Assembly: GCA_001771575.1 (NCBI GenBank)
Contig: MEUD01000001.1
Location: 310,001 to 374,000 of the forward strand
Length of the DNA: 64,000 nt
Direction: 5' to 3'
Origin: a candidate division WOR-1 bacterium RIFOXYB2_FULL_45_9
Lineage (GTDB): Bacteria; Margulisbacteria; WOR-1; O2-12-FULL-45-9; XYB2-FULL-48-7
Each line of letters begins with the position of its first letter. The first letter of the stretch is position 1. The translations under genes and the position numbers were made by a program. Positions 1 to 64,000 of the stretch are shown one piece after another. The notes beneath the pieces are model-generated. The model did no database searches, was not told the origin of the DNA, and was given only the letters and a program-made list of their open reading frames with translations.

Positions 1-1
1 A

Positions 2-3000
2 AAAATATTAGGACGCTTTTGCTTTTTAGTGATTTTATTAGGAGTAATCCTTTTTCCCGCCGGCTTGTTTGCCGCCCCGCCGACGATCGACTCCATTTAT
101 CCGACCAGCGGGTCAACGCTCGGCGGAACGCATGTTACAGTTACCGGTAGCAACTTTGATCTCTATCTCTATCGCCGGCTGATCACCGTTACCAACTCGG
201 GAGCGGCGTTGATTGATCATCCTGTTCAAATATCAATGGATACGGCGGCTTTGATCTCTGCCGGAAAGTTAAAAACGGACGGGAGCGATCTTCGTTTTGT
301 CAGCACTGACGAGGCGACCGAATACTCATACTGGTTGGACAGCTCGACCATTAATACGACAGCGACTAAAATCTGGATCAAGTTCCCCGACCTGCCGGCG
401 GCTTCAACGCTTGAGATCTTCGCCACATACGGAAATTATGATCGTGCCGCGGCAAGCAACGGCGACACTGTTTTTACTTTTTTCGATGATTTTACCGGGA
501 CCGCGATCAGCACCGCTGAATGGTCGATCACCAATTCAACAGGGTTTAGCGTAAGCGGCGGTGAACTACGCGGCACAAACACAACCGGACGCCTGACCTC
601 GATTCAAACCTTTAACAGCGGCGTGATCCTGGAAATTAAATCTCGGCGGGTTGGCGATACCTCCGCCAACGGCAATATGATCGGTGGTTTTTTTCTAAGC
701 ACTTCAAATGGTTTTGGTCTTCTCAATCATCCAGGCACGGATTTTTACTGGAACAACGGGTTGTGGACCGCCCTCTCAACCACCGTGCCGGCTTCGACCG
801 ACCTGCTGACAAAAATATCGGTCAAATCCGCCAGCCAGCTCGACCTTTCCGTTACCAATTTCCAAAGCGGGACCAGCTATCAGAGCGCCAGCAATATTTC
901 TAATGGCGTTGCAGGTGAACCGATCGTCCTTGGGAAGCGTTATGACGGCGATGGCTTTAATAATCAAACCTATAACGCTTTTTGGGATTGGATCAGGGTG
1001 AGGCCATACGCGACGACAGAACCTTCGGCAGTAGTTGGAGAAGCGGAAAACGCCGGAGCGTTATTGCTGGGAGGGTTGTCCGCTAATAATATTAGCGTGT
1101 TGAATGATACGACCATTGAAGCGCTAACTCCGGCAAACGCGGCGGGGATTGTTGACGTGACGGTTAAAAATATATTGGGCGAAACGGCGACCCTGGAGAG
1201 CGCGTTTACTTTTTCTGCCGATGAGCCGGGTATCAGACTGCTGACCCCTAATGGCGGGGAGACCTGGGAGGCGGGGACCTGGCAATATATTACCTGGGAG
1301 ACGACAGGTTCGCCGGATTACGTAGACATATATTTTTCAACGGACAACGGCAATAACTATACTGTCATTTCGACCGGGGAGGCGGATGACGGCTCATATT
1401 CCTGGTATATTCCGGGACCGGTAACAACAAGCGCGAGGATCAAGCTGGAAGCGGTCAAGGGCGATTTAATTTCCATTGATGAATCAGACGCGAGTTTTAA
1501 CCTGACCGCGGCGGCCAATGTCTTTGTCGACGCGGTCAACGGGGATAATAGCTATAGCGGTTTAACCTCGGAGGTGTATGTGAGCGGCGGTGTGACCCAT
1601 GGCCCCTGGAAAAATATTGTTTACGCGGTTAGCAATTCCTCAATTGGGGCGACCATCCATGCCGCCCCTGGCTTATATAACACAACCGCTGGTGAAACAT
1701 TTCCTATTACTTTAAGCTCAAGCCGGAAATTAGTCGGCGCCGGCCGCCAGCTGACCACGGTTGAAGCGAGCAATAGCGAGATTTTTATTCTTCAGACAAA
1801 TTGCCGGCTAAGAAATATGTACGTGAGGTTAATTACGACCGGCAATAATAACATTGTTAAAGTAACGGGAGGCGGCGTTGTTATTGAAGAAGTGGAAATT
1901 GTTGGCCGGGGTTGGTTGTCTGACCGGGGGACCGGGGTATATTTTGACGGCTACTACGGGACGAGCAGTGGGGGGAGGATCAGCAATTGTGAGGTGTGGA
2001 ATTGCACGTATGGGGTTTGGCTGTATCAAAACGCGTCGACCAGCAACGTAACCATTGAAGGGTCGGTGATCAGGAACCACTATTACAATGGGATAAACAT
2101 AAGTTACTGGGGCTCGGGGAGCGGCCAGCGGGTTGACCTGACCGGAAACGTGATCAGGAATAACGGGGTTAATTCTAATTCGCCCGCGGTATATGTTGAA
2201 ACGCCAAATAGTGGAAATACGGTCAACGTGATCAACAATACGTTTAGCGAGAATTATGTGGCGCTTAAATCGGTACACGCGAACAACAATATTACCTTTA
2301 AGAATAATATTGTGGTAAATTCGCCGCGATTGAACCGGGGGGCAAAATATACGACCTATGGTCTATCACGGGATAGCGGGAGCATCAATGTCAGTTATTG
2401 TGATTTCTGGAATGTGCGGGTTAATTACAATACGTTGACCGGGATAACGTGGGGGAGCGGGAATATCTCCAATTTTCCCAGGTTTGTCGATCCAATAAAC
2501 AGCGATCTGCGGTTGTACAGCGACTCGCCGTGTTTAACGGCTGGAGAGAGTGGGGCAAATATCGGGTATTACAGCGGAGCTGGAGAGACTAATTCGCCGT
2601 ACCGGGAAGAATCGTATGTGAACAACGTGAGCGGGACAGACTCGACGGCGTCGGGAGAGAGCGCGGTGAGTCCGTATAAGACGATCAGCTATGCGGCGAA
2701 GTATACGATGAAGAAGATCAACGTGGCAGGGAGCAGTCTGAAGTACAACGCGAGCAATGGGGAGAGTTTTCCGATCGACCTGGGGAGAGAAAAGCATCTG
2801 GCGGGAGCCGGGCGGGCGCTGGTAACTATCGAGGGTTATGGCACGGAATCGTGGGTGGCGGACACAAACAAGAGCTATGCCATAGGGTTGTATGACCTAA
2901 GTACGGTGGAGGGGGTGACGGTGCAGGGGTTTAGCGGAACATCGGCCAATTATGGGATATACGCCTATGGTTTGGGGAATGAGATCCGCGATAGTCAAAT

Positions 3001-6000
3001 GATAGGCGGCGGCTGGAATTCTGACCGTGGGACCGGGGTATATTTTGACGGCTACTATGGGACTAGCAGTGGTGGGAGGATAACAAATTGCGAGGTGCGG
3101 GACTGCACTTACGGTATTTGGCCTTATCATTCAGTTTCGACCAGCAATGTGACGATCGAAGGGTCGGTAGTTAGAAACCATTATTACTATGGGATATTTA
3201 TAAATTACTGGGGCTCGGGGAGCGGCCAGCGGGTTGACATTACCGGAAACGTGATCCGGAATAATGGGGTTAATTCCAGTTATTATGGGATCTTGGTTGA
3301 AACGCCGAATGCTGGAAATATTGTTCGGGTATCAAACAATACAATTCTTTTGAACTATCAGGGAATATATTCAAACAATGGTAATAATAATATTAGCTCG
3401 TATAACAATATCATTTCGAATAAGCCGACCGGCGCGACCCCCGATACCGGGAGTTACGGGATCAACAGGCCGAGCGGCACACTGACCTCAAAATACGATG
3501 ATGTTTGGAACAACGCTATTAATTGGAATCCTTCAACTATCTCCGGGGAGGGAGTAATATCGGCCAATCCGCTTTTTTATAATGTTTCAAACTATGATTA
3601 TCATTTAACCGGGCTTTCTCCATGTGTCGGGACCGGGACCCCGGAAGGGACCGATATGGGGGCTTTTCCGTATACCGCTCCTTCCATAACCCTCTATTCG
3701 CCTAACGGAGGAGAAACCTGGAACGGCTTGAGTTGGTACGAGATTACCTGGGAGACGACCGGGGTAATTGACGCGATCGCGCTTTATTATTCGATCGATA
3801 ACGGACTAACCTTTAACCAGATCGCTGCCAGCCAGGCGAATGATGGGACCTACTCCTGGTACCTCCCGGCCGTTTCGACGACCGAAGCGAAGGTAAAAGT
3901 TGTTGGGTCTGGAGCGGCGACCGTCAGCGACGAATCTGATGCTGTTTTTGCCATTACCACTCCGGCTTCACCATCTGTCAGCTCGATCAATCCGGATAGC
4001 GGATTAAATAACCAATCCTCAATAGCCGTCACAATCAGCGGGAGCGATTTTCAAAACGGCGCGGCGGTCAAATTGACCAAAGCTGGACAGACCGATATTA
4101 ACGCGACCGGTCTTTCAGTTGTTAATACCGGCACCATAACCTGCAATTTGAACCTGGTCGACGCGCAGGTCGGTATCTGGAACGTAGTGGTGACCAACCC
4201 GGATACGCAACCCGGGACCTTGAGCGATGGTTTTACCATAAAATATCCGCCGCCGACGGTTACCTCCGTTTCGCCGGAGAGCGGGACGACCGCGGGGGGG
4301 ACAAGCGTTACGATCACCGGCGCTAATTTCCTTGCCCCGCTATATTCCAAAGAGATAACCATAAGTAATTCCGGCTCGGAATTGACCAGCTACCAGATCC
4401 TGGTGACCGTGGAAACCGCTTCACTGGTCAGTGCGGGCAAGATGAGAAGCGATGGCGGCGACATCAGGTTCTTAGACTCAAACAGCGCCAACTTAAACTA
4501 TTGGCTCGAGTCGGGGATAAACAGCGGGTCGACCCAAATATGGGTCAAAGTACCGAGCATCCCGGCCGGAACATCAACGATCAATATGACATACGGCAAC
4601 CTTTCCTCTTCGTCTGAAAGCAACGCAAAAGGCGCGATGTTTTTATACGAAGATATGCAAACAACTCCGGAAGGGACCCTGCAAAACAGCGCGACCTATG
4701 ATTATACCAACAAATATGTTCAGCTGACCCCGGCCTCAAACAGTGTTAACGGACAACTTAATTACTTGTTGAACCCAGGCGATGGGTTTAATGCCAGGTT
4801 CCAATTTTGGACGGGTGGAGGAAACGGAGCTGACGCGGTCTTCCTGTATGTTTACGATACTTCTTCGCCGGCCTGGTATTCCGACGCGAGGAGCGGATAC
4901 CATTTTTCTTATGATGAATATTATGACCGGATCGCCTTATACTACAATGGCTCCAGTCTGACCAGCGTCAGTCAGGCTGGATTAGACAACTCCACCTGGC
5001 GGGACGCGCAAATTATTCATGCCGGAACAAATTCCAAGATATATCTTGACGGCGCGTTAAAGATAAATTACACCGACAGTTCCCGGTCTAAAACCGGCGG
5101 TTATTTGGGCTGGAGCGCGATCACCGGCGGATTGAACCATTATCACCGGATTAGAAATTTGATCATAGCCAAATATTCGCCTGACATCAATGTTTCCGTC
5201 GGTTCAACTGAAACTGGACAGGCTGGAACATTGGAGGTCCTCTTTGATGGAATTTCAGCGGTTGATGTCGCTTACATTAGCTCCACTGAAATTCGCGCGA
5301 CTACCCCGACAAATTCTGCCGGGACTGTAAACGTTACCGTCATTAATCCGGACGGCCAGGTCGGGACTTTGGAAGGCACATATACTTTTGTTAATCCCCC
5401 GTCAATTTTTTCCATAAATCCAGCGCTTGGGAGTAATAATGAAACTTTAAATGGGGTCATAATCAGCGGGAGCGATTTTCAAAACGGCGCGGCGGTCAAA
5501 TTGACCAAAGCTGGACAGACCGATATCAACGCGACCGGTGTTTCAGTTGTTAATACCGGCACCATAACCTGCAATTTGAACCTGGTCGACGCGCCGGTCG
5601 GTATCTGGAACGTAGTAGTGACCAACCCGGATACGCAACCCGGGACCTTGAGCGATGGTTTTACCATAAAATATCCGTCGCCGACGGTTACCTCTGTTTC
5701 GCCGGAGAGCGGGACGACGGCGGGGGGGACAAGCGTTACGATCACCGGCGCTAATTTCCTTTCCCCGCAATATTCCAAAGAGATAACCATAAGTAATTCC
5801 GGCTCGGAATTGACCAGCTACCAGATCCTGGTGACCGTGGAAACCGCTTCACTGGTCAGTGCCGGCAAGATGAGAAGCGATGGCGGCGACATCAGGTTCT
5901 TAGACTCAAACAGCGCCAACCTTAACTATTGGCTCGAGTCGGGGATGAACAGCGAATCGACCCAAATATGGGTCAAAGTGCCGAGCATTCCGGCCGGAAC

Positions 6001-9000
6001 ATCAACGATCAATATGACATACGGCAATCTTTCCGCTTCGTCGGAAAGCAGTGGGGACAATACCTTTTTGTTTTTTGACGATTTTGAATCGGGTTTGTTG
6101 GACACAGCCAATAAATGGAACATTGATGAATCAACCACTCCAGTCGTGGAGCTATATGATGGGAGCTATCGGCTAAAGACCAGTGATCGGACCGCCACGG
6201 TCACCAAAACCAGATCATGGGCAGGTTATGTGTTTGAAGGGGAGATGAGGATAAATTCTTTTAGCTATCCCGGGTTGATCTATAATTCCTACCAGGAAGA
6301 TTACTATTATGACCTCTACTGGGGCAGCGGCGAAATGTGGCGGCATTATGGAGGCATCGATACCAGGGCATCGGAATTTAGTTATGGCTGGACCCCAACC
6401 GGCAATATCTGGTACAACTTTAAGGTTCTAAGTAACGGGAATAACGTTACGATCAACTATTATCTCAAATCGACCGGCGCGCTCCAGCGAACCGCCGGTT
6501 TTACTTTGAACGCCAGTTATAATCAGGGTGGGGTCGGTTTTATTCAATATGCCAGCAGCGCGATCGCTTATTACGACAATATCAAAGTTAGGAAATACGC
6601 GGCGGCAGAGCCGACCATTGTGGTTAGCGGTACGGAAGGGGCGGGGAGCGGTGGCGGAACTCTGGAGGTGTATTTTGGCGAGACAAGAGCGGACATTGTT
6701 AATTACATCAGTTCAACCGAGATTAGAACTGCCACTCCATCTCATTCCGCGGGTCTTATTGACGTTACCGTGATCAATCCCGACGGCCAGGTCGGGACTT
6801 TGGAAGGTGGCTTTACCTACACCGAACCGCCGACAGTAACTTTGCACACTCCTAATAGTGGTGAAGTCTGGCAGGGGGGGACTTACAACAATATAACCTG
6901 GGAAACGACCGGCACAGTCAGCTCAATCGATCTCTATTATTCTTTAAGCACCCTTGAGGCTTACACCACCATCGCGACCGGGGAAGGAGACGATGGAAGT
7001 TATTCGTGGCTGGTCCCGAATTCAGTGACAACTGAAGCCAAGGTCAAGATCATTGTCACGGGGGCCGGCAGCAGCGCGTCTGATGAATCTGAAGGGGTCT
7101 TTGCCATCACACCGGCGACCAGGTTTTATGTTGATCCAAGCCTGGGAAGCGACAGTTACAATGGAATAACCTCGGAAGTCTTTGGCAATAACGGCCCCTG
7201 GAAAACGGTTACCTTCGCGGCGACCCAATCGGCCAGCGGCAATCAAATATATCTTAGCCCGGGGACATATAACACTGAGATGGAACAGTCCTTCCCGATC
7301 ATTATTGATAACCGGTCGTTGATTGGCGGAGTGGGGGGGACAGTGACGATTAATGGCGAAACCGACCAGATAGTGATCATGAGAGGAATGTCAACCATTG
7401 AAGGATGTACTATCCAAAGCGAGTCGACCAATCCCGGCGCGGCGGTTATTTCTATCGAAGCCGGCTCAACTGTCCAGATCAGCAACAACCTTATCGGCTA
7501 TTCAGGGACGCCGCCGAGCAATGGCCGCGGCGTTTACGTTTATAGTTCAAAAGCCAACATTAGCCACAACCTGATCAGCAATGTCGCGGTCGGAGTGCGG
7601 GCCGAGCTTGGGGGCTCAACCACCACGGTAGAGAGCAACACGATCGTTAAATTTAGCGGCCGGGGGGTTGAGAACCTTGGGGACACATGCTATGTCAACA
7701 ACACGATCATCTCCAGCAGTCCGGAAGGAACGGCAGTCGCCGGCAGTTATGGCATTTACAGCGAAGATGGGACGACTTACGCGAATTATAATGATGTATA
7801 TCTCAACGAAACCAATTACTATCATACCGGTAGTGGCGGCTTGACTAATACCGGGCCGGTAACGCTGGAAGCCAAGTTTGTCTCGGTCTCTGGGGGTGAT
7901 TACCATCTCTTATCGAACTCGCCTTGTATTAACGCCGGCAATCCGGGGGAGAGCGACCCGGATGGTTCGCGCAAGGATATCGGCTTATATTACTTTGACC
8001 TTTCGACCGGCAATCTTGCCGCCCGGGTAATTCAGCCAAATGGCGGGGAAACGCTGACCGGTGATTCAGCTTATGAGATCACTTGGTATGCGACCAGGGA
8101 GAGCGGGGCGATCGAGCGGATCGAGCTGGCTTATTCGGTTGATAACGGATCGAGCTATACCAATATCGCGACCAATGAGGCTAATGACGGCGCGTATAGC
8201 TGGACGGTCCCCAATATCTCAACTACGGAAGCGCTGGTCATGGTTGGGGCGTTTGGAGGAACCACTGCCGCGACCGATGAATCGGACAGTATCTTTTCGA
8301 TCACCGGCGGAGGATACCCGACCAATGTCGTTTACGTTGACGCGACAACTGGCGACAATAGCCGGACAACAACGGAAGCGAACGACCCGTCAACCCCCTG
8401 GAAGACGATCACCTACGCCTCGACCATGTCGGCGAGCGGGTATACGATCAACGTGGCGGCCGGGAATTATAACGCGGCGCTGGGAGAAAGTTTTCCAATT
8501 ACAGTCGAAGCCAATGTTACGCTCGCCGCTTATTCCCAGGCGGCCACCATTGATGCCGAAGGGAATTCCGTAAAAGCTGTTGTATTAAAGAACCTGGCTA
8601 CATTGGAGGGGTTCACAGTTAAAAACACGGTCTCAAACGGGAGCTTTGGGACGGTCCATTCACTGGCAAAATCAAATATTACAAGAAATAGAATTATTTG
8701 CGCCGGCGAGGCCAATTCCTCACGATCAATTTATATTGATGGTTTGGCTGATCAATCGGAAATAAAAAACAATATTATTGAAAGCAATAATGTTGGAGTA
8801 TATCTTGCCACTGCGGCAAATAACGTATTGGTAAAAGGAAACACATTCGAATCACTGAACAGCTCTGGAATCGGTGTTTATATCTATTATCAATGCGATA
8901 ACTATACTATTACTGATAATCTAATCAAAGGTTTCAGCAGTATCTATGACGGCATAAGAGGGTGGCAGGTCTATAACGGGACAATCAGCACAAATGAAAT

Positions 9001-12000
9001 ATATGGGTTTGCCGGTGGGATATTTCTTGAAGTAAATGGAGCAAAAACAATCGATATCTTCAACAACACTTTGGTGAGGAATACCGATGGGATTGAGACA
9101 CAGTATTATGGCTCCCCAGGGACGTTTAACATCAAGAATAATATTATTACAGGAAATGCGAGCCTTGGAAGTTACACGGCCGGGACCAAGGGGATCAACC
9201 GGTACGACGCTGTAACCATTAACAGCAGTTACAACTGTATCTGGAACAATGAGTTGAATTGGAACCCAAGCACGCTTCAGGGGACGGGCGATTTTACCCA
9301 ATATCCCCGCTTTATTGATCCCGCCAATAACGATTACCGGATCGGTAACGACTCTTCCTGCGCGACGGGGGGTGAAGGGGGGACATACATCGGCCGGTAC
9401 GCGCCAAGCGGGACTTCAAACGCGACCTCGGAGTCGTGGGTCGACGCGGACGGAGGAAATGACACGAGTGGGGACGGCTCATCCGGCAATCCGTGGAAGA
9501 CGATCACCCGGGCGGCAACCCAGACGGTGGATGTGGTCCATGCCAATGAAGGGACGTATAACGCCGCTCTGGGGGAAAGTTTTCCGATCACCCTGGCGGA
9601 AGACCAGCAGTTAAAGTCGGTTGCTGTTCCATCCACTCTGGCAACTATTGATGCCGAAACATCAGTCAACACCGCTTTGATAATGGGACAAGATACGACG
9701 TTGGAAGGCGTGACGATTAAGAGCGCTTCAACAACCGATTCTCGCTATACCATACAAATGCTCGCGCTAAGAGGAAACTTGATCCGTGCTTTTGTTCAGC
9801 ACAATGGGTCAGGAGCCAACAGCTGGCCGGTCAATGTTGAAGCGACAGCCAACGATGTCCTAATTTACGCGACGACGGTGGAAACCACTCGTCGCCGGGC
9901 GATTTATTTGCAAGCCAATGCCGATGGAGCGGTTATTAGAGGGTGCACTGTTAGTTGTGATAATAATGATAATTATTCTACGGTCGCGATCACGATCGAT
10001 ACAGGATGCGATAGCGCGGTTGTTGAATCAAATACGGTTATTTCCAGGTCCGATACAACTTCCGGGACTTACAATCATTACGCGATCTCTTCTACCGATA
10101 ATGGCTACAACCACTATATTGCTTATAATCTGGTAATTTGCACCGGCGAAGCGGCGGATAACCGGGGGATTTTCCTCAATAATTCCAAGGGGACAAATTG
10201 GATAACGACCAATGAGGTCAGAGGTTGCACTGAACATGGTATTTTTGCCGATATTTCGAGCGGCCATTCAGCCAATATCTTCAATAATACGGTAGTAAAG
10301 AGTAAATATGGGGTGACCGGAGCGGATACCGGGACCAAGAATGTAAAGAATAATATTATTGCCGCGGAGGTTGGCGGAATGAGCTATACCGGCAGTAAAG
10401 GGATTGACAATGACGCGGGGGTGTTAAATTCTTCCTACAACAGTGTGTATGCCAATGATATTTCCTACGAAGGGACGGTTACCGGCAAGACCTCTGACCT
10501 CTATGACGATCCGCTCTTTATTGACGCGACCGGGGACAACTTCCATCTTGATACCGGTTCTCCCTGTATCGCCAGCGGGACCCCGGAAGGAACAGATCGC
10601 GGGGCGTATCCATACGAAGAGCCGGTGGCGGTTACAGTCACTCTCTTTACTCCGAATGGCGGTGAGAGTTGGCATGCTGGGACAAACAATAACATTACCT
10701 GGGAGACGACAGGGACGGTCAGCTCGACCAACCTATATTATTCGATCGATGGCGGGACCTTGTATACTTCGATTTCTGCCGGAGAAGGAAATGATGGCGT
10801 TTATTCGTGGCTTGTCCCCAATGAGCTGACGACCGAAGCGAAAGTGAAGATCGAGGTAGTGGGCGACGGCATCGCGACCGATGAATCGGCCGGGGTATTT
10901 ACCATCCTTGAGGGAGATACCAATGGACCGACAATTGAGGTCACCTCCCCAGTCGCGGGAGATAAGTGGCAGGGAGGCTCGATCCATGAGGTCACTTATA
11001 CGGCGACCGATGAATCCAGGATCAAACCGAATTCGCTCTGGATTTGGTATTCGACCGACGAGGGAAACAGTTATCCCTTTGTCATCACTTCTGAAGCGGA
11101 GGTCGTTTCCCCCTATAGTTGGACTTTACCGGAAAATCTTAATACCATTGAAGCCAGGGTCAAGGTTTCGGCGCAAGATAATTCGACCAACTTTAACTGG
11201 GGGACAGGCGAGAGCGGGAGCTTTATCATTGATTCAACTCCGCCGGTTGTGACGATTGGCCAGCCCAACGGCGGTGAGACCCTGACCTCCTCTTCAACCT
11301 ACGAGATCATCTGGACAGCGACTGATAACCTAGCCAGCGCGGAGAGCTTAGTTATTTCACTCTATTACACGACCAGTGAAGCGGAGATCGGCTGGCTGGA
11401 GGTCGCGACCAATGAAGCTAATGATGGGAATTATATTTGGACCGTGCCCAGTTCCGTGACCACGGAAGCGAAAGTTAAGGCCTTAACCGTTGACGAAGTC
11501 GGTTGGACCGGCTCCGATGAAAGCACCAGCATATTTACGATCGAAGCGGGGGTGCCATATTATCCAGCAGACATTATATATGTCAATGCGACGACTGGCG
11601 ACAACAGCCGGACGACCGAAGAGGCGAACAATCCGGCAACCCCATGGAAGACGATCACCTACGCCTCGACCATGTCGGCGAGCGGGACTACGATCAACGT
11701 GGCGGACGGAAATTATAACGCCGCCCTGGGAGAGACTTTTCCAGTAACTATTACCAATAAAAAGGTTGTCGCGACACTGACCGGACAAGCGACCCTTGAT
11801 TCTTTGGTTGCAGCTGTTCATACGATAACGCTGGGCAATTACGCGACGGTTGAAGGGATGACGATCAGGAACGCGTATGTTTCAACTGTCAGCTACCACG
11901 CGGTTAATATTACGGGGACCAACGCCATATTAAAGAACTGCGTGGTGGTTAAGAGCTCGGGCGTTGCCGCGAGCCGTGGAATCTACTTGAGCGGAACAGC

Positions 12001-15000
12001 GGACAATGCCTTGCTGGAAGGGAACACGATAACTCACAATTATTATTATCCGGTCTACCTGGATACTGACGCTGATGGGGTGATCATTCGAAACAACACG
12101 ATCAGTAACACTTTCGCGAGCGCCAGCAATTATGGGATATATTTATACAGCGGCAACGACAATCTTACGATCGAAGACAACACGGTAACGGCCAACCGGG
12201 GGATTTATCAAGTTGGGAGTGGAGCCAATATTTTGATCAACCGGAATAAGGTGATCAGCTACAGCGGGAACACGGATTCCGAAATGGGAATATATTTATT
12301 TGGATCGGGGACGGTCAGCTCCAACGAGGTGCGGGGGTACACCGATTCGGATTATGCCGGGATCTATATTTATGGCGGGACAACCTTTACGATCAACAAT
12401 AATACGCTGGTGAACAATGGGATCGGGATCAAAGGGAGGAACGGGTATACCGGGACGGCGACGATCAAGAACAATATAATCGCGGCGACGGCGTTGACCG
12501 GAAGCTACCGGGATGAGAGCTATGGGATCTGGCGGGATACGACCGGGACGCTTAACTCGACCTACAATCAGATCTTCAACTGCGAGACGACATATGGCGG
12601 GACGGTCGGCTTAAAGACGGAAGACCAGACGACCTCCCCGAGGTTTGTTAATCCAGGCGTTTATGACTATCGGATCTTCTCTGACTCACCCTGCTCTGGG
12701 ACCGCTGATCCGGCAGATGGCGGGAACCGCGGAGCGTACGAGACGGTAGCCGCGAGTTCCGGGATCACGAGTGAGTCATATGTGCGGCCGGATGGAGACG
12801 ACAACTTGTTTGCTTCGACCCCGGATGCGCCGTGGCAGACGCTGGGGCGGGCGCTTTCATCAACAGAAGGGACGGTCTATGCCAGAGGTGGGACGTATAC
12901 CATCACCAGCGGGTTGGTCCTTGGAGTAGGCCAGCAGTTGAAGAACTATCTGACGGAGACGGTGACGATCGATTCAACCACCTCCGGTGTTCATACGTTG
13001 GTCATGATGAATTATACGACGGTTGAAGGGGTGACGATCAGGAACGCGTATGCTTCAACTGTCGGCTACCACGCGGTGACGATTTTAGGGACCAATGCCA
13101 CATTAAAGAACTGCGTGGTGGTTAAGAGCTCGGGCGTTGCCGCGAGCCGTGGAATCTACTTGAGCGGGACGGCGGACAACGCGCTCTTGTCCGGTAACAT
13201 CATCACCCACAATTATTCCTATCCGATCTCCCTGGACACCGATTGCGACAGTGTGACGATCAGCGGGAATACGATCAGCAATAGTTATGCCAGCGCGTCA
13301 AATTACGGAATATACTTATATAATTTTAATGACAATCTCCTGATCGAAGGGAATACGATCACCGCTAATAAAGGGATAAACCAGGCAGGGAGCGGGACAA
13401 ACCTTACCGTGCGGGGGAACAAGATAATTAGTTACAGCGGCGACGCAAGTTCAGAGTACGGGCTTTATCTTTATGGGACGGGGACGATCAGTTCCAATGA
13501 AGTGCGGGGTTATGTCGATTCGGATTACGCGGCTATCTATCTATACAGCGGCGGGCCATTTACGATCAATAATAATACGATCGTAAAAAGTTTTTACGGC
13601 ATAAGAACGGGGGGGAGTTTTGCCGGATCTTTGTATTCGACAAACAATATTATTGTCAACAAACCGGATGGGACCGCGCCGACCGCGAGCAGTATTGGCG
13701 TCTACCGCCAGGCAGGAACAGTCACTTCAAAATACGACGATGTCTGGAATAACGCGACCAACTGGTCGCCCGCCACTATTTCCGGGGTTGGAACAATTTC
13801 GGCTGACCCAGTCTTTCTAAACGCGGCGGGGAATGACTATCATTTAATTGAAAGCTCTCCCTGTATCGGGACCGGGACCCCGGAAGGGACCGACATGGGG
13901 GCGTATGACTATCAAACCTCATCAATAAGCCTTGAAGCTCCGAATGGAGGAGAAAGCTGGGGTGGTCTGACCTACAATTACATTTCCTGGGAGAGCGGCG
14001 GCTATTTTACGTTGATCGACTTATATTATTCCATTGATAATGGCGCCGAATACACGCTGATCGTCTCGGGTGAGGCCGATGACGGGTTGTACCAATGGTA
14101 TCTCCCGGCAGTTTCAACGACCGAAGCCAGGGTCAAGATCATTGGCTTTGGCACCGCTACCGTGACTGATGAATCCGACGCGGCCTTTACTATTAGTACT
14201 CCGCCACCGCCGACCGTCAGCTCAATCGATCCGGAGACCGGTCTTAACAACCAGACCTTGACCGGGGTTACAATCAGCGGGAGCGATTTCCAGAGCGGAG
14301 CGGCGGTCAAGCTGACAAAATCAGGCAAGTCAGATATTGAAGCAACCGGAGTCTCCGTGGTTAATACCAGCACTATTACATGTAATTTAAACCTGACCGG
14401 AGCGGCTGTTGGAGATTGGAACGTGGTAGTGACCAATTCTGATACCCAAAGCGATACCTTAACCAATGGTTTTACCATAATATACCCGCCACCGACCGTT
14501 ACCTCCGTTTCGCCGGAGAGCGGCCCGACCAGCGGTGGGACCGGGGTCACTATTAATGGGTCGGATTTTATTCCCGGCTCTTTTGAACGCGCGATCACGG
14601 TCTATAACGGTGGGACGACTTTGACCGATTATCAGCTTTTGGTAACCATGGAGACGGCGCCGCTGGTCGCGAATGGGAAGATGCGCTCCGATTGCGGCGA
14701 TATCCGTTTCCTGGCCAGTGACGAAGCGACTTCAATCCCATATTGGTTTGAATCTGGGGTCAATACCTCGTTGACCAGAATCTGGGTCAAGGTCCCTTCG
14801 CTTCCAGCCGGGACCAGCGAAATATATGTAACTTACGGTGACAGCTCGTTGACCAGCCAGAGCGATGGCGACTCGACTTTCATTTTCTTTGATGATTTTA
14901 ACCGTCCTGATGGCACGGATCTGGGGAGTGAATGGGGGGAATATGGGAGCGATACCAGCTGGCAGATTGTTTCCAATACCTGTTATCGCCCGACCGGACC

Positions 15001-18000
15001 GGGGGATCAATTTGCCCTGGCGCACGTTTCCGGGAGCATTTGGTCGACTACCGATGCCGTTGTTGAATCCAAAATCCTTTTGCCTCCAGCCGGAACTGGC
15101 GATTGGCATATTGGTATTACCGCTAGGAACGAACCCTCTGGTTCACATTATGGTTATAAACTGACGGTCCATGCCGCGATAACCACTCTCCAGTTATTAA
15201 ATGATTACAGCGCCTGGGGCGACAGCAAAGTTACCACTATGGCTTACGATGAATGGTGGACCTTCCGGCTCAAGGTTTACGGCAACAACCAGAATGGATA
15301 TGCCTGGAAGTATGGTGATCCGGAACCGGCTTGGGATGGGACCTGGCCGGTTAATTCTTGGTCAACCCACGCTTCCGGAGGGGTTGGGATGGGGAATATC
15401 AATTACAGCGGCTCGGTTGCCGGATATTTTGACGATTTCCGGGTGAGGCAGTACGCGGCGACCGAACCAATTGCCGCTATTTCCAGCGCTGAAACCAGTT
15501 CCGGATTTAAGGTTTACTTTGGAACGATTGAAGCGACCAATATCGCAAATCTTAGCTCCACGACATTTACAGCGACCACCCCCGCTAACGTGGCTGGAGC
15601 GGTTGATGTCACGGTGGTTAACGTCGATAATCAGGCGGGAACTCTTGAGGGTGGGTTTACTTATACTGGGGCGCCAACAGTAACGCTTTTGACCCCCAAT
15701 GGCGGAGAAATCTGGCAGGGTGGGACATACAATAATATTACCTGGGAGACGAGCGGTACTGTCTCATCGGTTAATTTATATTACTCTTTAAGTACTTTTG
15801 AATCTTATGCCGTGATCGCTACCGGAGAGGTGGATGACGGAGTATATTCCTGGCTGGTCCCCAATCAGGCGACGACTGAAGCAAAGGTCAAAATTGAAGT
15901 GACTGGGAGCGGGGGGAGTTCCTCCGACGAATCCGACGCTGTTTTTGCTATAACAAACGCGACCAGTTTCTATGTTGATCCAAGCGTTGGGGATAATAGT
16001 TATAACGGGTTAACGTCAGAGGTGTCCGGAGTTAACGGGCCGTGGCGTTCACTAACATACGCGGCGACCCAGTCGGCGTTTGGCAATTACCTCTATCTTA
16101 ATCCTGGAACGTATAATACGGAATCTGGTGAAAATTTCCCGATCACCCTGGGCAATCGTCGCCTTGTTGGTGAATCGAGCGCTTTAGCGACGATTGAAGG
16201 GACAAGCCCTCAAATTCTGATCATGAGCGGGGTTTCAACCGTTGAAGGGTGTACGCTAAGGAGCGGCTCCACAACCGCCGGTTCAACGGTCGTTTCTGTC
16301 GAATCAGGCTCAGCCGCATTGATAAGCGGCAACATTATTGAGTTTTCCGGAGCGCCGCCGGCTAATGGGCGAGGGGTCTATGTTTACAATTCAAAGGCAT
16401 TGATCGACGGCAACCTGATCAGCAATGTCGCGGTCGGAGTGCGGGCCGAGCTTGGGGGCTCAACCACCACGGTAGAGAGCAATACGATCGTCAAATTTAG
16501 CGGCCGGGGGGTTGAGAACATCGGGGACACCTGCTACATCAACAACACGATCATCTCCAGCAGTCCGGAAGGAACGGCAGTCGCCGGCAGTTATGGCATT
16601 TACAGCGAAGATGGGACGACTTACGCGAATTACAATGATGTTTATCTGAATGAGACCAATTATTATCACACTGGGAGCGGCGGGCTGACCAATACCGGGC
16701 CGGTAACGCTGGAAGCCAAATTCGTCTCTGTTTCCAGTGGTGATTATCATCTCCTCTCCAACTCCCCTTGTATAAATACCGGCGACCCGACGGAGAGCGA
16801 CGCGGACGGATCGCGCAAAGATATCGGCCTCTATTATTTTGATCTTTCAACGGGAAATATTGCCGCCCGGGTAATTCAGCCAAATGGCGGGGAAACGCTG
16901 ACCGGTGATTCAGCTTATGAGATCACTTGGTACGCGACAATAGAGGCCAGCCAAACAATAGACCGAATTGAGCTCGCTTATTCGATAGATAATGGCTTGA
17001 GTTATACCAGCATCTCGACTAATGAGCCAAATGATGGTACGTATAGCTGGACCGTCCCCAACATCACGACCACGGAAGCTTTGGTCAGGATCGGGGCGTT
17101 TGGCGGCTCAAACGGCGCGACTGATGAATCGGAATCCGGCTTCTCGATCACCGGCGCCAACCCGTTAAATGTTGTCTATGTCGACGCGGTCAATGGGGAT
17201 AATACCAGGACGACCGAAGAAGCCAATAATCCGGCTACCCCCTGGAAGACAATTACCTACGCTTCGACCATGGCGGCGACTGGTTATACGATCAACGTCA
17301 AAGCTGGAAATTACAACGCGGCCAATGGGGAGAGCTTCCCGATCAACGTGCCGGCCGGGATCCGCTTGTTCTCCGAAACAGCGCTTAGCCGGACCGCGAC
17401 GATCGATTCGGCGGCGACGGCGGCGCATACTATGACGCTGGGGACCGATTCTACCGTTGAGGGCTTTACCATTAAAAGGACCAATACCAGCACCAGCTAT
17501 TTTGTTATTTACGCTAATAACAAGAACACGGGGATTGTTGATAACACGATAACCGGCACAGTCCGAGGGGTTGGAATATATAATACCGGTAACCAGTTAA
17601 AGCGCAATACCATCTCTTGCGGCAACACTTCAGCTTACGCGGTTTTTCTTAACGGCGCCGGAGATTACACGACCGTTGAGGGGAACACGATCGCCGCGAC
17701 CGCCGCCACCAGTTCGGGATTATATATCAGCGATAGCACGATCTGGACCGATATCCAAAACAATCTGATCACCGCTGTTTATCCGATTAACGCCCGGACC
17801 TCGACCGACAACCTGACCATTAAAGGGAATACGCTGGAAGCCGCGACCTATGGGATTTACTTTTACGATGAAACCGACGGTTATTTGATCAGTAATAATA
17901 CTATTGTTGCTTATGGAGGCAGCGCCACTTTTGGGATTAAAGCGGGAGATTTGGGCGATATAGTTTCCGGAAGCATAACCTCAAACGAGGTCAGAGGGTT

Positions 18001-21000
18001 TTCGACCGGACTGTTCTTGAGCTGTGACTCTACTAAAGCAGGCATTTGCAATGTTTATCATAATACGATCGCTGAAACCTCGGCCTATGGCCTCTATATC
18101 AGCGCCCAAACCAACGCAACTTATAATATTAAGAACAATATCATTGTCGGTTCCGCTTCACTTGGGGCCAATGTTTTGGCGTCGTACGGTATTTACAGCA
18201 CCAATACCAACGGGACCTGGAACGTCGGTTACAACGATGTTTGGAATTATTCGACCAATTATTATAATTATTCTCCTGGTGATGGGGAACTTTCCAGGTA
18301 TCCGCGTTTTGTTTCTTCCTCGACAAACGATTTAAGATTGCTAGACGACTCTCCCTGCGCCGCCGCCGGAGAAGGGGGGACTTACATGGGGCGTTATCCG
18401 GCGACCGCCGGATCGTCAGGCTTGCTTAATGAATCATGGGTCGACGCTAATTTGGGATCGGACTCTAACTCTGGAACGGAACTCTTTCCTTTCAAGAGTA
18501 TCACCCATGCATTAGCGACGACCGAATACACTGTCCAGGTCAAGAGTGGACTTTATGACGCCGCCAATGGCGAGATTTTTCCGATCAGCCCGGCCGGCGG
18601 CCAACAGTTGATCTCAATTGATCCGCCAACAACTTCAGCCACCATTGATGGGGGATCTGCCGTCAGCCACGTGGTCAAACTGGCCGGCCCAATGACCCTG
18701 GAAGGCTTTACCGTCAGGACAACCAATACCAACACCAGCTATTACGCGGTCTATCTTGACTCAGGCACCGTTACAAACAGCCGACTTTACGCGGCTGTCC
18801 GCGGTGTCGGGGCGGACGCCGCCGCGAATGTAATCGGCAATCGCGTTTATATGAGCGGAAGCAATGCCTATGGCGTTTATCTGCCTGATGCCGCCGATAA
18901 CTGCGTTATTGAAGGAAACACCATTGAAGCGCTGTCGGCGACCAGTTCCGGCATATATCTGGATACTTCAGCCAGCGGGACGCTCATAAGAAATAACAAT
19001 ATTCGGGCGGTATTTTGCGTGCAGTGCCGCGCGACCGCCAATGGGTCGATCATTTCCGGCAATACTCTGGAAGCGACAACTTATGGCGTTCATATGTACG
19101 ATAATAATAACGGATATATTATCAGTAATAACACGATCATCGGGCCAGGCTCCAGCGGACAAGGGATAGTCGCCGAACTTGATATCTTTGGCGGGCGGAT
19201 CAGTTTTAACGAGATACGCGGCTTCGCTTATGGCGTTAACGTTGGGAATGATTCCGGCTATTACACCACGGTCGAGAGCAACACCGTTGTAAATAATAAA
19301 TACGGCTTGAATATCAAGTCTGACGATTCGGCCAAGCACGCGCTGGCCAAAAACAATCTTGTCTGCAATAACTATAAACTTGGCACTTTTGAGCCTTCAT
19401 CTTACGGTATTTTGGGGCGTAGCACCCCCCATTACCTTGACGTTCATTATAATTTAGTCTGGAACAATACATACAGTTATTCGAACTGCGTTCCGGGGAC
19501 CGGCAATATTTCTTCTTTCCCCAAGTTTGTCAGCCCGGAGGCGAATGATTTCCGGATCTTTAGCGATTCTCCGGCCGCGACCGGAGGTGAGGGAGGGACC
19601 TTCATTGGCCGCTATTCTCCGGTCGCCGCGTCCTCTGAAGCGGTTGAAAGCAGTTGGGTTGATTCTACCACCGGGCTTGATTCCAACCTTGGGACCAGCG
19701 GCTCGCCATTCAAGACTATTGCCAAGGCGCTTACCGTTACGGTTAATGACATAAATGTTAATTCCGGCGTTTACGACGCGGCCAACGGCGAAAGCTTTCC
19801 TCTGCGGCTGGCTGAAGGCCAGATTGTCCGCTCGACCGCTTCGCCAAATTATAATGCCAGTGTCGATGGCGGCAGTACGGCGGTCAATCTCCTGGAGTTG
19901 AACAGTGGATCGACCCTTGAAGGGATGGGAGTTAAAACCACTAATTCAAATACCAGCTATTATGCGGTTTCGGTCCTGGGGGCGGGGACTGTGACCTCTT
20001 GCTCCGTTGAAGGGAATGTCAGGGCGATCGGTTTAAGTCTTTCCACTGCTTTGCTTAGCGGGACTTATGCCACCGCGAGCAACGCGTCAGCCAATACTGT
20101 TTATTTGACCGATACCGCCGATGGGAGTTTAGTTTCCGGCAATTCCGTCTACGCCCCCGGCGCGACTGCCTTTGGTATCTATGTCAATCCAAACTGTCAG
20201 AACATAGAGATCAGGGATAACACTATTGAAGCGCCGTACACCGCTATCAGGCTTGATGACACCGGTGTGACCGGGGCTTGCAGCGGCTTCCTGGTCACAA
20301 GTAACCGTTTTTGGGGAAATAATACAGCTTCAAGCCGCGCGATCAGGGGTGATGGAGGGGCGGCCGGACAACTCGGGAACGGAACGATCTCCAGCAATGA
20401 GGCTCGTGGTTACGCGAACTCAATCAGTGTTGATATCAGCACCGGATATACCATTTACCTGCTTAACAACACACTGACAAGATTTACCGGTTCGGGATTG
20501 AGCTATTGGGCTGGCGGCAGTACTTCTCGAATATACGCCCGCAATAATATTATTTGCAGTAGTCCAGAATCGGGTTCAACCTTTGAGGTGGGGAGCTATG
20601 GAATAAATCGGACCGGCAGTTATGATATCTGTTACGCCAGCTACAATGACGTCTGGAACGTTCAGACGCCGTATTATTTGACGACAAATGTTTCATACAG
20701 TATCAGCCAGGACCCGTTGTTTTTCAACTCCCCTGCCAACAATTTCCGCCTAGCGACCGGCTCCCCCTGTATTGACACCGGGACCCCTGAAGGGAGCGAT
20801 ATGGGGGCTTACCAGTACGATGGACCGGGGGATATCACCGGCCCGACGGTGGAGGTTACCTCGCCGATAAGCAGTGAATCGTGGCAGGGGGGATCGGTCC
20901 ATGAGATCACCTTTACCGCGACCGATGAATCCGGGATCAAACCGAATTCCCTCTGGATCTGGTATTCGACCGATGAGGGGAGCAGTTATCCATTCTTGAT

Positions 21001-24000
21001 AACTTCAGAAGCCGAGGTCTCTTCCCCGTATGCTTGGACCGTGCCGGAAGATACAACCACGACCGAAGCGATGATCAAAGTCTCTCTCCAGGACAATTCT
21101 ATTAATCAGAGCTGGGGGACGGCGGAGAGCGGTACGTTTACTATTGAGGCGGAAAATTATCCGACCAACGTTGTTTATGTCAATGCGACAACTGGCGACA
21201 ATAACCGGACGACAACGGAAGCGAACAACCCGTCGACCCCATGGAAGACTATTACTTATGCTTCCACCCAGTCGGCGACCGGGACTACGATAAATGTGGC
21301 GGCCGGGACCTACAACTCGGTTTTGGGTGAGAGCTTCCCGGTCAGTTTGCCGGCGGGGGTTAAACTTAATTCATCTGTAAATAGTTTAGCTACGATTGAT
21401 GCAGACTCCGCCGCCGCCCATGTCGTTTTACTGGGGACCGGTTCAACGATCGAAGGGTTTACGATCATCTCCAATAACGCCAGCACCAGTTATTATGCCG
21501 TTTACACCACTTCAAACAGCGTCAATATTATTAATAATACTATTAGCACCGAGACTCACGGCATTAGGATACTCGGTTCTTATGCCGGTATTATCGGCAA
21601 CAGGATCTCGGTCAAGACCGCGGCAACCACCGGGATCTTGTTTGGTCACGCGACCGATCCTGATTATTACACGACCATTAACATTACCGATAATACCGTT
21701 GAAGCTTATGGGGCAAATTGTAATGGGATTGCCACCCCGGTCCAGAGCGCCGGTCAGGGGCAATTCGCGTACGCGACTATCGCGCGCAACAAAATAACCA
21801 TGACCCAGGGGAGCGGTCATTATGCCGTATATATTGCATTCAGCAATTACGCGGTCATTGAAAGAAACATTGTTACCCTGGCTTCAGGCGCGGCCGGCAA
21901 CAACGGACTTTACTTGTCACGGAGCCCTTATTTTAGCCATAACATGAACTGCCGGAACAACACGGTAGAAGCCCAAGGGAGCGGCGATTTCGCGAGGGGG
22001 ATCTACTACAGCGGCAATGGCAATATCGTTTCCAACGAAGTAATTGGGCGATTCCAATACGGGATATTCGGCGAAGGAGAATGGACCACCCATCTCCTAA
22101 ACGTCAGGAATAATTCGATCGTCAGATACCGGCAGTATGGAATTTACAGCAACCAGAGTTCCGGCACCCTTACTTTGAGCGCCAGGAATAACATTGTCAG
22201 CGCCAACCCGACATTGGAGGGGACGCCGGCTTCCGGGACCTATGGTTTATACCGGAATTCCGGGACCTTTACTTCCGACTACAATGATCTGTTCGGCAAT
22301 CAAACTTATTACGGTAATGTTACCGCCGGGGAAAACGATACTTACTTTGTTCCCAGGTTTGTTGATGCCGGCAATAATGACCTAAGGCTTTATGCCGACT
22401 CGGTCTGCATCGGCGCGGGCGAGGGGGGGATAAACATCGGCGCCTATTTGGGAACGGGAGAAGGGATTTCCTCGATCAGGACCAGCTCTTATGTTTCCGG
22501 CGGCGGCAGTGATACGACTGGGGATGGTTCTTCGGGCAATCCGTGGCGGAGTATTACCTACGCCATGCAACAGACCGAGAAGACGATCAATCTTATGTCC
22601 GGGACTTTTGACACGGAAGGGGGTGAGTCCTTCCCGCTCAAGGTCAGGAGCGGGCAAAACTTATATTCCGTTGCCTTACCATCGACCGCGGCGACAATCG
22701 ACGCGGCGGCCGCCGCGTCCAACATTATTGAACTGCCAAATTACGGCTCGGTCGAAGGGTTTTCTCTTGTTTCCACCGCCAACAGCGCCAGTTATTGGGC
22801 GGTTTACGGAACAAGCGGCATTAGTATAAGAAATTTGAATATTTCTGCTTCCATTAACGGTTTCTGGCTGTATGGCTCCAACGGGACAGCGGTCGGCAAT
22901 GTCTTGAGCTTATCGCGGATCGGCACATATGGCATCCGTTTTGGGCATGAAACCGACGGCGACTATTTTAATACGGCGACGATAACCGATAACTATATCA
23001 GGCACTCCGGCACATCTTCACAGGGGATTGGCGCTTCAAGCTTTACCGTTGGCACCGGCTGGTTCCCCTCCCTGACCATTTCCCGCAACACTATTACCAT
23101 GGAAGGGACCGGGAGTTACGGTATTTACCTCTCTCATACCAGTTCCTCGGCTTGTGAATATAACCGGATCACACTTCTCGCGACCGCGACCTCCGGCTCC
23201 GGAATACGCTCCAGGGACCTGGCGGCCAGCGGTTCCATAAACATCAGGTATAACACGGTCGAAGCGGAAGGCAGCGGCGACTTTGATCGCGGCATTTATT
23301 ACTGCGGCGGCAACACCGGCGCCCTGGTCTACATTGCCAGCAACGAAGTGGCCGGCCGCTTTGAATTCGCGGTCAGGAGCGACAGCGAATACCAAACTTA
23401 TTACTCATACATTTTAAACAACACGATCGTTGGTTTCAGAGCTTATGGCGTATATACTTATGTGCAAGGCGGCGGGGTCAACGCGACGATCAAGAACAAT
23501 ATAATCTCTGCCGCGCCGCGATTGGGGACCCTGCATCCTTTCGGCACCTACGGGATTTATCGTTACTCGGGGACCATTACTTCGGCCGATTACAATGATG
23601 TTTGGGGCAATGAAAACGATTATTACAGTGTGACGACCCTTGGCGGTCACAATCTTGCCAGAGCCCCTAAGTTGGTTGATTACCCGAGCGACCTTAGGTT
23701 ATATTCGGACTCGCCGTGTATCGGCGCCGGCGAAAATGGGACTAATATCGGCGCTTACAAAGGGGCGGGCGAAGGAGTGTCAGAGATAACGGCCGAGAGC
23801 TATGTTTCCGGCGATGGCAACAATGAGACCGGGGACGGTTCGGCAAGCAATCCCTGGCGGAGTCTAACCCACGCTTTGGCCAGGACCGAATATAAGGTCA
23901 ATGCCTTTGCCGGCACTTATGACCCGACATTTGGAGAAATTTTCCCAATTTATTTATCAGAAGGGCAGTTGCTGGTTTCGGCGGCTGTTCCAACCACCAT

Positions 24001-26656
24001 GGCAACGATCTCCGCGGGGAGCACGGGGACAATTGTCGGGCTTAGCCGGATTTCGACCCTGGAAGGCTTTAGCCTGCAGTCAAGCGGCAGTTACGGCGCG
24101 GTTCCATACGGGGATTGGGGACACATTATAAACAACACCTTTAACTTGACCGGCAGCGGCGCCTACGGTGTTTACCTTCCTTATTATCAAATAGAAAACA
24201 CCCTGATCTCCAATAATATTTTTAATATGAGCGGCTCATCATCCAGGGCGATTTCATCAGCGGTTTGGGCTTCAGGCAATACCAGGCCGGTCGGTCATAT
24301 TATCAGTCGGAATCAAATATCATTGTCCGCCGCCGGCAGTTATGGGATGTACATCTACTTTGGCAGTTCGCTGACATTTGAAGCAAACAGCGTGACCATG
24401 GAAAGCGGCGCGACCGGCTCCAGCGGTTTTTACACCGGCGATTATTACGCGACAAATTACAATATGCTGAGCAACCTGATCCAGGCCAAAGGGTCGGGGG
24501 ATTACGGCTATGGCCTTTCTTTTACCGGTTCAGGGGTGATAGCGGGGAACGAAATTTCCGGGCGCTTCGATAAAGCCCTCTATCCCCGTGTTGAATGGAC
24601 AACCCTTAACGTGACGGTCAATAGAAATACGCTGGTCGGCTATAGGAATTACGGGCTTCATAGCTATCAAGCCTCCGGTACAATGACCACCGCGGTGACC
24701 AATTGCATAATTTGCGCCAATCCGACCCAAGAAAGCGGCGCGAGCGGGACCGGCATATACAAGCAAGGCGGATCGATGACGGTCACTTACAGCGATGTTT
24801 ACGGGAACGCGACGAATTACAGCGGAGTTACCTCCGGCGTTGGGACTATTTCCGCTGTGGCTCTGTTTGCCGACCCGGCAAGCTTCGACTATCATCTGAC
24901 TACCGGGTCTCCCTGTGATGGAACCGGTACACCCGAAGGGACCGACATGGGAGCATATGACTTTACGGCGCCTCTGACCGTAACTCTGCATTCTCCAAAT
25001 GGCGGCGAGAGTTGGCAAGCTGGGACAAACAATGACATCACCTGGGAGACGACAGGGACGGTCAGCTCGATCGATCTTTATTATTCGATCGATGGCGGGA
25101 CCTCGTATACATCGATTTCCGCCGGAGAAGGCAACGATGGCGTTTATTCGTGGCTAATTCCCAATGAGCCGACGACCGAAGCGAAAGTCAAGATCGAGGC
25201 GGTGGGAGATGGCATCGCCACCGATGAATCGGCAGGGATATTTACTTTGCTTGCGGCAGATAACAATGGGCCAACAATTGAGGTTACTTCCCCGGTCGCT
25301 GGAGATAAATGGCAGGGAGGCTCGATCCATGAGATCACTTATACGGCGACCGATGAGTCCAGGATCAAACCGAATTCGCTCTGGATCTGGTATTCGACCG
25401 ACGAAGGGAGCAGTTATCCTAATGTAATAACGTCGGAAGCCGAGACCGATTCTCCTTTTAGCTGGACCCTGCCGTCTGATTTGTCGACGACCGATGTTAA
25501 GATCAAAGTCTCTCTCCAGGATAATTCAAGCAATTTCAATTGGGGGACGGGGGAGAGCGGGAGTTTTACGATCGATTCGATCCCGCCGGTCGTGACGATC
25601 GGCCAGCCGGACGGCGGTGAGACCCTGACCGCCTCTTCAACCTACGAGATCACCTGGACAGCGACTGATAACATAACCAGCGCGGAGAGCTTAGTTATTT
25701 CACTCTACTACACCACCAGTGAAGCGGAGATCGGCTGGTTGACGATCGCGACTAATGAAGCTAATGATGGGAGTTATATTTGGGCCGTGCCAACCGCCGT
25801 GACCACGGAAGCGAAAGTTAAGGCCTTAACCGTTGACGAAGTCGGTTGGACCGGCTCCGATGAAAGCACCAGCATATTTACGATCGAAGCGGGAGTTGAA
25901 CCGATAACTCTTGCCGTAACCCTGGAATCTCCAAACGGTGGCGAAAACTGGATCACCGGTTTAAGCTATTATATCTCATGGGAAACCAGCGGCTCACCGG
26001 ACACGATCAATCTTTATTACACCACCTCTGAAGCGCTCGGCTATCAATTAATTGAGGCCGATCTCCCGGATGACAGTTTATATTTCTGGATGGTCCCCGA
26101 TGAGCCGACGACCGAAGCCAGGGTCAGGGTTGTAGCGGTCAAAGGGTTAGCTGTAGCCACTGATGAATCGGACGCAATGTTTACGATCGAGGCGACTTCA
26201 CTTGGGATCTCTCTGCGCGACGCGAGCGATACCAGCGATTACTCAACGTGGGAGGTTGGTGCGGCCAAGCAATTGAATACCGCCTATATCATGACGACGA
26301 ATGAATGCGTTGTTGTTAAGAATGAAGGGAACGTGTCGGAAGACTTTAGCCTGACCGGAGCGACAACCAATTGGACATTGAGCGCGACCGGTGAAGGCGG
26401 GACCGACAAGTGCTTGCTCATGGGATTATTCAATGGGGAAATTTCCCCAACAGAGGTGGATTTTTCCACCACAAATGATATTATTACCGGTGGTCAGGTC
26501 TGGGGGACAGGCGGTCATTATGAAGGGACAGAAAGCGGTTCTGATGTTGCCAGCGGCTCCTCGCGTAAATTCTATATATATTTGCGCACACCGATCGCTA
26601 TTACCAGTGGGGCCGAAGAGAGGATTACGGCTACAATAGGCTGTCGCAAGCATTAA
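2..26656 (+). CDS. Giant secreted modular beta-helix/IPT surface protein (5' partial)
   Basis: Secreted giant of at least 8,875 residues, probably an adhesin or surface fibre; function is inferred. The frame is open to the left edge. The first in-window start is GTG at 29, but the codons before it read KILGRFCFL, the n-region of the signal peptide, so the true start lies upstream. Module order by nucleotide: split IPT/TIG with inserted DUF2341 unit (77-1218); Kre9/KNH-like sandwich (about 1230-1510); two beta-helices (1518-3680); KNH, IPT and split IPT twice (3686-6820); KNH and helix twice (6827-9400); helix (9435-10620); three KNH (10637-11550); two helices (11570-13905); KNH, IPT, split IPT, KNH (13925-15950); helix, KNH, three helices (15960-20825); KNH and three helices (20840-24965); four KNH (24975-26195); C-terminal domain (26200-26656). 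Each KNH opens with PNGGE-like residues and ends near TDESD. No LPXTG, RTX or autotransporter barrel is visible. Confidence 0.9.
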   Translation, partial: KILGRFCFLVILLGVILFPAGLFAAPPTIDSIYPTSGSTLGGTHVTVTGSNFDLYLYRRLITVTNSGAALIDHPVQISMDTAALISAGKLKTDGSDLRFVSTDEATEYSYWLDSSTINTTATKIWIKFPDLPAASTLEIFATYGNYDRAAASNGDTVFTFFDDFTGTAISTAEWSITNSTGFSVSGGELRGTNTTGRLTSIQTFNSGVILEIKSRRVGDTSANGNMIGGFFLSTSNGFGLLNHPGTDFYWNNGLWTALSTTVPASTDLLTKISVKSASQLDLSVTNFQSGTSYQSASNISNGVAGEPIVLGKRYDGDGFNNQTYNAFWDWIRVRPYATTEPSAVVGEAENAGALLLGGLSANNISVLNDTTIEALTPANAAGIVDVTVKNILGETATLESAFTFSADEPGIRLLTPNGGETWEAGTWQYITWETTGSPDYVDIYFSTDNGNNYTVISTGEADDGSYSWYIPGPVTTSARIKLEAVKGDLISIDESDASFNLTAAANVFVDAVNGDNSYSGLTSEVYVSGGVTHGPWKNIVYAVSNSSIGATIHAAPGLYNTTAGETFPITLSSSRKLVGAGRQLTTVEASNSEIFILQTNCRLRNMYVRLITTGNNNIVKVTGGGVVIEEVEIVGRGWLSDRGTGVYFDGYYGTSSGGRISNCEVWNCTYGVWLYQNASTSNVTIEGSVIRNHYYNGINISYWGSGSGQRVDLTGNVIRNNGVNSNSPAVYVETPNSGNTVNVINNTFSENYVALKSVHANNNITFKNNIVVNSPRLNRGAKYTTYGLSRDSGSINVSYCDFWNVRVNYNTLTGITWGSGNISNFPRFVDPINSDLRLYSDSPCLTAGESGANIGYYSGAGETNSPYREESYVNNVSGTDSTASGESAVSPYKTISYAAKYTMKKINVAGSSLKYNASNGESFPIDLGREKHLAGAGRALVTIEGYGTESWVADTNKSYAIGLYDLSTVEGVTVQGFSGTSANYGIYAYGLGNEIRDSQMIGGGWNSDRGTGVYFDGYYGTSSGGRITNCEVRDCTYGIWPYHSVSTSNVTIEGSVVRNHYYYGIFINYWGSGSGQRVDITGNVIRNNGVNSSYYGILVETPNAGNIVRVSNNTILLNYQGIYSNNGNNNISSYNNIISNKPTGATPDTGSYGINRPSGTLTSKYDDVWNNAINWNPSTISGEGVISANPLFYNVSNYDYHLTGLSPCVGTGTPEGTDMGAFPYTAPSITLYSPNGGETWNGLSWYEITWETTGVIDAIALYYSIDNGLTFNQIAASQANDGTYSWYLPAVSTTEAKVKVVGSGAATVSDESDAVFAITTPASPSVSSINPDSGLNNQSSIAVTISGSDFQNGAAVKLTKAGQTDINATGLSVVNTGTITCNLNLVDAQVGIWNVVVTNPDTQPGTLSDGFTIKYPPPTVTSVSPESGTTAGGTSVTITGANFLAPLYSKEITISNSGSELTSYQILVTVETASLVSAGKMRSDGGDIRFLDSNSANLNYWLESGINSGSTQIWVKVPSIPAGTSTINMTYGNLSSSSESNAKGAMFLYEDMQTTPEGTLQNSATYDYTNKYVQLTPASNSVNGQLNYLLNPGDGFNARFQFWTGGGNGADAVFLYVYDTSSPAWYSDARSGYHFSYDEYYDRIALYYNGSSLTSVSQAGLDNSTWRDAQIIHAGTNSKIYLDGALKINYTDSSRSKTGGYLGWSAITGGLNHYHRIRNLIIAKYSPDINVSVGSTETGQAGTLEVLFDGISAVDVAYISSTEIRATTPTNSAGTVNVTVINPDGQVGTLEGTYTFVNPPSIFSINPALGSNNETLNGVIISGSDFQNGAAVKLTKAGQTDINATGVSVVNTGTITCNLNLVDAPVGIWNVVVTNPDTQPGTLSDGFTIKYPSPTVTSVSPESGTTAGGTSVTITGANFLSPQYSKEITISNSGSELTSYQILVTVETASLVSAGKMRSDGGDIRFLDSNSANLNYWLESGMNSESTQIWVKVPSIPAGTSTINMTYGNLSASSESSGDNTFLFFDDFESGLLDTANKWNIDESTTPVVELYDGSYRLKTSDRTATVTKTRSWAGYVFEGEMRINSFSYPGLIYNSYQEDYYYDLYWGSGEMWRHYGGIDTRASEFSYGWTPTGNIWYNFKVLSNGNNVTINYYLKSTGALQRTAGFTLNASYNQGGVGFIQYASSAIAYYDNIKVRKYAAAEPTIVVSGTEGAGSGGGTLEVYFGETRADIVNYISSTEIRTATPSHSAGLIDVTVINPDGQVGTLEGGFTYTEPPTVTLHTPNSGEVWQGGTYNNITWETTGTVSSIDLYYSLSTLEAYTTIATGEGDDGSYSWLVPNSVTTEAKVKIIVTGAGSSASDESEGVFAITPATRFYVDPSLGSDSYNGITSEVFGNNGPWKTVTFAATQSASGNQIYLSPGTYNTEMEQSFPIIIDNRSLIGGVGGTVTINGETDQIVIMRGMSTIEGCTIQSESTNPGAAVISIEAGSTVQISNNLIGYSGTPPSNGRGVYVYSSKANISHNLISNVAVGVRAELGGSTTTVESNTIVKFSGRGVENLGDTCYVNNTIISSSPEGTAVAGSYGIYSEDGTTYANYNDVYLNETNYYHTGSGGLTNTGPVTLEAKFVSVSGGDYHLLSNSPCINAGNPGESDPDGSRKDIGLYYFDLSTGNLAARVIQPNGGETLTGDSAYEITWYATRESGAIERIELAYSVDNGSSYTNIATNEANDGAYSWTVPNISTTEALVMVGAFGGTTAATDESDSIFSITGGGYPTNVVYVDATTGDNSRTTTEANDPSTPWKTITYASTMSASGYTINVAAGNYNAALGESFPITVEANVTLAAYSQAATIDAEGNSVKAVVLKNLATLEGFTVKNTVSNGSFGTVHSLAKSNITRNRIICAGEANSSRSIYIDGLADQSEIKNNIIESNNVGVYLATAANNVLVKGNTFESLNSSGIGVYIYYQCDNYTITDNLIKGFSSIYDGIRGWQVYNGTISTNEIYGFAGGIFLEVNGAKTIDIFNNTLVRNTDGIETQYYGSPGTFNIKNNIITGNASLGSYTAGTKGINRYDAVTINSSYNCIWNNELNWNPSTLQGTGDFTQYPRFIDPANNDYRIGNDSSCATGGEGGTYIGRYAPSGTSNATSESWVDADGGNDTSGDGSSGNPWKTITRAATQTVDVVHANEGTYNAALGESFPITLAEDQQLKSVAVPSTLATIDAETSVNTALIMGQDTTLEGVTIKSASTTDSRYTIQMLALRGNLIRAFVQHNGSGANSWPVNVEATANDVLIYATTVETTRRRAIYLQANADGAVIRGCTVSCDNNDNYSTVAITIDTGCDSAVVESNTVISRSDTTSGTYNHYAISSTDNGYNHYIAYNLVICTGEAADNRGIFLNNSKGTNWITTNEVRGCTEHGIFADISSGHSANIFNNTVVKSKYGVTGADTGTKNVKNNIIAAEVGGMSYTGSKGIDNDAGVLNSSYNSVYANDISYEGTVTGKTSDLYDDPLFIDATGDNFHLDTGSPCIASGTPEGTDRGAYPYEEPVAVTVTLFTPNGGESWHAGTNNNITWETTGTVSSTNLYYSIDGGTLYTSISAGEGNDGVYSWLVPNELTTEAKVKIEVVGDGIATDESAGVFTILEGDTNGPTIEVTSPVAGDKWQGGSIHEVTYTATDESRIKPNSLWIWYSTDEGNSYPFVITSEAEVVSPYSWTLPENLNTIEARVKVSAQDNSTNFNWGTGESGSFIIDSTPPVVTIGQPNGGETLTSSSTYEIIWTATDNLASAESLVISLYYTTSEAEIGWLEVATNEANDGNYIWTVPSSVTTEAKVKALTVDEVGWTGSDESTSIFTIEAGVPYYPADIIYVNATTGDNSRTTEEANNPATPWKTITYASTMSASGTTINVADGNYNAALGETFPVTITNKKVVATLTGQATLDSLVAAVHTITLGNYATVEGMTIRNAYVSTVSYHAVNITGTNAILKNCVVVKSSGVAASRGIYLSGTADNALLEGNTITHNYYYPVYLDTDADGVIIRNNTISNTFASASNYGIYLYSGNDNLTIEDNTVTANRGIYQVGSGANILINRNKVISYSGNTDSEMGIYLFGSGTVSSNEVRGYTDSDYAGIYIYGGTTFTINNNTLVNNGIGIKGRNGYTGTATIKNNIIAATALTGSYRDESYGIWRDTTGTLNSTYNQIFNCETTYGGTVGLKTEDQTTSPRFVNPGVYDYRIFSDSPCSGTADPADGGNRGAYETVAASSGITSESYVRPDGDDNLFASTPDAPWQTLGRALSSTEGTVYARGGTYTITSGLVLGVGQQLKNYLTETVTIDSTTSGVHTLVMMNYTTVEGVTIRNAYASTVGYHAVTILGTNATLKNCVVVKSSGVAASRGIYLSGTADNALLSGNIITHNYSYPISLDTDCDSVTISGNTISNSYASASNYGIYLYNFNDNLLIEGNTITANKGINQAGSGTNLTVRGNKIISYSGDASSEYGLYLYGTGTISSNEVRGYVDSDYAAIYLYSGGPFTINNNTIVKSFYGIRTGGSFAGSLYSTNNIIVNKPDGTAPTASSIGVYRQAGTVTSKYDDVWNNATNWSPATISGVGTISADPVFLNAAGNDYHLIESSPCIGTGTPEGTDMGAYDYQTSSISLEAPNGGESWGGLTYNYISWESGGYFTLIDLYYSIDNGAEYTLIVSGEADDGLYQWYLPAVSTTEARVKIIGFGTATVTDESDAAFTISTPPPPTVSSIDPETGLNNQTLTGVTISGSDFQSGAAVKLTKSGKSDIEATGVSVVNTSTITCNLNLTGAAVGDWNVVVTNSDTQSDTLTNGFTIIYPPPTVTSVSPESGPTSGGTGVTINGSDFIPGSFERAITVYNGGTTLTDYQLLVTMETAPLVANGKMRSDCGDIRFLASDEATSIPYWFESGVNTSLTRIWVKVPSLPAGTSEIYVTYGDSSLTSQSDGDSTFIFFDDFNRPDGTDLGSEWGEYGSDTSWQIVSNTCYRPTGPGDQFALAHVSGSIWSTTDAVVESKILLPPAGTGDWHIGITARNEPSGSHYGYKLTVHAAITTLQLLNDYSAWGDSKVTTMAYDEWWTFRLKVYGNNQNGYAWKYGDPEPAWDGTWPVNSWSTHASGGVGMGNINYSGSVAGYFDDFRVRQYAATEPIAAISSAETSSGFKVYFGTIEATNIANLSSTTFTATTPANVAGAVDVTVVNVDNQAGTLEGGFTYTGAPTVTLLTPNGGEIWQGGTYNNITWETSGTVSSVNLYYSLSTFESYAVIATGEVDDGVYSWLVPNQATTEAKVKIEVTGSGGSSSDESDAVFAITNATSFYVDPSVGDNSYNGLTSEVSGVNGPWRSLTYAATQSAFGNYLYLNPGTYNTESGENFPITLGNRRLVGESSALATIEGTSPQILIMSGVSTVEGCTLRSGSTTAGSTVVSVESGSAALISGNIIEFSGAPPANGRGVYVYNSKALIDGNLISNVAVGVRAELGGSTTTVESNTIVKFSGRGVENIGDTCYINNTIISSSPEGTAVAGSYGIYSEDGTTYANYNDVYLNETNYYHTGSGGLTNTGPVTLEAKFVSVSSGDYHLLSNSPCINTGDPTESDADGSRKDIGLYYFDLSTGNIAARVIQPNGGETLTGDSAYEITWYATIEASQTIDRIELAYSIDNGLSYTSISTNEPNDGTYSWTVPNITTTEALVRIGAFGGSNGATDESESGFSITGANPLNVVYVDAVNGDNTRTTEEANNPATPWKTITYASTMAATGYTINVKAGNYNAANGESFPINVPAGIRLFSETALSRTATIDSAATAAHTMTLGTDSTVEGFTIKRTNTSTSYFVIYANNKNTGIVDNTITGTVRGVGIYNTGNQLKRNTISCGNTSAYAVFLNGAGDYTTVEGNTIAATAATSSGLYISDSTIWTDIQNNLITAVYPINARTSTDNLTIKGNTLEAATYGIYFYDETDGYLISNNTIVAYGGSATFGIKAGDLGDIVSGSITSNEVRGFSTGLFLSCDSTKAGICNVYHNTIAETSAYGLYISAQTNATYNIKNNIIVGSASLGANVLASYGIYSTNTNGTWNVGYNDVWNYSTNYYNYSPGDGELSRYPRFVSSSTNDLRLLDDSPCAAAGEGGTYMGRYPATAGSSGLLNESWVDANLGSDSNSGTELFPFKSITHALATTEYTVQVKSGLYDAANGEIFPISPAGGQQLISIDPPTTSATIDGGSAVSHVVKLAGPMTLEGFTVRTTNTNTSYYAVYLDSGTVTNSRLYAAVRGVGADAAANVIGNRVYMSGSNAYGVYLPDAADNCVIEGNTIEALSATSSGIYLDTSASGTLIRNNNIRAVFCVQCRATANGSIISGNTLEATTYGVHMYDNNNGYIISNNTIIGPGSSGQGIVAELDIFGGRISFNEIRGFAYGVNVGNDSGYYTTVESNTVVNNKYGLNIKSDDSAKHALAKNNLVCNNYKLGTFEPSSYGILGRSTPHYLDVHYNLVWNNTYSYSNCVPGTGNISSFPKFVSPEANDFRIFSDSPAATGGEGGTFIGRYSPVAASSEAVESSWVDSTTGLDSNLGTSGSPFKTIAKALTVTVNDINVNSGVYDAANGESFPLRLAEGQIVRSTASPNYNASVDGGSTAVNLLELNSGSTLEGMGVKTTNSNTSYYAVSVLGAGTVTSCSVEGNVRAIGLSLSTALLSGTYATASNASANTVYLTDTADGSLVSGNSVYAPGATAFGIYVNPNCQNIEIRDNTIEAPYTAIRLDDTGVTGACSGFLVTSNRFWGNNTASSRAIRGDGGAAGQLGNGTISSNEARGYANSISVDISTGYTIYLLNNTLTRFTGSGLSYWAGGSTSRIYARNNIICSSPESGSTFEVGSYGINRTGSYDICYASYNDVWNVQTPYYLTTNVSYSISQDPLFFNSPANNFRLATGSPCIDTGTPEGSDMGAYQYDGPGDITGPTVEVTSPISSESWQGGSVHEITFTATDESGIKPNSLWIWYSTDEGSSYPFLITSEAEVSSPYAWTVPEDTTTTEAMIKVSLQDNSINQSWGTAESGTFTIEAENYPTNVVYVNATTGDNNRTTTEANNPSTPWKTITYASTQSATGTTINVAAGTYNSVLGESFPVSLPAGVKLNSSVNSLATIDADSAAAHVVLLGTGSTIEGFTIISNNASTSYYAVYTTSNSVNIINNTISTETHGIRILGSYAGIIGNRISVKTAATTGILFGHATDPDYYTTINITDNTVEAYGANCNGIATPVQSAGQGQFAYATIARNKITMTQGSGHYAVYIAFSNYAVIERNIVTLASGAAGNNGLYLSRSPYFSHNMNCRNNTVEAQGSGDFARGIYYSGNGNIVSNEVIGRFQYGIFGEGEWTTHLLNVRNNSIVRYRQYGIYSNQSSGTLTLSARNNIVSANPTLEGTPASGTYGLYRNSGTFTSDYNDLFGNQTYYGNVTAGENDTYFVPRFVDAGNNDLRLYADSVCIGAGEGGINIGAYLGTGEGISSIRTSSYVSGGGSDTTGDGSSGNPWRSITYAMQQTEKTINLMSGTFDTEGGESFPLKVRSGQNLYSVALPSTAATIDAAAAASNIIELPNYGSVEGFSLVSTANSASYWAVYGTSGISIRNLNISASINGFWLYGSNGTAVGNVLSLSRIGTYGIRFGHETDGDYFNTATITDNYIRHSGTSSQGIGASSFTVGTGWFPSLTISRNTITMEGTGSYGIYLSHTSSSACEYNRITLLATATSGSGIRSRDLAASGSINIRYNTVEAEGSGDFDRGIYYCGGNTGALVYIASNEVAGRFEFAVRSDSEYQTYYSYILNNTIVGFRAYGVYTYVQGGGVNATIKNNIISAAPRLGTLHPFGTYGIYRYSGTITSADYNDVWGNENDYYSVTTLGGHNLARAPKLVDYPSDLRLYSDSPCIGAGENGTNIGAYKGAGEGVSEITAESYVSGDGNNETGDGSASNPWRSLTHALARTEYKVNAFAGTYDPTFGEIFPIYLSEGQLLVSAAVPTTMATISAGSTGTIVGLSRISTLEGFSLQSSGSYGAVPYGDWGHIINNTFNLTGSGAYGVYLPYYQIENTLISNNIFNMSGSSSRAISSAVWASGNTRPVGHIISRNQISLSAAGSYGMYIYFGSSLTFEANSVTMESGATGSSGFYTGDYYATNYNMLSNLIQAKGSGDYGYGLSFTGSGVIAGNEISGRFDKALYPRVEWTTLNVTVNRNTLVGYRNYGLHSYQASGTMTTAVTNCIICANPTQESGASGTGIYKQGGSMTVTYSDVYGNATNYSGVTSGVGTISAVALFADPASFDYHLTTGSPCDGTGTPEGTDMGAYDFTAPLTVTLHSPNGGESWQAGTNNDITWETTGTVSSIDLYYSIDGGTSYTSISAGEGNDGVYSWLIPNEPTTEAKVKIEAVGDGIATDESAGIFTLLAADNNGPTIEVTSPVAGDKWQGGSIHEITYTATDESRIKPNSLWIWYSTDEGSSYPNVITSEAETDSPFSWTLPSDLSTTDVKIKVSLQDNSSNFNWGTGESGSFTIDSIPPVVTIGQPDGGETLTASSTYEITWTATDNITSAESLVISLYYTTSEAEIGWLTIATNEANDGSYIWAVPTAVTTEAKVKALTVDEVGWTGSDESTSIFTIEAGVEPITLAVTLESPNGGENWITGLSYYISWETSGSPDTINLYYTTSEALGYQLIEADLPDDSLYFWMVPDEPTTEARVRVVAVKGLAVATDESDAMFTIEATSLGISLRDASDTSDYSTWEVGAAKQLNTAYIMTTNECVVVKNEGNVSEDFSLTGATTNWTLSATGEGGTDKCLLMGLFNGEISPTEVDFSTTNDIITGGQVWGTGGHYEGTESGSDVASGSSRKFYIYLRTPIAITSGAEERITATIGCRKH
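77..1218 (+). other. IPT/TIG domain split by a DUF2341 + lectin-like insert (copy 1)
   Basis: The first half of an IPT fold (77-160) has the SGSTLGGT and VTVTGSNF strands. It breaks off and continues as DUF2341 (about 164-440, with SAGKLKTDG and YWLDS) and a ConA-like segment opening FFDDF (about 478-1040). The missing IPT half (about 1062-1218), with TIEALTP and AGIVDVTVKN, then follows. The same order recurs three more times in this protein. Confidence 0.7.
4029..4612 (+). repeat. Long direct repeat, copy A
   Basis: About 585 bases covering an IPT domain plus the start of the next split IPT/DUF2341. The same run recurs at 5460-6045 with only scattered single-base changes, implying a recent in-frame duplication inside the giant gene. 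Confidence 0.85.
4253..5395 (+). other. Split IPT/TIG domain with DUF2341 insert (copy 2)
   Basis: The IPT start (SPESGTTAGGTSVTITGANF) is followed by DUF2341 (SAGKMRSDGGDIRFLD, YWLESG). A lectin-like segment comes next that differs from the FFDDF type, opening FLYEDM and containing IYLDGALK. The IPT then resumes with LEVLFDGISAVDVAYISSTE and closes with VNVTVINPDG. The insert is about 300 residues. Confidence 0.65.
5460..6045 (+). repeat. Long direct repeat, copy B
   Basis: Second copy of the run at 4029-4612. Identity ends just after the TYGNLS codons, where the two lectin-like segments become unrelated. Confidence 0.85.
5684..6820 (+). other. Split IPT/TIG domain with DUF2341 insert (copy 3)
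   Basis: The 5' part is nearly base-identical to copy 2. The lectin-like part is a different FFDDF type (from about 6070). The IPT closes with LEVYFGETRADIVNYISSTE and IDVTVINPDG, so the insertion point is the same as in the other copies. Confidence 0.65.
7567..7875 (+). repeat. Internal repeat shared with 16411-16720, copy A
   Basis: End of a beta-helix module. From 7567 to about 7789 it is almost base-identical to 16411-16633. From 7790 to 7849 the protein is still identical but synonymous sites differ, after which the DNA matches again. Confidence 0.8.
10637..11560 (+). repeat. Triple KNH block, copy A
   Basis: Three consecutive KNH-like domains, with starts TPNGGESW, SPVAGDKW and QPNGGETL. 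The same three recur in the same order at 24975-25895 with high DNA similarity. Confidence 0.75.
14492..15665 (+). other. Split IPT/TIG domain with DUF2341 insert (copy 4)
   Basis: IPT start TVTSVSPESGPTSGGTGVTI with NGSDF, then DUF2341 (VANGKMRSDCGDIRFLA, YWFESG), an FFDDFNRPDG lectin-like segment, and the IPT second half FKVYFGTIEATNIANLSST with VDVTVVNVDN. Confidence 0.65.
16411..16720 (+). repeat. Internal repeat shared with 7567-7875, copy B
   Basis: Second copy, 8,844 bases downstream and in the same frame, within the beta-helix module at 15960-16850. Confidence 0.8.
24975..25895 (+). repeat. Triple KNH block, copy B
   Basis: Second copy of the block at 10637-11560, followed by one extra KNH domain (25905-26195) before the C-terminal domain. 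Confidence 0.75.
26200..26656 (+). other. C-terminal domain of the giant, homologous to the 27566-28126 protein
   Basis: About 150 residues with no KNH, IPT or helix features. It starts LGISLRD, DYSTWEVG and ends KFYIYLRTPIAI, ITATIGCRKH. The separate protein at 27566 aligns along its whole mature length (IGISLKD, DYSTWAIG, GWTLGSQG, YFSIAAP, TVTLEATLH). The Cys residues in NEC, DKC and GCRKH are specific to the giant's copy. Confidence 0.7.
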
Positions 26657-26668
26657 AGGAGGCATCTT

Positions 26669-27523
26669 ATGGTCAGGAAGATAATTATTTTTGGCGCCTT
26701 GATCGCGCTGGCGACTTGCGCGGTCGCTTCCGGGATCCGGGTTTCTCCGGGGGCTTTTTGCGCGCAAAACATCGACATTGGAAGAGATCTTGACTTGGGC
26801 GTTGACCTTACGATCGATAATAATAGTGACAGCAGACAGTCGTTTTGCGTTTCGCCGATCAAACCCAGCCAGGCGAAAGCCAGTTGGCTCAAAGGATATT
26901 CCGAGATCCCCGACCCAAATTGGCTTTATTTCAGCGATAGCAGGATTGAGGTTGAACCAAGAAGCTCCGGGCGCGTAAGAATGAAACTGAAAATTCCCAA
27001 CGATAAAAAATATTTAAATCAGCGCTGGATTGTTTTTGTCAATATTGCCAACGAGATTAAAAAAGGCGAGATGCTCGGCGTTTCCATCAAGCCTAACTAT
27101 ATGTTTGAAACGCGCTCCGATAAGATCAACGTGAGACCCGCAGGTATTATTGGTTTTAATCCAAGCAATATTAACGTTGCGGCCTCTCCGGGAAAGTCAC
27201 AAACGGTTTCATTTACACTTTTTAATAATGATAAAAAGAACCATTCTTTTAAGATCGTTTCTTTTTTGCCCTCCGCCGCCTCAAGCAATCAGGAGATAAA
27301 CCTTTCTCCCGGGTATGAATGGTCGGAATCAAAGGAATGGCTAAAACCCTTGAATAATACGGTAAAAATAGGGGCTGGACAAAAGAAGGAAATTGGATTA
27401 AAAATAACTATTCCCGGACATATAGTTACCAGCACTAAGGGGTGGGAGTCATTGGTTTTTATTGAATCGGACAGTGGGGAGTGTGGATTCATCAGGGTCC
27501 TGGTTGATAAAAAAATAGGTTAA
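26669..27523 (+). CDS. Secreted two-domain Ig-like/chaperone-like protein
   Basis: Protein of 284 residues, exported by an N-terminal signal peptide (VRKIIIFGALIALATCAVAS). Two beta-sandwich segments follow: about 24-140 (IRVSPGAF, VDLTIDNNSDS, then a VEPRSSGRVRMKLKIP strand and QRWIVFVNI) and about 150-284 (INVAASPGKSQTVSFTLFNN, ending in SLVFIESD). The N-terminal pattern resembles periplasmic pilus chaperones and the DUF916-type partners of surface proteins, and is shared with the protein at 28169. The start at 26669 follows AGGAGG at 26657-26662, 12 bases after the giant's stop, so the two are surely co-transcribed. A role in exporting, assembling or holding the giant is inference from this position. 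Confidence 0.75.
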   Translation: MVRKIIIFGALIALATCAVASGIRVSPGAFCAQNIDIGRDLDLGVDLTIDNNSDSRQSFCVSPIKPSQAKASWLKGYSEIPDPNWLYFSDSRIEVEPRSSGRVRMKLKIPNDKKYLNQRWIVFVNIANEIKKGEMLGVSIKPNYMFETRSDKINVRPAGIIGFNPSNINVAASPGKSQTVSFTLFNNDKKNHSFKIVSFLPSAASSNQEINLSPGYEWSESKEWLKPLNNTVKIGAGQKKEIGLKITIPGHIVTSTKGWESLVFIESDSGECGFIRVLVDKKIG

Positions 27524-27565
27524 TTTATTTTTGTTTCGACATCCTTTAGAAGGAGATGGATAATA

Positions 27566-28126
27566 ATGAAAAAATTGTTGATTGTTTCTTTAGCTGTGTT
27601 GATCGCTGGTTTGGGAGTGATCGGATATAAATCTGCTCAAGCGGCGACCAGTGATAATTTTACTATTACCATCACCGTTGCGTTCATCGGAATATCGCTC
27701 AAAGATTATGCCGCGGCCGATTATTCCACCTGGGCTATCGGCATTGTTTCAACCAGCTCAGTAGCGACAATGGAATCGAACTCCGGGTCAGCCACGGAAG
27801 AAGGGGTTCAGGTCGTAAATGACAGTAACGTTGCTGTTGATCTGGCCGGATACGCGACTAACATCGCCGGCTGGACCCTTGGGTCGCAAGGGGCCGATAC
27901 CTACATACTTTCAGTAAAGGGTTTTGATGCCTGGCAGGCCGCCCCTTATCCGGACATGAGCGGAGCGACCTCAATCTCGGCGACAACTTCTCCCGGGACA
28001 TCAATAGTGACGAATATTCCCTCCGGTGACGATAAATATACATATTTCAGCATCGCGGCCCCAACGTCCGTTACCGTTGGCGGGGCTAACACTATCACCG
28101 TCACCCTGGAAGCCACTCTGCATTAG
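27566..28126 (+). CDS. Secreted stand-alone relative of the giant's C-terminal domain
   Basis: Protein of 186 residues with a signal peptide (MKKLLIVSLAVLIAGLGVIG, cleavage near SAQA-AT). The mature part starts SDNFTITITVAFIGISLKD and matches the C-terminal 150 residues of the upstream giant across its length, with DYSTW, the GWTLGSQG region and the closing TVTLEATLH strand. It lacks Cys in the mature part. An AGGAGAT ribosome-binding site sits at about 27551-27557. A domain that is both the tail of a giant and a free small protein suggests a docking, capping or subunit role; that role is inferred. I do not recognise a named family. Confidence 0.75.
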   Translation: MKKLLIVSLAVLIAGLGVIGYKSAQAATSDNFTITITVAFIGISLKDYAAADYSTWAIGIVSTSSVATMESNSGSATEEGVQVVNDSNVAVDLAGYATNIAGWTLGSQGADTYILSVKGFDAWQAAPYPDMSGATSISATTSPGTSIVTNIPSGDDKYTYFSIAAPTSVTVGGANTITVTLEATLH

Positions 28127-28168
28127 AATAAAAATATAGTTAAATTATGTTAAGGATGGCTATAAATA

Positions 28169-28642
28169 TTGAAGGTTGTTGCTTACCTGATATTGTTCTT
28201 TTATGGGGGAGTGGTTGACGCCCCATTTGTTGAGGCGAAAAGTTTACAGGTATCGCCCCCCGCTTATTATTGGCGGATCAAGACTCCCGGATCATTGGCG
28301 CAATTGCCGGTCCCGGTCAAGGTAACCAATGATTCATTTAAATCCCGTTCTTATACCGTCAGATTTAAAACTGCCGCCGAGATAGGCGCTAAAGACGAAC
28401 CCGGTTTTAAAACACTTAGCAGAAAAGATTGGCTATCCACTTCAGCCGTTGAATTTACCCTTGAGCCAGGAAAAAGCGGTGGTCCAAAAGTTTTTGCCCT
28501 GATCCCAGATCAGCCTGAAAATTACGGTAAAAAATGGCTGGTCTATCTGCAGATCAAAGAAAAGCCGCCGCGAAACGACCAGTTCGCGCTGGCCTGCTAT
28601 CCAAAGATCTACCTGGAAGTGCCATGGAAAAAGAAAAAATAA
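28169..28642 (+). CDS. Secreted single-domain Ig-like/chaperone-like protein
   Basis: Protein of 157 residues starting with TTG at 28169. An in-frame TAA at 28163 excludes earlier starts, and AAGGA lies at 28152-28156. The signal peptide covers about residues 1-23. The mature part repeats the pattern of the first domain of the 26669 protein: LQVSPPAYYW, VKVTNDSFKSRSYTVRF, a DW turn, LEPGKSGGPKVFALIPD, then KKWLVYLQI. It ends in a basic tail (PWKKKK). It overlaps the next gene by 19 bases. The paired relatives flank the small C-domain protein, which supports a common assembly role, but the function is inferred. Confidence 0.7.
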   Translation: MKVVAYLILFFYGGVVDAPFVEAKSLQVSPPAYYWRIKTPGSLAQLPVPVKVTNDSFKSRSYTVRFKTAAEIGAKDEPGFKTLSRKDWLSTSAVEFTLEPGKSGGPKVFALIPDQPENYGKKWLVYLQIKEKPPRNDQFALACYPKIYLEVPWKKKK

Positions 28643-29394
28643 AAGCAGTTATAACGAGATCGACGCTTGCCGTTCTACTGCTTGTCTGCGTTTCAAGCGG
28701 CGGACTGGCCAAAGATTATTTTTCCATCACCCTCACGGTGAGGGATATTCATCATGATCCCAATCCGCCGACGATCTCGGTTCAGATCGAAGGCCGCTCC
28801 GTTTGGAACAACGATTATATCAAGGTCAGGCCCAATTTTGATCTGGCCATAAAAGACGATGTGGCAGTCGCCCCCGAATCGATCATGGTAACGCTTGACG
28901 GCAAAGGGCTGGGTTATGTGACTGTCAACGCGACCCAAAAAGAACTTAACTTGCGGGCTGGTGTTCCGTATAACCTGGAGGAGGAATCGATCCGGACGCA
29001 CGATTTAAAGGTTGAAGCGTCTGATACTTACGGCAACAAGACCGTTAAGGAGCTCACAGGGCTAAAAGTCGCCTCCGGACTGGTTAAACTGAACGGGCCG
29101 CTGATTATTACTCCGGTCCCATTCTCCCTTGCCCGAGATAAAGAGATCACGATCGCATATAATATGAGCAGTGATGCCCTTGTGACCCTCTTCTTTTCTA
29201 CGCCAACCGGAAGGCAGGAGATGAAAGCCAGCTTTCCGCCGGGAACGGAAGGGGGGAGCATCGGTTACAACGAGATCAAGCTTCAACCAGGATCGCAAGT
29301 TTTCCAAAGGCCGTTGGCAAACGGTATTTATATCCTTCAATTGATCGCCGAAGGGAAACAGATCGGCAAAGCTTATCTCGTCGTCTACCAATAA
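28624..29394 (+). CDS. Secreted protein with a FlgD/T9SS-sorting-like C-terminal domain
   Basis: Protein of 256 residues. I chose ATG 28624 over an earlier in-frame start at 28534 because it begins a proper signal peptide (MEKEKIKAVITRSTLAVLLL, cleavage near GLA-KD). The mature N-terminus DYFSITLTVRDI echoes the start of the 27566 protein. A middle segment, about residues 50-140, resembles Ig-like repeats (IKVRPNFDLAIKDD, VEASDTYGNKT). The C-terminal 80 residues have the pattern of FlgD-like and Por-type sorting domains: TPVPFSLARDKEITIAYNMS, VTLFFSTPTGR, GYNEI, LANGIYILQLIA, AYLVVYQ. It is the last gene of the surface locus. Whether a type IX-like exporter exists in this organism cannot be seen here. 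Confidence 0.65.
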   Translation: MEKEKIKAVITRSTLAVLLLVCVSSGGLAKDYFSITLTVRDIHHDPNPPTISVQIEGRSVWNNDYIKVRPNFDLAIKDDVAVAPESIMVTLDGKGLGYVTVNATQKELNLRAGVPYNLEEESIRTHDLKVEASDTYGNKTVKELTGLKVASGLVKLNGPLIITPVPFSLARDKEITIAYNMSSDALVTLFFSTPTGRQEMKASFPPGTEGGSIGYNEIKLQPGSQVFQRPLANGIYILQLIAEGKQIGKAYLVVYQ

Positions 29395-29433
29395 TCGGCT
29401 GAAATTTACCGCTTTTTTCGCCAATAATCCATT

Positions 29434-30147
29434 ATGAACGTTTTTTGCTCAATGGTCGGTGTAAAATCCATGAGCGTGATCAACCATTTGCGGACTACAT
29501 ACGCGCGGGGGGAAAATCTTCCAGGTAAAAAGCAATTTGTTGCCCAGGTCATCAGGCTGGAGAGGTTATTGGGCCCAACTGCTTTTAATGAAGAGCTGGA
29601 AATTGTCTCCGCTGATGGACAGACGCTCGGTTATCAGGCGCCTCGCTGGTTTGTCCATCTTACCGGTTTAAGGCATCTGATCTCTCGAGTGGTCCTGTTT
29701 GGTGACGAGATGGTCCTTCTTCAGCGCCGCGGAGGCGATCGTTTCGGTGTTTCCGGGACATATGACCTGACCGCCGGAGGCCATGTGCTTGCCGGTGAAA
29801 ATCCACTGGAGGCGGCTTATCGCGAAATGACGGAAGAGATCGGTATCGACCGATCAGCTTTGATCGGTGAAACGCTCCATCAAATCGGCAAACCGCATCC
29901 AGTCTACTCGGCAAAGCCTCTTGACCTGACGATTAATAACGAAGTAACCATATTATATGGAGGAAGGTTGGCCAACGGAAAAAACATTATGTTCAATATC
30001 GATCAAACGGAAGCAGGCCGATTATTTTTCCAGAGTCTGGAGAAGACACAGGCTTATATTGATCAGCAATTAGCAGCTTCCAGTTTAATATGTTCTCTGC
30101 CGATCTTTTTGAGCCATAGGGACCGGTTTTTAGCTAATTATCGATAG
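29434..30147 (+). CDS. Nudix hydrolase, IPP-isomerase-like subfamily
   Basis: Protein of 237 residues with a complete Nudix box at about residues 116-138: GHVLAGE, seven residues, then REMTEEIGI, matching GX5EX7REUXEEXGU. The box binds the divalent metals used for diphosphate hydrolysis. The preceding segment (VSADGQTLGYQAPRWFVHLT, then GLRHLISRVVLF) resembles isopentenyl-diphosphate isomerase-like Nudix proteins of the YfcD type, so the substrate is unknown. Possible starts are ATG at 29434, 29452 or 29470; none has a good Shine-Dalgarno, and the homologous part starts near the last. It stands alone between the surface locus and a convergent membrane protein gene. Confidence 0.8.
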   Translation: MNVFCSMVGVKSMSVINHLRTTYARGENLPGKKQFVAQVIRLERLLGPTAFNEELEIVSADGQTLGYQAPRWFVHLTGLRHLISRVVLFGDEMVLLQRRGGDRFGVSGTYDLTAGGHVLAGENPLEAAYREMTEEIGIDRSALIGETLHQIGKPHPVYSAKPLDLTINNEVTILYGGRLANGKNIMFNIDQTEAGRLFFQSLEKTQAYIDQQLAASSLICSLPIFLSHRDRFLANYR

Positions 30148-30148
30148 C

Positions 30149-30433
30149 TTATTTAGCCTCAACATACATTTCCCAAACCGCCCAAACAATTGAGAGGGTA
30201 GCCAGGAAAAAGAGGGAGTATAAAAACTCTTTGGAAATGTCCATGAACGGCGCATAGAGGATCCCGGTGTTGATCAGGAAATTGGAAATATCGTAGAAAA
30301 CATAAATGATAAAAGTTAACGAAATCAGCCAGCCGTAAAGCTTCCCTTTTTTTAGAGCAAGCAATAAGCCTATTATAATAGCGATCGCTTCCAAAAGGAT
30401 TGAAACCACATGCAGAGAATAAACAATATTCAT
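30149..30433 (-). CDS. Small three-helix membrane protein
   Basis: Protein of 94 residues, unrecognised. Hydrophobic stretches near residues 3-26, 33-52 and 65-90 indicate three membrane helices, the first two separated by a short basic loop (LKKGKLYG). I set the start at 30433 rather than 30469 because GAAGGAGGA lies just upstream of that ATG. It is transcribed away from rex, and the Rex operator lies in the shared 190-base intergenic region, so it may be redox controlled. It ends one base from the Nudix gene. Confidence 0.6.
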   Translation of the reverse strand: MNIVYSLHVVSILLEAIAIIIGLLLALKKGKLYGWLISLTFIIYVFYDISNFLINTGILYAPFMDISKEFLYSLFFLATLSIVWAVWEMYVEAK

Positions 30434-30529
30434 AATGAGTCCTCCTTCTTCTTTGAGAATGCCAAACAAATATTATCAATAAAAATGCTCTTTAGCAAGT
30501 GGGAATTGTACCTCATGACTTGAAATCTG

Positions 30530-30547
30530 TTGTGAAATATATCACTA
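30530..30547. promoter_or_regulatory. Candidate Rex operator
   Basis: TTGTGAAATATATCACTA is an imperfect inverted repeat close to the known Rex consensus (TTGTGAAA, spacer, TTTCACAA type). It sits just upstream of the -35 box of rex and between two divergent genes. This is the usual arrangement for autoregulated rex. Confidence 0.75.
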
Positions 30548-30553
30548 TATATC

Positions 30554-30581
30554 TTGACATGGGTACAATATATGGTATTAT
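30554..30581 (+). promoter_or_regulatory. Sigma-70-type promoter of rex
   Basis: TTGACA at 30554-30559, 16-base spacer, TATTAT at 30576-30581 preceded by TGG (extended -10). Predicted transcript start is about 30588, giving a leader of about 34 bases before ATG 30622. It is probably the main promoter of the formate island. Confidence 0.75.
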
Positions 30582-30621
30582 TGTAGCGTTGATAGTAACA
30601 AATGGAGCATTATCCTGATTT

Positions 30622-31260
30622 ATGGTCACAAATAAAGCTTGCATCGTCAGATTGTCCCGTTATAAAAACGCGTTAAGCCGCCTAAAATCGCTCGGCTTTG
30701 TAAAGGTCTTTTCCGATAACTTAGCCGACGCGGCCGATGTCACTCCCTCGCAGGTCAGAAAAGATTTTTCCATATTCGGCGTAACCGGTAACAGGCGCGG
30801 CGGATACGTTTTAGACGAGCTGATCGAAAGGCTGAACCGGATCCTCGGGAAAAATGTCACCCAGAACGTAGTTATCGTCGGCGCCGGGCGGATCGGCTCG
30901 GCTTTAATGAAGTATAAGGGGTTTGAGAAAGAGAACATTAAAGTGCTTGCCGTTTTTGACTCGGAACCGGCCAAGCAGGACCCAAAAGCCGACACGCCCA
31001 TTCTCCCCATTGAACAACTGGAAGGTTTTATCCGCAAACATCACATTAAGATCGGGATCATCGCCGTGCCTGATATCGCCGCGACCGAAGTAATGTCGAT
31101 CATGAACAATGCCGGGATCAAGGGGGTTTTGAATTTTGCTTCCATCCGCTTAAAGGGAGGGGAGGAGACCGTTATTAATAATGTGAACCTGGTCAGTGAG
31201 CTGGAGAACGTTATTTATTTCGTTAACGCTTCGGAAAAGAGCAAAAAAGGTGGTAAGTAA
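30622..31260 (+). CDS. rex: Redox-sensing transcriptional repressor Rex
   Basis: Protein of 212 residues, the usual Rex length. The N-terminal winged helix (about 1-75) includes the ALSRLKSLG and TPSQVRKDFSIFG motifs typical of Rex DNA-binding domains. A Rossmann fold follows with VGAGRIGSAL at residues 86-95 for NADH/NAD binding. The C-terminal segment IKGVLNFASIRLK, near residues 169-181, is also family-typical. Rex leaves its operators when NADH rises. A matching operator lies 75 bases upstream, and the following genes make and use NADH. It ends two bases before the next start, so it heads the operon. Confidence 0.95.
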   Translation: MVTNKACIVRLSRYKNALSRLKSLGFVKVFSDNLADAADVTPSQVRKDFSIFGVTGNRRGGYVLDELIERLNRILGKNVTQNVVIVGAGRIGSALMKYKGFEKENIKVLAVFDSEPAKQDPKADTPILPIEQLEGFIRKHHIKIGIIAVPDIAATEVMSIMNNAGIKGVLNFASIRLKGGEETVINNVNLVSELENVIYFVNASEKSKKGGK

Positions 31261-31262
31261 TC

Positions 31263-31736
31263 ATGAAAAAAGAAATCGGCAACGTGGAAATAATTATTGA
31301 AAAATGGAAAGGGATCAAAGGCAGTTTGATCATGGCGCTTCATGAATTACAGCATTTATACGGCTATGTGCCGCAAAAGGGAGCCCAACAAATATCGACC
31401 GCTTTTAAGATCCCATTATCGCAAATATTTGAGGTCATTACCTTTTACAATTTATTTAAATTAAAAGAACCGGGCAAACATACGATTGCCGTTTGCCTGG
31501 GAACGGCTTGTTATCTAAAAGGAGCGCCGGATATTTTAAACGAGCTAAAAGTCTTATTGAAGGTTGAGGAGGGCGGCACAACCAAAGACGGCCAATTCAA
31601 TCTTGATGTCGTCCGCTGTCTTGGCTGCTGCGGCTTAGCCCCGGTTATGACCATTGACGGCGAGATTTACGGCAAGGTAAAGAAAAATGAGATCAAAGAT
31701 ATTCTTGCTAAGTACAAGAAGAAGGAGCAAAAATGA
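31263..31736 (+). CDS. NuoE/HydC-like thioredoxin-fold [2Fe-2S] subunit
   Basis: Protein of 157 residues. The thioredoxin-like [2Fe-2S] ligands are all present: Cys78, Cys83 (CLGTAC), Cys119 and Cys123 (CLGCC). An N-terminal helical part (MALHELQHLYGYVPQ, SQIFEVITFYNLF) is typical of NuoE, HndA, HydC and FdsG. It relays electrons next to the flavin subunit. It overlaps the next gene by four bases (ATGA), and the formate dehydrogenase catalytic subunit follows, so it belongs to a soluble NAD-linked formate dehydrogenase rather than complex I. Confidence 0.92.
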   Translation: MKKEIGNVEIIIEKWKGIKGSLIMALHELQHLYGYVPQKGAQQISTAFKIPLSQIFEVITFYNLFKLKEPGKHTIAVCLGTACYLKGAPDILNELKVLLKVEEGGTTKDGQFNLDVVRCLGCCGLAPVMTIDGEIYGKVKKNEIKDILAKYKKKEQK

Positions 31737-33520
31737 ACAAGCAAGTAATTATCGACAAAACCCTCGCCGGCAAAAAAGATAATATCGTTGTTTCCATCGG
31801 CGCCAGCAGCTGCGGTATTGCCGCCGGGGCTGAAGCCGTTTTTAAGGCCTTTGCCGAAGAGATCAAGAAAAACAGTTTGCGGGTTGAACTAAAAAAATGC
31901 GGTTGTTTGGGGATGTGTTCGGCTGAACCATTGGTTGAAGTGAAAATGCCCGGTAAGGCTTCGGTAGTTTACGGCCGGGTCAATAAGGAGATCGCGTCAA
32001 AAATTGTGACCGATCACCTGCTCAAGGGAACAATTTTGAAGGATTATGTTTTTGAGGCTAACAAAGGCAAACAGTTAAAAATAGTTTTACGGAATTGCGG
32101 CGTCATTGACCCGGAAAATATTGATGAATATATCGCGAGAGAGGGATATGACGCGCTTAAAAAAGTTTTGTCGACAACCCCGGAAACTGCGATTGAAGAA
32201 TTGAAGAAGAGCGGTTTGCGCGGCCGGGGCGGTGCCGGTTTTCCGACCTGGATGAAATGGTCTCTGACCAGGGCGTCTAAAGGCGAGCTTAAGTATATTA
32301 TCTGCAACGGCGATGAAGGGGATCCCGGCGCTTACATGGATAGGAGCGTGTTGGAAGGCGATCCGCATTCCGTCTTGGAAGGCTTAATTATCGGCGGGTA
32401 CTGCGCCGGAGCAAAACAGGGCTATTTTTACATTCGAGCCGAATATCCCCTGGCGATCGCCAGGATCCAAAAAGCGATCGATCAGGCCTTGGCCAGCGGC
32501 TTCCTGGGTAAAAACATTTTAGGCTCTGATTTTAGTTTTGAGGTTGAGATTCGGCTTGGCGCCGGGGCTTTTGTTTGCGGCGAAGAGACCTCGCTGATCG
32601 CCTCGATCGAGGGAGAAAGCGGCCGCCCAAGACAGCGTCCCCCTTATCCGTCGGAACGCGGCTTGTGGGGCAAACCAACAATGATCAATAACGTGGAAAC
32701 ACTGGCTAATATTCCGGTTGTTTTCCTGCGCGGCGGGAGCTGGTTTTCAGAAATAGGGACCGAAAAATCAAAAGGGACCAAGGTTTTTGCCGTGACCGGC
32801 AAAGTTAAGGATTCCGGGCTGGTTGAGGTGCCGATGGGCACGACCTTAAGGGAGATCGTATTTGATATTTGCGGCGGTATCGCCGGCAAAAAAAAGATCA
32901 AAGCGGTCCAGACCGGCGGCCCGTCCGGCGGCGTGATCCCGGAAAAACACCTGGATACGCCGGTTGATTACGATAATTTACAAAAGCTCGGCTCAATAAT
33001 GGGCTCGGGCGGCATGATCGTCATGGACGAAACCGATTGTATGGTCGACATCTCTAAGTTCTATCTGGGCTTTTGCGTTGACGAATCCTGCGGTAAGTGC
33101 GCCCCGTGTAAAATTGGCGGCTACCAGATGCTGAAAATCCTGGAGCGGATCTCTGAAGGCAAAGGCGCGCTGACCGATCTTGATCTGTTGAAAAGTTTAT
33201 GCCAAACCATGCAGAAAACATCTTTTTGCGGCCTGGGCCAGACCGCCTCTAATCCGGTCTTATCGACACTGCGTTATTTTGAGGACGAATATAAAGAACA
33301 TATTGAAGAGAAAAAATGCCGCTCGCATAAATGTTCGGGACTGCTCAATTACCGGATTGTTGAAGAAAAATGCAAACTTTGCGGTTTATGCCAGAAAAAT
33401 TGTCCGACCGAAGCGATTGAAGGGAGCCGCGACAAGGGTTACAAGATTATCAAGTCAAAATGCGTTAAGTGCGGCAAATGCTATGACGTGTGCCGCTTTG
33501 ACGCCGTTCAAAAAGGATAA
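31733..33520 (+). CDS. NuoF/HydB-like NADH-binding flavoprotein subunit
   Basis: Protein of 595 residues. The domains in order are an N-terminal thioredoxin-like [2Fe-2S] domain (Cys27, then CGCLGMC at 56-62), the FMN/NADH-binding NuoF core with GLRGRGGAGFPTWMKW at about 161-175 and GAGAFVCGEE, an SLBB domain, and a [4Fe-4S] site (CGKCAPC near 453 with a Cys near 499). A C-terminal 2x[4Fe-4S] ferredoxin domain follows (CKLCGLCQKNCPTEAIE, CVKCGKCYDVC). The layout is that of HydB/HndC from bifurcating enzymes and of Fds-type formate dehydrogenases. It transfers electrons between the catalytic subunit and NAD. The extra ferredoxin leaves bifurcation with ferredoxin possible but unproven. Confidence 0.93.
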   Translation: MNKQVIIDKTLAGKKDNIVVSIGASSCGIAAGAEAVFKAFAEEIKKNSLRVELKKCGCLGMCSAEPLVEVKMPGKASVVYGRVNKEIASKIVTDHLLKGTILKDYVFEANKGKQLKIVLRNCGVIDPENIDEYIAREGYDALKKVLSTTPETAIEELKKSGLRGRGGAGFPTWMKWSLTRASKGELKYIICNGDEGDPGAYMDRSVLEGDPHSVLEGLIIGGYCAGAKQGYFYIRAEYPLAIARIQKAIDQALASGFLGKNILGSDFSFEVEIRLGAGAFVCGEETSLIASIEGESGRPRQRPPYPSERGLWGKPTMINNVETLANIPVVFLRGGSWFSEIGTEKSKGTKVFAVTGKVKDSGLVEVPMGTTLREIVFDICGGIAGKKKIKAVQTGGPSGGVIPEKHLDTPVDYDNLQKLGSIMGSGGMIVMDETDCMVDISKFYLGFCVDESCGKCAPCKIGGYQMLKILERISEGKGALTDLDLLKSLCQTMQKTSFCGLGQTASNPVLSTLRYFEDEYKEHIEEKKCRSHKCSGLLNYRIVEEKCKLCGLCQKNCPTEAIEGSRDKGYKIIKSKCVKCGKCYDVCRFDAVQKG

Positions 33521-33535
33521 ATGATGGAGGGGAAA

Positions 33536-36244
33536 ATGATCAACATTAAAATTGACGGGACCGATTATCAGGTCGAGGAGGGTTTGACTATCGCGGAGGC
33601 CTGTGCCGGTTTGGGGATCAACATTCCAACTTTATGTCACTTGAAAGACGTTTCCCAGGATGCCTATTGCGGCATTTGCGTTGTCGAAATGAAGAACGCC
33701 AGGATCTTGCCGCGGGCCTGCATTACCAAAGTCGCTCCCGGGATGGAAATTCAGACCAAGACCCAACTGGTCCAGGAAACCAGACGGATGAACCTGGAGT
33801 TGATCCTGGCCAACCATCCCCTGGATTGCATGACTTGTGATAAAGACGGCGAATGCGCCCTGCAGGACCTAGCTTACCAGTTCGGCATCAAAAGAAGCAT
33901 CTTTTTAAATGATGAAAATGTCTTCGCCAAAGAAGTAAAGACCCCCTGGGATACCAACCCCTTTATTAAAAAAGAGCCGGCCAAATGCATCATGTGCAAG
34001 CGCTGTGTTGACGCCTGCGCCAATCAAGCGCGGGTTGAAGCGATCTGCGTCGCCAACCGCGGGGTAAAAACAGAGATTGCCACTCCTTTCGGCCAGCCGC
34101 TGGAAGAGACGACCTGTCTGTTCTGCGCCGAATGCGTCCAGGCCTGCCCGACCGGCGCCCTGATCGAAAGGACCAGGATAGGAAAAGGTAAGTTTAAGGA
34201 TTTGACCCCGACCGATACCATTTGCGCTTATTGCGGCGTTGGCTGTAACCTGAAATTGTTTAAAGATAAAAACAATCAACTGGTCATGGCCCGGGCGATC
34301 AACAGCAAGGTCAACAGAGGCCGGGCCTGCGTCAAAGGGCGTTATGGTTATGAATATGTCAATAGCCCGGACCGTTTAACCACTCCCTTGATCAGAAGAG
34401 AGGGCAAGCTTCGGAAGGCGACCTGGGCGGAGGCGCTTGCCTACACCGCCGAGCGGCTCAAAGAGATCAAGGACAAATACGGGCCCGATTCGATCGGCGT
34501 CCTGGGCTCATCCCGCTGTACCAACGAAGATAATTACGTTATCCAAAAATTTGCCCGGGTGGGGATCGGGACCAATAACATTGATAACTGCGCCAGGCTC
34601 TGCCATTCCTCGACCGTGGCCGGGTTGAACCTCGCGCTGGGAGCGGGGGCGGCCACTAACTCGCTGGAAGACATTTTTGATTCCGACGTCATGTTCATCA
34701 TCGGCTCCAATACCACGGAAACGCACCCGGTTATTGGCAAGTTTATTAAAGAGAATCAAAAGAACGGGGCCAAGATCATCGTTTGTGACCCGCGCTATGT
34801 TGATATCGCGAAGGCGGCTGATCTTTATTTGCCGCACACCCCCGGGACCGATGTCGCCCTGCTTAACGGGATCATGCGGCAGATCCTGGAGCACAAGCTG
34901 GAACAGGGGGATTTTATCGCGGCGCATACCGAAGGATTTGAAGAACTAAAAAAACTCCTGGCCGACTATGACCTGGAAAAAGTCAGCCAGATCACAGGGG
35001 TTGAGCCGGAGCTTATCAAGCGGGCGGCCCTGCTTTACGGCGGCGCCAAGTCGGCGATGATCTTCTACACTATGGGGATCACGCAACACACGACCGGGGT
35101 CGACAACGTGCTAAGTATCGCTAATTTAGCCCTGATCACCGGGAATCTTGGCAAGCGCGGCGCCGGGATTATGGCCTTGCGCGGGCAAGCCAATGTTCAG
35201 GGGTCTTGTGACATGGGCGCTCTGCCTAATGTCTATCCCGGCTATCAGAAAGTCGATGATCCGGCGGTCAAGGAAAAATTTGAAAAAGCCTGGGGCGCGC
35301 GGCTCTCGGCCAAAGCGGGCTTAACCGTGACCGAATTTTCCACTCAAGCCAAAGAGGGGAAGCTTAAAGCGGTTTATTCAATGGGAGAAAACCCCCTGAT
35401 GACCGAAGCGGACGTGAAACATGTCAGGGAAGGCTTCGAAAAACTGGAGTTTTTTGCCACCCAGGATATTTTTCTTTCCGAAACGGCTGAAATTGCCGAC
35501 GTCGTTTTTCCGGCCGCCGCCGCTTACGAAAAAGACGGCACCTTTACCAACACGGAAAGACGGGTTCAATTGCTTCGACCGGCTAAGGACAAACCGCAAG
35601 GGACGAAGTACGATTGGGAGATTGTTTGTGAGCTTGCCAAGGTGTTTGGCTATTCCATGAATTATAGCGGTCCAGCCGAGATCATGGATGAGATCGCCAA
35701 AGTTACGCCCTCCATGGGAGGAATCAGCTTTAAAAGGTTGGCCGGGGATGGACTGCAATGGCCATGTCCTACTACGGACCACCCAGGAACGGTAATTCTC
35801 CACGAAGGCGGAAGTTTTAAACGGCCTAATGGAAAAGGTAAATTCCACGCGGTGGTTTATAAGCCGGCCAACGAGTTGACCGATAAAGAATATCCTTTCA
35901 TCTTGACCAGCGGTCGGATCCTTTTTCATTACCATTCCGGCAATGAAACCCGTCGGGTCAAAGCGATCGATAAATTCGTGCCCAGGAATTATGTTGAAAT
36001 TAACCCGGAGGACGCGACCAGACTTGGGATTGGAGACAAGGATATGGTCAAAGTTTCAACCCGTCGCGGCAGTATCGAAGTGGAGGCAAGGATTTCTGAC
36101 CGGCCGAAGAGGGGTTTAGTTTTCATTTCATTCCATTTCCGGGAAGCAAACGTCAATCTTTTGACTAATCCGGCCCTTGACCCGATCTCCAAGATCCCGG
36201 AATATAAGGTCGCCGCTTGCGGTTTAGAAAAAATTTGGAATTAA
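33536..36244 (+). CDS. fdhA: Formate dehydrogenase catalytic (alpha) subunit, Cys type, NuoG-like N-terminus
   Basis: Oxidises formate to CO2 at a bis-molybdopterin Mo or W centre; 902 residues. The N-terminal NuoG-like part holds a plant-type [2Fe-2S] domain, a His-Cys cluster (HPLDCMTCDKDGEC) and two [4Fe-4S] motifs (CIMCKRCVDAC, CLFCAECVQACP). The catalytic part starts with CAYCGVGC for the proximal [4Fe-4S]. The metal ligand is Cys356 in ARLCHSSTVAGL, where selenoenzymes have selenocysteine, and the following His is kept. I prefer ATG 33536, which has GGAGGGG five bases upstream; ATG 33521 is the alternative. With the two preceding subunits it forms an NAD-dependent complex of the FdsGBA/HylABC type. 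Mo or W is not decided by sequence, but tupABC downstream favours W. Confidence 0.93.
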   Translation: MINIKIDGTDYQVEEGLTIAEACAGLGINIPTLCHLKDVSQDAYCGICVVEMKNARILPRACITKVAPGMEIQTKTQLVQETRRMNLELILANHPLDCMTCDKDGECALQDLAYQFGIKRSIFLNDENVFAKEVKTPWDTNPFIKKEPAKCIMCKRCVDACANQARVEAICVANRGVKTEIATPFGQPLEETTCLFCAECVQACPTGALIERTRIGKGKFKDLTPTDTICAYCGVGCNLKLFKDKNNQLVMARAINSKVNRGRACVKGRYGYEYVNSPDRLTTPLIRREGKLRKATWAEALAYTAERLKEIKDKYGPDSIGVLGSSRCTNEDNYVIQKFARVGIGTNNIDNCARLCHSSTVAGLNLALGAGAATNSLEDIFDSDVMFIIGSNTTETHPVIGKFIKENQKNGAKIIVCDPRYVDIAKAADLYLPHTPGTDVALLNGIMRQILEHKLEQGDFIAAHTEGFEELKKLLADYDLEKVSQITGVEPELIKRAALLYGGAKSAMIFYTMGITQHTTGVDNVLSIANLALITGNLGKRGAGIMALRGQANVQGSCDMGALPNVYPGYQKVDDPAVKEKFEKAWGARLSAKAGLTVTEFSTQAKEGKLKAVYSMGENPLMTEADVKHVREGFEKLEFFATQDIFLSETAEIADVVFPAAAAYEKDGTFTNTERRVQLLRPAKDKPQGTKYDWEIVCELAKVFGYSMNYSGPAEIMDEIAKVTPSMGGISFKRLAGDGLQWPCPTTDHPGTVILHEGGSFKRPNGKGKFHAVVYKPANELTDKEYPFILTSGRILFHYHSGNETRRVKAIDKFVPRNYVEINPEDATRLGIGDKDMVKVSTRRGSIEVEARISDRPKRGLVFISFHFREANVNLLTNPALDPISKIPEYKVAACGLEKIWN

Positions 36245-36262
36245 AATAAGGAGGCCGTGAAA

Positions 36263-37474
36263 ATGGTTGAAAAGATGAAAAATCGTTGGTTGGTTGCCGC
36301 GGGTGGGGTGACGATGCAGTTAATGTTGGGGTCGGTTTACGCCTGGAGTGTTTTTAAAAAACCGATCATGGAAAGCTTGGGGTGGTCTGGCCCTGAAGTT
36401 GGCCTGGCCTTTACATTAATGATCTTATTTCTTGGTTTATCGGCCGCTTTTGGCGGTCGTTTTGTCGATAAAGCCGGGGCAAAAAAAATCGCGACCCTTT
36501 CAGCTGTTTTGTTTGGTTTGGGGACATTATTAGGCGGCTTGGCCATTCAAACCGCTAATCTGTGGCTGCTTTATATCGGATATGGAGTAATTGGCGGCAT
36601 TGGCAACGGCTTGGGCTATATTACCCCGATTGCCGTGCTGGTCCGCTGGTTCCCCGATAAAAAAGGGATGATTACCGGCTTGGCCGTGATGGGGTTTGGC
36701 CTGGGGGCCGCGATCATGGGACAGCTTGCCCCTTTTATGATCAGTGGTCTGGGGATTCCCAATACTTTTTATGCCTCCGGCCTGTTCTTTTTGGCGGTCA
36801 TGTTAATCGCGGCGCAACAGCTTATTAACCCCCCCAAAGATTATGCTCTGGCCCAAACAGTTAACTCTAATAATAAAACAGAAGAAGTTCATCTAACCTT
36901 TGCCGACGCGATCAAAATGCCGCAGTTTTATATTCTTTGGACGACACTATTTATTAATATAACCGCGGGGATCGCCCTGATCAGCAATCTTTCGCCTCTG
37001 GCCCAAAGCCAAGTTGGCTTGACCGCGGTTACCGCCGGAACTTTGGTCTTTGTGACCGCGTTGTTTAATGGTTTTGGTCGTTTATTCTGGTCAATGATCT
37101 CTGATAAGATTGGCCGGAAAAACACTTTTTTACTGATCATTGCCACCCAGGTCCCGCTTTTCCTGGTTTTGCCGATGATCACGAATGTTTGGCTCTTTGG
37201 CTTGCTCTGCTGTTGGATCTTTCTCTGCTACGGCGGGGGCTTTGGGACCATGCCCTCTTTCGCGGCCGACACCTTTGGTTCAAAAAATATCGGCGGGATC
37301 TATGGGCCGATCCTAACCGCCTGGGGAATGGCCGCGATCGTCGGCCCAATGATCATGGAATATGTTAAACAATCATCGGGTAATTTTTCCATGGCCTTAA
37401 CATTGGCCGGCAGTTTTCTGGTCGTGGGGGTTTTGGTCGTTATGTTGTACCGCCGGCCACAGCTTGAAAAATGA
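36263..37474 (+). CDS. OFA-family major facilitator transporter (oxalate/formate type)
   Basis: Protein of 403 residues with about 12 membrane helices. The N-terminal half carries OFA-family features (GSVYAWSVFKKP, GGRFVDKAGAKK), and GGGFGTMPSFAADTFG lies in the second half. OFA members include the oxalate:formate antiporter OxlT, and next to fdhA a formate or monocarboxylate substrate is likely (inference). I chose ATG 36263, eight bases after AAGGAGG, over GTG 36257. It overlaps mobA by four bases. No FocA/FdhC-type formate channel is present in the island. Confidence 0.85.
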   Translation: MVEKMKNRWLVAAGGVTMQLMLGSVYAWSVFKKPIMESLGWSGPEVGLAFTLMILFLGLSAAFGGRFVDKAGAKKIATLSAVLFGLGTLLGGLAIQTANLWLLYIGYGVIGGIGNGLGYITPIAVLVRWFPDKKGMITGLAVMGFGLGAAIMGQLAPFMISGLGIPNTFYASGLFFLAVMLIAAQQLINPPKDYALAQTVNSNNKTEEVHLTFADAIKMPQFYILWTTLFINITAGIALISNLSPLAQSQVGLTAVTAGTLVFVTALFNGFGRLFWSMISDKIGRKNTFLLIIATQVPLFLVLPMITNVWLFGLLCCWIFLCYGGGFGTMPSFAADTFGSKNIGGIYGPILTAWGMAAIVGPMIMEYVKQSSGNFSMALTLAGSFLVVGVLVVMLYRRPQLEK

Positions 37475-38037
37475 AACTCACCGGCATTATTTTGGCCGGC
37501 GGCCGGAATAGCCGGATGGGCGGGGTTGATAAGGCCTTTTTGGTCGTTGACGATAAACGGATAATTGAACGAACAGTCAAGCTGTTAAGCGGGATATTTG
37601 ACGAGTTGCTCATTGTTACCAACGCGCCGGAGCGCTACAGTATTTCCGACGTTAAACTGGTCCCGGATTTGATCGCGGGAGTCGGGCCGCTGGGCGGGAT
37701 CCACGCCGGTTTGTCGGCTTGCGGCAATGAGGCCGCTTTTGTTTGCGCTTGCGATATGCCGTTCCTTTCGGCGGAGACAATCTCGGCCCAGCTGGCGCAA
37801 TATGAGCGGGAAAAGCCGGATTGCCTGATCGCTCGATTTGGCAAGTGGCTGGAACCGCTGCATTCGATCTATCGGCGAGAGCTTATCCCGATCGTTGAAC
37901 AAACCCTGCGCGGGGGGCAACGCTCGATTCGTGATTTTATTGAGCGCTGTTCAAACAAGAGCTACTTTGAGCTGACGGCCGACCGGCAAAAAAGCTTGCG
38001 TAACCTGAATACGCCGGACGATTTAAAAAATGAATAA
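37471..38037 (+). CDS. mobA: Molybdenum cofactor guanylyltransferase
   Basis: Protein of 188 residues that transfers GMP from GTP to the molybdopterin cofactor, giving the MGD form used by formate dehydrogenases. The nucleotidyltransferase signature LAGGRNSRMGGVDK is at residues 8-21, with GPLGGIHAGL and the metal-binding CACDMPFL further on. It overlaps the transporter gene and fdhD, which fits a co-translated maturation set. Confidence 0.92.
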   Translation: MKLTGIILAGGRNSRMGGVDKAFLVVDDKRIIERTVKLLSGIFDELLIVTNAPERYSISDVKLVPDLIAGVGPLGGIHAGLSACGNEAAFVCACDMPFLSAETISAQLAQYEREKPDCLIARFGKWLEPLHSIYRRELIPIVEQTLRGGQRSIRDFIERCSNKSYFELTADRQKSLRNLNTPDDLKNE

Positions 38038-38812
38038 GTTTACGATCCATAAGATCAGCGATGGAAAAAAAGAAAAAGTCATTGACTGGATAACCGAGGA
38101 AGTTCCGTTGACCATTAATGTCAACGGGCATGAGCTGGCCACGCTGTTATGCAGTCCGACAAGTTTACGGGAGCTGGCGGTCGGCTTTTTGTTCTCTTCC
38201 GGCTTGATCAAAAGCCTCAAAGATATAACGGCTGTCCGGATCGATGAAAAGCATTGGCAGGCAAATATTACGACCGTCGATGAACTTGATTTTGGCGAAA
38301 AACTGCTTTTTAAGCGGATGTACACTTCGGGCTGCGGCCGGGGGATATTGTTTTATAATTCTCTCGACAAATTGCGGCAGATAAAGTTGACGTTAAAGAA
38401 GGGCGTTTATTGGAAGCGGGTCCTGGAGTTAATGGCCCAATTCCAACAGAGTTCCGCCGAATTCAAGAAGACGGGAGGTGTCCACAGCGCCGCCCTGTGC
38501 GGCCGGGAGAAAATTATCGCGCGCCAGGACGATATTGGGAGGCATAACGCCGTTGACAAAATAATCGGCGAAGCATTGCTTAAAAAGCTCGATTTATCTT
38601 CAGCCATGCTTTTGCTTAGCGGACGGATCTCTTCGGAAATATTTTACAAGCTAAACAAGTGCGGCATCCCAATCATTGCCTCGGTTAGCGCGCCGACCGA
38701 TCAAGCGGTTAAGCTGGCTCGGAAACTAAACGTGACCCTGATCGGTTTTGCCCGGGGAAAAAGGTTTAATGTTTACAGCTCATTGGATCGAATAATTATG
38801 AAAGGAAAATAA
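38030..38812 (+). CDS. fdhD: Formate dehydrogenase accessory sulfurtransferase FdhD
   Basis: Protein of 260 residues. FdhD passes sulfur from a cysteine desulfurase to the bis-MGD cofactor, which activates formate dehydrogenase. Family landmarks include EEVPLTINVNG, SPTSLRELAVGFLFSSGLI, the TGGVHSAAL and DDIGRHNAVDKIIG motifs, and SGRISSEI with the SAPTDQAV segment. The Cys loop reads TSGCGRG (Cys102), whereas many homologues have a CxxC here. It overlaps mobA by eight bases and is followed by the porin gene after two bases. Confidence 0.94.
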   Translation: MNKFTIHKISDGKKEKVIDWITEEVPLTINVNGHELATLLCSPTSLRELAVGFLFSSGLIKSLKDITAVRIDEKHWQANITTVDELDFGEKLLFKRMYTSGCGRGILFYNSLDKLRQIKLTLKKGVYWKRVLELMAQFQQSSAEFKKTGGVHSAALCGREKIIARQDDIGRHNAVDKIIGEALLKKLDLSSAMLLLSGRISSEIFYKLNKCGIPIIASVSAPTDQAVKLARKLNVTLIGFARGKRFNVYSSLDRIIMKGK

Positions 38813-38814
38813 CA

Positions 38815-39870
38815 ATGAAAAAGCTCTTGCTCCTGGCGATCATCGGTTTAACAATGTTTTCTTCGCTCTCTGTCGCGGCGGTAAAAAAGGCCGAGGTAAA
38901 AAAAACCGAAGCTAAAACCCAGGCCGTCGTTGCTGTTCCAGTCGTGACTCAAGAAGCCGCGGCCGCGCCGGCTCCCGTCGCTCAAGTTGAAGTCGCCCCA
39001 AGTTTTGTTAAGAAACTAACAGTTTCCGGCTCGCTCCGCTATCGTTATGGTTTTTATCAGGCCGGCGGCACCGCCGATACGGGGACTCTTTCCAGGGCCA
39101 GGCTCAAACTAGCGGCCGAAACCTCGCCTGAGATGATGTTCGTGGTCCAACCGGATTTTGCCGCTCTTTCGACCGGCGGGAATGTCGCTTTGGCCGATGC
39201 TTATATTGAAATGAAGGTCAATCAGTACAAAGTCAAAATGGGACAGTTTCTTCTCCCGTTCGCTTATGATTCCGGTAAATACAAGACCATTTACAGTACC
39301 GGTTTTGTCCCCAGCCACTACGGCGTGATCGTTGCCGCCCGTGATTATGGCTATCGGATGAGCGGCCCGCTGCCGGTCTCGGGTTTCTTTTTTGATTCCG
39401 CTTTGGTCAATGGGTCAGGCTCAACCGACACCAATAAAGCCAAAGATATTGTTGGGCGGGTCAATTATAAAAATGAGTCTCTTGATCTTGGCTTATCTGG
39501 TTATTATGGAAAATTTGGGCCCGCCATGACCGATCGGAAATGCGGCGCGTTTGACGCGGAGTACAAGTTCGCCAATTATTTGCTAGTTGGAGAGATTATG
39601 GCTGGAGGAAATACGACGACCAACGCTAAAATATCTGAAGCCTCTCTGCAATTAAGCGGACTTTTTGGCCAATATGAACCGCTCATTCGCTATGAAACTT
39701 ATGACCCGGCGACGGCAGCCGCCAATAACATTGTTAACACCATAACAGTGGGTGGAACATATATAATTGACAGCTCTTCCAAGATGCTGCTAAATTATAA
39801 CCTGGTACAGGAAGAAACGACCCAGATCAACAACAATTCGCTGATGTTCGAGGTTCAGGTCCAAATTTAA
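38815..39870 (+). CDS. Outer-membrane porin, OprO/OprP-like
   Basis: Protein of 351 residues with a signal peptide (about 1-21), an Ala/Lys/Val-rich linker (about 22-62), then alternating amphipathic beta strands typical of a 16-strand porin: LTVSGSLRYRYGFYQAG, LSRARLKLAAE, VALADAYIEMKV, YKVKMGQFLLPFAYD. The last part resembles phosphate-selective O/P porins. It ends VQVQI, without the usual C-terminal Phe. It lies between fdhD and the tungstate transporter, so it may let formate or oxyanions cross the outer membrane (inference). AAAGGAAA precedes the ATG. Confidence 0.82.
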   Translation: MKKLLLLAIIGLTMFSSLSVAAVKKAEVKKTEAKTQAVVAVPVVTQEAAAAPAPVAQVEVAPSFVKKLTVSGSLRYRYGFYQAGGTADTGTLSRARLKLAAETSPEMMFVVQPDFAALSTGGNVALADAYIEMKVNQYKVKMGQFLLPFAYDSGKYKTIYSTGFVPSHYGVIVAARDYGYRMSGPLPVSGFFFDSALVNGSGSTDTNKAKDIVGRVNYKNESLDLGLSGYYGKFGPAMTDRKCGAFDAEYKFANYLLVGEIMAGGNTTTNAKISEASLQLSGLFGQYEPLIRYETYDPATAAANNIVNTITVGGTYIIDSSSKMLLNYNLVQEETTQINNNSLMFEVQVQI

Positions 39871-39875
39871 TTTAA

Positions 39876-39997
39876 GATCTCCGATCCTGCCAACCTAAAA
39901 CCGTTTGGTTATGGATAGCAGGACGGTAGTTCCGCTAAAGCGGAACTCAAGGGTTAAAAGGGAAACCTTGTTAGCCTCCCATTTTGGAAAGGAGAAA
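39876..39997 (+). promoter_or_regulatory. Candidate Moco (molybdenum/tungsten cofactor) riboswitch
   Basis: The 130-base leader of tupA folds as follows. TCTCC (39878-39882) can pair with GGAGA (39991-39995), closing the whole element and covering the ribosome-binding site of tupA. TCCTGC (39885-39890) pairs with GCAGGA (39918-39923), enclosing an AACC/GGTT stem. AGTTCCGC (39928-39935) and GCGGAACT (39940-39947) form a perfect 8-bp hairpin with a TAAA loop. CAAGG (39948-39952) pairs with CCTTG (39966-39970) around AAAAGGGAAA, and GCCTCCCA follows at 39974-39981. TCCGA, GGGAAACC and GCCTCCCA resemble the conserved Moco RNA segments as I recall them. No covariance search was run. Confidence 0.7.
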
Positions 39998-40000
39998 AAT

Positions 40001-40810
40001 ATGTTTAAGAAGCTAGTAGCATGCGGTTTATTGGCCTTTACTTTATTTTCCGCTTCTTTTGCCGGTTCCAATTCGATCATCCTGGCGACCACGACCAGTA
40101 CCGTCGATTCCGGTTTACTTGATGTTTTGCTCCCCATTTTTGAAAAACAGAGCGGTTGTCAGGTTAAGCCTATTGGGGTTGGCTCTGGGATGGCGATGGA
40201 GATGGGGCGGCGCGGCAAAGCCGATGTTTTGCTCGTTCACTCGCCAAAAGATGAAGTTAAGTTAGTTCAAGATGGTTTTGGGCTCAATCGCCGGGCGGTA
40301 ATGCATAACGATTTTATCCTCCTTGGTCCACCCAATGATCCAGCCAGGGCCCGCTTGGCCAAAACAGTAGGGGAGGCCTTTAAAAAGATCAGCGAGAGCG
40401 GCTCGCTATTTATTTCCAGGGGAGATAGATCAGGGACTCATGCCAAGGAACTGTCGATTTGGCCTTATTCTAAGGCCCAGCTTTCCAACCTCTGGTATCT
40501 TGAGTCCGGACAGGGAATGGGGGCAACACTGCTAATTGCCGATCAAAAGCGGGCTTACACCCTCGCGGATCGAGCGACCTATCTTAGTTTTAAGGAGCGG
40601 CTAAAATTGGTTATTATCGCCGAAGGTGACCAGCTCTTGCTTAATCCCTATCATGTCATTGAGGTTAATCCGGAAAAGTGGCCGGAAATCAACAGCGCGG
40701 GAGGAAAAGCGTTCGCTGATTTCATGGTCGCTCCGGCAACGCAAAAAAAGATCGCTGAATTCGGCAGGGAAAAATATCGTCAATCGTTGTTTTTCCCGGA
40801 TGCTAAATAA
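40001..40810 (+). CDS. tupA: Tungstate ABC transporter, substrate-binding protein
   Basis: Protein of 269 residues with a signal peptide (MFKKLVACGLLAFTLFSASF, cleavage near SFA-GS). The mature start IILATTTSTVDSGLLD contains the TTTS oxyanion-binding motif of TupA/WtpA-like proteins. Further conserved parts are GVGSGMAMEMGRRGKADVLL and ISRGDRSGTHAKEL. Tup systems generally prefer tungstate over molybdate. I reject an earlier in-frame start at 39905 because it lies inside the riboswitch and lacks a signal peptide there; ATG 40001 has AAAGGAG six bases upstream. Confidence 0.93.
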   Translation: MFKKLVACGLLAFTLFSASFAGSNSIILATTTSTVDSGLLDVLLPIFEKQSGCQVKPIGVGSGMAMEMGRRGKADVLLVHSPKDEVKLVQDGFGLNRRAVMHNDFILLGPPNDPARARLAKTVGEAFKKISESGSLFISRGDRSGTHAKELSIWPYSKAQLSNLWYLESGQGMGATLLIADQKRAYTLADRATYLSFKERLKLVIIAEGDQLLLNPYHVIEVNPEKWPEINSAGGKAFADFMVAPATQKKIAEFGREKYRQSLFFPDAK

Positions 40811-40819
40811 GTGATTATC

Positions 40820-40846
40820 GGGCCTCCTCTTAATAAGGGGAGGCCT
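40820..40846 (+). other. Strong stem-loop between tupA and tupB
   Basis: GGCCTCCTC (40821-40829) pairs with GGGGAGGCC (40837-40845), with one G-T wobble, and two further A-T pairs can form in the loop. It is not followed by a T tract, so it is not a clear terminator. The 3' arm contains GGGGAGG, the only ribosome-binding-like run before tupB (ATG 40857). Confidence 0.65.
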
Positions 40847-40856
40847 AATTAAATAT

Positions 40857-41504
40857 ATGTATCCAGAATTAATAAATATAATATTATTGACTTTGAAGGT
40901 TTCCGGGCTTGCCCTGCTGATCGCGATCCTGATCGGGATTAGCCTGGGGATTTATCTCGCCCTGCATGATTTTCCGTTCAAAAAGATCGTTGTTGGCGTC
41001 ATCAATACCGGGATGGGGTTGCCGCCGGTCGTTGTTGGTCTTCTGGTAATGTTATTTCTCTGGCGGGGTGGGCCGCTTGGATTTTTGGACCTGATCTATA
41101 CCCCCTGGGCGATGATTTGCGCTCAGGTAATTTTAGCCACTCCAATTATTGCCGGGTTAACCATGGCCACCATTCAACAGATCCCGCAAAAAATGAAATG
41201 GCAGGCCCTGGCCTTGGGGGCAAACAATCTTCAACTAGCCTGGCTTTTGGCCAAAGAGACCAGGTTATCTCTGCTGGCGGCGGTTATGGCCGGTTTTGGC
41301 GGGATTATCTCGGAAGTCGGAGCCGTGATGATGGTGGGCGGCAATATTAAAGGACAAACCAGGGTTTTAACCACCGCCATTGTCTTAGAATCACAAAAAG
41401 GGGCTTTTGAGCTGGCGATCGCGTTAAGCGTTGTTTTGCTTTTACTTTTATTTTCCGTCAATTTCGGTCTGACCATGATCCAGCAAAGGACAAAAAAGTC
41501 ATGA
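40857..41504 (+). CDS. tupB: Tungstate ABC transporter, permease
   Basis: Protein of 215 residues with five or six membrane helices. It has the binding-protein-dependent permease (EAA) loop near residues 120-145 (ALALGANNLQLAWLLAKETR), which contacts the ATPase, followed by FGGIISEVGAVMMVGGNI, a TupB/ModB-like segment. It overlaps tupC by four bases (ATGA). A stem-loop covers its likely ribosome-binding site, which could set subunit ratios relative to tupA. Confidence 0.92.
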   Translation: MYPELINIILLTLKVSGLALLIAILIGISLGIYLALHDFPFKKIVVGVINTGMGLPPVVVGLLVMLFLWRGGPLGFLDLIYTPWAMICAQVILATPIIAGLTMATIQQIPQKMKWQALALGANNLQLAWLLAKETRLSLLAAVMAGFGGIISEVGAVMMVGGNIKGQTRVLTTAIVLESQKGAFELAIALSVVLLLLLFSVNFGLTMIQQRTKKS

Positions 41505-42457
41505 TCACCGCTTTATTGGGACCAAACGGGGCCGGCAAAAGCACTTACCTTCGCCAATTAATGGGTCTGGCGAACGGCAAGATTGAGCCAAGCATGACGA
41601 TGGTTTTTCAAGAGCCCCTCTTGTTTGATCTGACCGTGGCGGAAAATGTCGCCCTTGGATTGAAATTTCGCCGACAAAGAAAGATCAGCGCTCTGGTCGG
41701 GCAGGCGCTTGAATTATTTGGGATCGGGCATTTAAGAAATAGACGAGCGATCACTTTATCCGGCGGGGAGGCGCAAAAGGTCGCTTTGGCCCGCGCCTTA
41801 GTTATTGAGCCTAAGACCTTACTGCTCGATGAGCCATTCGCCAATTTGGACCAGACGTCGCAAATTGATTTCCGCCGGATGTTAAAGAAAGTTATTCTGC
41901 AAAGAGCGATCGAAACGATTTGGGTAACCCATAATAAAGCCGAAGCGCTGGTTGTTGCCGATCAAATAATGATCATGATCAACCGGGAGATCGTGCAAAC
42001 CGGGCAGCCTGAAGAAGTCCTCCAAAAACCAGCCACCAAAGAAGTGGCCGACTTTTTGGGGATTGAAAACATTTTCCATGGAGAAATTCGCGATAAAAAC
42101 GGTCAAAGTATATTTGAAAATGATCGGGTTTCTTTTGCCGCGGCGGCGGTGGAAAAAGCTGACGCCTGGGTCGTGGTCCACCCGGAAGATATCTTGCTTT
42201 CCCTTGAACCAACCAAGACCAGCGCCCGCAATTGCCTGCGCGGGACAGTCTTGGCCGTCGAACCGGCCGGGTTGATCTATCGGACTCAAATCAAAGCCGG
42301 GGAGATATTTATTGCCAACATTACCCGCGCTTCCGTCGAAGAGCTGGGGGTCGCTCCCGGCAAAGAACTCTATTTAACCTTTAAAGCAACGGCGGTTCAA
42401 ACATTAGATTCCCCTCTCCCAGAGGGACCTGCCTGCCGGCAGGCAGGGAGGGGTTAG
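41501..42457 (+). CDS. tupC: Tungstate ABC transporter, ATP-binding protein (compact N-terminus)
   Basis: Protein of 318 residues that powers uptake. Walker A GPNGAGKST is at residues 7-15, Q-loop FQEP at about 38-41, signature LSGGEAQKVALARAL, Walker B TLLLDEPFANLD and switch His in WVTHNKAEA. A C-terminal TOBE/Mop-like part (about 220-300) follows. Family members usually have about 30 residues before Walker A, including the A-loop aromatic; here there are six. The Walker A to Q-loop distance is also short. No earlier start codon is visible in the open upstream frame. The last 16 or so residues (SPLPEGPACRQAGRG) are encoded by a palindromic repeat. Confidence 0.9.
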   Translation: MITALLGPNGAGKSTYLRQLMGLANGKIEPSMTMVFQEPLLFDLTVAENVALGLKFRRQRKISALVGQALELFGIGHLRNRRAITLSGGEAQKVALARALVIEPKTLLLDEPFANLDQTSQIDFRRMLKKVILQRAIETIWVTHNKAEALVVADQIMIMINREIVQTGQPEEVLQKPATKEVADFLGIENIFHGEIRDKNGQSIFENDRVSFAAAAVEKADAWVVVHPEDILLSLEPTKTSARNCLRGTVLAVEPAGLIYRTQIKAGEIFIANITRASVEELGVAPGKELYLTFKATAVQTLDSPLPEGPACRQAGRG

Positions 42458-42467
42458 GGGTGAGGGT
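42409..42467. repeat. Palindromic interspersed repeat at the tupC/moeA junction
   Basis: The core CCTGCCTGCCGGCAGGCAGG (42428-42447) is a perfect inverted repeat, flanked by pyrimidine-rich CCCCTCTCCC on the left and GGGAGGGGTTAGGGGTGAGGG on the right. Such elements are scattered through many uncultured-bacterium genomes. Here it supplies the end of the tupC reading frame, its TAG stop (42455-42457) and the purine-rich stretch before the moeA ATG. Confidence 0.75.
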
Positions 42468-43643
42468 ATGATTAAAGCGACAAAAGCGCTGAATATTGTT
42501 CTTGGCCAGGTTTGTTCTTTGGGTTTGGAAACACTGCCAGTTTCTGCCGCGCTAGGTAGAGTTTTGGCGAAAAATATTTATTCTGACGTCAACATCCCGC
42601 CCTTTAACCGCTCGGCGATGGATGGTTTCGCGATTAATTCGAAAGATCCGGCGGAAGTCTTTGCTGTTATTGAAGATATTCCGGCCGGTAAAGTTCCCGG
42701 AAAAACGATCAAGTCTGGGGAATGCGCCCGGATCATGACCGGAGCGATGCTTCCTAAAGGAGCGGATCAAGTGATTAGGGTCGAAGACTCAATCAAGGAA
42801 CCAGCGAATAAAGTAAAAATGCGACGTTCAGTCGCGGGAAGAAAAAACGTTGCCCAACGCGGCGAAGATGTTAAAAAGGGTGAGTTAGTTCTCCGCTCCG
42901 GTACGTTGATTCGTCCGCAGGAAGTAGCCATGCTGGCTACGGTCGGCAAAACTAACGTCAAGGTTGTTCGTCTACCAAAAGTAGGAGTTATTTCAACCGG
43001 GTCGGAGCTGGTTGAACCAATATTTAAACCAACGACCGGTCAAATCCGCAATAGCAACGGTCCGATGCTCATTGCCCAGTTACAAAGGCTGGGGATCGAA
43101 GCGAATTATTTGGGGATCGCGAAAGATAATATCAAAGCGACAAAAGCGATGGTTGCCCAAGGTTTGAGGGAAAATGATATTTTAATTTTATCCGGCGGGG
43201 TTTCGGTCGGCGACTATGATTTTGTCAAAGAGGTATTGCAGGATTGCGGAGTCAAGATCATTTTTAATAAAGTCGCGATCAAACCAGGAAAACCGACCGT
43301 CTTTGGCACTAAGAGGAACAAACTGATCTTTGGCTTGCCGGGCAATCCGGTTTCGGTCTTAGTCGTCTTTGAGCTTTTTGTTGCTCCAGCCATCAGTAAA
43401 ATGATCGGGAAGGAGTCCCCTGAAGCATTTATCTCTTTGCCGTTAATTACTGATCATTCTTGTAAAAGTTCAAAAAGAGAACAATATCAGCCGGTTTTGA
43501 TCAAACAAGGCGGCGTTCAACCGATTGATTTTCACGGTTCAGCCCATATGTTTGCTTTAACAAAAGCAAACGCGATTATGAGGATAAAAAGTGGAACTAA
43601 TGAACTTAAAAAAGGAACTATTATCGATGTTAGACCAATTTAA
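42468..43643 (+). CDS. moeA: Molybdopterin molybdenumtransferase
   Basis: Protein of 391 residues that inserts molybdate or tungstate into adenylylated molybdopterin. Features in order: the N-terminal PPFNRSAMDGFA motif, the domain II segment GECARIMTGAMLPKGAD, the MogA-like catalytic domain with STGSELV, NSNGPML, LSGGVSVGDYDFVKE and GLPGNPVS, and a C-terminal beta domain. It follows tupC by 10 bases, and its ribosome-binding site appears to come from the palindromic repeat. It overlaps moaA by 17 bases. Confidence 0.94.
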   Translation: MIKATKALNIVLGQVCSLGLETLPVSAALGRVLAKNIYSDVNIPPFNRSAMDGFAINSKDPAEVFAVIEDIPAGKVPGKTIKSGECARIMTGAMLPKGADQVIRVEDSIKEPANKVKMRRSVAGRKNVAQRGEDVKKGELVLRSGTLIRPQEVAMLATVGKTNVKVVRLPKVGVISTGSELVEPIFKPTTGQIRNSNGPMLIAQLQRLGIEANYLGIAKDNIKATKAMVAQGLRENDILILSGGVSVGDYDFVKEVLQDCGVKIIFNKVAIKPGKPTVFGTKRNKLIFGLPGNPVSVLVVFELFVAPAISKMIGKESPEAFISLPLITDHSCKSSKREQYQPVLIKQGGVQPIDFHGSAHMFALTKANAIMRIKSGTNELKKGTIIDVRPI

Positions 43644-44427
43644 CCGGAATATTTATTATTTACGGATCGCGGTAACCGATAAGTGCAATCTCCGTTGTAC
43701 TTACTGCATGCCGGAAGAGGGAATAAAGTTAAAAGCACACAGCGATATTTTGAGCTTTGAAGAGATCGAAGAGGTGGTTAAAGCGGCGGTCAAGCTCGGT
43801 TTTTATAAATTCCGACTGACCGGCGGCGAACCGCTGGTCAGACGCGGGATAGTCGACCTGGCGCGCCAATTAGCGGCGATCCCCGGGGTCAAAACACTGG
43901 CGATGACGACCAATGGACTCTTGCTCCCCGAATACGCTCAAGGCTTGAAAGCGGCCGGGCTGACCCGGCTTAATATCAGCCTTGATTCGCTCCGGCCGGA
44001 GCGCTATCGCGAGATCACCCGCTGTGGCGATTTAAACCTAGCTTTGGCCGGGATCAAAGCGGCAAGGGACGCAGGCTTTACCGGAACAAAACTAAATAGC
44101 GTTCTGGTCGATAAATTTAACGATGATGAAAAGGAGTCGCTGGCCTCTTTTGCCGAAAAAAACGGGCTTAAGGCGCGTTTCATCAAGAAGATGGACCTGA
44201 AAAGCGGTGAGTTTTATAAAGTGGAAAACGGTGAGGGGGGTGATTGTTCGATCTGCAACCGGGTCCGCTTAACCGCCGATGGAAAACTGCGTCCCTGCCT
44301 TTTTTCTAATTATGAAGTTGATGTCCGATCTATGGGGGCCGAAGCGGCGCTCAAAGCAGTGATCAACAACAAACCGGCCAGAGGCGGTAAATCAAACAAC
44401 AGGGAGATGATAGAAATTGGGGGATAA
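43627..44427 (+). CDS. moaA: GTP 3',8-cyclase MoaA (compact form)
   Basis: Radical SAM enzyme for the first step of molybdopterin synthesis; 266 residues from ATG 43627, chosen because AAAAAAGGAA lies about nine bases upstream (43591 is an earlier in-frame start). SAM cluster Cys20, Cys24 and Cys27 (CNLRCTYC), LTGGEPLVRRG near 65-73, and the second cluster Cys207, Cys210 and Cys224 (CSICNRVRLTADG, CLF) are all present. The C-terminal double Gly (IEIGG) is kept. Typical MoaA has about 325-340 residues. The missing part is the segment between KARFIKKMD and the second cluster, so this is a reduced but apparently intact enzyme. Confidence 0.9.
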   Translation: MLDQFNRNIYYLRIAVTDKCNLRCTYCMPEEGIKLKAHSDILSFEEIEEVVKAAVKLGFYKFRLTGGEPLVRRGIVDLARQLAAIPGVKTLAMTTNGLLLPEYAQGLKAAGLTRLNISLDSLRPERYREITRCGDLNLALAGIKAARDAGFTGTKLNSVLVDKFNDDEKESLASFAEKNGLKARFIKKMDLKSGEFYKVENGEGGDCSICNRVRLTADGKLRPCLFSNYEVDVRSMGAEAALKAVINNKPARGGKSNNREMIEIGG

Positions 44428-44872
44428 GTTTTCTCACGTTGATCGAAAAGGGAAAGCGAAGATGGTCGATGTTGGAGATAAGCCGGACCAAAAAAGGATC
44501 GCGATCTCCAGAGGTTCGATAAGACTGGCCAAAGAAACGATCAGGCTGGTTAAAAATAATCAATTAAAAAAAGGGGACGTCTTAGCGGTCGCCAGGATCG
44601 CCGGGATCCAGGCGGCCAAGAAAACCAGCGGCTTGATCCCTCTTTGTCATCCGCTGGCCCTGACCAACATCTCCGTTGAGTGCGAGATCAAAGCGAATTC
44701 AATTGAGATAGAGGGGATGGTTGAATGTATCGGCAAAACCGGAGTTGAAATGGAAGCGTTAACGGCGGTTAGTGTCGCCGCCTTAACGATCTACGATATG
44801 TGCAAAGCGGTCGATAAAAAGATGGTCATAGGAGAAATATATTTATGCCACAAATCAAAGCAGTCTGTGTAA
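44417..44872 (+). CDS. moaC: Cyclic pyranopterin monophosphate synthase
   Basis: Protein of 151 residues that acts after MoaA. Conserved parts are FSHVDRKGKAKMVDVGDK, AGIQAAKKTSGLIPLCHPL, and GMVECIGKTGVEMEALTAVS with LTIYDMCKA. The start is TTG at 44417 inside the moaA 3' end, with GGGAG ten bases upstream. It overlaps the next gene by 28 bases. Confidence 0.94.
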   Translation: MGDKFSHVDRKGKAKMVDVGDKPDQKRIAISRGSIRLAKETIRLVKNNQLKKGDVLAVARIAGIQAAKKTSGLIPLCHPLALTNISVECEIKANSIEIEGMVECIGKTGVEMEALTAVSVAALTIYDMCKAVDKKMVIGEIYLCHKSKQSV

Positions 44873-45267
44873 ATTCGAGTCGGGGACAAAAGAGCGAGGT
44901 TCCAGAAATCACCTTGATCGAGGAGCTTGGAGTAAAAGGTGATTTTCACGCTAAAGGGGGGATCCGCCAGGTCAGTTTGCTGGCCAATGAATCGATCGAT
45001 AAAATGAAGGCTAAAGGACTCGATCTGGCCAACGGCGCTTTTGGGGAAAACATTGTTACCGAAGGAATTAACCTTTTAACCATAAATATTGGCCAACGAT
45101 TAATGATCGGCCAAACCATCCTTGAGGTCAGTAAAATTGGCAAAGAGTGCATAAAACGGTGTAACATATATTACCAGGTTGGGGATTGTATAATGCCAAG
45201 GGAAGGGATCTTTGTCAAAGTGATCAAAGGTGGGGCAATCAAAGCGGGAGATGAGATCAAACTATGA
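44845..45267 (+). CDS. MOSC-domain protein
   Basis: Protein of 140 residues consisting of a MOSC domain alone: GVKGDFHAKGGIRQVSLLA, GAFGENIVTEGINL, IGQTILEVSKIGKECIKRCN. MOSC domains bind or transfer sulfur at Mo centres, and small stand-alone ones often sit with moa/mog genes. Cys109 and Cys113 in KECIKRC (residues 108-113 approximately) are candidates for sulfur carriage. It overlaps mogA by four bases. The exact role is unknown. Confidence 0.88.
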   Translation: MPQIKAVCVNSSRGQKSEVPEITLIEELGVKGDFHAKGGIRQVSLLANESIDKMKAKGLDLANGAFGENIVTEGINLLTINIGQRLMIGQTILEVSKIGKECIKRCNIYYQVGDCIMPREGIFVKVIKGGAIKAGDEIKL

Positions 45268-45746
45268 AAATCGGGATAATCACGATCTCCGATAAAGGGT
45301 CAAAGGGAGTGCGGGTCGATTTGAGCGGACCAGCGATCAAAGAGACGATCAAGGCCGAGCTTTATGAATACGTTATTGTTCCGGATGAAATCGATGATAT
45401 TTCCGCTAAATTAATTGAGTTTATTGACCAAAAGAAGTGCGACCTGGTCCTGACGACCGGCGGGACCGGTCTTTCCCTACGCGACGTCACTCCCGAGGCG
45501 ACCCGCAAGATCCTTGATCGGGAAATCCCTGGGATCGCCGAAGCGATCCGCGGAGAATCGCTCAAGATCACTCAAAAAGCGATGTTATCAAGAGGGATCG
45601 CCGGTTCAAGAGGAAAAAGCTTGATCGTTAATCTCCCCGGAAGCCCCAAAGCGGTCAAGGAATGTCTGGCGATAATTTTGCCGGTTATTCCTCATGCCCT
45701 GGAAGTCTTAGAAAAAGGAAGCGCTGAATGCGGAGGTGAAAACTAA
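45264..45746 (+). CDS. mogA: Molybdopterin adenylyltransferase (MogA/MoaB family)
   Basis: Protein of 160 residues that adenylylates molybdopterin before metal insertion by MoeA. It has the family motifs ITISDKGSKG, TTGGTGLSLRDVTPEATR, PGIAEAIR and LIVNLPGSPKAVKECL. The PEAT-like and GGTG motifs place it in MogA/MoaB. It overlaps MOSC by four bases and shares an A with the next start (TAATG). Confidence 0.93.
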   Translation: MKIGIITISDKGSKGVRVDLSGPAIKETIKAELYEYVIVPDEIDDISAKLIEFIDQKKCDLVLTTGGTGLSLRDVTPEATRKILDREIPGIAEAIRGESLKITQKAMLSRGIAGSRGKSLIVNLPGSPKAVKECLAIILPVIPHALEVLEKGSAECGGEN

Positions 45747-46030
45747 TGGCCGATAAAGAGATTCAGATCGCGATCAACGACCAAATTGCCGGAGGGGTCT
45801 ACAGCAACCTAGCGGTGATTTCCCATAACGAGAATGAATTTGTTTTTGATTTTATCTTCGCTCATCCACCCAAAGGTCAGGTCAACGCCCGGGTGATCAT
45901 GTCGCCGGGACACGCCAGCCGTTTGCTTAAAGCGTTAGCGGAAAACATTAAGGTTTACGAGGCAAAAGAGGGGAAGATCAAAGAGGGACCGGAACCGCCG
46001 CCGTATGGGATTAAATTGTCCAATAATTAA
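45746..46030 (+). CDS. DUF3467 protein
   Basis: Protein of 94 residues matching the DUF3467 pattern: an ISHNENEFVFDFIFAHPPKG core, the VNARVIMSPGHASRLLKAL helix and NIKVYEAKEGKI. Function unknown. It is the last gene of the Mo/W operon, coupled to mogA by one shared base and followed by a strong palindrome. Such proteins occur with varied neighbours, so the position may reflect operon membership rather than a cofactor role. Confidence 0.85.
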   Translation: MADKEIQIAINDQIAGGVYSNLAVISHNENEFVFDFIFAHPPKGQVNARVIMSPGHASRLLKALAENIKVYEAKEGKIKEGPEPPPYGIKLSNN

Positions 46031-46034
46031 CGAC

Positions 46035-46062
46035 TTAACCGCGCACTTAAGTGCGCGGTTAA
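46035..46062. terminator. Candidate bidirectional terminator palindrome
   Basis: A perfect 28-base palindrome centred on TTAA with GCGCAC/GTGCGC arms, between the convergent DUF3467 and release-factor-like genes. It overlaps the latter's stop codon (46059-46061). No long T tract follows on either strand, so efficiency is uncertain. Confidence 0.55.
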
Positions 46063-46481
46063 AATAAATCTTTGAGGTTGATCTTGCGCGACTTCTTTTT
46101 CTGGCCGGTCAGTTTTTTTGTTTGCAGGATCTTTTCTTTGGCGCGTTTGGACCGTTTTCTCTTTTGACGCCTGACCTTTTCGATCGCCTGCCGGCGCGCG
46201 CTTTTTAACCCGCGGATCTTTTCATCGACCTTATCGGCCAGAAGTTTCCAGGCCCGGTAGCGGTTGAGTGATTGCGACCGTTCTTGGGTCATCTTGACTT
46301 CGATACCGGTCGGCTGATGTTTCAGATAAACGCCGCTGGAGACCTTATTGACATTCTGGCCGCCAGGGCCGCCAGAGCGGATAAACCGCTCTTCAACGTC
46401 AGCGTCATTGATTCCCAGCTGGACTAAACGTTGTTTAAGGGCGGCTTCTTTTTCCATTGAGACCGAGAAATTCCTATCCAT
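46059..46481 (-). CDS. Release-factor-like peptidyl-tRNA hydrolase (ArfB/RF-1 domain family)
   Basis: Protein of 140 residues with only the catalytic RF-1 domain: FIRSGGPGGQNVNKVSSGV contains the GGQ motif (40-42) that hydrolyses peptidyl-tRNA. A Lys/Arg-rich C-terminal tail (about 100-140) is typical of ArfB-like ribosome rescue factors that enter an empty mRNA channel. There is no stop-codon recognition domain. The -10 box TATAAT ends eight bases before the ATG, so the mRNA is predicted to be leaderless. Confidence 0.87.
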   Translation of the reverse strand: MDRNFSVSMEKEAALKQRLVQLGINDADVEERFIRSGGPGGQNVNKVSSGVYLKHQPTGIEVKMTQERSQSLNRYRAWKLLADKVDEKIRGLKSARRQAIEKVRRQKRKRSKRAKEKILQTKKLTGQKKKSRKINLKDLF

Positions 46482-46489
46482 GATCTTAA

Positions 46490-46495
46490 ATTATA
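46490..46495 (-). promoter_or_regulatory. -10 box of the release-factor-like gene (leaderless)
   Basis: On the minus strand TATAAT is followed by eight bases and then ATG (46481-46479), putting the expected transcript start at or next to the A of the ATG. No Shine-Dalgarno is present. The -35 region is poor. Confidence 0.55.
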
Positions 46496-46530
46496 CACCA
46501 TCCATGCGGCTGGAATACCCCGAGAGGCTG

Positions 46531-46539
46531 TGCTAAAAT
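46531..46539 (+). promoter_or_regulatory. Extended -10 promoter of dnaB (near leaderless)
   Basis: TGC-TAAAAT lies nine bases before ATG 46549. The predicted transcript starts within about three bases of the ATG, and no ribosome-binding site is visible. Confidence 0.5.
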
Positions 46540-46548
46540 TAACGGGTC

Positions 46549-47889
46549 ATGGCAGAAGATAAAATACCCCCGCAAAACCTGGCGGCCGAGCAATCGGTCC
46601 TTGGTTCAATGTTACTCGACAAGAACGCCGTTTTTCGCGCGGCTGAAGCCCTGGCGCCGGACAGTTTTTATCGCGACGCTCACCGCTACATCTTTGAGGC
46701 GATCCTGGTCCTTTTCGACAAAGGGGAACCGGTCGACCTGGTGACCGTCACCGAGACCCTGCGCAAATCCGGCAAGCTCGACGCGGTTGGTGGTTCGGTC
46801 TACGTGGCTGACCTGATCAATTCGGTCCCTACCGCCGCCAACGTAGACCATTACACCAAGATCGTCGAAGAAAAATATATCCTCCGCCGCTTGATCGAAT
46901 CAGGAACGTCGATTGTTGGAGAGGCTTTTTCCGATCCGCACCAAATTGACGACGTCCTTGATAACGCCGAAAAAATGATCTTCGATATCGCCATGCGCCA
47001 TTCGCGCGAAGGCTTTCACAAGATCGATTCGGTCATCAAAAACGTCCTCGATAAGATCGACAGCCTTTACGGCAAGAACCAGTCGATCACCGGCGTGCCG
47101 ACGGGTTACGCCGACCTCGACAACATGACCGCCGGTTTCCAAAATTCGGAATTGATCATCCTGGCGGCCAGGCCATCGGTCGGAAAAACCGCTTTTGCCC
47201 TTAATATCGCGCAGGACGTGGCGATCAGAAGCAAGATTCCGGTGGCGATCTTTTCGCTGGAAATGAGCAAAGAGTCGCTGGCCCAGAGGATGCTCTGCGC
47301 CGAAGCGGAGATCGAACAGCAAAAGCTTAAGACCGCCACCTTGTCGGACACCGGCTGGAAAAAATTGACCCGCGCCCTGGGCCGCCTTTCCGAGGCCCCC
47401 ATCTATATAGATGACAGCGCTTCCATGAGCTCAACCGAGATTCGGGCCAAGGCCCGCCGCCTCAAGCTGGAAAAAGGGCTTGGCCTTATCATAGTCGACT
47501 ACCTTCAGCTCATGCGGGGGAATAAATCACGGGTCGAAAACCGCGTACAGGAGATCTCCGAGATCGCCCGCTCTCTCAAGGTCATGGCCAGAGAGTTGGA
47601 ATGCCCGGTCGTCGCTCTCTCTCAGCTCTCCCGCGCCGTGGAACAGCGCCCCGACCGGATCCCCAGACTCTCCGACCTGCGCGAATCGGGCGAGATCGAG
47701 CAGACGGCCGACCTGGTCATGTTCATTCATCGGGACGATTATTACAATCCGCAATCGGAGCGGGGAAATATCGCCGAGATCATCATCGCCAAACAGCGCA
47801 ACGGCCCGGTCGGACAACTGGAACTTGTCTTCCGCAAAGAGATCGCCAAATTCGCCAGCAAAGAATCCAGGTATGAAGAAGTCGCTTAG
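46549..47889 (+). CDS. dnaB: Replicative DNA helicase DnaB
   Basis: Protein of 446 residues, the usual size. The N-terminal DnaB domain (PPQNLAAEQSVLGSMLLD, near residues 7-26) is followed by the RecA-like ATPase. Its Walker A ARPSVGKTAF is at about 206-215, with IPVAIFSLEMSKESLAQRM, Walker B LGLIIVDYLQLM, VVALSQLSR and DLRESGEIEQTADLVMFIHR. No intein. It unwinds DNA at the replication fork. The last codons overlap lptD by 17 bases. Confidence 0.97.
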   Translation: MAEDKIPPQNLAAEQSVLGSMLLDKNAVFRAAEALAPDSFYRDAHRYIFEAILVLFDKGEPVDLVTVTETLRKSGKLDAVGGSVYVADLINSVPTAANVDHYTKIVEEKYILRRLIESGTSIVGEAFSDPHQIDDVLDNAEKMIFDIAMRHSREGFHKIDSVIKNVLDKIDSLYGKNQSITGVPTGYADLDNMTAGFQNSELIILAARPSVGKTAFALNIAQDVAIRSKIPVAIFSLEMSKESLAQRMLCAEAEIEQQKLKTATLSDTGWKKLTRALGRLSEAPIYIDDSASMSSTEIRAKARRLKLEKGLGLIIVDYLQLMRGNKSRVENRVQEISEIARSLKVMARELECPVVALSQLSRAVEQRPDRIPRLSDLRESGEIEQTADLVMFIHRDDYYNPQSERGNIAEIIIAKQRNGPVGQLELVFRKEIAKFASKESRYEEVA

Positions 47890-49465
47890 CCTGCTGATCG
47901 GGCTAAGCTGTCTGGCCCTGCCGCTTTTTGCCCTACCCAATGATTTTGTTATCAACGCCGATAATATCTCTTACGCCAAGGAAGCGCAGATCGTCGACGC
48001 CAGCGGGTCCGTCGAAGTCGCCTATAAAGAAGTAATGATCACCGGCGATCGGCTTCTCTATGACGTTTCCGCCGAAACCGTCACCATGCGGGGATCTGTT
48101 GAGCTCTATTATCGTGATATCCACCTGAAATCGGGAGAGCTTTTTTATCAGGCGACCCGGGAGACGGTCGAAGCGAAAGATAATATTTATTTTCAATATG
48201 AAGGGATCAGCATGGAAGGGGAGAGCCTCGCCTATGAACTGCTGACCAGGACCGGACGGGCCAAAGAACTTTCGTTTAATTTTCGCGAGATTGATCTGAC
48301 CGGCGGGGAGGTCAACTTCAGTCCCGACACCTTTAATCTTCGGCGGGCAACCCTGACGACCTGTGACTACCAGAACCCTCACTATCACGTCAGCGCCGGA
48401 GAGATTGTCTTTTATCCGCGAAGCAGGTGGCTGGTCGCCTACTGGGGATATTTTTGGCTCGGATCTTTTCCGATCGTCCCGATGCCGACGTATATTTACG
48501 ACCTAAGCGCGCAAGAGCGGGGGAACAAGAATCTCCCCCCTTTCCCGCAGATCGGGGCCAATGAAGAGGATGGGTCTTATATCAACGAGACACTGGCCTG
48601 GCATTTGAGCCGCTATTTGTCAGGGACTTATTCGCTGGGTTATGCCGAACGAAAAGGACTGCAACTTGGATTTAACGCAAATTATCTGCTGACCGATGAG
48701 AATAAAGGGAACATTCGCTTGAACGACAACGGCAGTGACGGACGGTCAGGGGGGATTACGCACACTTATTCATTCGGCGAATACTCAACCGATAACGACA
48801 GACTCTCTTTTGGCCTGTTTACCGAACCGTCTGAATATCGTTTTTCCCTGGAAACCATCCTCTCTCATCGGGAAAGGATCAATTACCAGCGGGTCAGTTT
48901 TCTTCCCAACGTTCGTTTTTATTCCCGGGGACTTTCCATAATAGGTAAGGTGATAAAAGGGGACCTCGACCTTAGTGCCGGGATCGTTGACGAAGAGAAC
49001 AACCAAAGAGTTGGCCGCAACAGCGTCAACTTGAAATTGTTCGGTGAACTGCCGGAAAATTATCTTGGTTACGTAGTCCCATCGCTGGTCTACGATTGCG
49101 CCTACTATGCCGGCAGGGAGCGCTGGGAAAAACCGACGCTCAACCTTGAACTGATCAAAAAAGTTAATTCCCGCCTCGGGTTTAACGCCGGATTTTCCCA
49201 TTATTTGTTTGTTAACGGGACCTCGCCGTTCAATTACGAGCTCTATCGTTTCCGGGCGGCCGACCGGCTGATGGCCAGCGTCCTCTACGACCTGGACCGG
49301 ACCGCCGCAAAAATTTCCGCTTCTTATTTTCTCGACGATTGGACGCCGGAAGACGTAGATTATACTTTATTTTTGAAATTTCATTGTTATAATTTAGAGG
49401 TCACCTATCGTTCGATCCGGAAGGAGTTTCTCCTCGGTTTCAGCCTGACGCCGGGGAACCAATAA
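47873..49465 (+). CDS. lptD: LptD-like LPS-assembly outer-membrane protein
   Basis: Protein of 530 residues from ATG 47873, which begins a signal peptide (MKKSLSLLIGLSCLALPLFA); an in-frame start at 47825 lacks one. The N-terminal OstA/LptA-like jellyroll (about 22-160) has repeating strands such as FVINADNISYAKEAQIVDAS, VMITGDRLLYD, IHLKSGELFYQ. The rest is a reduced beta-barrel with FYPRSRWLVAYWGYFWLGSF and IPQ-like turns. It is shorter than the roughly 780-residue enterobacterial LptD but keeps the order. It indicates an LPS-bearing outer membrane. It shares one base with tmk. Confidence 0.85.
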   Translation: MKKSLSLLIGLSCLALPLFALPNDFVINADNISYAKEAQIVDASGSVEVAYKEVMITGDRLLYDVSAETVTMRGSVELYYRDIHLKSGELFYQATRETVEAKDNIYFQYEGISMEGESLAYELLTRTGRAKELSFNFREIDLTGGEVNFSPDTFNLRRATLTTCDYQNPHYHVSAGEIVFYPRSRWLVAYWGYFWLGSFPIVPMPTYIYDLSAQERGNKNLPPFPQIGANEEDGSYINETLAWHLSRYLSGTYSLGYAERKGLQLGFNANYLLTDENKGNIRLNDNGSDGRSGGITHTYSFGEYSTDNDRLSFGLFTEPSEYRFSLETILSHRERINYQRVSFLPNVRFYSRGLSIIGKVIKGDLDLSAGIVDEENNQRVGRNSVNLKLFGELPENYLGYVVPSLVYDCAYYAGRERWEKPTLNLELIKKVNSRLGFNAGFSHYLFVNGTSPFNYELYRFRAADRLMASVLYDLDRTAAKISASYFLDDWTPEDVDYTLFLKFHCYNLEVTYRSIRKEFLLGFSLTPGNQ

Positions 49466-50079
49466 TGTTCATTACTTTTGAAGGGCCGGAAGGGTGCGGC
49501 AAGTCGACCCATTCCCAACTGCTGAAAACATATCTTGAAAATAAGGGGCTGGTCGTTGTCCAGACCAGAGAACCGGGAGGCACTCCGCTTGGGGTTAAGC
49601 TCCGGGCTATTCTTTTGGAAAAGAGCGGACCGATCGACCAATTGGCCGAAGCCTCTCTGTTTTTCGCTGATCGGGCGGAGCACGTAGCCGGCGTGATCCT
49701 GCCGGCGCTCAAATCAGGCAAATGCGTGATCTGCGATCGCTTTCTTGACTCAACCCTGGCTTATCAGATAGGTGGAAGGGGCCTGCCGGAAGACCTGATC
49801 CGTTTTATGAACATGGAAGCAAGCTTTGGGGTCAGGCCTGACTTGACCTTTCTTTTGGATATTCCACCCGAAGTCGGGTTGGAGAGAGCCAAGAATAAGG
49901 GAGCGGCAGACCGTTTTGAACGGGAGGGGATGGCGTTCCACACCCGGGTGCGCGAGAAGTATTTGGCCCTGGCGGCGGACGATCCAGAGCGGATCAAGCT
50001 TTTCCCTTTTGAAAATCTGCCGATCGATCTGGTCCAAACCAAAATAAGGAGCATTGTCGATGAAAAGTTCGGAAATTAG
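49465..50079 (+). CDS. tmk: Thymidylate kinase
   Basis: Protein of 204 residues that phosphorylates dTMP to dTDP. The P-loop GPEGCGKST is at residues 7-15, followed by the TREPGGTPLG substrate motif, DRFLDSTLAYQ and a lid region KNKGAADRFE. The start overlaps the lptD stop (TAATG), and it overlaps alaS by 20 bases. Confidence 0.96.
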   Translation: MFITFEGPEGCGKSTHSQLLKTYLENKGLVVVQTREPGGTPLGVKLRAILLEKSGPIDQLAEASLFFADRAEHVAGVILPALKSGKCVICDRFLDSTLAYQIGGRGLPEDLIRFMNMEASFGVRPDLTFLLDIPPEVGLERAKNKGAADRFEREGMAFHTRVREKYLALAADDPERIKLFPFENLPIDLVQTKIRSIVDEKFGN

Positions 50080-52765
50080 GAAAAAGTTTCTGGCGTTTTT
50101 TGCCGCGAAAGAACACCAGGTCCTTCCAGGTTCTTCACTCGTGCCAAGCGATCCGACCGTCTTGCTGACCCTGGCCGGGATGCTCCAGTTCAAGCCGATC
50201 TTCCTCGGACAGGAAAAATCGAGGCACCGCCGGGCGGCAACAATCCAAAAATGCATCCGGACCCTGGACATTGACCGGGTCGGTAAAACTCCCAGGCACC
50301 AGACTTTTTTTGAAATGCTCGGTAATTTTTCTTTCGGCGACTATTTTAAAAAGGAGGCGATCCAGTTCGCCTGGGAATTGCTCACCAAAGAGTTTAAGAT
50401 CCCGATCACCAGGCTTCATATCGCGGTCTATGAAAAAGATGACGAGGCATACGGGATCTGGCGCGATTTGATCGGCCTTCCTGAAGCGATCATTCACCGA
50501 CTGGGGGAAGAAAACAACTTTTGGTCGGCCGGACCGACCGGACCGTGCGGCCCCTGTTCAGAGATCTACTATGACCTCGGCGCGTCAATGGGCTGCGGCA
50601 GGGAAGACTGCGCCCCCGGCTGTGATTGCGACCGGTTCCTTGAGATCTGGAACCTGGTCTTTATCCAATACAATCGGAACGAGAAAGGGGAACTCCTCCC
50701 GCTAAAGAGCAAAGGGATCGACACCGGCATGGGCTTAGAGAGGATCGCTTCGGTCCTGCAAGAGACCAACGACAACTTTGAGACCGACCTTTTTCTGCCG
50801 TTGATCAAAAAGATCGAAATGCTCGCCCCAAGCTCTTTCGGCGCGGCAATTTCCAAACGGATCATTGCCGATCACGCCAGAGCGGCGACAAACCTGATCA
50901 GCGACGGGGTTTACCCGTCAAATACCGGACGTGGTTATGTTTTGCGCCGGCTGATCCGCCGGGCGGTAAGCCACGGCAGGAGGATCGGCATTGAACGCTC
51001 ATTTTTGACCGATCTGGCCCGGGTGGTAATCACCGATATGGGAGAGACTTATCCAATATTAAAGGACAAAGCTGGCTCAATTTTGGAGATTATCAAGGAG
51101 GAAGAAGAGAACTTCCTTGCCACTTTAAGTTCGGGGATGAAGTGGTTCGAAGAATTGACATCCAAGCTCCCTACCAGCGGAGTCCTTTCCGGGAGCGACG
51201 CATTTAAACTCCACGATACTTATGGTTTCCCGATCGACCTGACCATTGAAATGGCGGCCGAGAAAGGGAATAAGGTCGATCAGGCCGCTTTTGAAACTGA
51301 AATGGAAGCCCAGCGGGAGAGGGCAAGGCAGAGCGGACTAAGCGGCGAGAAAAAGGTCGATCTTTCTTCTCTTGATCTGCACCGCCTGAAGCCGACCAAA
51401 TTTATCGGCTATGACAAATATGAGGCGGAAACCAAGGTCCTGGCCGTCTTTCCTGAAGCTAATATAGTTGTTTTGGAAAAAACCCCATTCTACGGAGAAA
51501 GCGGCGGGCAGGTCGGAGACACCGGCATGATCTCTTTTGACGGCAATGAGCTCCTGGTCCTGGGGGCCGTAAGCACCCCGCAAAAAATCATCCTGCATCA
51601 CGTTGAAGACCTCAACGGACTAAAGGAAAATTCCAAGGTTAAGGCGCGGATCGATATTTCCAAGCGTCTGTCGACCGCCGCCCACCATACCGCCACTCAT
51701 TTGCTCCATAAAGCGCTCCGCGAGGTCCTGGGGGAACACGTCAAACAAGCCGGATCATACGTCGGACCGGATAAGCTCCGTTTTGATTTTACGCATTTCA
51801 AAGCCCTGACCGAAGAAGAGAGGATGAAGATCGAACAACTGGTCAACGAAAAGATCAAGGAAAAGCTCAAGGTCGATGTTTTGAAAAAACAATATAAGGA
51901 AGCGGTCTCCATGGGGGCAATGGCACTCTTCGGTGAAAAATACGGCGACGAGGTCAGGGTCTTAAAGATCGGCGGCTATAGCCTTGAGCTCTGCGGCGGG
52001 ACCCACGTCGGCTCGACGGGTGATATTGTATTCTTTAAGATCGTCTCCGAAGGGGCGCTAGGATCGGGTTTGCGCCGGATCGAAGCGGTCGCCGGACAAT
52101 CCTCTAAAATCCATGTGGTTTTCCGGGCCAAGGAGCTCTACGGCGAAGTCGATAAACTGGTCGGCAAATACCGCTCGCTCCAAAAACGGAAAATCGAACT
52201 GGGTGGGGAAGAAGGGTTGGAGGCCAATATTTTTGAGATCGAACCGACGGAACTGGAGCGGCTCGGCAAAGCGGTCGACAATCAAGAGACCAGGGTCGTC
52301 GACCAGTTCTTGAGCCATCTGGCGGGACGCGTCGATTGGATCAAGGAGAGGCTCGTCAAGATCGAAAAAGAGATCCGCTCGCTGGAGGAGAAAAAAGCGG
52401 CGCGATCCGGAGGAGATCTTGCCGCCGCCGCGACCGAGATCAATGGACGCAAGGTCTTGCTTAAGGAATTTCCCGATCTTTCGATGGAGAGCCTCCGGCT
52501 CTATTCCGACTCGCTCCAAAACGCCCTTAAATCGGCGGTTATTGTCCTTTGTTCCACCGCCGGTGGCAAGCTGGTCTATTTGATCACCGTTTCCCCGGAG
52601 CTGATCACCCCTCAATTATCGGCCAAGATACTTGCCGGCATCTTTGCCGATGTTGTCGGCGGCCGCGGGGGGGGGAAAGAGACCAAGGCCGAAGGAGGCT
52701 CAAAAGAACCCCTTAAGGCGGCCGAAGCGCTGGCGAAGGTTGGCGAGTACCTGAAAACTTTATGA
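50060..52765 (+). CDS. alaS: Alanyl-tRNA synthetase
   Basis: Protein of 901 residues, full length. ATG 50060 is preferred over TTG 50054 because AAGGAG lies eight bases upstream. The catalytic core carries GSSLVPSDPTVLLTLAGM, RHQTFFEMLGNFSFGDYF and GPTGPCGPCSEIYYDLG. The editing domain has HHTATHLLHKAL and CGGTHV zinc ligands. A coiled coil and a DHHA1-type C-terminal domain end the protein (VVGGRGGGKETKAEGG). It charges tRNA-Ala and removes Ser/Gly mischarges. It overlaps ruvX by four bases. Confidence 0.97.
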   Translation: MKSSEIRKKFLAFFAAKEHQVLPGSSLVPSDPTVLLTLAGMLQFKPIFLGQEKSRHRRAATIQKCIRTLDIDRVGKTPRHQTFFEMLGNFSFGDYFKKEAIQFAWELLTKEFKIPITRLHIAVYEKDDEAYGIWRDLIGLPEAIIHRLGEENNFWSAGPTGPCGPCSEIYYDLGASMGCGREDCAPGCDCDRFLEIWNLVFIQYNRNEKGELLPLKSKGIDTGMGLERIASVLQETNDNFETDLFLPLIKKIEMLAPSSFGAAISKRIIADHARAATNLISDGVYPSNTGRGYVLRRLIRRAVSHGRRIGIERSFLTDLARVVITDMGETYPILKDKAGSILEIIKEEEENFLATLSSGMKWFEELTSKLPTSGVLSGSDAFKLHDTYGFPIDLTIEMAAEKGNKVDQAAFETEMEAQRERARQSGLSGEKKVDLSSLDLHRLKPTKFIGYDKYEAETKVLAVFPEANIVVLEKTPFYGESGGQVGDTGMISFDGNELLVLGAVSTPQKIILHHVEDLNGLKENSKVKARIDISKRLSTAAHHTATHLLHKALREVLGEHVKQAGSYVGPDKLRFDFTHFKALTEEERMKIEQLVNEKIKEKLKVDVLKKQYKEAVSMGAMALFGEKYGDEVRVLKIGGYSLELCGGTHVGSTGDIVFFKIVSEGALGSGLRRIEAVAGQSSKIHVVFRAKELYGEVDKLVGKYRSLQKRKIELGGEEGLEANIFEIEPTELERLGKAVDNQETRVVDQFLSHLAGRVDWIKERLVKIEKEIRSLEEKKAARSGGDLAAAATEINGRKVLLKEFPDLSMESLRLYSDSLQNALKSAVIVLCSTAGGKLVYLITVSPELITPQLSAKILAGIFADVVGGRGGGKETKAEGGSKEPLKAAEALAKVGEYLKTL

Positions 52766-53184
52766 ATAGAATAATGGCGATCGATCTTGGAACAAAACGG
52801 ATCGGCATAGCGGTCTCGGACCTCCTTGGGCTGACCGCCCAGCCGGTGACCGTCCTTGAAAAAAAAGAAGATGGAAGCGAGCTTGAGGCTATCGCCGCTC
52901 TTATCGAAGATTTTGGCAACGTCAGCGAACTTTTGCTTGGCCTGCCAAAGACTTTGAAAGGTGAAGAGGGGCCGGCCGCGCAAAACGCTAGGTCATTTGC
53001 CGCGAGGCTCAAAGAAAGATTTAACCTGAAAGTCACCCTCTGGGACGAACGAATGACCACTGTCGCCGCTAATAAATTCTTGATCAGCGCCGGCGTATCC
53101 AGGAAAGATCGAAAGAAAGTGATCGATAAAAGCGCCGCGGCCGGGATCTTGCGGAGCTATTTGGACAGATCAAATAAGCGATGA
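52762..53184 (+). CDS. ruvX: Holliday-junction resolvase-like RuvX (YqgF)
   Basis: Protein of 140 residues with an RNase H fold: MAIDLGTKRIGIAVSD (Asp8) starts the catalytic centre, with LLLGLPKTLKGEEGPAA and the TLWDERMTTVAA and SAAAGILRSYLD motifs further on. It is linked to rRNA processing and recombination. It overlaps alaS and mltG by four bases each, a common alaS-ruvX-mltG order. Confidence 0.94.
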   Translation: MNRIMAIDLGTKRIGIAVSDLLGLTAQPVTVLEKKEDGSELEAIAALIEDFGNVSELLLGLPKTLKGEEGPAAQNARSFAARLKERFNLKVTLWDERMTTVAANKFLISAGVSRKDRKKVIDKSAAAGILRSYLDRSNKR

Positions 53185-54179
53185 AAGACAACCTAATTAT
53201 ATCGACAATCGCCCTGCTGATCGTTGGTTTTGCCTTTATTCTCCAACCGGCCAATCCTTTTGATCGGAGCGAAAAGCTGACCGCCATACCGGCGGGGAGT
53301 TCGGCAAAACAGATCAAGGCGATCCTGGCCCAAAAGGGGCTCCTCCCTCCGCGAAGCAATTTTCTAATTATTTTGCGCGCGTTTGGCTTGCAGGACAAGA
53401 TCAAGGCCGGAGAATATCTCCTCTCACCCTCAATGTTCCTGCCGGAGATCATCATTAAGCTGGTCGGCAATGAAACCGTCGCCCCCAAACAGATCAGGGT
53501 CACTTTTCCGGAAGGAAGCTCGATCCATAAAATGGGAGAGATCTTAAAAGCGGCCAGGTATCAGCAATGGCGCGCGTTTCAAAATCTGATCGACGAAGGG
53601 ATCACCACCGACCGCCGCGCGAAACATAGTAAGTTGTTCCGTTATATATCGAGCGAATCGCCGGAAGGGTATCTCTTCCCGGATACTTATGATTTTTTTC
53701 CTGAAGCCGCCCTGGACCTGGTGGTGGAAACGATGCTGCGACGCTTTGAAGCGATGGTCCTTCCCCTTTGGGAAAAAGAAAAAAGCTCCACTAAACTTTC
53801 CTTCCATGAGCTTTTAACGCTCGCTTCGATCGTGGAAAAAGAGGCAAAAATACCGGAAGAGCGGCCAATTATCGCTTCGGTCTTTTATAATCGATTAAAG
53901 ATCGGGATGCCGCTGGCGGCCGACCCGACGGTCAAATACGCCCTGGAAAATCCGTCAAAAAAGGTTTTTTACAACCAGCTGAACGTTGATTCCCCTTACA
54001 ATACTTACAAGAGAGTAGGGCTTCCTCCAGGTCCGATCTGTAATCCGGGGCTGGATTCGATCAAAGCGACCCTTAAACCGGCTAAAACAGATTTCTTCTT
54101 TTTTGTCGCCCGACCTGACGGAAGCCACAAATTCACCAAAACATTTGAAGAGCATAAGAAAGCCAGAGGGAAGAATTAA
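53181..54179 (+). CDS. mltG: Endolytic murein transglycosylase MltG
   Basis: Protein of 332 residues with an N-terminal membrane anchor (about 5-21), a LysM-like segment and a YceG domain. The catalytic Glu219 lies in LLTLASIVEKEA. ESPEGYLFPDTYDF, VFYNRLKIGMPLAADPTVKY and GLPPGPICNPG are family hallmarks. It cuts nascent peptidoglycan strands. It ends three bases from the convergent guaA with no visible terminator. Confidence 0.95.
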   Translation: MKDNLIISTIALLIVGFAFILQPANPFDRSEKLTAIPAGSSAKQIKAILAQKGLLPPRSNFLIILRAFGLQDKIKAGEYLLSPSMFLPEIIIKLVGNETVAPKQIRVTFPEGSSIHKMGEILKAARYQQWRAFQNLIDEGITTDRRAKHSKLFRYISSESPEGYLFPDTYDFFPEAALDLVVETMLRRFEAMVLPLWEKEKSSTKLSFHELLTLASIVEKEAKIPEERPIIASVFYNRLKIGMPLAADPTVKYALENPSKKVFYNQLNVDSPYNTYKRVGLPPGPICNPGLDSIKATLKPAKTDFFFFVARPDGSHKFTKTFEEHKKARGKN

Positions 54180-54181
54180 GC

Positions 54182-55741
54182 TTATTCCCACTCAATCGTC
54201 GCTGGTGGTTTGGAGGAAATGTCGTAAACAACCCGATTGACCTCCGGGGTTTCGTTAATTATCCGATTGGATATGATCTCCAGAAGTTCATAGGGGAGAC
54301 GGGCCCAATCGGCGGTCATCGCGTCCTTGGAGGTAACCGCCCGAACGGCAATAGTGTTAAGATAGGTCCGTTTGTCACCCATAACTCCAACCGTCCTAAT
54401 AGGGAGCAGTACCCCGAACGACTGCCATAATTCCTTATATAGACCTGCTTTTTTGACTTCAGAAACAATAATATCATCTACCACTTGAAGGATCTTGACC
54501 CGCTCTGGAGTCACTTCTCCAATGATCCTGATCGCCAGACCCGGCCCAGGAAAAGGTTGACGGCTGATGATCTCATCGGGAACCCCAAGTTCGCGTCCAA
54601 GAGCTCTAACCTCATCCTTAAAAAGCAATCTTAACGGTTCGATCAACTTAAAGCCCATTTTTTCCGGCAGGCCGCCGACATTATGGTGGGTTTTGATCTT
54701 TTTGGCCGCTTTTCCGGTCGTTGTCCCAGGAACGGCGCTTTCAATTACATCTGGATAAAGGGTCCCCTGGGCGAGGAAAGGGATCCGGCCGAGTTTTTTT
54801 GCTTCTTCCTCAAAGGTCCTGATAAAATTCTCGCCGATGATCATTCGTTTTTTTTCCGGATCAACGACCCCTTTAAGCCGATCAAAAAAGCGGACCGAAG
54901 CGTTGATGTTGTGAAAATTGACCTTAAATCGATTAACAAAGAGGTCGTCTATCTTTTTGGCTTCGTTCTTGCGCATAAATCCCTGGTCAATGAACATACA
55001 GACAAGCTGTTCGCCTATCGCCTTATGCATCAGAGCGGCAACGGTCGTGGAATCAACGCCGCCGGAGAGAGCGAGCAGGACGGTCTCTTTTCCGACTTTT
55101 TCCCGGATCAATTTGATCTGTTCTTCAATAAAGTTGGCGGTCGTCCAGGTCGGCTGACAGCCGCAAACGACGTAAGCAAAGTTCTTGATGACCTCGATCC
55201 CTTTGGGAGTGTGGACGACTTCTGGATGGAACTGGACACCAAATATTTTTCTTCCGGGGTCGCCGGCGGCGGCGTACTTGGTGTTATCGGTGTGGGCGAT
55301 CTGTTTAAAACCTGAAGGAAGCTTCATGACCGTGTCGCCATGGCTCATCCAGCACTGCAGGTTCGTGTCCAGGCCAGCAAAAATATTCGTCTGGTCGTCG
55401 ATCGTCAGATCGGCTTTGCCGTACTCACGTTTTTTCCCTTCTTTGACCTCTCCGCCAAGCTCTTTCGCCAGAAGCTGCATACCATAACAGATGCCGAGGA
55501 TCGGAATACCGGACTGCCAGAGCCTGGGATCGGCTTTTGGCGCTCCTTCTTCATAGACCGAAGCGGGGCCGCCGGAAATAATTACCCCTTTAACCTCTTT
55601 TTTAAGCAATTCATCGACAGAAATATCGTGGGGAAAAACCTCGCAGTAAACATTGCATTCGCGGACCCGGCGGGCGATCAACAGGGAATATTGAGCTCCA
55701 AAATCAAGAACTGCGATCAAATCATGTTTTTGCTTCGCCAT
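54182..55741 (-). CDS. guaA: GMP synthase (glutamine-hydrolysing)
   Basis: Protein of 519 residues. The class I amidotransferase half has nucleophile Cys85 (GICYGMQ) and His172/Glu174 (FHPE). The ATP pyrophosphatase half has the PP-loop SGGVDS at 226-231, and the C-terminal dimerisation part ends [10 protein letters not shown]. It converts XMP to GMP. I chose ATG 55741 because an earlier frame start at 55756 overlaps the -10 box. The -10 sits five bases before the ATG, so the mRNA should be leaderless. Confidence 0.96.
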
Positions 55742-55746
55742 GGCAC

Positions 55747-55776
55747 AGTATATCACAGTCTAAATATTTTTTTCAA
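55747..55776 (-). promoter_or_regulatory. Promoter of guaA (leaderless)
   Basis: On the minus strand: TTGAAA at 55776-55771, 18-base spacer ending in TGA, TATACT at 55752-55747 (extended -10), five bases, then ATG. It overlaps the 3' end of the upstream coiled-coil gene. Confidence 0.6.
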
Positions 55777-56039
55777 ATCATTTTGAGGCTATGAACTTCA
55801 CTATCATGCCGGTGCTCCTGCAGTTCACTGTCGATATGCTCGACATAATATTTGACTTCTTTTAAATCTTTCTCTAAACGACTAATGTCGCTTTTATTTG
55901 CCATTCCGGTTAAATCTGCTTTGGTGGCCATTCCAGCCAAATCGTCTTTAGTTGCCATCCCTGACAAATCACTTTTAGTCGCCATTGTTCCCAGGATCAA
56001 ATCTAATTTTTTCCGCATTTCTTTCATTTCATTCTCCAT
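55773..56039 (-). CDS. Small coiled-coil protein with nine-residue MATKxDLxG repeats
   Basis: Protein of 88 residues, not assigned to a named family. Residues 19-52 are nine-residue repeats (MATKSDLSG, MATKDDLAG, MATKADLTG, MANKSDISR). They are flanked by charged helices (MENEMKEMRKKLDLILG and LEKDLKEVKYYVEHIDSELQ), so a coiled-coil stalk is likely. I use ATG 56039, nine bases after GGAGG; TTG 56048 abuts that site. It sits between guaB3 and guaA. Similar repeats occur in many unrelated small proteins, so function is open. Confidence 0.6.
   Translation of the reverse strand: MENEMKEMRKKLDLILGTMATKSDLSGMATKDDLAGMATKADLTGMANKSDISRLEKDLKEVKYYVEHIDSELQEHRHDSEVHSLKMI
55900..55986 (-). repeat. 27-base tandem repeat
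   Basis: Three full units (55900-55926, 55927-55953, 55954-55980) starting GCCAT on the plus strand, plus partial flanking units. They are diverged at third positions and encode the MATKxDLxG repeats. Confidence 0.75.
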
Positions 56040-56111
56040 TTTCCCCAACCTCCTCTGTCTTCTGTCCCGCCTTCGATTCCGCCCTTTATCTTGTCCTTTG
56101 TTCCGCCTTCT

Positions 56112-57272
56112 TTACTTATACATTCCCAACTGCTGGGCTTTCTGGTAAACTTTTCCTTCGGTCAGGATCGAAGGGGCGATCACTACCTCGACCTGCTGCA
56201 TCTCTTTAATGCTAGCCGCGCCTAATGTCCCCATCGAGGTCCTCAAAGCGCCGACAAAATTCATTGATCCATCGTCAAACCTGGCCGGGCCGTGGAGGAT
56301 CTCTTTGAGCGGGCCGATGGTACCGACCCGGATGCGCGAGCCGCGCGGCAGAGTAGGCGATGGTGTCGCCATTCCCCAGTGGAAACCGCCGCCGGGGGCT
56401 TCCGTCGCTTTAGCGATCGGCGAACCGATCATTACCGCGTCGGCGCCGCAAGCGATCGCTTTGCAAATATCGCCGCCGACCGCCATCCCGCCGTCGGCAA
56501 TGATCGGAACGTAGACGTTATTCTCTTTATAATATGAATCGCGGGCGGCGGCGCAATCGGCGATCGAGGTCGCCATTGGGACACCGACCCCCAGAACGCC
56601 GCGGGAAGTACAGGCCGCGCCCGGTCCGATACCCACAAGAACGCCAGCAACTCCGGTTCCCATCAGGGTCAAAGCGACTTCGTAGGTGACGCAGTTGCCG
56701 ACCAAAACCGGGACCTTCATCATTGAGCAGAATTCTTTAAGGTCGAGGATCTTGGAGCCGGTCGACTTATGTTTGGTGGAAAGGACGGTCGATTGGACAA
56801 CGAAGATGTCGACTCCGGCGTCGCGGGCGATCTTGCCGAATTCCAGGGCGTCCTGTGGAATAGAGGAGACAGCGGCGATCCCGCCAAGCGATTTGATCTC
56901 TTTGATCCGTTTGGCGATCAATTCTTTTTTGATCGGTTCAAGGTAGATCTTCTGCATCAATTCTACATATTTATCTTTATCGACCGCGGCAATCTCTTTG
57001 AGGACTTTTTCCGCGTCTTCATAGCGCGTCCAAACCCCGTGCAGGTTAAGAACACCGAGACCGCCATTTTTACTCATCAAGGCGGCGGTCTTTGGGCTGA
57101 TCACACCGTCCATGGCGGAGGCGATGATCGGCATTTCAAACTTTTTCCCTCCGATCGTGACGGAGACGTCGGTATCCTCCGGGTTGATGGTGACGATCGA
57201 CGGGACAAGTGAAATTTCATCAAAACCGTACACGCGCCTGGTCTTTTTCGCTTTACCCAAAGAGATATCCAT
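56112..57272 (-). CDS. guaB: IMP dehydrogenase family protein, GuaB3 type
   Basis: Protein of 386 residues, a TIM barrel without the CBS pair of classical GuaB. The catalytic Cys221 is in GIGPGAACTSRGVLGVG. SAMDGVISP, GGLGVLNLHG and IADGGMAVGGDICKAIACGA are the other landmarks. The segment PSPTLPRGSRIRVG matches the conserved loop of GuaB3 proteins, which are IMP dehydrogenases in cyanobacteria. It makes XMP for the nearby guaA. GGAGGAG precedes the ATG. It follows htrA by 15 bases. Confidence 0.9.
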   Translation of the reverse strand: MDISLGKAKKTRRVYGFDEISLVPSIVTINPEDTDVSVTIGGKKFEMPIIASAMDGVISPKTAALMSKNGGLGVLNLHGVWTRYEDAEKVLKEIAAVDKDKYVELMQKIYLEPIKKELIAKRIKEIKSLGGIAAVSSIPQDALEFGKIARDAGVDIFVVQSTVLSTKHKSTGSKILDLKEFCSMMKVPVLVGNCVTYEVALTLMGTGVAGVLVGIGPGAACTSRGVLGVGVPMATSIADCAAARDSYYKENNVYVPIIADGGMAVGGDICKAIACGADAVMIGSPIAKATEAPGGGFHWGMATPSPTLPRGSRIRVGTIGPLKEILHGPARFDDGSMNFVGALRTSMGTLGAASIKEMQQVEVVIAPSILTEGKVYQKAQQLGMYK

Positions 57273-57287
57273 TTTACTCCTCCATTT

Positions 57288-58346
57288 TTAAGGTTTTTCC
57301 GCTAATCTGCCGGTCAGGTCATAGATCCGCCCGTCGCGGTAAATTTTAACTTTTATCTCCGCTCCCGGCTTTAAGGCGGCGATCGCCTCGTGCATGTCGC
57401 CGGCGGTGGAAACCTTGGCCCCGTTTATCTCCCGAAACACGTCAAATTTCTTCAGTCCCATCTCTTCGGCCGGGCTCCCTTTTATGACGTCAAAAACAAC
57501 CGCTCCGTCAACCATCGGCAGGTCAAGGTAATTGGCGACCCGCCCGTCGACATCCTGCATATTGACCCCAAGCCACCCCCGGATCACCCGGCCGTTGTCA
57601 ATCAAAGTTTGAACGATCTCCTTGGCCGCGTTTATCGGAATGGCAAACCCGATCCCTTGAGCGCCCGACATGATCGCCACGTTGACCCCGATCACTTCCC
57701 CTTTGAAGTTCAAAAGAGGCCCTCCGGAATTTCCCGGATTAATGGCGGCGTCGATCTGGATCAGGTTTTTTTTGCCGATATCCCCCAGGACCCGGCCGGT
57801 CGCGCTGATAATCCCCGAGGTCACGCTGTTGGAAAATCCATAAGGGTTGCCGATGGCAATCACCCATTCACCGGGACGTAAATTGGCGGAATCGCCAAGC
57901 GGCAGGACCGGCAGGTCAACACCCTGCGGGTCGATCTTTATGACGGCAATATCAAGATCCGGGTCGGCCCCGGCGATCTTGCCGGCGTATTTTTTACCGT
58001 CGCGTGTGGTGACTATGATCTCCGCCGCTCCGCGCGTGACGTGTTCGTTGGTAATGACGTAGCCTCTTTTATCAATAAAAAAACCGGAACCGGCCCCGCG
58101 CTGGGGGACGATCCGCTCGCGGGAGAAGTTCCTGAACTCTGGCATCACCTGGTAGCCGAAAAAATCATCCGGGTTGAGGAAAGGGGAGGTCCGGATCCGG
58201 ATATTCTTGATAATATCGATGTTAACGACCGCCCCGCCTTCTTTCTCAACAATGTCGGCGATCGTCCCCTGATCGATGGGGAGGGACTGGGCGAAAACGG
58301 AGGCAGAAAAGAAGAGGAGGAAAAAACAAGTCGTTCTCCGGATCAT
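57288..58346 (-). CDS. htrA: HtrA/DegP-like periplasmic serine protease with one PDZ domain
   Basis: Protein of 352 residues with a signal peptide (about 1-19). The trypsin-like triad is His102 (VITNEHV), Asp132 (DPDLDIAVIK) and Ser207 (NPGNSGGP), all present. A single PDZ domain spans about 255-350 (GWLGVNMQDV, GAVVFDVIKGSPAEEMGLKK). It is DegS/HtrA-like in having one PDZ. It probably removes misfolded envelope proteins. It overlaps the zinc-finger gene by four bases and has AAAGGAGG before its ATG. Confidence 0.94.
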   Translation of the reverse strand: MIRRTTCFFLLFFSASVFAQSLPIDQGTIADIVEKEGGAVVNIDIIKNIRIRTSPFLNPDDFFGYQVMPEFRNFSRERIVPQRGAGSGFFIDKRGYVITNEHVTRGAAEIIVTTRDGKKYAGKIAGADPDLDIAVIKIDPQGVDLPVLPLGDSANLRPGEWVIAIGNPYGFSNSVTSGIISATGRVLGDIGKKNLIQIDAAINPGNSGGPLLNFKGEVIGVNVAIMSGAQGIGFAIPINAAKEIVQTLIDNGRVIRGWLGVNMQDVDGRVANYLDLPMVDGAVVFDVIKGSPAEEMGLKKFDVFREINGAKVSTAGDMHEAIAALKPGAEIKVKIYRDGRIYDLTGRLAEKP

Positions 58347-58612
58347 TTCTTACCTCCTTTTTTCTTTTTTTCTTTAGCTCTCTGTTTCGCCGCTTCGATC
58401 ATATTTTCGAATTCTTCCATGATCGGTTCCGGGATCCAGTTTTCGCCGCAAGTCTGACAGACGTAAGCGGGGACCCCTTCCATCATATACAACTTCCCCC
58501 CCTGATAATCCTCGAGGTTAACTTTTTCAAACTTCAGCGGTCCGCCACAGGCCTGGCATTCGCTTGGAGCGGCGTCTTCATTCAGATCTTCAAGATCATT
58601 TTTATCTGCCAT
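58343..58612 (-). CDS. YgiT/MqsA-like zinc-finger protein
   Basis: Protein of 89 residues. Cys19, Cys22, Cys52 and Cys55 (CQAC, CQTC) form a zinc site of the YgiT type, followed by an acidic helix and a Lys-rich tail (KEKKKKGGKK). MqsA antitoxins carry this domain plus a helix-turn-helix, which is absent, and no toxin gene is adjacent, so this is not evidence of a toxin-antitoxin pair. It heads the htrA-guaB3 cluster. Confidence 0.75.
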   Translation of the reverse strand: MADKNDLEDLNEDAAPSECQACGGPLKFEKVNLEDYQGGKLYMMEGVPAYVCQTCGENWIPEPIMEEFENMIEAAKQRAKEKKKKGGKK

Positions 58613-58624
58613 TGGATTGTGGTG

Positions 58625-58653
58625 ATTATACTAAAAAAATAGGGTAGGCGCAA
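58625..58653 (-). promoter_or_regulatory. Promoter of the zinc-finger/htrA cluster
   Basis: Minus strand: TTGCGC (58653-58648), 17-base spacer, TATAAT (58630-58625), then 12 bases to ATG 58612. The predicted leader is about five bases, with no ribosome-binding site. Confidence 0.65.
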
Positions 58654-58665
58654 GACCGCTTGTTA

Positions 58666-58674
58666 TGCTATACT
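58666..58674 (+). promoter_or_regulatory. Extended -10 promoter of glyA
   Basis: TGC-TATACT at 58666-58674, with predicted start about 58681. The 17-base leader contains GAGAGGAG before ATG 58698. It is divergent from the zinc-finger promoter, and the two promoter regions overlap. Confidence 0.6.
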
Positions 58675-58697
58675 GCTTTTCTACGAGAGGAGCAGCC

Positions 58698-59945
58698 ATG
58701 CATTTTAATATCGACAACATTAGAAAAAACGACCCGGAAGTCGCCGCCGCGCTGGATAAAGAATTTGACCGCCAGGAGACCAAGCTTGAAATGATCGCCT
58801 CCGAAAACTTTACCTCCCGCGCCGTCATGGAAGCGTGCGGTTCGGTCATGACCAATAAGTACGCCGAAGGCTACCCGGGAAAGCGCTATTACGGCGGCTG
58901 TCAGTTCGTCGATCTGACCGAAACCCTGGCGATCAACCGGGCCAAGGAGCTTTTTGGAGCGGAGCACGCCAACGTTCAGCCGCATTCCGGCTCCCAGGCT
59001 AATTTTGCCGCTTACTTTGCCCTGATCAAACCGGGCGACACGGTCATGGGGCTCGACCTGTCGCACGGCGGCCACCTGACCCACGGTTCCCCGGTTAATG
59101 TTTCCGGGATGTACTTTCACTTTGTCTCTTACGGCGTCAGAAAAGATAACGAAACGATCGATTTTGACGCTTTGCGTTCCGCCGCCAGAGAACATAAGCC
59201 AAAACTGATCGTCACGGGAGCGACCGCTTACCCGCGGACCATCGACTTCGTTAATTTCCGCGAGATCTGCGACGAGACCGGCGCCCTGCTGATGGTCGAC
59301 ATTGCCCATATTGCCGGACTGGTCGCCGCCGGGATCCATCCATCGCCGGTCCCAATGGCGGAAGTGGTCACTTCAACTACCCATAAAACCCTGCGCGGCC
59401 CGCGTGCCGGACTTATCCTTTGTAAAGAAGCCTACGCTAAAGCGATCGATAAGGCGGTTTTCCCTGGTATCCAGGGTGGGCCGCTTGAACATGTCATCGC
59501 CGGAAAAGCGGTCTGCTTCAAAGAAGCGCTCGCCCCGGCATTCAAAGCTTACCAGGCACAGATCGTAAAAAACGCCAAAGCGCTGGCTGACGGCCTGACC
59601 AAAGGAGGGCTTCGCCTTGTCTCCGGCGGGACCGATAATCACCTGGTCTTAGTCGACTTGCGGCCGTTCAAGGTGACCGGCAAGATTGCCGAGCTCGCCC
59701 TTGATGAAGTCGGGATCACCGTTAACAAGAACACAATCCCCTTTGACCCGGAAAAGCCATTCGTCACCTCCGGGATCAGGATCGGTACTCCCGCGCTGAC
59801 CACCCGCGGGATGAAGGAAAACGAGATGTCGCTGATCGCCGATCTGATCTGCCGGACCTTGAAAAATCCGGCCGATGAAAAAGTAAAAGAGAGCGTCAAA
59901 GAAAAGGTCGCCGAACTTTGCCGGCAGTTCCCTTTATACGGATAA
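58698..59945 (+). CDS. glyA: Serine hydroxymethyltransferase
   Basis: Protein of 415 residues, full length. The PLP lysine is Lys230 in [41 protein letters not shown] and [14 protein letters not shown] are hallmarks. It interconverts serine and glycine with tetrahydrofolate. I chose ATG 58698, six bases after GAGAGGAG, over an in-frame start at 58665 that lies upstream of the -10 box. It shares one base with ftsE (TAATG). Confidence 0.97.
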
Positions 59946-60628
59946 TGATTGAATTAATCAACGTAACCAAGAGTTTCACTAACGGAATTCACGCCTTAAG
60001 CGGGATCAACCTCCATATCGGCAAAGAAGAATTTGTTTTTCTGGTCGGTTCGTCGGGAGCGGGGAAAACCACGCTAATGAAATTGCTCTACCGGGATGAG
60101 ATCCCCACCTCCGGAAAGGTGATCGTCGACCGGATCAATGTTACCGAGCTTGACGCCAGCCAGATACCTTACCTTCGCCGCAACATCGGGATCGTTTTCC
60201 AGGACTTCAAACTATTGCCCAAAAGGACCGTTTACGAGAACGTCGCTTTCGCCCTTCGGGTGACCGGAGCGCTCCGTTCGACGATCCGCCGCAAGACCAT
60301 GCAGGCGCTGGAGCTTGTCGGGCTCCTCCGCAGGGTCAACTCTTTTCCGGACGAGCTCTCCGGCGGCGAAAAACAGCGGGCCTGCATCGCCCGGGCGATC
60401 GTCAATAATCCTCCGATCCTTCTGGCGGACGAACCGACCGGAAACCTTGACCCGGCGACTTCATGGGACATTCTCCAACTTCTTGATAAGATCAACAAAC
60501 GGAACACTACCGTGGTTGTCTCTACTCATAATAAAAACATCGTTGATGAGATGAAGAAACGGGTCATTGAGCTTGAAGGGGGGAGGCTGGTCCGCGACCA
60601 GCAATTGGGAACATATAATGTTAAGTAG
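59945..60628 (+). CDS. ftsE: Cell-division ABC ATPase FtsE
   Basis: Protein of 227 residues. Walker A GSSGAGKT is at 35-42, with VFQDFKLLPKRTVYENVAFA, signature LSGGEKQRACIARAIV, Walker B ILLADEPTGNLD and switch VVVSTHNK. ATG 59945 overlaps the glyA stop. With FtsX it couples septal peptidoglycan hydrolysis to division. Confidence 0.96.
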   Translation: MIELINVTKSFTNGIHALSGINLHIGKEEFVFLVGSSGAGKTTLMKLLYRDEIPTSGKVIVDRINVTELDASQIPYLRRNIGIVFQDFKLLPKRTVYENVAFALRVTGALRSTIRRKTMQALELVGLLRRVNSFPDELSGGEKQRACIARAIVNNPPILLADEPTGNLDPATSWDILQLLDKINKRNTTVVVSTHNKNIVDEMKKRVIELEGGRLVRDQQLGTYNVK

Positions 60629-61508
60629 CCTGGAATTTTTCATCGTTGAAGCGTTCCGCTCGATCCGCCGCTCTGCTTTGATGAGCTTTGTCGCTATCGC
60701 GACTATCATTGTCTCCCTCACCATTTTTGGGCTTTTTCTTCTTTTAGTGTTGAACATGGGAAATATTGTCGGGAGCATCTCATCCCGCATGGACCTGGTC
60801 GCCTATGTTTATAAGGACCTCTCCCTTGACGACGCCGGAGTTATCCAGATCAAGATCTCCAATCTTCCGGGGGTCGAAAAGGTCGAGTTTACTTCAAAAA
60901 CTGAGGCCTGGAATAATTTCAAAGACGAATTCAACAGCAAATTGAACCTAAACGAGGTCGTCTACGACAATCCTCTGCCGCACACGTATATGGTGAGGGT
61001 CAGGAACGCCGACATGCTCCCTCAAGTTGCCAAAGAGATCTCCTCGATCGATGTCGTTGATGAAGTTCGCTATAACGGGAAATTGATCCAGCAGATCAAA
61101 TCATTGATCAGCGCGGTAAGAGTTGGCGGGACTGCGCTAGTGATCATGCTCTCTTTTGCCACGCTACTAATAGTGGTTAATACCATCAGGTTGACCGTTA
61201 TCGCCAGAGAGACTGATATCTATATAATGAAACTGGTCGGCGCGACCGATAATTTTGTTAAATGGCCGTTTATCATTGAGGGAATAATAATTGGAGTAGT
61301 TGGCGGGGTGACCTCGCTCCTTATCTTGAAGCTTTCTTATGAAGCGGTCGTCAACCGGATCCTGCAAGCTCTTCCATTTTTGCCGTTAATTACCGATTAT
61401 GGTCTGCTGATGGCAATTTATGCCACGATGTTTTTTGGCGGTACAGCACTCGGAATGATCGGCGGTTATATTTCAGTCTCACGCGTTCTAAAGAACGAAA
61501 TGCAGTAG
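60618..61508 (+). CDS. ftsX: Cell-division permease-like protein FtsX
   Basis: Protein of 296 residues from ATG 60618, inside the ftsE end. It has four membrane helices (near 22-45, 175-195, 225-250, 265-290) and an extracytoplasmic domain between the first two. Family segments include FTSKTEAWNNFKDEF, VVNTIRLTVIARETDIYIMK and LVGATDNFVKWPFIIEG. No hydrolase partner is adjacent. Confidence 0.94.
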   Translation: MLSSLEFFIVEAFRSIRRSALMSFVAIATIIVSLTIFGLFLLLVLNMGNIVGSISSRMDLVAYVYKDLSLDDAGVIQIKISNLPGVEKVEFTSKTEAWNNFKDEFNSKLNLNEVVYDNPLPHTYMVRVRNADMLPQVAKEISSIDVVDEVRYNGKLIQQIKSLISAVRVGGTALVIMLSFATLLIVVNTIRLTVIARETDIYIMKLVGATDNFVKWPFIIEGIIIGVVGGVTSLLILKLSYEAVVNRILQALPFLPLITDYGLLMAIYATMFFGGTALGMIGGYISVSRVLKNEMQ

Positions 61509-61555
61509 GTTTTATTAACCGCGACATGTAGGCGCGGGAAAAGAGGAGATCAAAA

Positions 61556-62902
61556 ATGTTAAGATGGTTCAGGAAAAATACTAAAGGGATCATGATCACC
61601 GTTGCGGTTGTTTTTATCGGATCGATGTTTTACGGGTTGAGCTTTTCTCGTTTTAACGATGAAGGTCCCAAAAAACCTTCCGGTCTGGCGTCGGTCAACG
61701 GAGAGGAGATCAGTCTCCAGCGCTATCGCGAATTGATCAACCGGCTCGCCCAAAACAGCGGCAAGCAGGTCAGCGCCAGAGACCTTCCCTTTATCGAAAC
61801 CATGGCCCTGGGCCAGACGATCGATTTCACAATTATGCTCCAGGACGCCAGGAAAAAGGTCCGGGTGAGCGGCAGTGAGATCGATTCGGTCCTCGATAAT
61901 ATCCAGGCCCAAAATAAAATTGCCAACAGGGGGGACCTGGAAAAGGCGCTCAAGAGCTCCGGTTTCACTCTGGGGAGCTTCCGTGATTTTATCAGGGACG
62001 ATATCCTGGTCCAGAAAATGCAGATGAAGCTCCGGGAAGGGGTCTCGGTCATGCCGGACGACCTCCGCGAAGTTCGCGCTTCGCATATTCTGGTCAAGGA
62101 AGAGGATAACGCCAAGCTGATCATGGCCAAGATCAAAAAAGGGGATGACTTTGCCAAGCTTGCCAAGGAGTTTTCGATCGATCAAGGAAGTGCGGTCAAA
62201 GGCGGGGACCTTGGTTACTTTTCCACCGGGATGATGGTCAAACCCTTTGAACAAGCCGCTTTTTCCCTTAAAAACGGCGAAGTCAGCGGGATAGTCAAGT
62301 CCCAGTTCGGTTACCATATCATAAAAGTCGTCGACTCCCGGCTACGGAAGATCGACTCGGCCAAAGGAAATATCGACGAGATCCTCCTCCAGCAAAAACA
62401 GCAGGCGGGCTTTAACCAGTGGCGGGGAGAACTGCAGGCCAAGGCTAAGGTTGAGATAAAGGAACCGACCCTTTTGGCCCACTCTTACCGTAATCAGGGA
62501 AAAATGGCGGAAGCGATCGCCGAGTATAAAAAGGCGGTCATTTTCAACCCGGCAAACGCTTATCTGCATGTGTTTCTGGGAGACACTTACATGACCATGG
62601 GCCAAAAAGACCAGGCGCTCGCTTCATATGAAGACGCGGTCAGAACAGAAGGGGGGAACCCGGACCTTTACCTGATCCTGGGAAGCGCCCTGGATAAAAT
62701 GGGAAAGAAAGAGGAAGCGGGGAAGCAATATAAAAAAGCCTCGCTTATCGCCGGAGACGACAAAGCCCTGCACGAGAACCTGCTCAAGGTTTTCCAGGAA
62801 TTAAAATTACCGACCGAAGCCGCCAGAGAAAGAGCGGAACTCGCGCGCATAGCGAAGAAAGAGAAGTTTGAAAAAGAATTAAGCTCTCCAGCGGTAAAAT
62901 AG
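61556..62902 (+). CDS. Parvulin-type peptidyl-prolyl isomerase with TPR repeats (SurA/PpiD-like)
   Basis: Protein of 448 residues. An N-terminal membrane anchor (about 11-28) is followed by a SurA_N-like helical domain (about 45-170) and a parvulin domain from about 180 to 262 (RASHILVKEEDNAKLIMAKI, GGDLGYFSTGMMVKPFE, SQFGYHIIKV). TPR repeats span about 310-420 (AEAIAEYKKAVIFNPANAYL, DQALASYEDAV). It probably assists folding of envelope proteins. The C-terminal TPRs are not usual for SurA or PpiD. AGAGGAGA precedes the ATG. It ends four bases from the convergent mutase. Confidence 0.9.
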   Translation: MLRWFRKNTKGIMITVAVVFIGSMFYGLSFSRFNDEGPKKPSGLASVNGEEISLQRYRELINRLAQNSGKQVSARDLPFIETMALGQTIDFTIMLQDARKKVRVSGSEIDSVLDNIQAQNKIANRGDLEKALKSSGFTLGSFRDFIRDDILVQKMQMKLREGVSVMPDDLREVRASHILVKEEDNAKLIMAKIKKGDDFAKLAKEFSIDQGSAVKGGDLGYFSTGMMVKPFEQAAFSLKNGEVSGIVKSQFGYHIIKVVDSRLRKIDSAKGNIDEILLQQKQQAGFNQWRGELQAKAKVEIKEPTLLAHSYRNQGKMAEAIAEYKKAVIFNPANAYLHVFLGDTYMTMGQKDQALASYEDAVRTEGGNPDLYLILGSALDKMGKKEEAGKQYKKASLIAGDDKALHENLLKVFQELKLPTEAARERAELARIAKKEKFEKELSSPAVK

Positions 62903-62906
62903 GGCT

Positions 62907-64000
62907 TTAAGCGGCTAACTTAACCCCGGTTGACAGCAGTTCATCGACTTCGGACTGGGAGCGCCCTTCGGCATAGATCCGCAACAGAGGTTCCGTTCCG
63001 GAGGCACGAAAGAGGATCCAGCCGTTATTGTCAAAAGTTAATTTCAATCCATCAAGCGTTTCTGCTTTAGCGACCTTCCTGTTGGCAAATACCTGGGGTG
63101 GGGATATTTTTAGTCCATTAACGATTGCCAACCCCCTGTTCGAGTGGATATCTTTTCGATCATAATAGTAATAACCATACTTTTTCATTAATCCATCGAC
63201 GATTTGCGCAAGGGTCTTTCGTTCTTTAGCCATCAACTCCAACAGCATCAATCCGGCTAATATGCCGTCCCGCTCCGGGATAAAACCCAAAATTCCCATC
63301 CCGCCGCTCTCTTCTCCCCCCAGCAGGACCTTATGCTCCAGCATCTCTTTGGCGATGTACTTAAAACCGATCGGCTTGACCAGCAGAGGGACCTTATAGT
63401 CAGCGCACATCGTATCGATCAGATTGCTAAGGTTAAAGGTCTTCACCACTTCTCCGGAGAGCTTCCGGTTCTGATGAAGATGCAAAAGGAGGAGCGAAAA
63501 TATATTGTGGGTGTTGATGTAAGCGCCGGTTTGGTCAAGGGCGGCGATCCGGTCCGCGTCGCCGTCGAGAACGATGCAAACGGCCGGCCGGTCCGATTGC
63601 TCGGCACCAAACTTTTTCATGAAGGAGATGGAAGTCCCAAGATTAACCGCCAGCGGCTCCGGGTTGATCCCTCCAAAGGTAGTGTCCCGCTTCCCGCGGA
63701 TCTCAACAACATTAACTCCCAGTTTTTCGAAATAGCCCGCGCCGCTCCCGTGCATTGGATCGACCACCACCGCCAGCGCGGCGTCGTTGATCGTTTTAAT
63801 GTCCGCCAGCTCATTGAGCTTGGCCAAATATTCAGGATCGGGATCAAAGACGGTCACGTTGACTGATGAGGGAGTGATCTCCAGTTTATCGGATAAAACC
63901 GCTTCAACTCCGGCGGTCGTTTCGGGAAAAGCGGAACCGCCAAACGGTTCTTTGATCTTAAACCCGTTGTAATCGGAGGGATTGTGAGACGCGGTGATCA
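62907..64000 (-). CDS. Phosphoglucomutase/phosphomannomutase family (5' partial)
   Basis: The C-terminal 364 or so residues of an alpha-D-phosphohexomutase; the start lies beyond 64000. I extend it past GTG 63857 because the minus-strand frame stays open to the edge and encodes the catalytic serine motif TASHNPSDYNGFKIKEPFGG. The metal loop is DGDADR, the sugar loop GGEESGG and the phosphate-binding loop RASGTEPLLRIYAEG. It interconverts hexose 1- and 6-phosphates; substrate choice cannot be fixed. Confidence 0.94.
   Translation of the reverse strand, partial: ITASHNPSDYNGFKIKEPFGGSAFPETTAGVEAVLSDKLEITPSSVNVTVFDPDPEYLAKLNELADIKTINDAALAVVVDPMHGSGAGYFEKLGVNVVEIRGKRDTTFGGINPEPLAVNLGTSISFMKKFGAEQSDRPAVCIVLDGDADRIAALDQTGAYINTHNIFSLLLLHLHQNRKLSGEVVKTFNLSNLIDTMCADYKVPLLVKPIGFKYIAKEMLEHKVLLGGEESGGMGILGFIPERDGILAGLMLLELMAKERKTLAQIVDGLMKKYGYYYYDRKDIHSNRGLAIVNGLKISPPQVFANRKVAKAETLDGLKLTFDNNGWILFRASGTEPLLRIYAEGRSQSEVDELLSTGVKLAA

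Follow-up and report, generated by a model that had tools for sequence, protein, structure and literature searches.

The window, a stretch of 64,000 nucleotides from the WOR-1 bacterium RIFOXYB2_FULL_45_9, contains a genuine riboswitch of the Moco/Tuco family whose P1 stem overlaps the ribosome-binding site for a tungstate-type importer. The RNA also carries a P3 hairpin. The combination of P3 with tupA is an exception to the rule drawn from a 2008 study, which divided this RNA family by P3 and found P3-bearing copies exclusively with molybdopterin/Moco genes (PMC2408646). The riboswitch family and the type of expression platform are both known already, and what gives the leader its value is that it clearly departs from the P3 rule, as do a few other natural RNAs.

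An initial annotation had called the leader a Moco-like riboswitch and proposed that it be dropped if Infernal gave no Rfam match. The Rfam cmscan returned a full-length match to RF01055 on the forward strand (77.1 bits, E 6.3e-17, all 135 model positions, with a gathering score of 36 bits). RF01055 is the sole Rfam family above threshold in the 64-kb window, and a genome-wide scan found this single copy in the 1.67-Mb genome. The parts of the leader are as follows.

39867..40010, + strand: Moco-family riboswitch (RF01055), from cmscan
39878..39882, + strand: 5' strand of P1, UCUCC, the anti-Shine-Dalgarno, from sequence, fold and Rfam alignment
39885..39923, + strand: P2 with the putative CCUAA...UAUGG tetraloop-receptor bulge, from fold and Rfam alignment, the receptor assigned after PMC2408646
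39928..39947, + strand: P3 hairpin, perfect 8 bp with loop UAAA, from sequence and covariation
39951..39977, + strand: P4 with a GAAA tetraloop at 39962-39965, from fold and Rfam alignment
39979..39987, + strand: P5, a short hairpin, from fold and Rfam alignment
39991..39995, + strand: 3' strand of P1, GGAGA, overlapping the tupA Shine-Dalgarno AAGGAG, from sequence, with the same arrangement across the phylum

The AAGGAG lies 6 nt before the ATG of tupA at 40001, and the arms of P3 are AGTTCCGC (39928-39935) and GCGGAACT (39940-39947), with the loop TAAA in DNA letters. Unconstrained folding of 39876-40020 yields exactly P1, P2, P3, P4 and a short P5 at -45.6 kcal/mol, whereas shuffled sequences average -33.2 (z -3.56; 0/200 shuffles as low). 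The pairing of TCTCC with GGAGA across the Shine-Dalgarno and the perfect hairpin had both been located correctly by the initial annotation, as sequence and fold confirm, and fold and covariation place the hairpin at the P3 position. As is characteristic of RF01055, the predicted structure has a GNRA tetraloop on P4 (GAAA) and a receptor in P2 (CCUAA/UAUGG), and genes of Moco/Tuco synthesis and transport adjoin it downstream (tupABC-moeA-moaA-moaC-MOSC-mogA). That the leader consists of chance hairpins and is no riboswitch has a negligible probability; no point in favour of this reading was found, and it was ruled out by the RF01055 E value, the fold z-score and the P3 covariation described below.

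The riboswitch begins at the end of a preceding porin-like ORF (stop 39870). The encoded protein (38815-39870) matches nothing in Pfam or NCBIfam, and most operons of the phylum have a homologue immediately 5' of their RF01055 RNA; the oxyanion might cross the outer membrane through this protein. At 39767-39796 lies a promoter-like sequence, TTGACA-18-TAAATT plus an extended -10 (10/12 positions), which is a weak candidate because four such sites occur in the region where 1.7 are expected.

The genes behind the riboswitch, and the formate dehydrogenase gene in front of it, are listed below.

33521..36244, + strand: formate dehydrogenase alpha subunit, with Cys at the Sec/Cys position
40001..40810, + strand: tupA, tungstate-type substrate-binding protein, from NCBIfam, PDB match and site residues
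40857..41504, + strand: tupB, permease
41501..42457, + strand: tupC, ATPase with TOBE domain
42468..43643, + strand: moeA
43591..44427, + strand: moaA, short form
44417..44872, + strand: moaC
44845..45267, + strand: MOSC-domain protein
45264..45746, + strand: mogA/moaB-type molybdopterin-binding protein

Upstream of the riboswitch, and on the same strand, formate dehydrogenase is accompanied by genes for an MFS transporter, mobA and fdhD. The proposal that the controlled genes encode a Tup-type transporter is upheld by TupA matches in NCBIfam and PDB and by the retention of the oxyanion-site residues. The window TupA scores 223 bits against the NCBIfam TupA model NF041772, under the equivalog cut-off of 400, so the label tungstate-type is justified and a narrower one is not. 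Its closest relatives of known structure are solved TupA proteins (PDB 3lr1, E 1e-66). An alignment read against PMC5517513 indicates that it keeps TTTS 30-33, H80, R140, T146 and D190, which correspond to the tungstate-site residues, and the TTTS, His, Arg and Asp are invariant in 11 aligned TupA proteins.

Two other features of the operon were observed. A strong hairpin at 40821-40845 between tupA and tupB (12-nt arms, 92% complementary, lacking a proper T run) may set the tupA:tupB ratio. The short MoaA (43591-44427) has 278 aa, and its Mob_synth_C match starts at position 59 of 128, so that the first half of the domain is missing; the C-terminal cysteines and terminal GG are retained, and homologues in the phylum align over almost its full length.

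The closest described counterpart of the leader is that of E. coli moaA (103.6 bits against RF01055), which shares the P1-P5 aptamer fold including P3, the GAAA tetraloop with its receptor, and a ribosome-binding site in the 3' strand of P1. Because this site had been placed inside P1, with OFF control, in E. coli (PMC2408646), the Shine-Dalgarno half of our finding is a known arrangement. The E. coli RNA precedes moaABCDE for the molybdenum cofactor, whereas the window RNA has tupABC first, and the P3 sequences differ. In the link to tungstate uptake and in the P1/P2/P4 core, the window RNA resembles the P3-lacking Tuco variants of Clostridia and Deltaproteobacteria, found before tup, AOR and Fdh genes. 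In those variants, however, P3 is absent and tupA usually lies 100-700 nt downstream, whereas in the window P3 is present and the Shine-Dalgarno is in P1. The leader therefore sits across the two subtypes of Regulski 2008: it has the P3 stem of the Moco-specific subtype, is not confined to MPT/Moco genes or Mo enzymes as that subtype is, and departs from the Tuco subtype in having P3 at all. Since the operon opens with tupABC, and its TupA has the tungstate site, we have not filed it as Moco-specific.

The rule itself rests on a near-perfect correspondence of P3 with Moco genes, and 17/19 organisms with P3-lacking copies had Tuco genes (PMC2408646). In E. coli, breaking P3 led to loss of control and repairing it restored control, and deletion of P3 abolished control, so P3 can be essential (PMC2408646). 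No later test of the rule was found in the literature searched, which covered few subscription journals. If the rule is correct, the window RNA would sense the molybdenum cofactor and, in its presence, shut off both the Tup importer and the genes of cofactor synthesis; formate dehydrogenase would receive molybdenum through TupA or an unrecognised carrier. The published correspondence speaks for molybdenum sensing, as does the binding of molybdate by TupA-type proteins with nM affinity (PMC5517513). Taken with the genomic evidence below, we regard it as unlikely.

Among 74 genomes of the phylum, RF01055 RNAs were found in 13; in 11 of these the RNA stands before one and the same tup-moe-moa operon, and in the remaining two before a mobA-moaA operon that lacks Tup genes. 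tupA occurs in 11/74 and is always 3' of an RF01055 RNA. In all 13 RNAs, GGAAAGGAG is followed closely by a start codon and the Shine-Dalgarno falls within P1. Five of the 13 RNAs, those of G000, G064, G068, G056 and G073, have P3 and eight do not, so that on one conserved operon five of the 11 tup leaders have P3 and six lack it; P3 status was called by eye from insert length and pairing, as the automatic P2/P3 parse merged P3 into P2 in P3-bearing copies. Three P3-lacking leaders (L009, L011 and L013, in G052, G067 and G070) have a P5 loop enlarged by an extra hairpin of ~25 nt.

The initial annotation had also stated that a lack of covariation in homologous leaders would count against the proposed stems. 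Across the five P3 stems 92.5% of pairing is kept and 8/8 pairs have changes on both sides, a result that 0/500 shuffles reach; slid registers give 20-49% pairing. The register was set by hand from the junction, with the arms joined without the loop, as a whole-leader MAFFT alignment misplaced P2 of G073. Over 114 family members P1 shows compensated variation, a result biased towards pairing since the extraction chose the best pairing. The maintenance of pairing despite changes on both sides indicates that P3 is a maintained structure. It also bears on the idea that the hairpin is an unrelated insertion at the P3 position, such as a site for a protein or a neutral hairpin, and not homologous to the proteobacterial P3. 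Sequence and loop do differ in all five relatives, and here three junction bases (GGU/GGC) come before the stem, where the Rfam consensus starts P3 directly; yet the junction position is the same, the pairing has survived, and P3 sequence is variable in the Rfam family model too. We consider an unrelated insertion quite improbable.

P3 tracks neither the transporter lineage nor that of the formate dehydrogenase. P3-bearing and P3-lacking leaders share taxonomic families (G056 and G054; G068 and G067), and a tupAB tree needs at least two changes of P3 state; support for the deep branches of the core-gene tree is weak. G054, G067 and G070 have the same operon and the same TupA lineage as the window and yet lack P3, which counts against molybdenum sensing. 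Association of P3 with transporter lineage was rejected, as type I TupA is found both with and without P3; type II operons all lack it (3/3), a number too small to conclude from. Association with formate dehydrogenase lineage was rejected likewise, since P3-bearing G056 and P3-lacking G047 group together in the formate dehydrogenase tree (support 96), and this independence also argues against molybdenum sensing. The second, distant TupA/B type occupies the same place in the operon in L017, L021 and L024; its TupA is ~46% identical with an GTGKAIKLGENG motif, which suggests transporter replacement within the operon.

Outside the phylum, 104 RNAs over the gathering score were classified from 50 TupA-bearing genomes, a sample biased towards relatives of the window TupA. 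P3 is absent in 93, present in nine and doubtful in two (both from G104 and kept apart). Where tupA lies downstream on the same strand (23 RNAs, 18 genomes), 21/23 lack P3, and where modA is the first identified gene 3/3 have it, a pattern that agrees with molybdenum sensing by P3-bearing RNAs. The two exceptions, L163 and L170, are from Bacillota MAGs and were confirmed by cmscan; L163 precedes tupA with the Shine-Dalgarno in P1, and in L170 tupA is preceded by a terminator-like hairpin and a small ORF. Another 30 genomes contributed one P3-lacking tupA leader (G147, a MAG), a P3-bearing leader before tupB/tupC (L227, Chloroflexota MAG), and a P3-bearing RNA of 43.7 bits immediately upstream of an AOR-like gene (L230, G144:C146, Chloroflexota MAG), which is a candidate for a further exception. 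L163, L170 and L227 are thus like the window in joining P3 to tup genes, and L163 also in its Shine-Dalgarno, although they come from other lineages and the platform of L170 is terminator-like. P3 is more frequent among tupA leaders of the phylum (5/11) than elsewhere (2/23; Fisher p 0.024, in a comparison that ignores shared ancestry and tandem copies). Outside the phylum the 2008 correlation holds as a tendency with repeated exceptions. The tension between P3 and Tup genes noted at the outset is therefore genuine, and other genomes show it too. On one orthologous tup operon P3 is sometimes there and sometimes not, which weakens the premise of P3 as a marker of molybdenum sensing.

The metal economy of the host is narrow. 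Formate dehydrogenase is the only PF00384-family protein found in the window's own genome. ModA over cut-off, AOR, and proteins of the xanthine-oxidase and sulfite-oxidase families were not found there, and with them no alternative molybdenum route through these families, in a search where WtpA had no model of its own. The lack of ModA and of any other known Mo enzyme family weighs against molybdenum sensing. MoaE (PF02391), the large subunit of molybdopterin synthase, was found in none of the 13 genomes with the RNA, the window's included; moaA, moaC, mogA and moeA are present in them, with a MOSC-domain gene in every operon. The same MoaE-less pattern is reported in Dehalobacter, where MOSC was proposed as a stand-in (PMC4751268).

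A translational OFF switch in which P3 is optional and does not by itself decide between molybdenum and tungsten, and in which the ligand is most likely a tungsten or loaded-metal cofactor, is in our view probable. The structure is shown by the present analysis; ligand and direction are here taken by analogy from the E. coli work. When metal-pterin cofactor is plentiful, it would bind the P2-P3-P4 junction and stabilise P1, and the stabilised P1 would pair with the tupA Shine-Dalgarno and shut off tungstate uptake. Translational coupling would turn off the cofactor-synthesis genes behind tupA as well. When cofactor is scarce, the ribosome would open the 5-bp P1 and TupA would be made. P3 would serve in this lineage as an optional buttress of the aptamer and would not alone decide between molybdenum and tungsten, and the ligand would most likely be the tungsten form of the cofactor, or the form with whichever metal is loaded. 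Tungsten is favoured by the transporter and by the absence of a recognised molybdenum route, and molybdenum by P3 only, a choice that sequence cannot decide.

The RNA might instead respond to both metal forms, or to a pterin that is metal-free or nucleotide-linked, with P3 tuning only affinity or folding. Turnover of P3 on an otherwise constant operon fits such an RNA, and a single-transporter economy would have little need for discrimination, yet the P3-bearing RNA of E. coli responds to Moco, and it discriminated against tungstate as well as against precursors (PMC2408646); we think lack of discrimination rather unlikely. Returning to the switch with an optional P3, we judge about evenly balanced the claim that P3 is no Mo/W discriminator at all, such that some tungsten-cofactor aptamers have P3, and repeated gain or loss of P3 on one tungstate operon has left the ligand unchanged.

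The P3 correlation of 2008 is the only published clue found on how an RNA could tell the molybdenum from the tungsten cofactor. The 11 orthologous tup leaders, five with P3 and six without, have the same genes and the same translational platform, and are natural matched pairs for testing this clue. Interpretation is kept simple by a host that has one importer and one enzyme.
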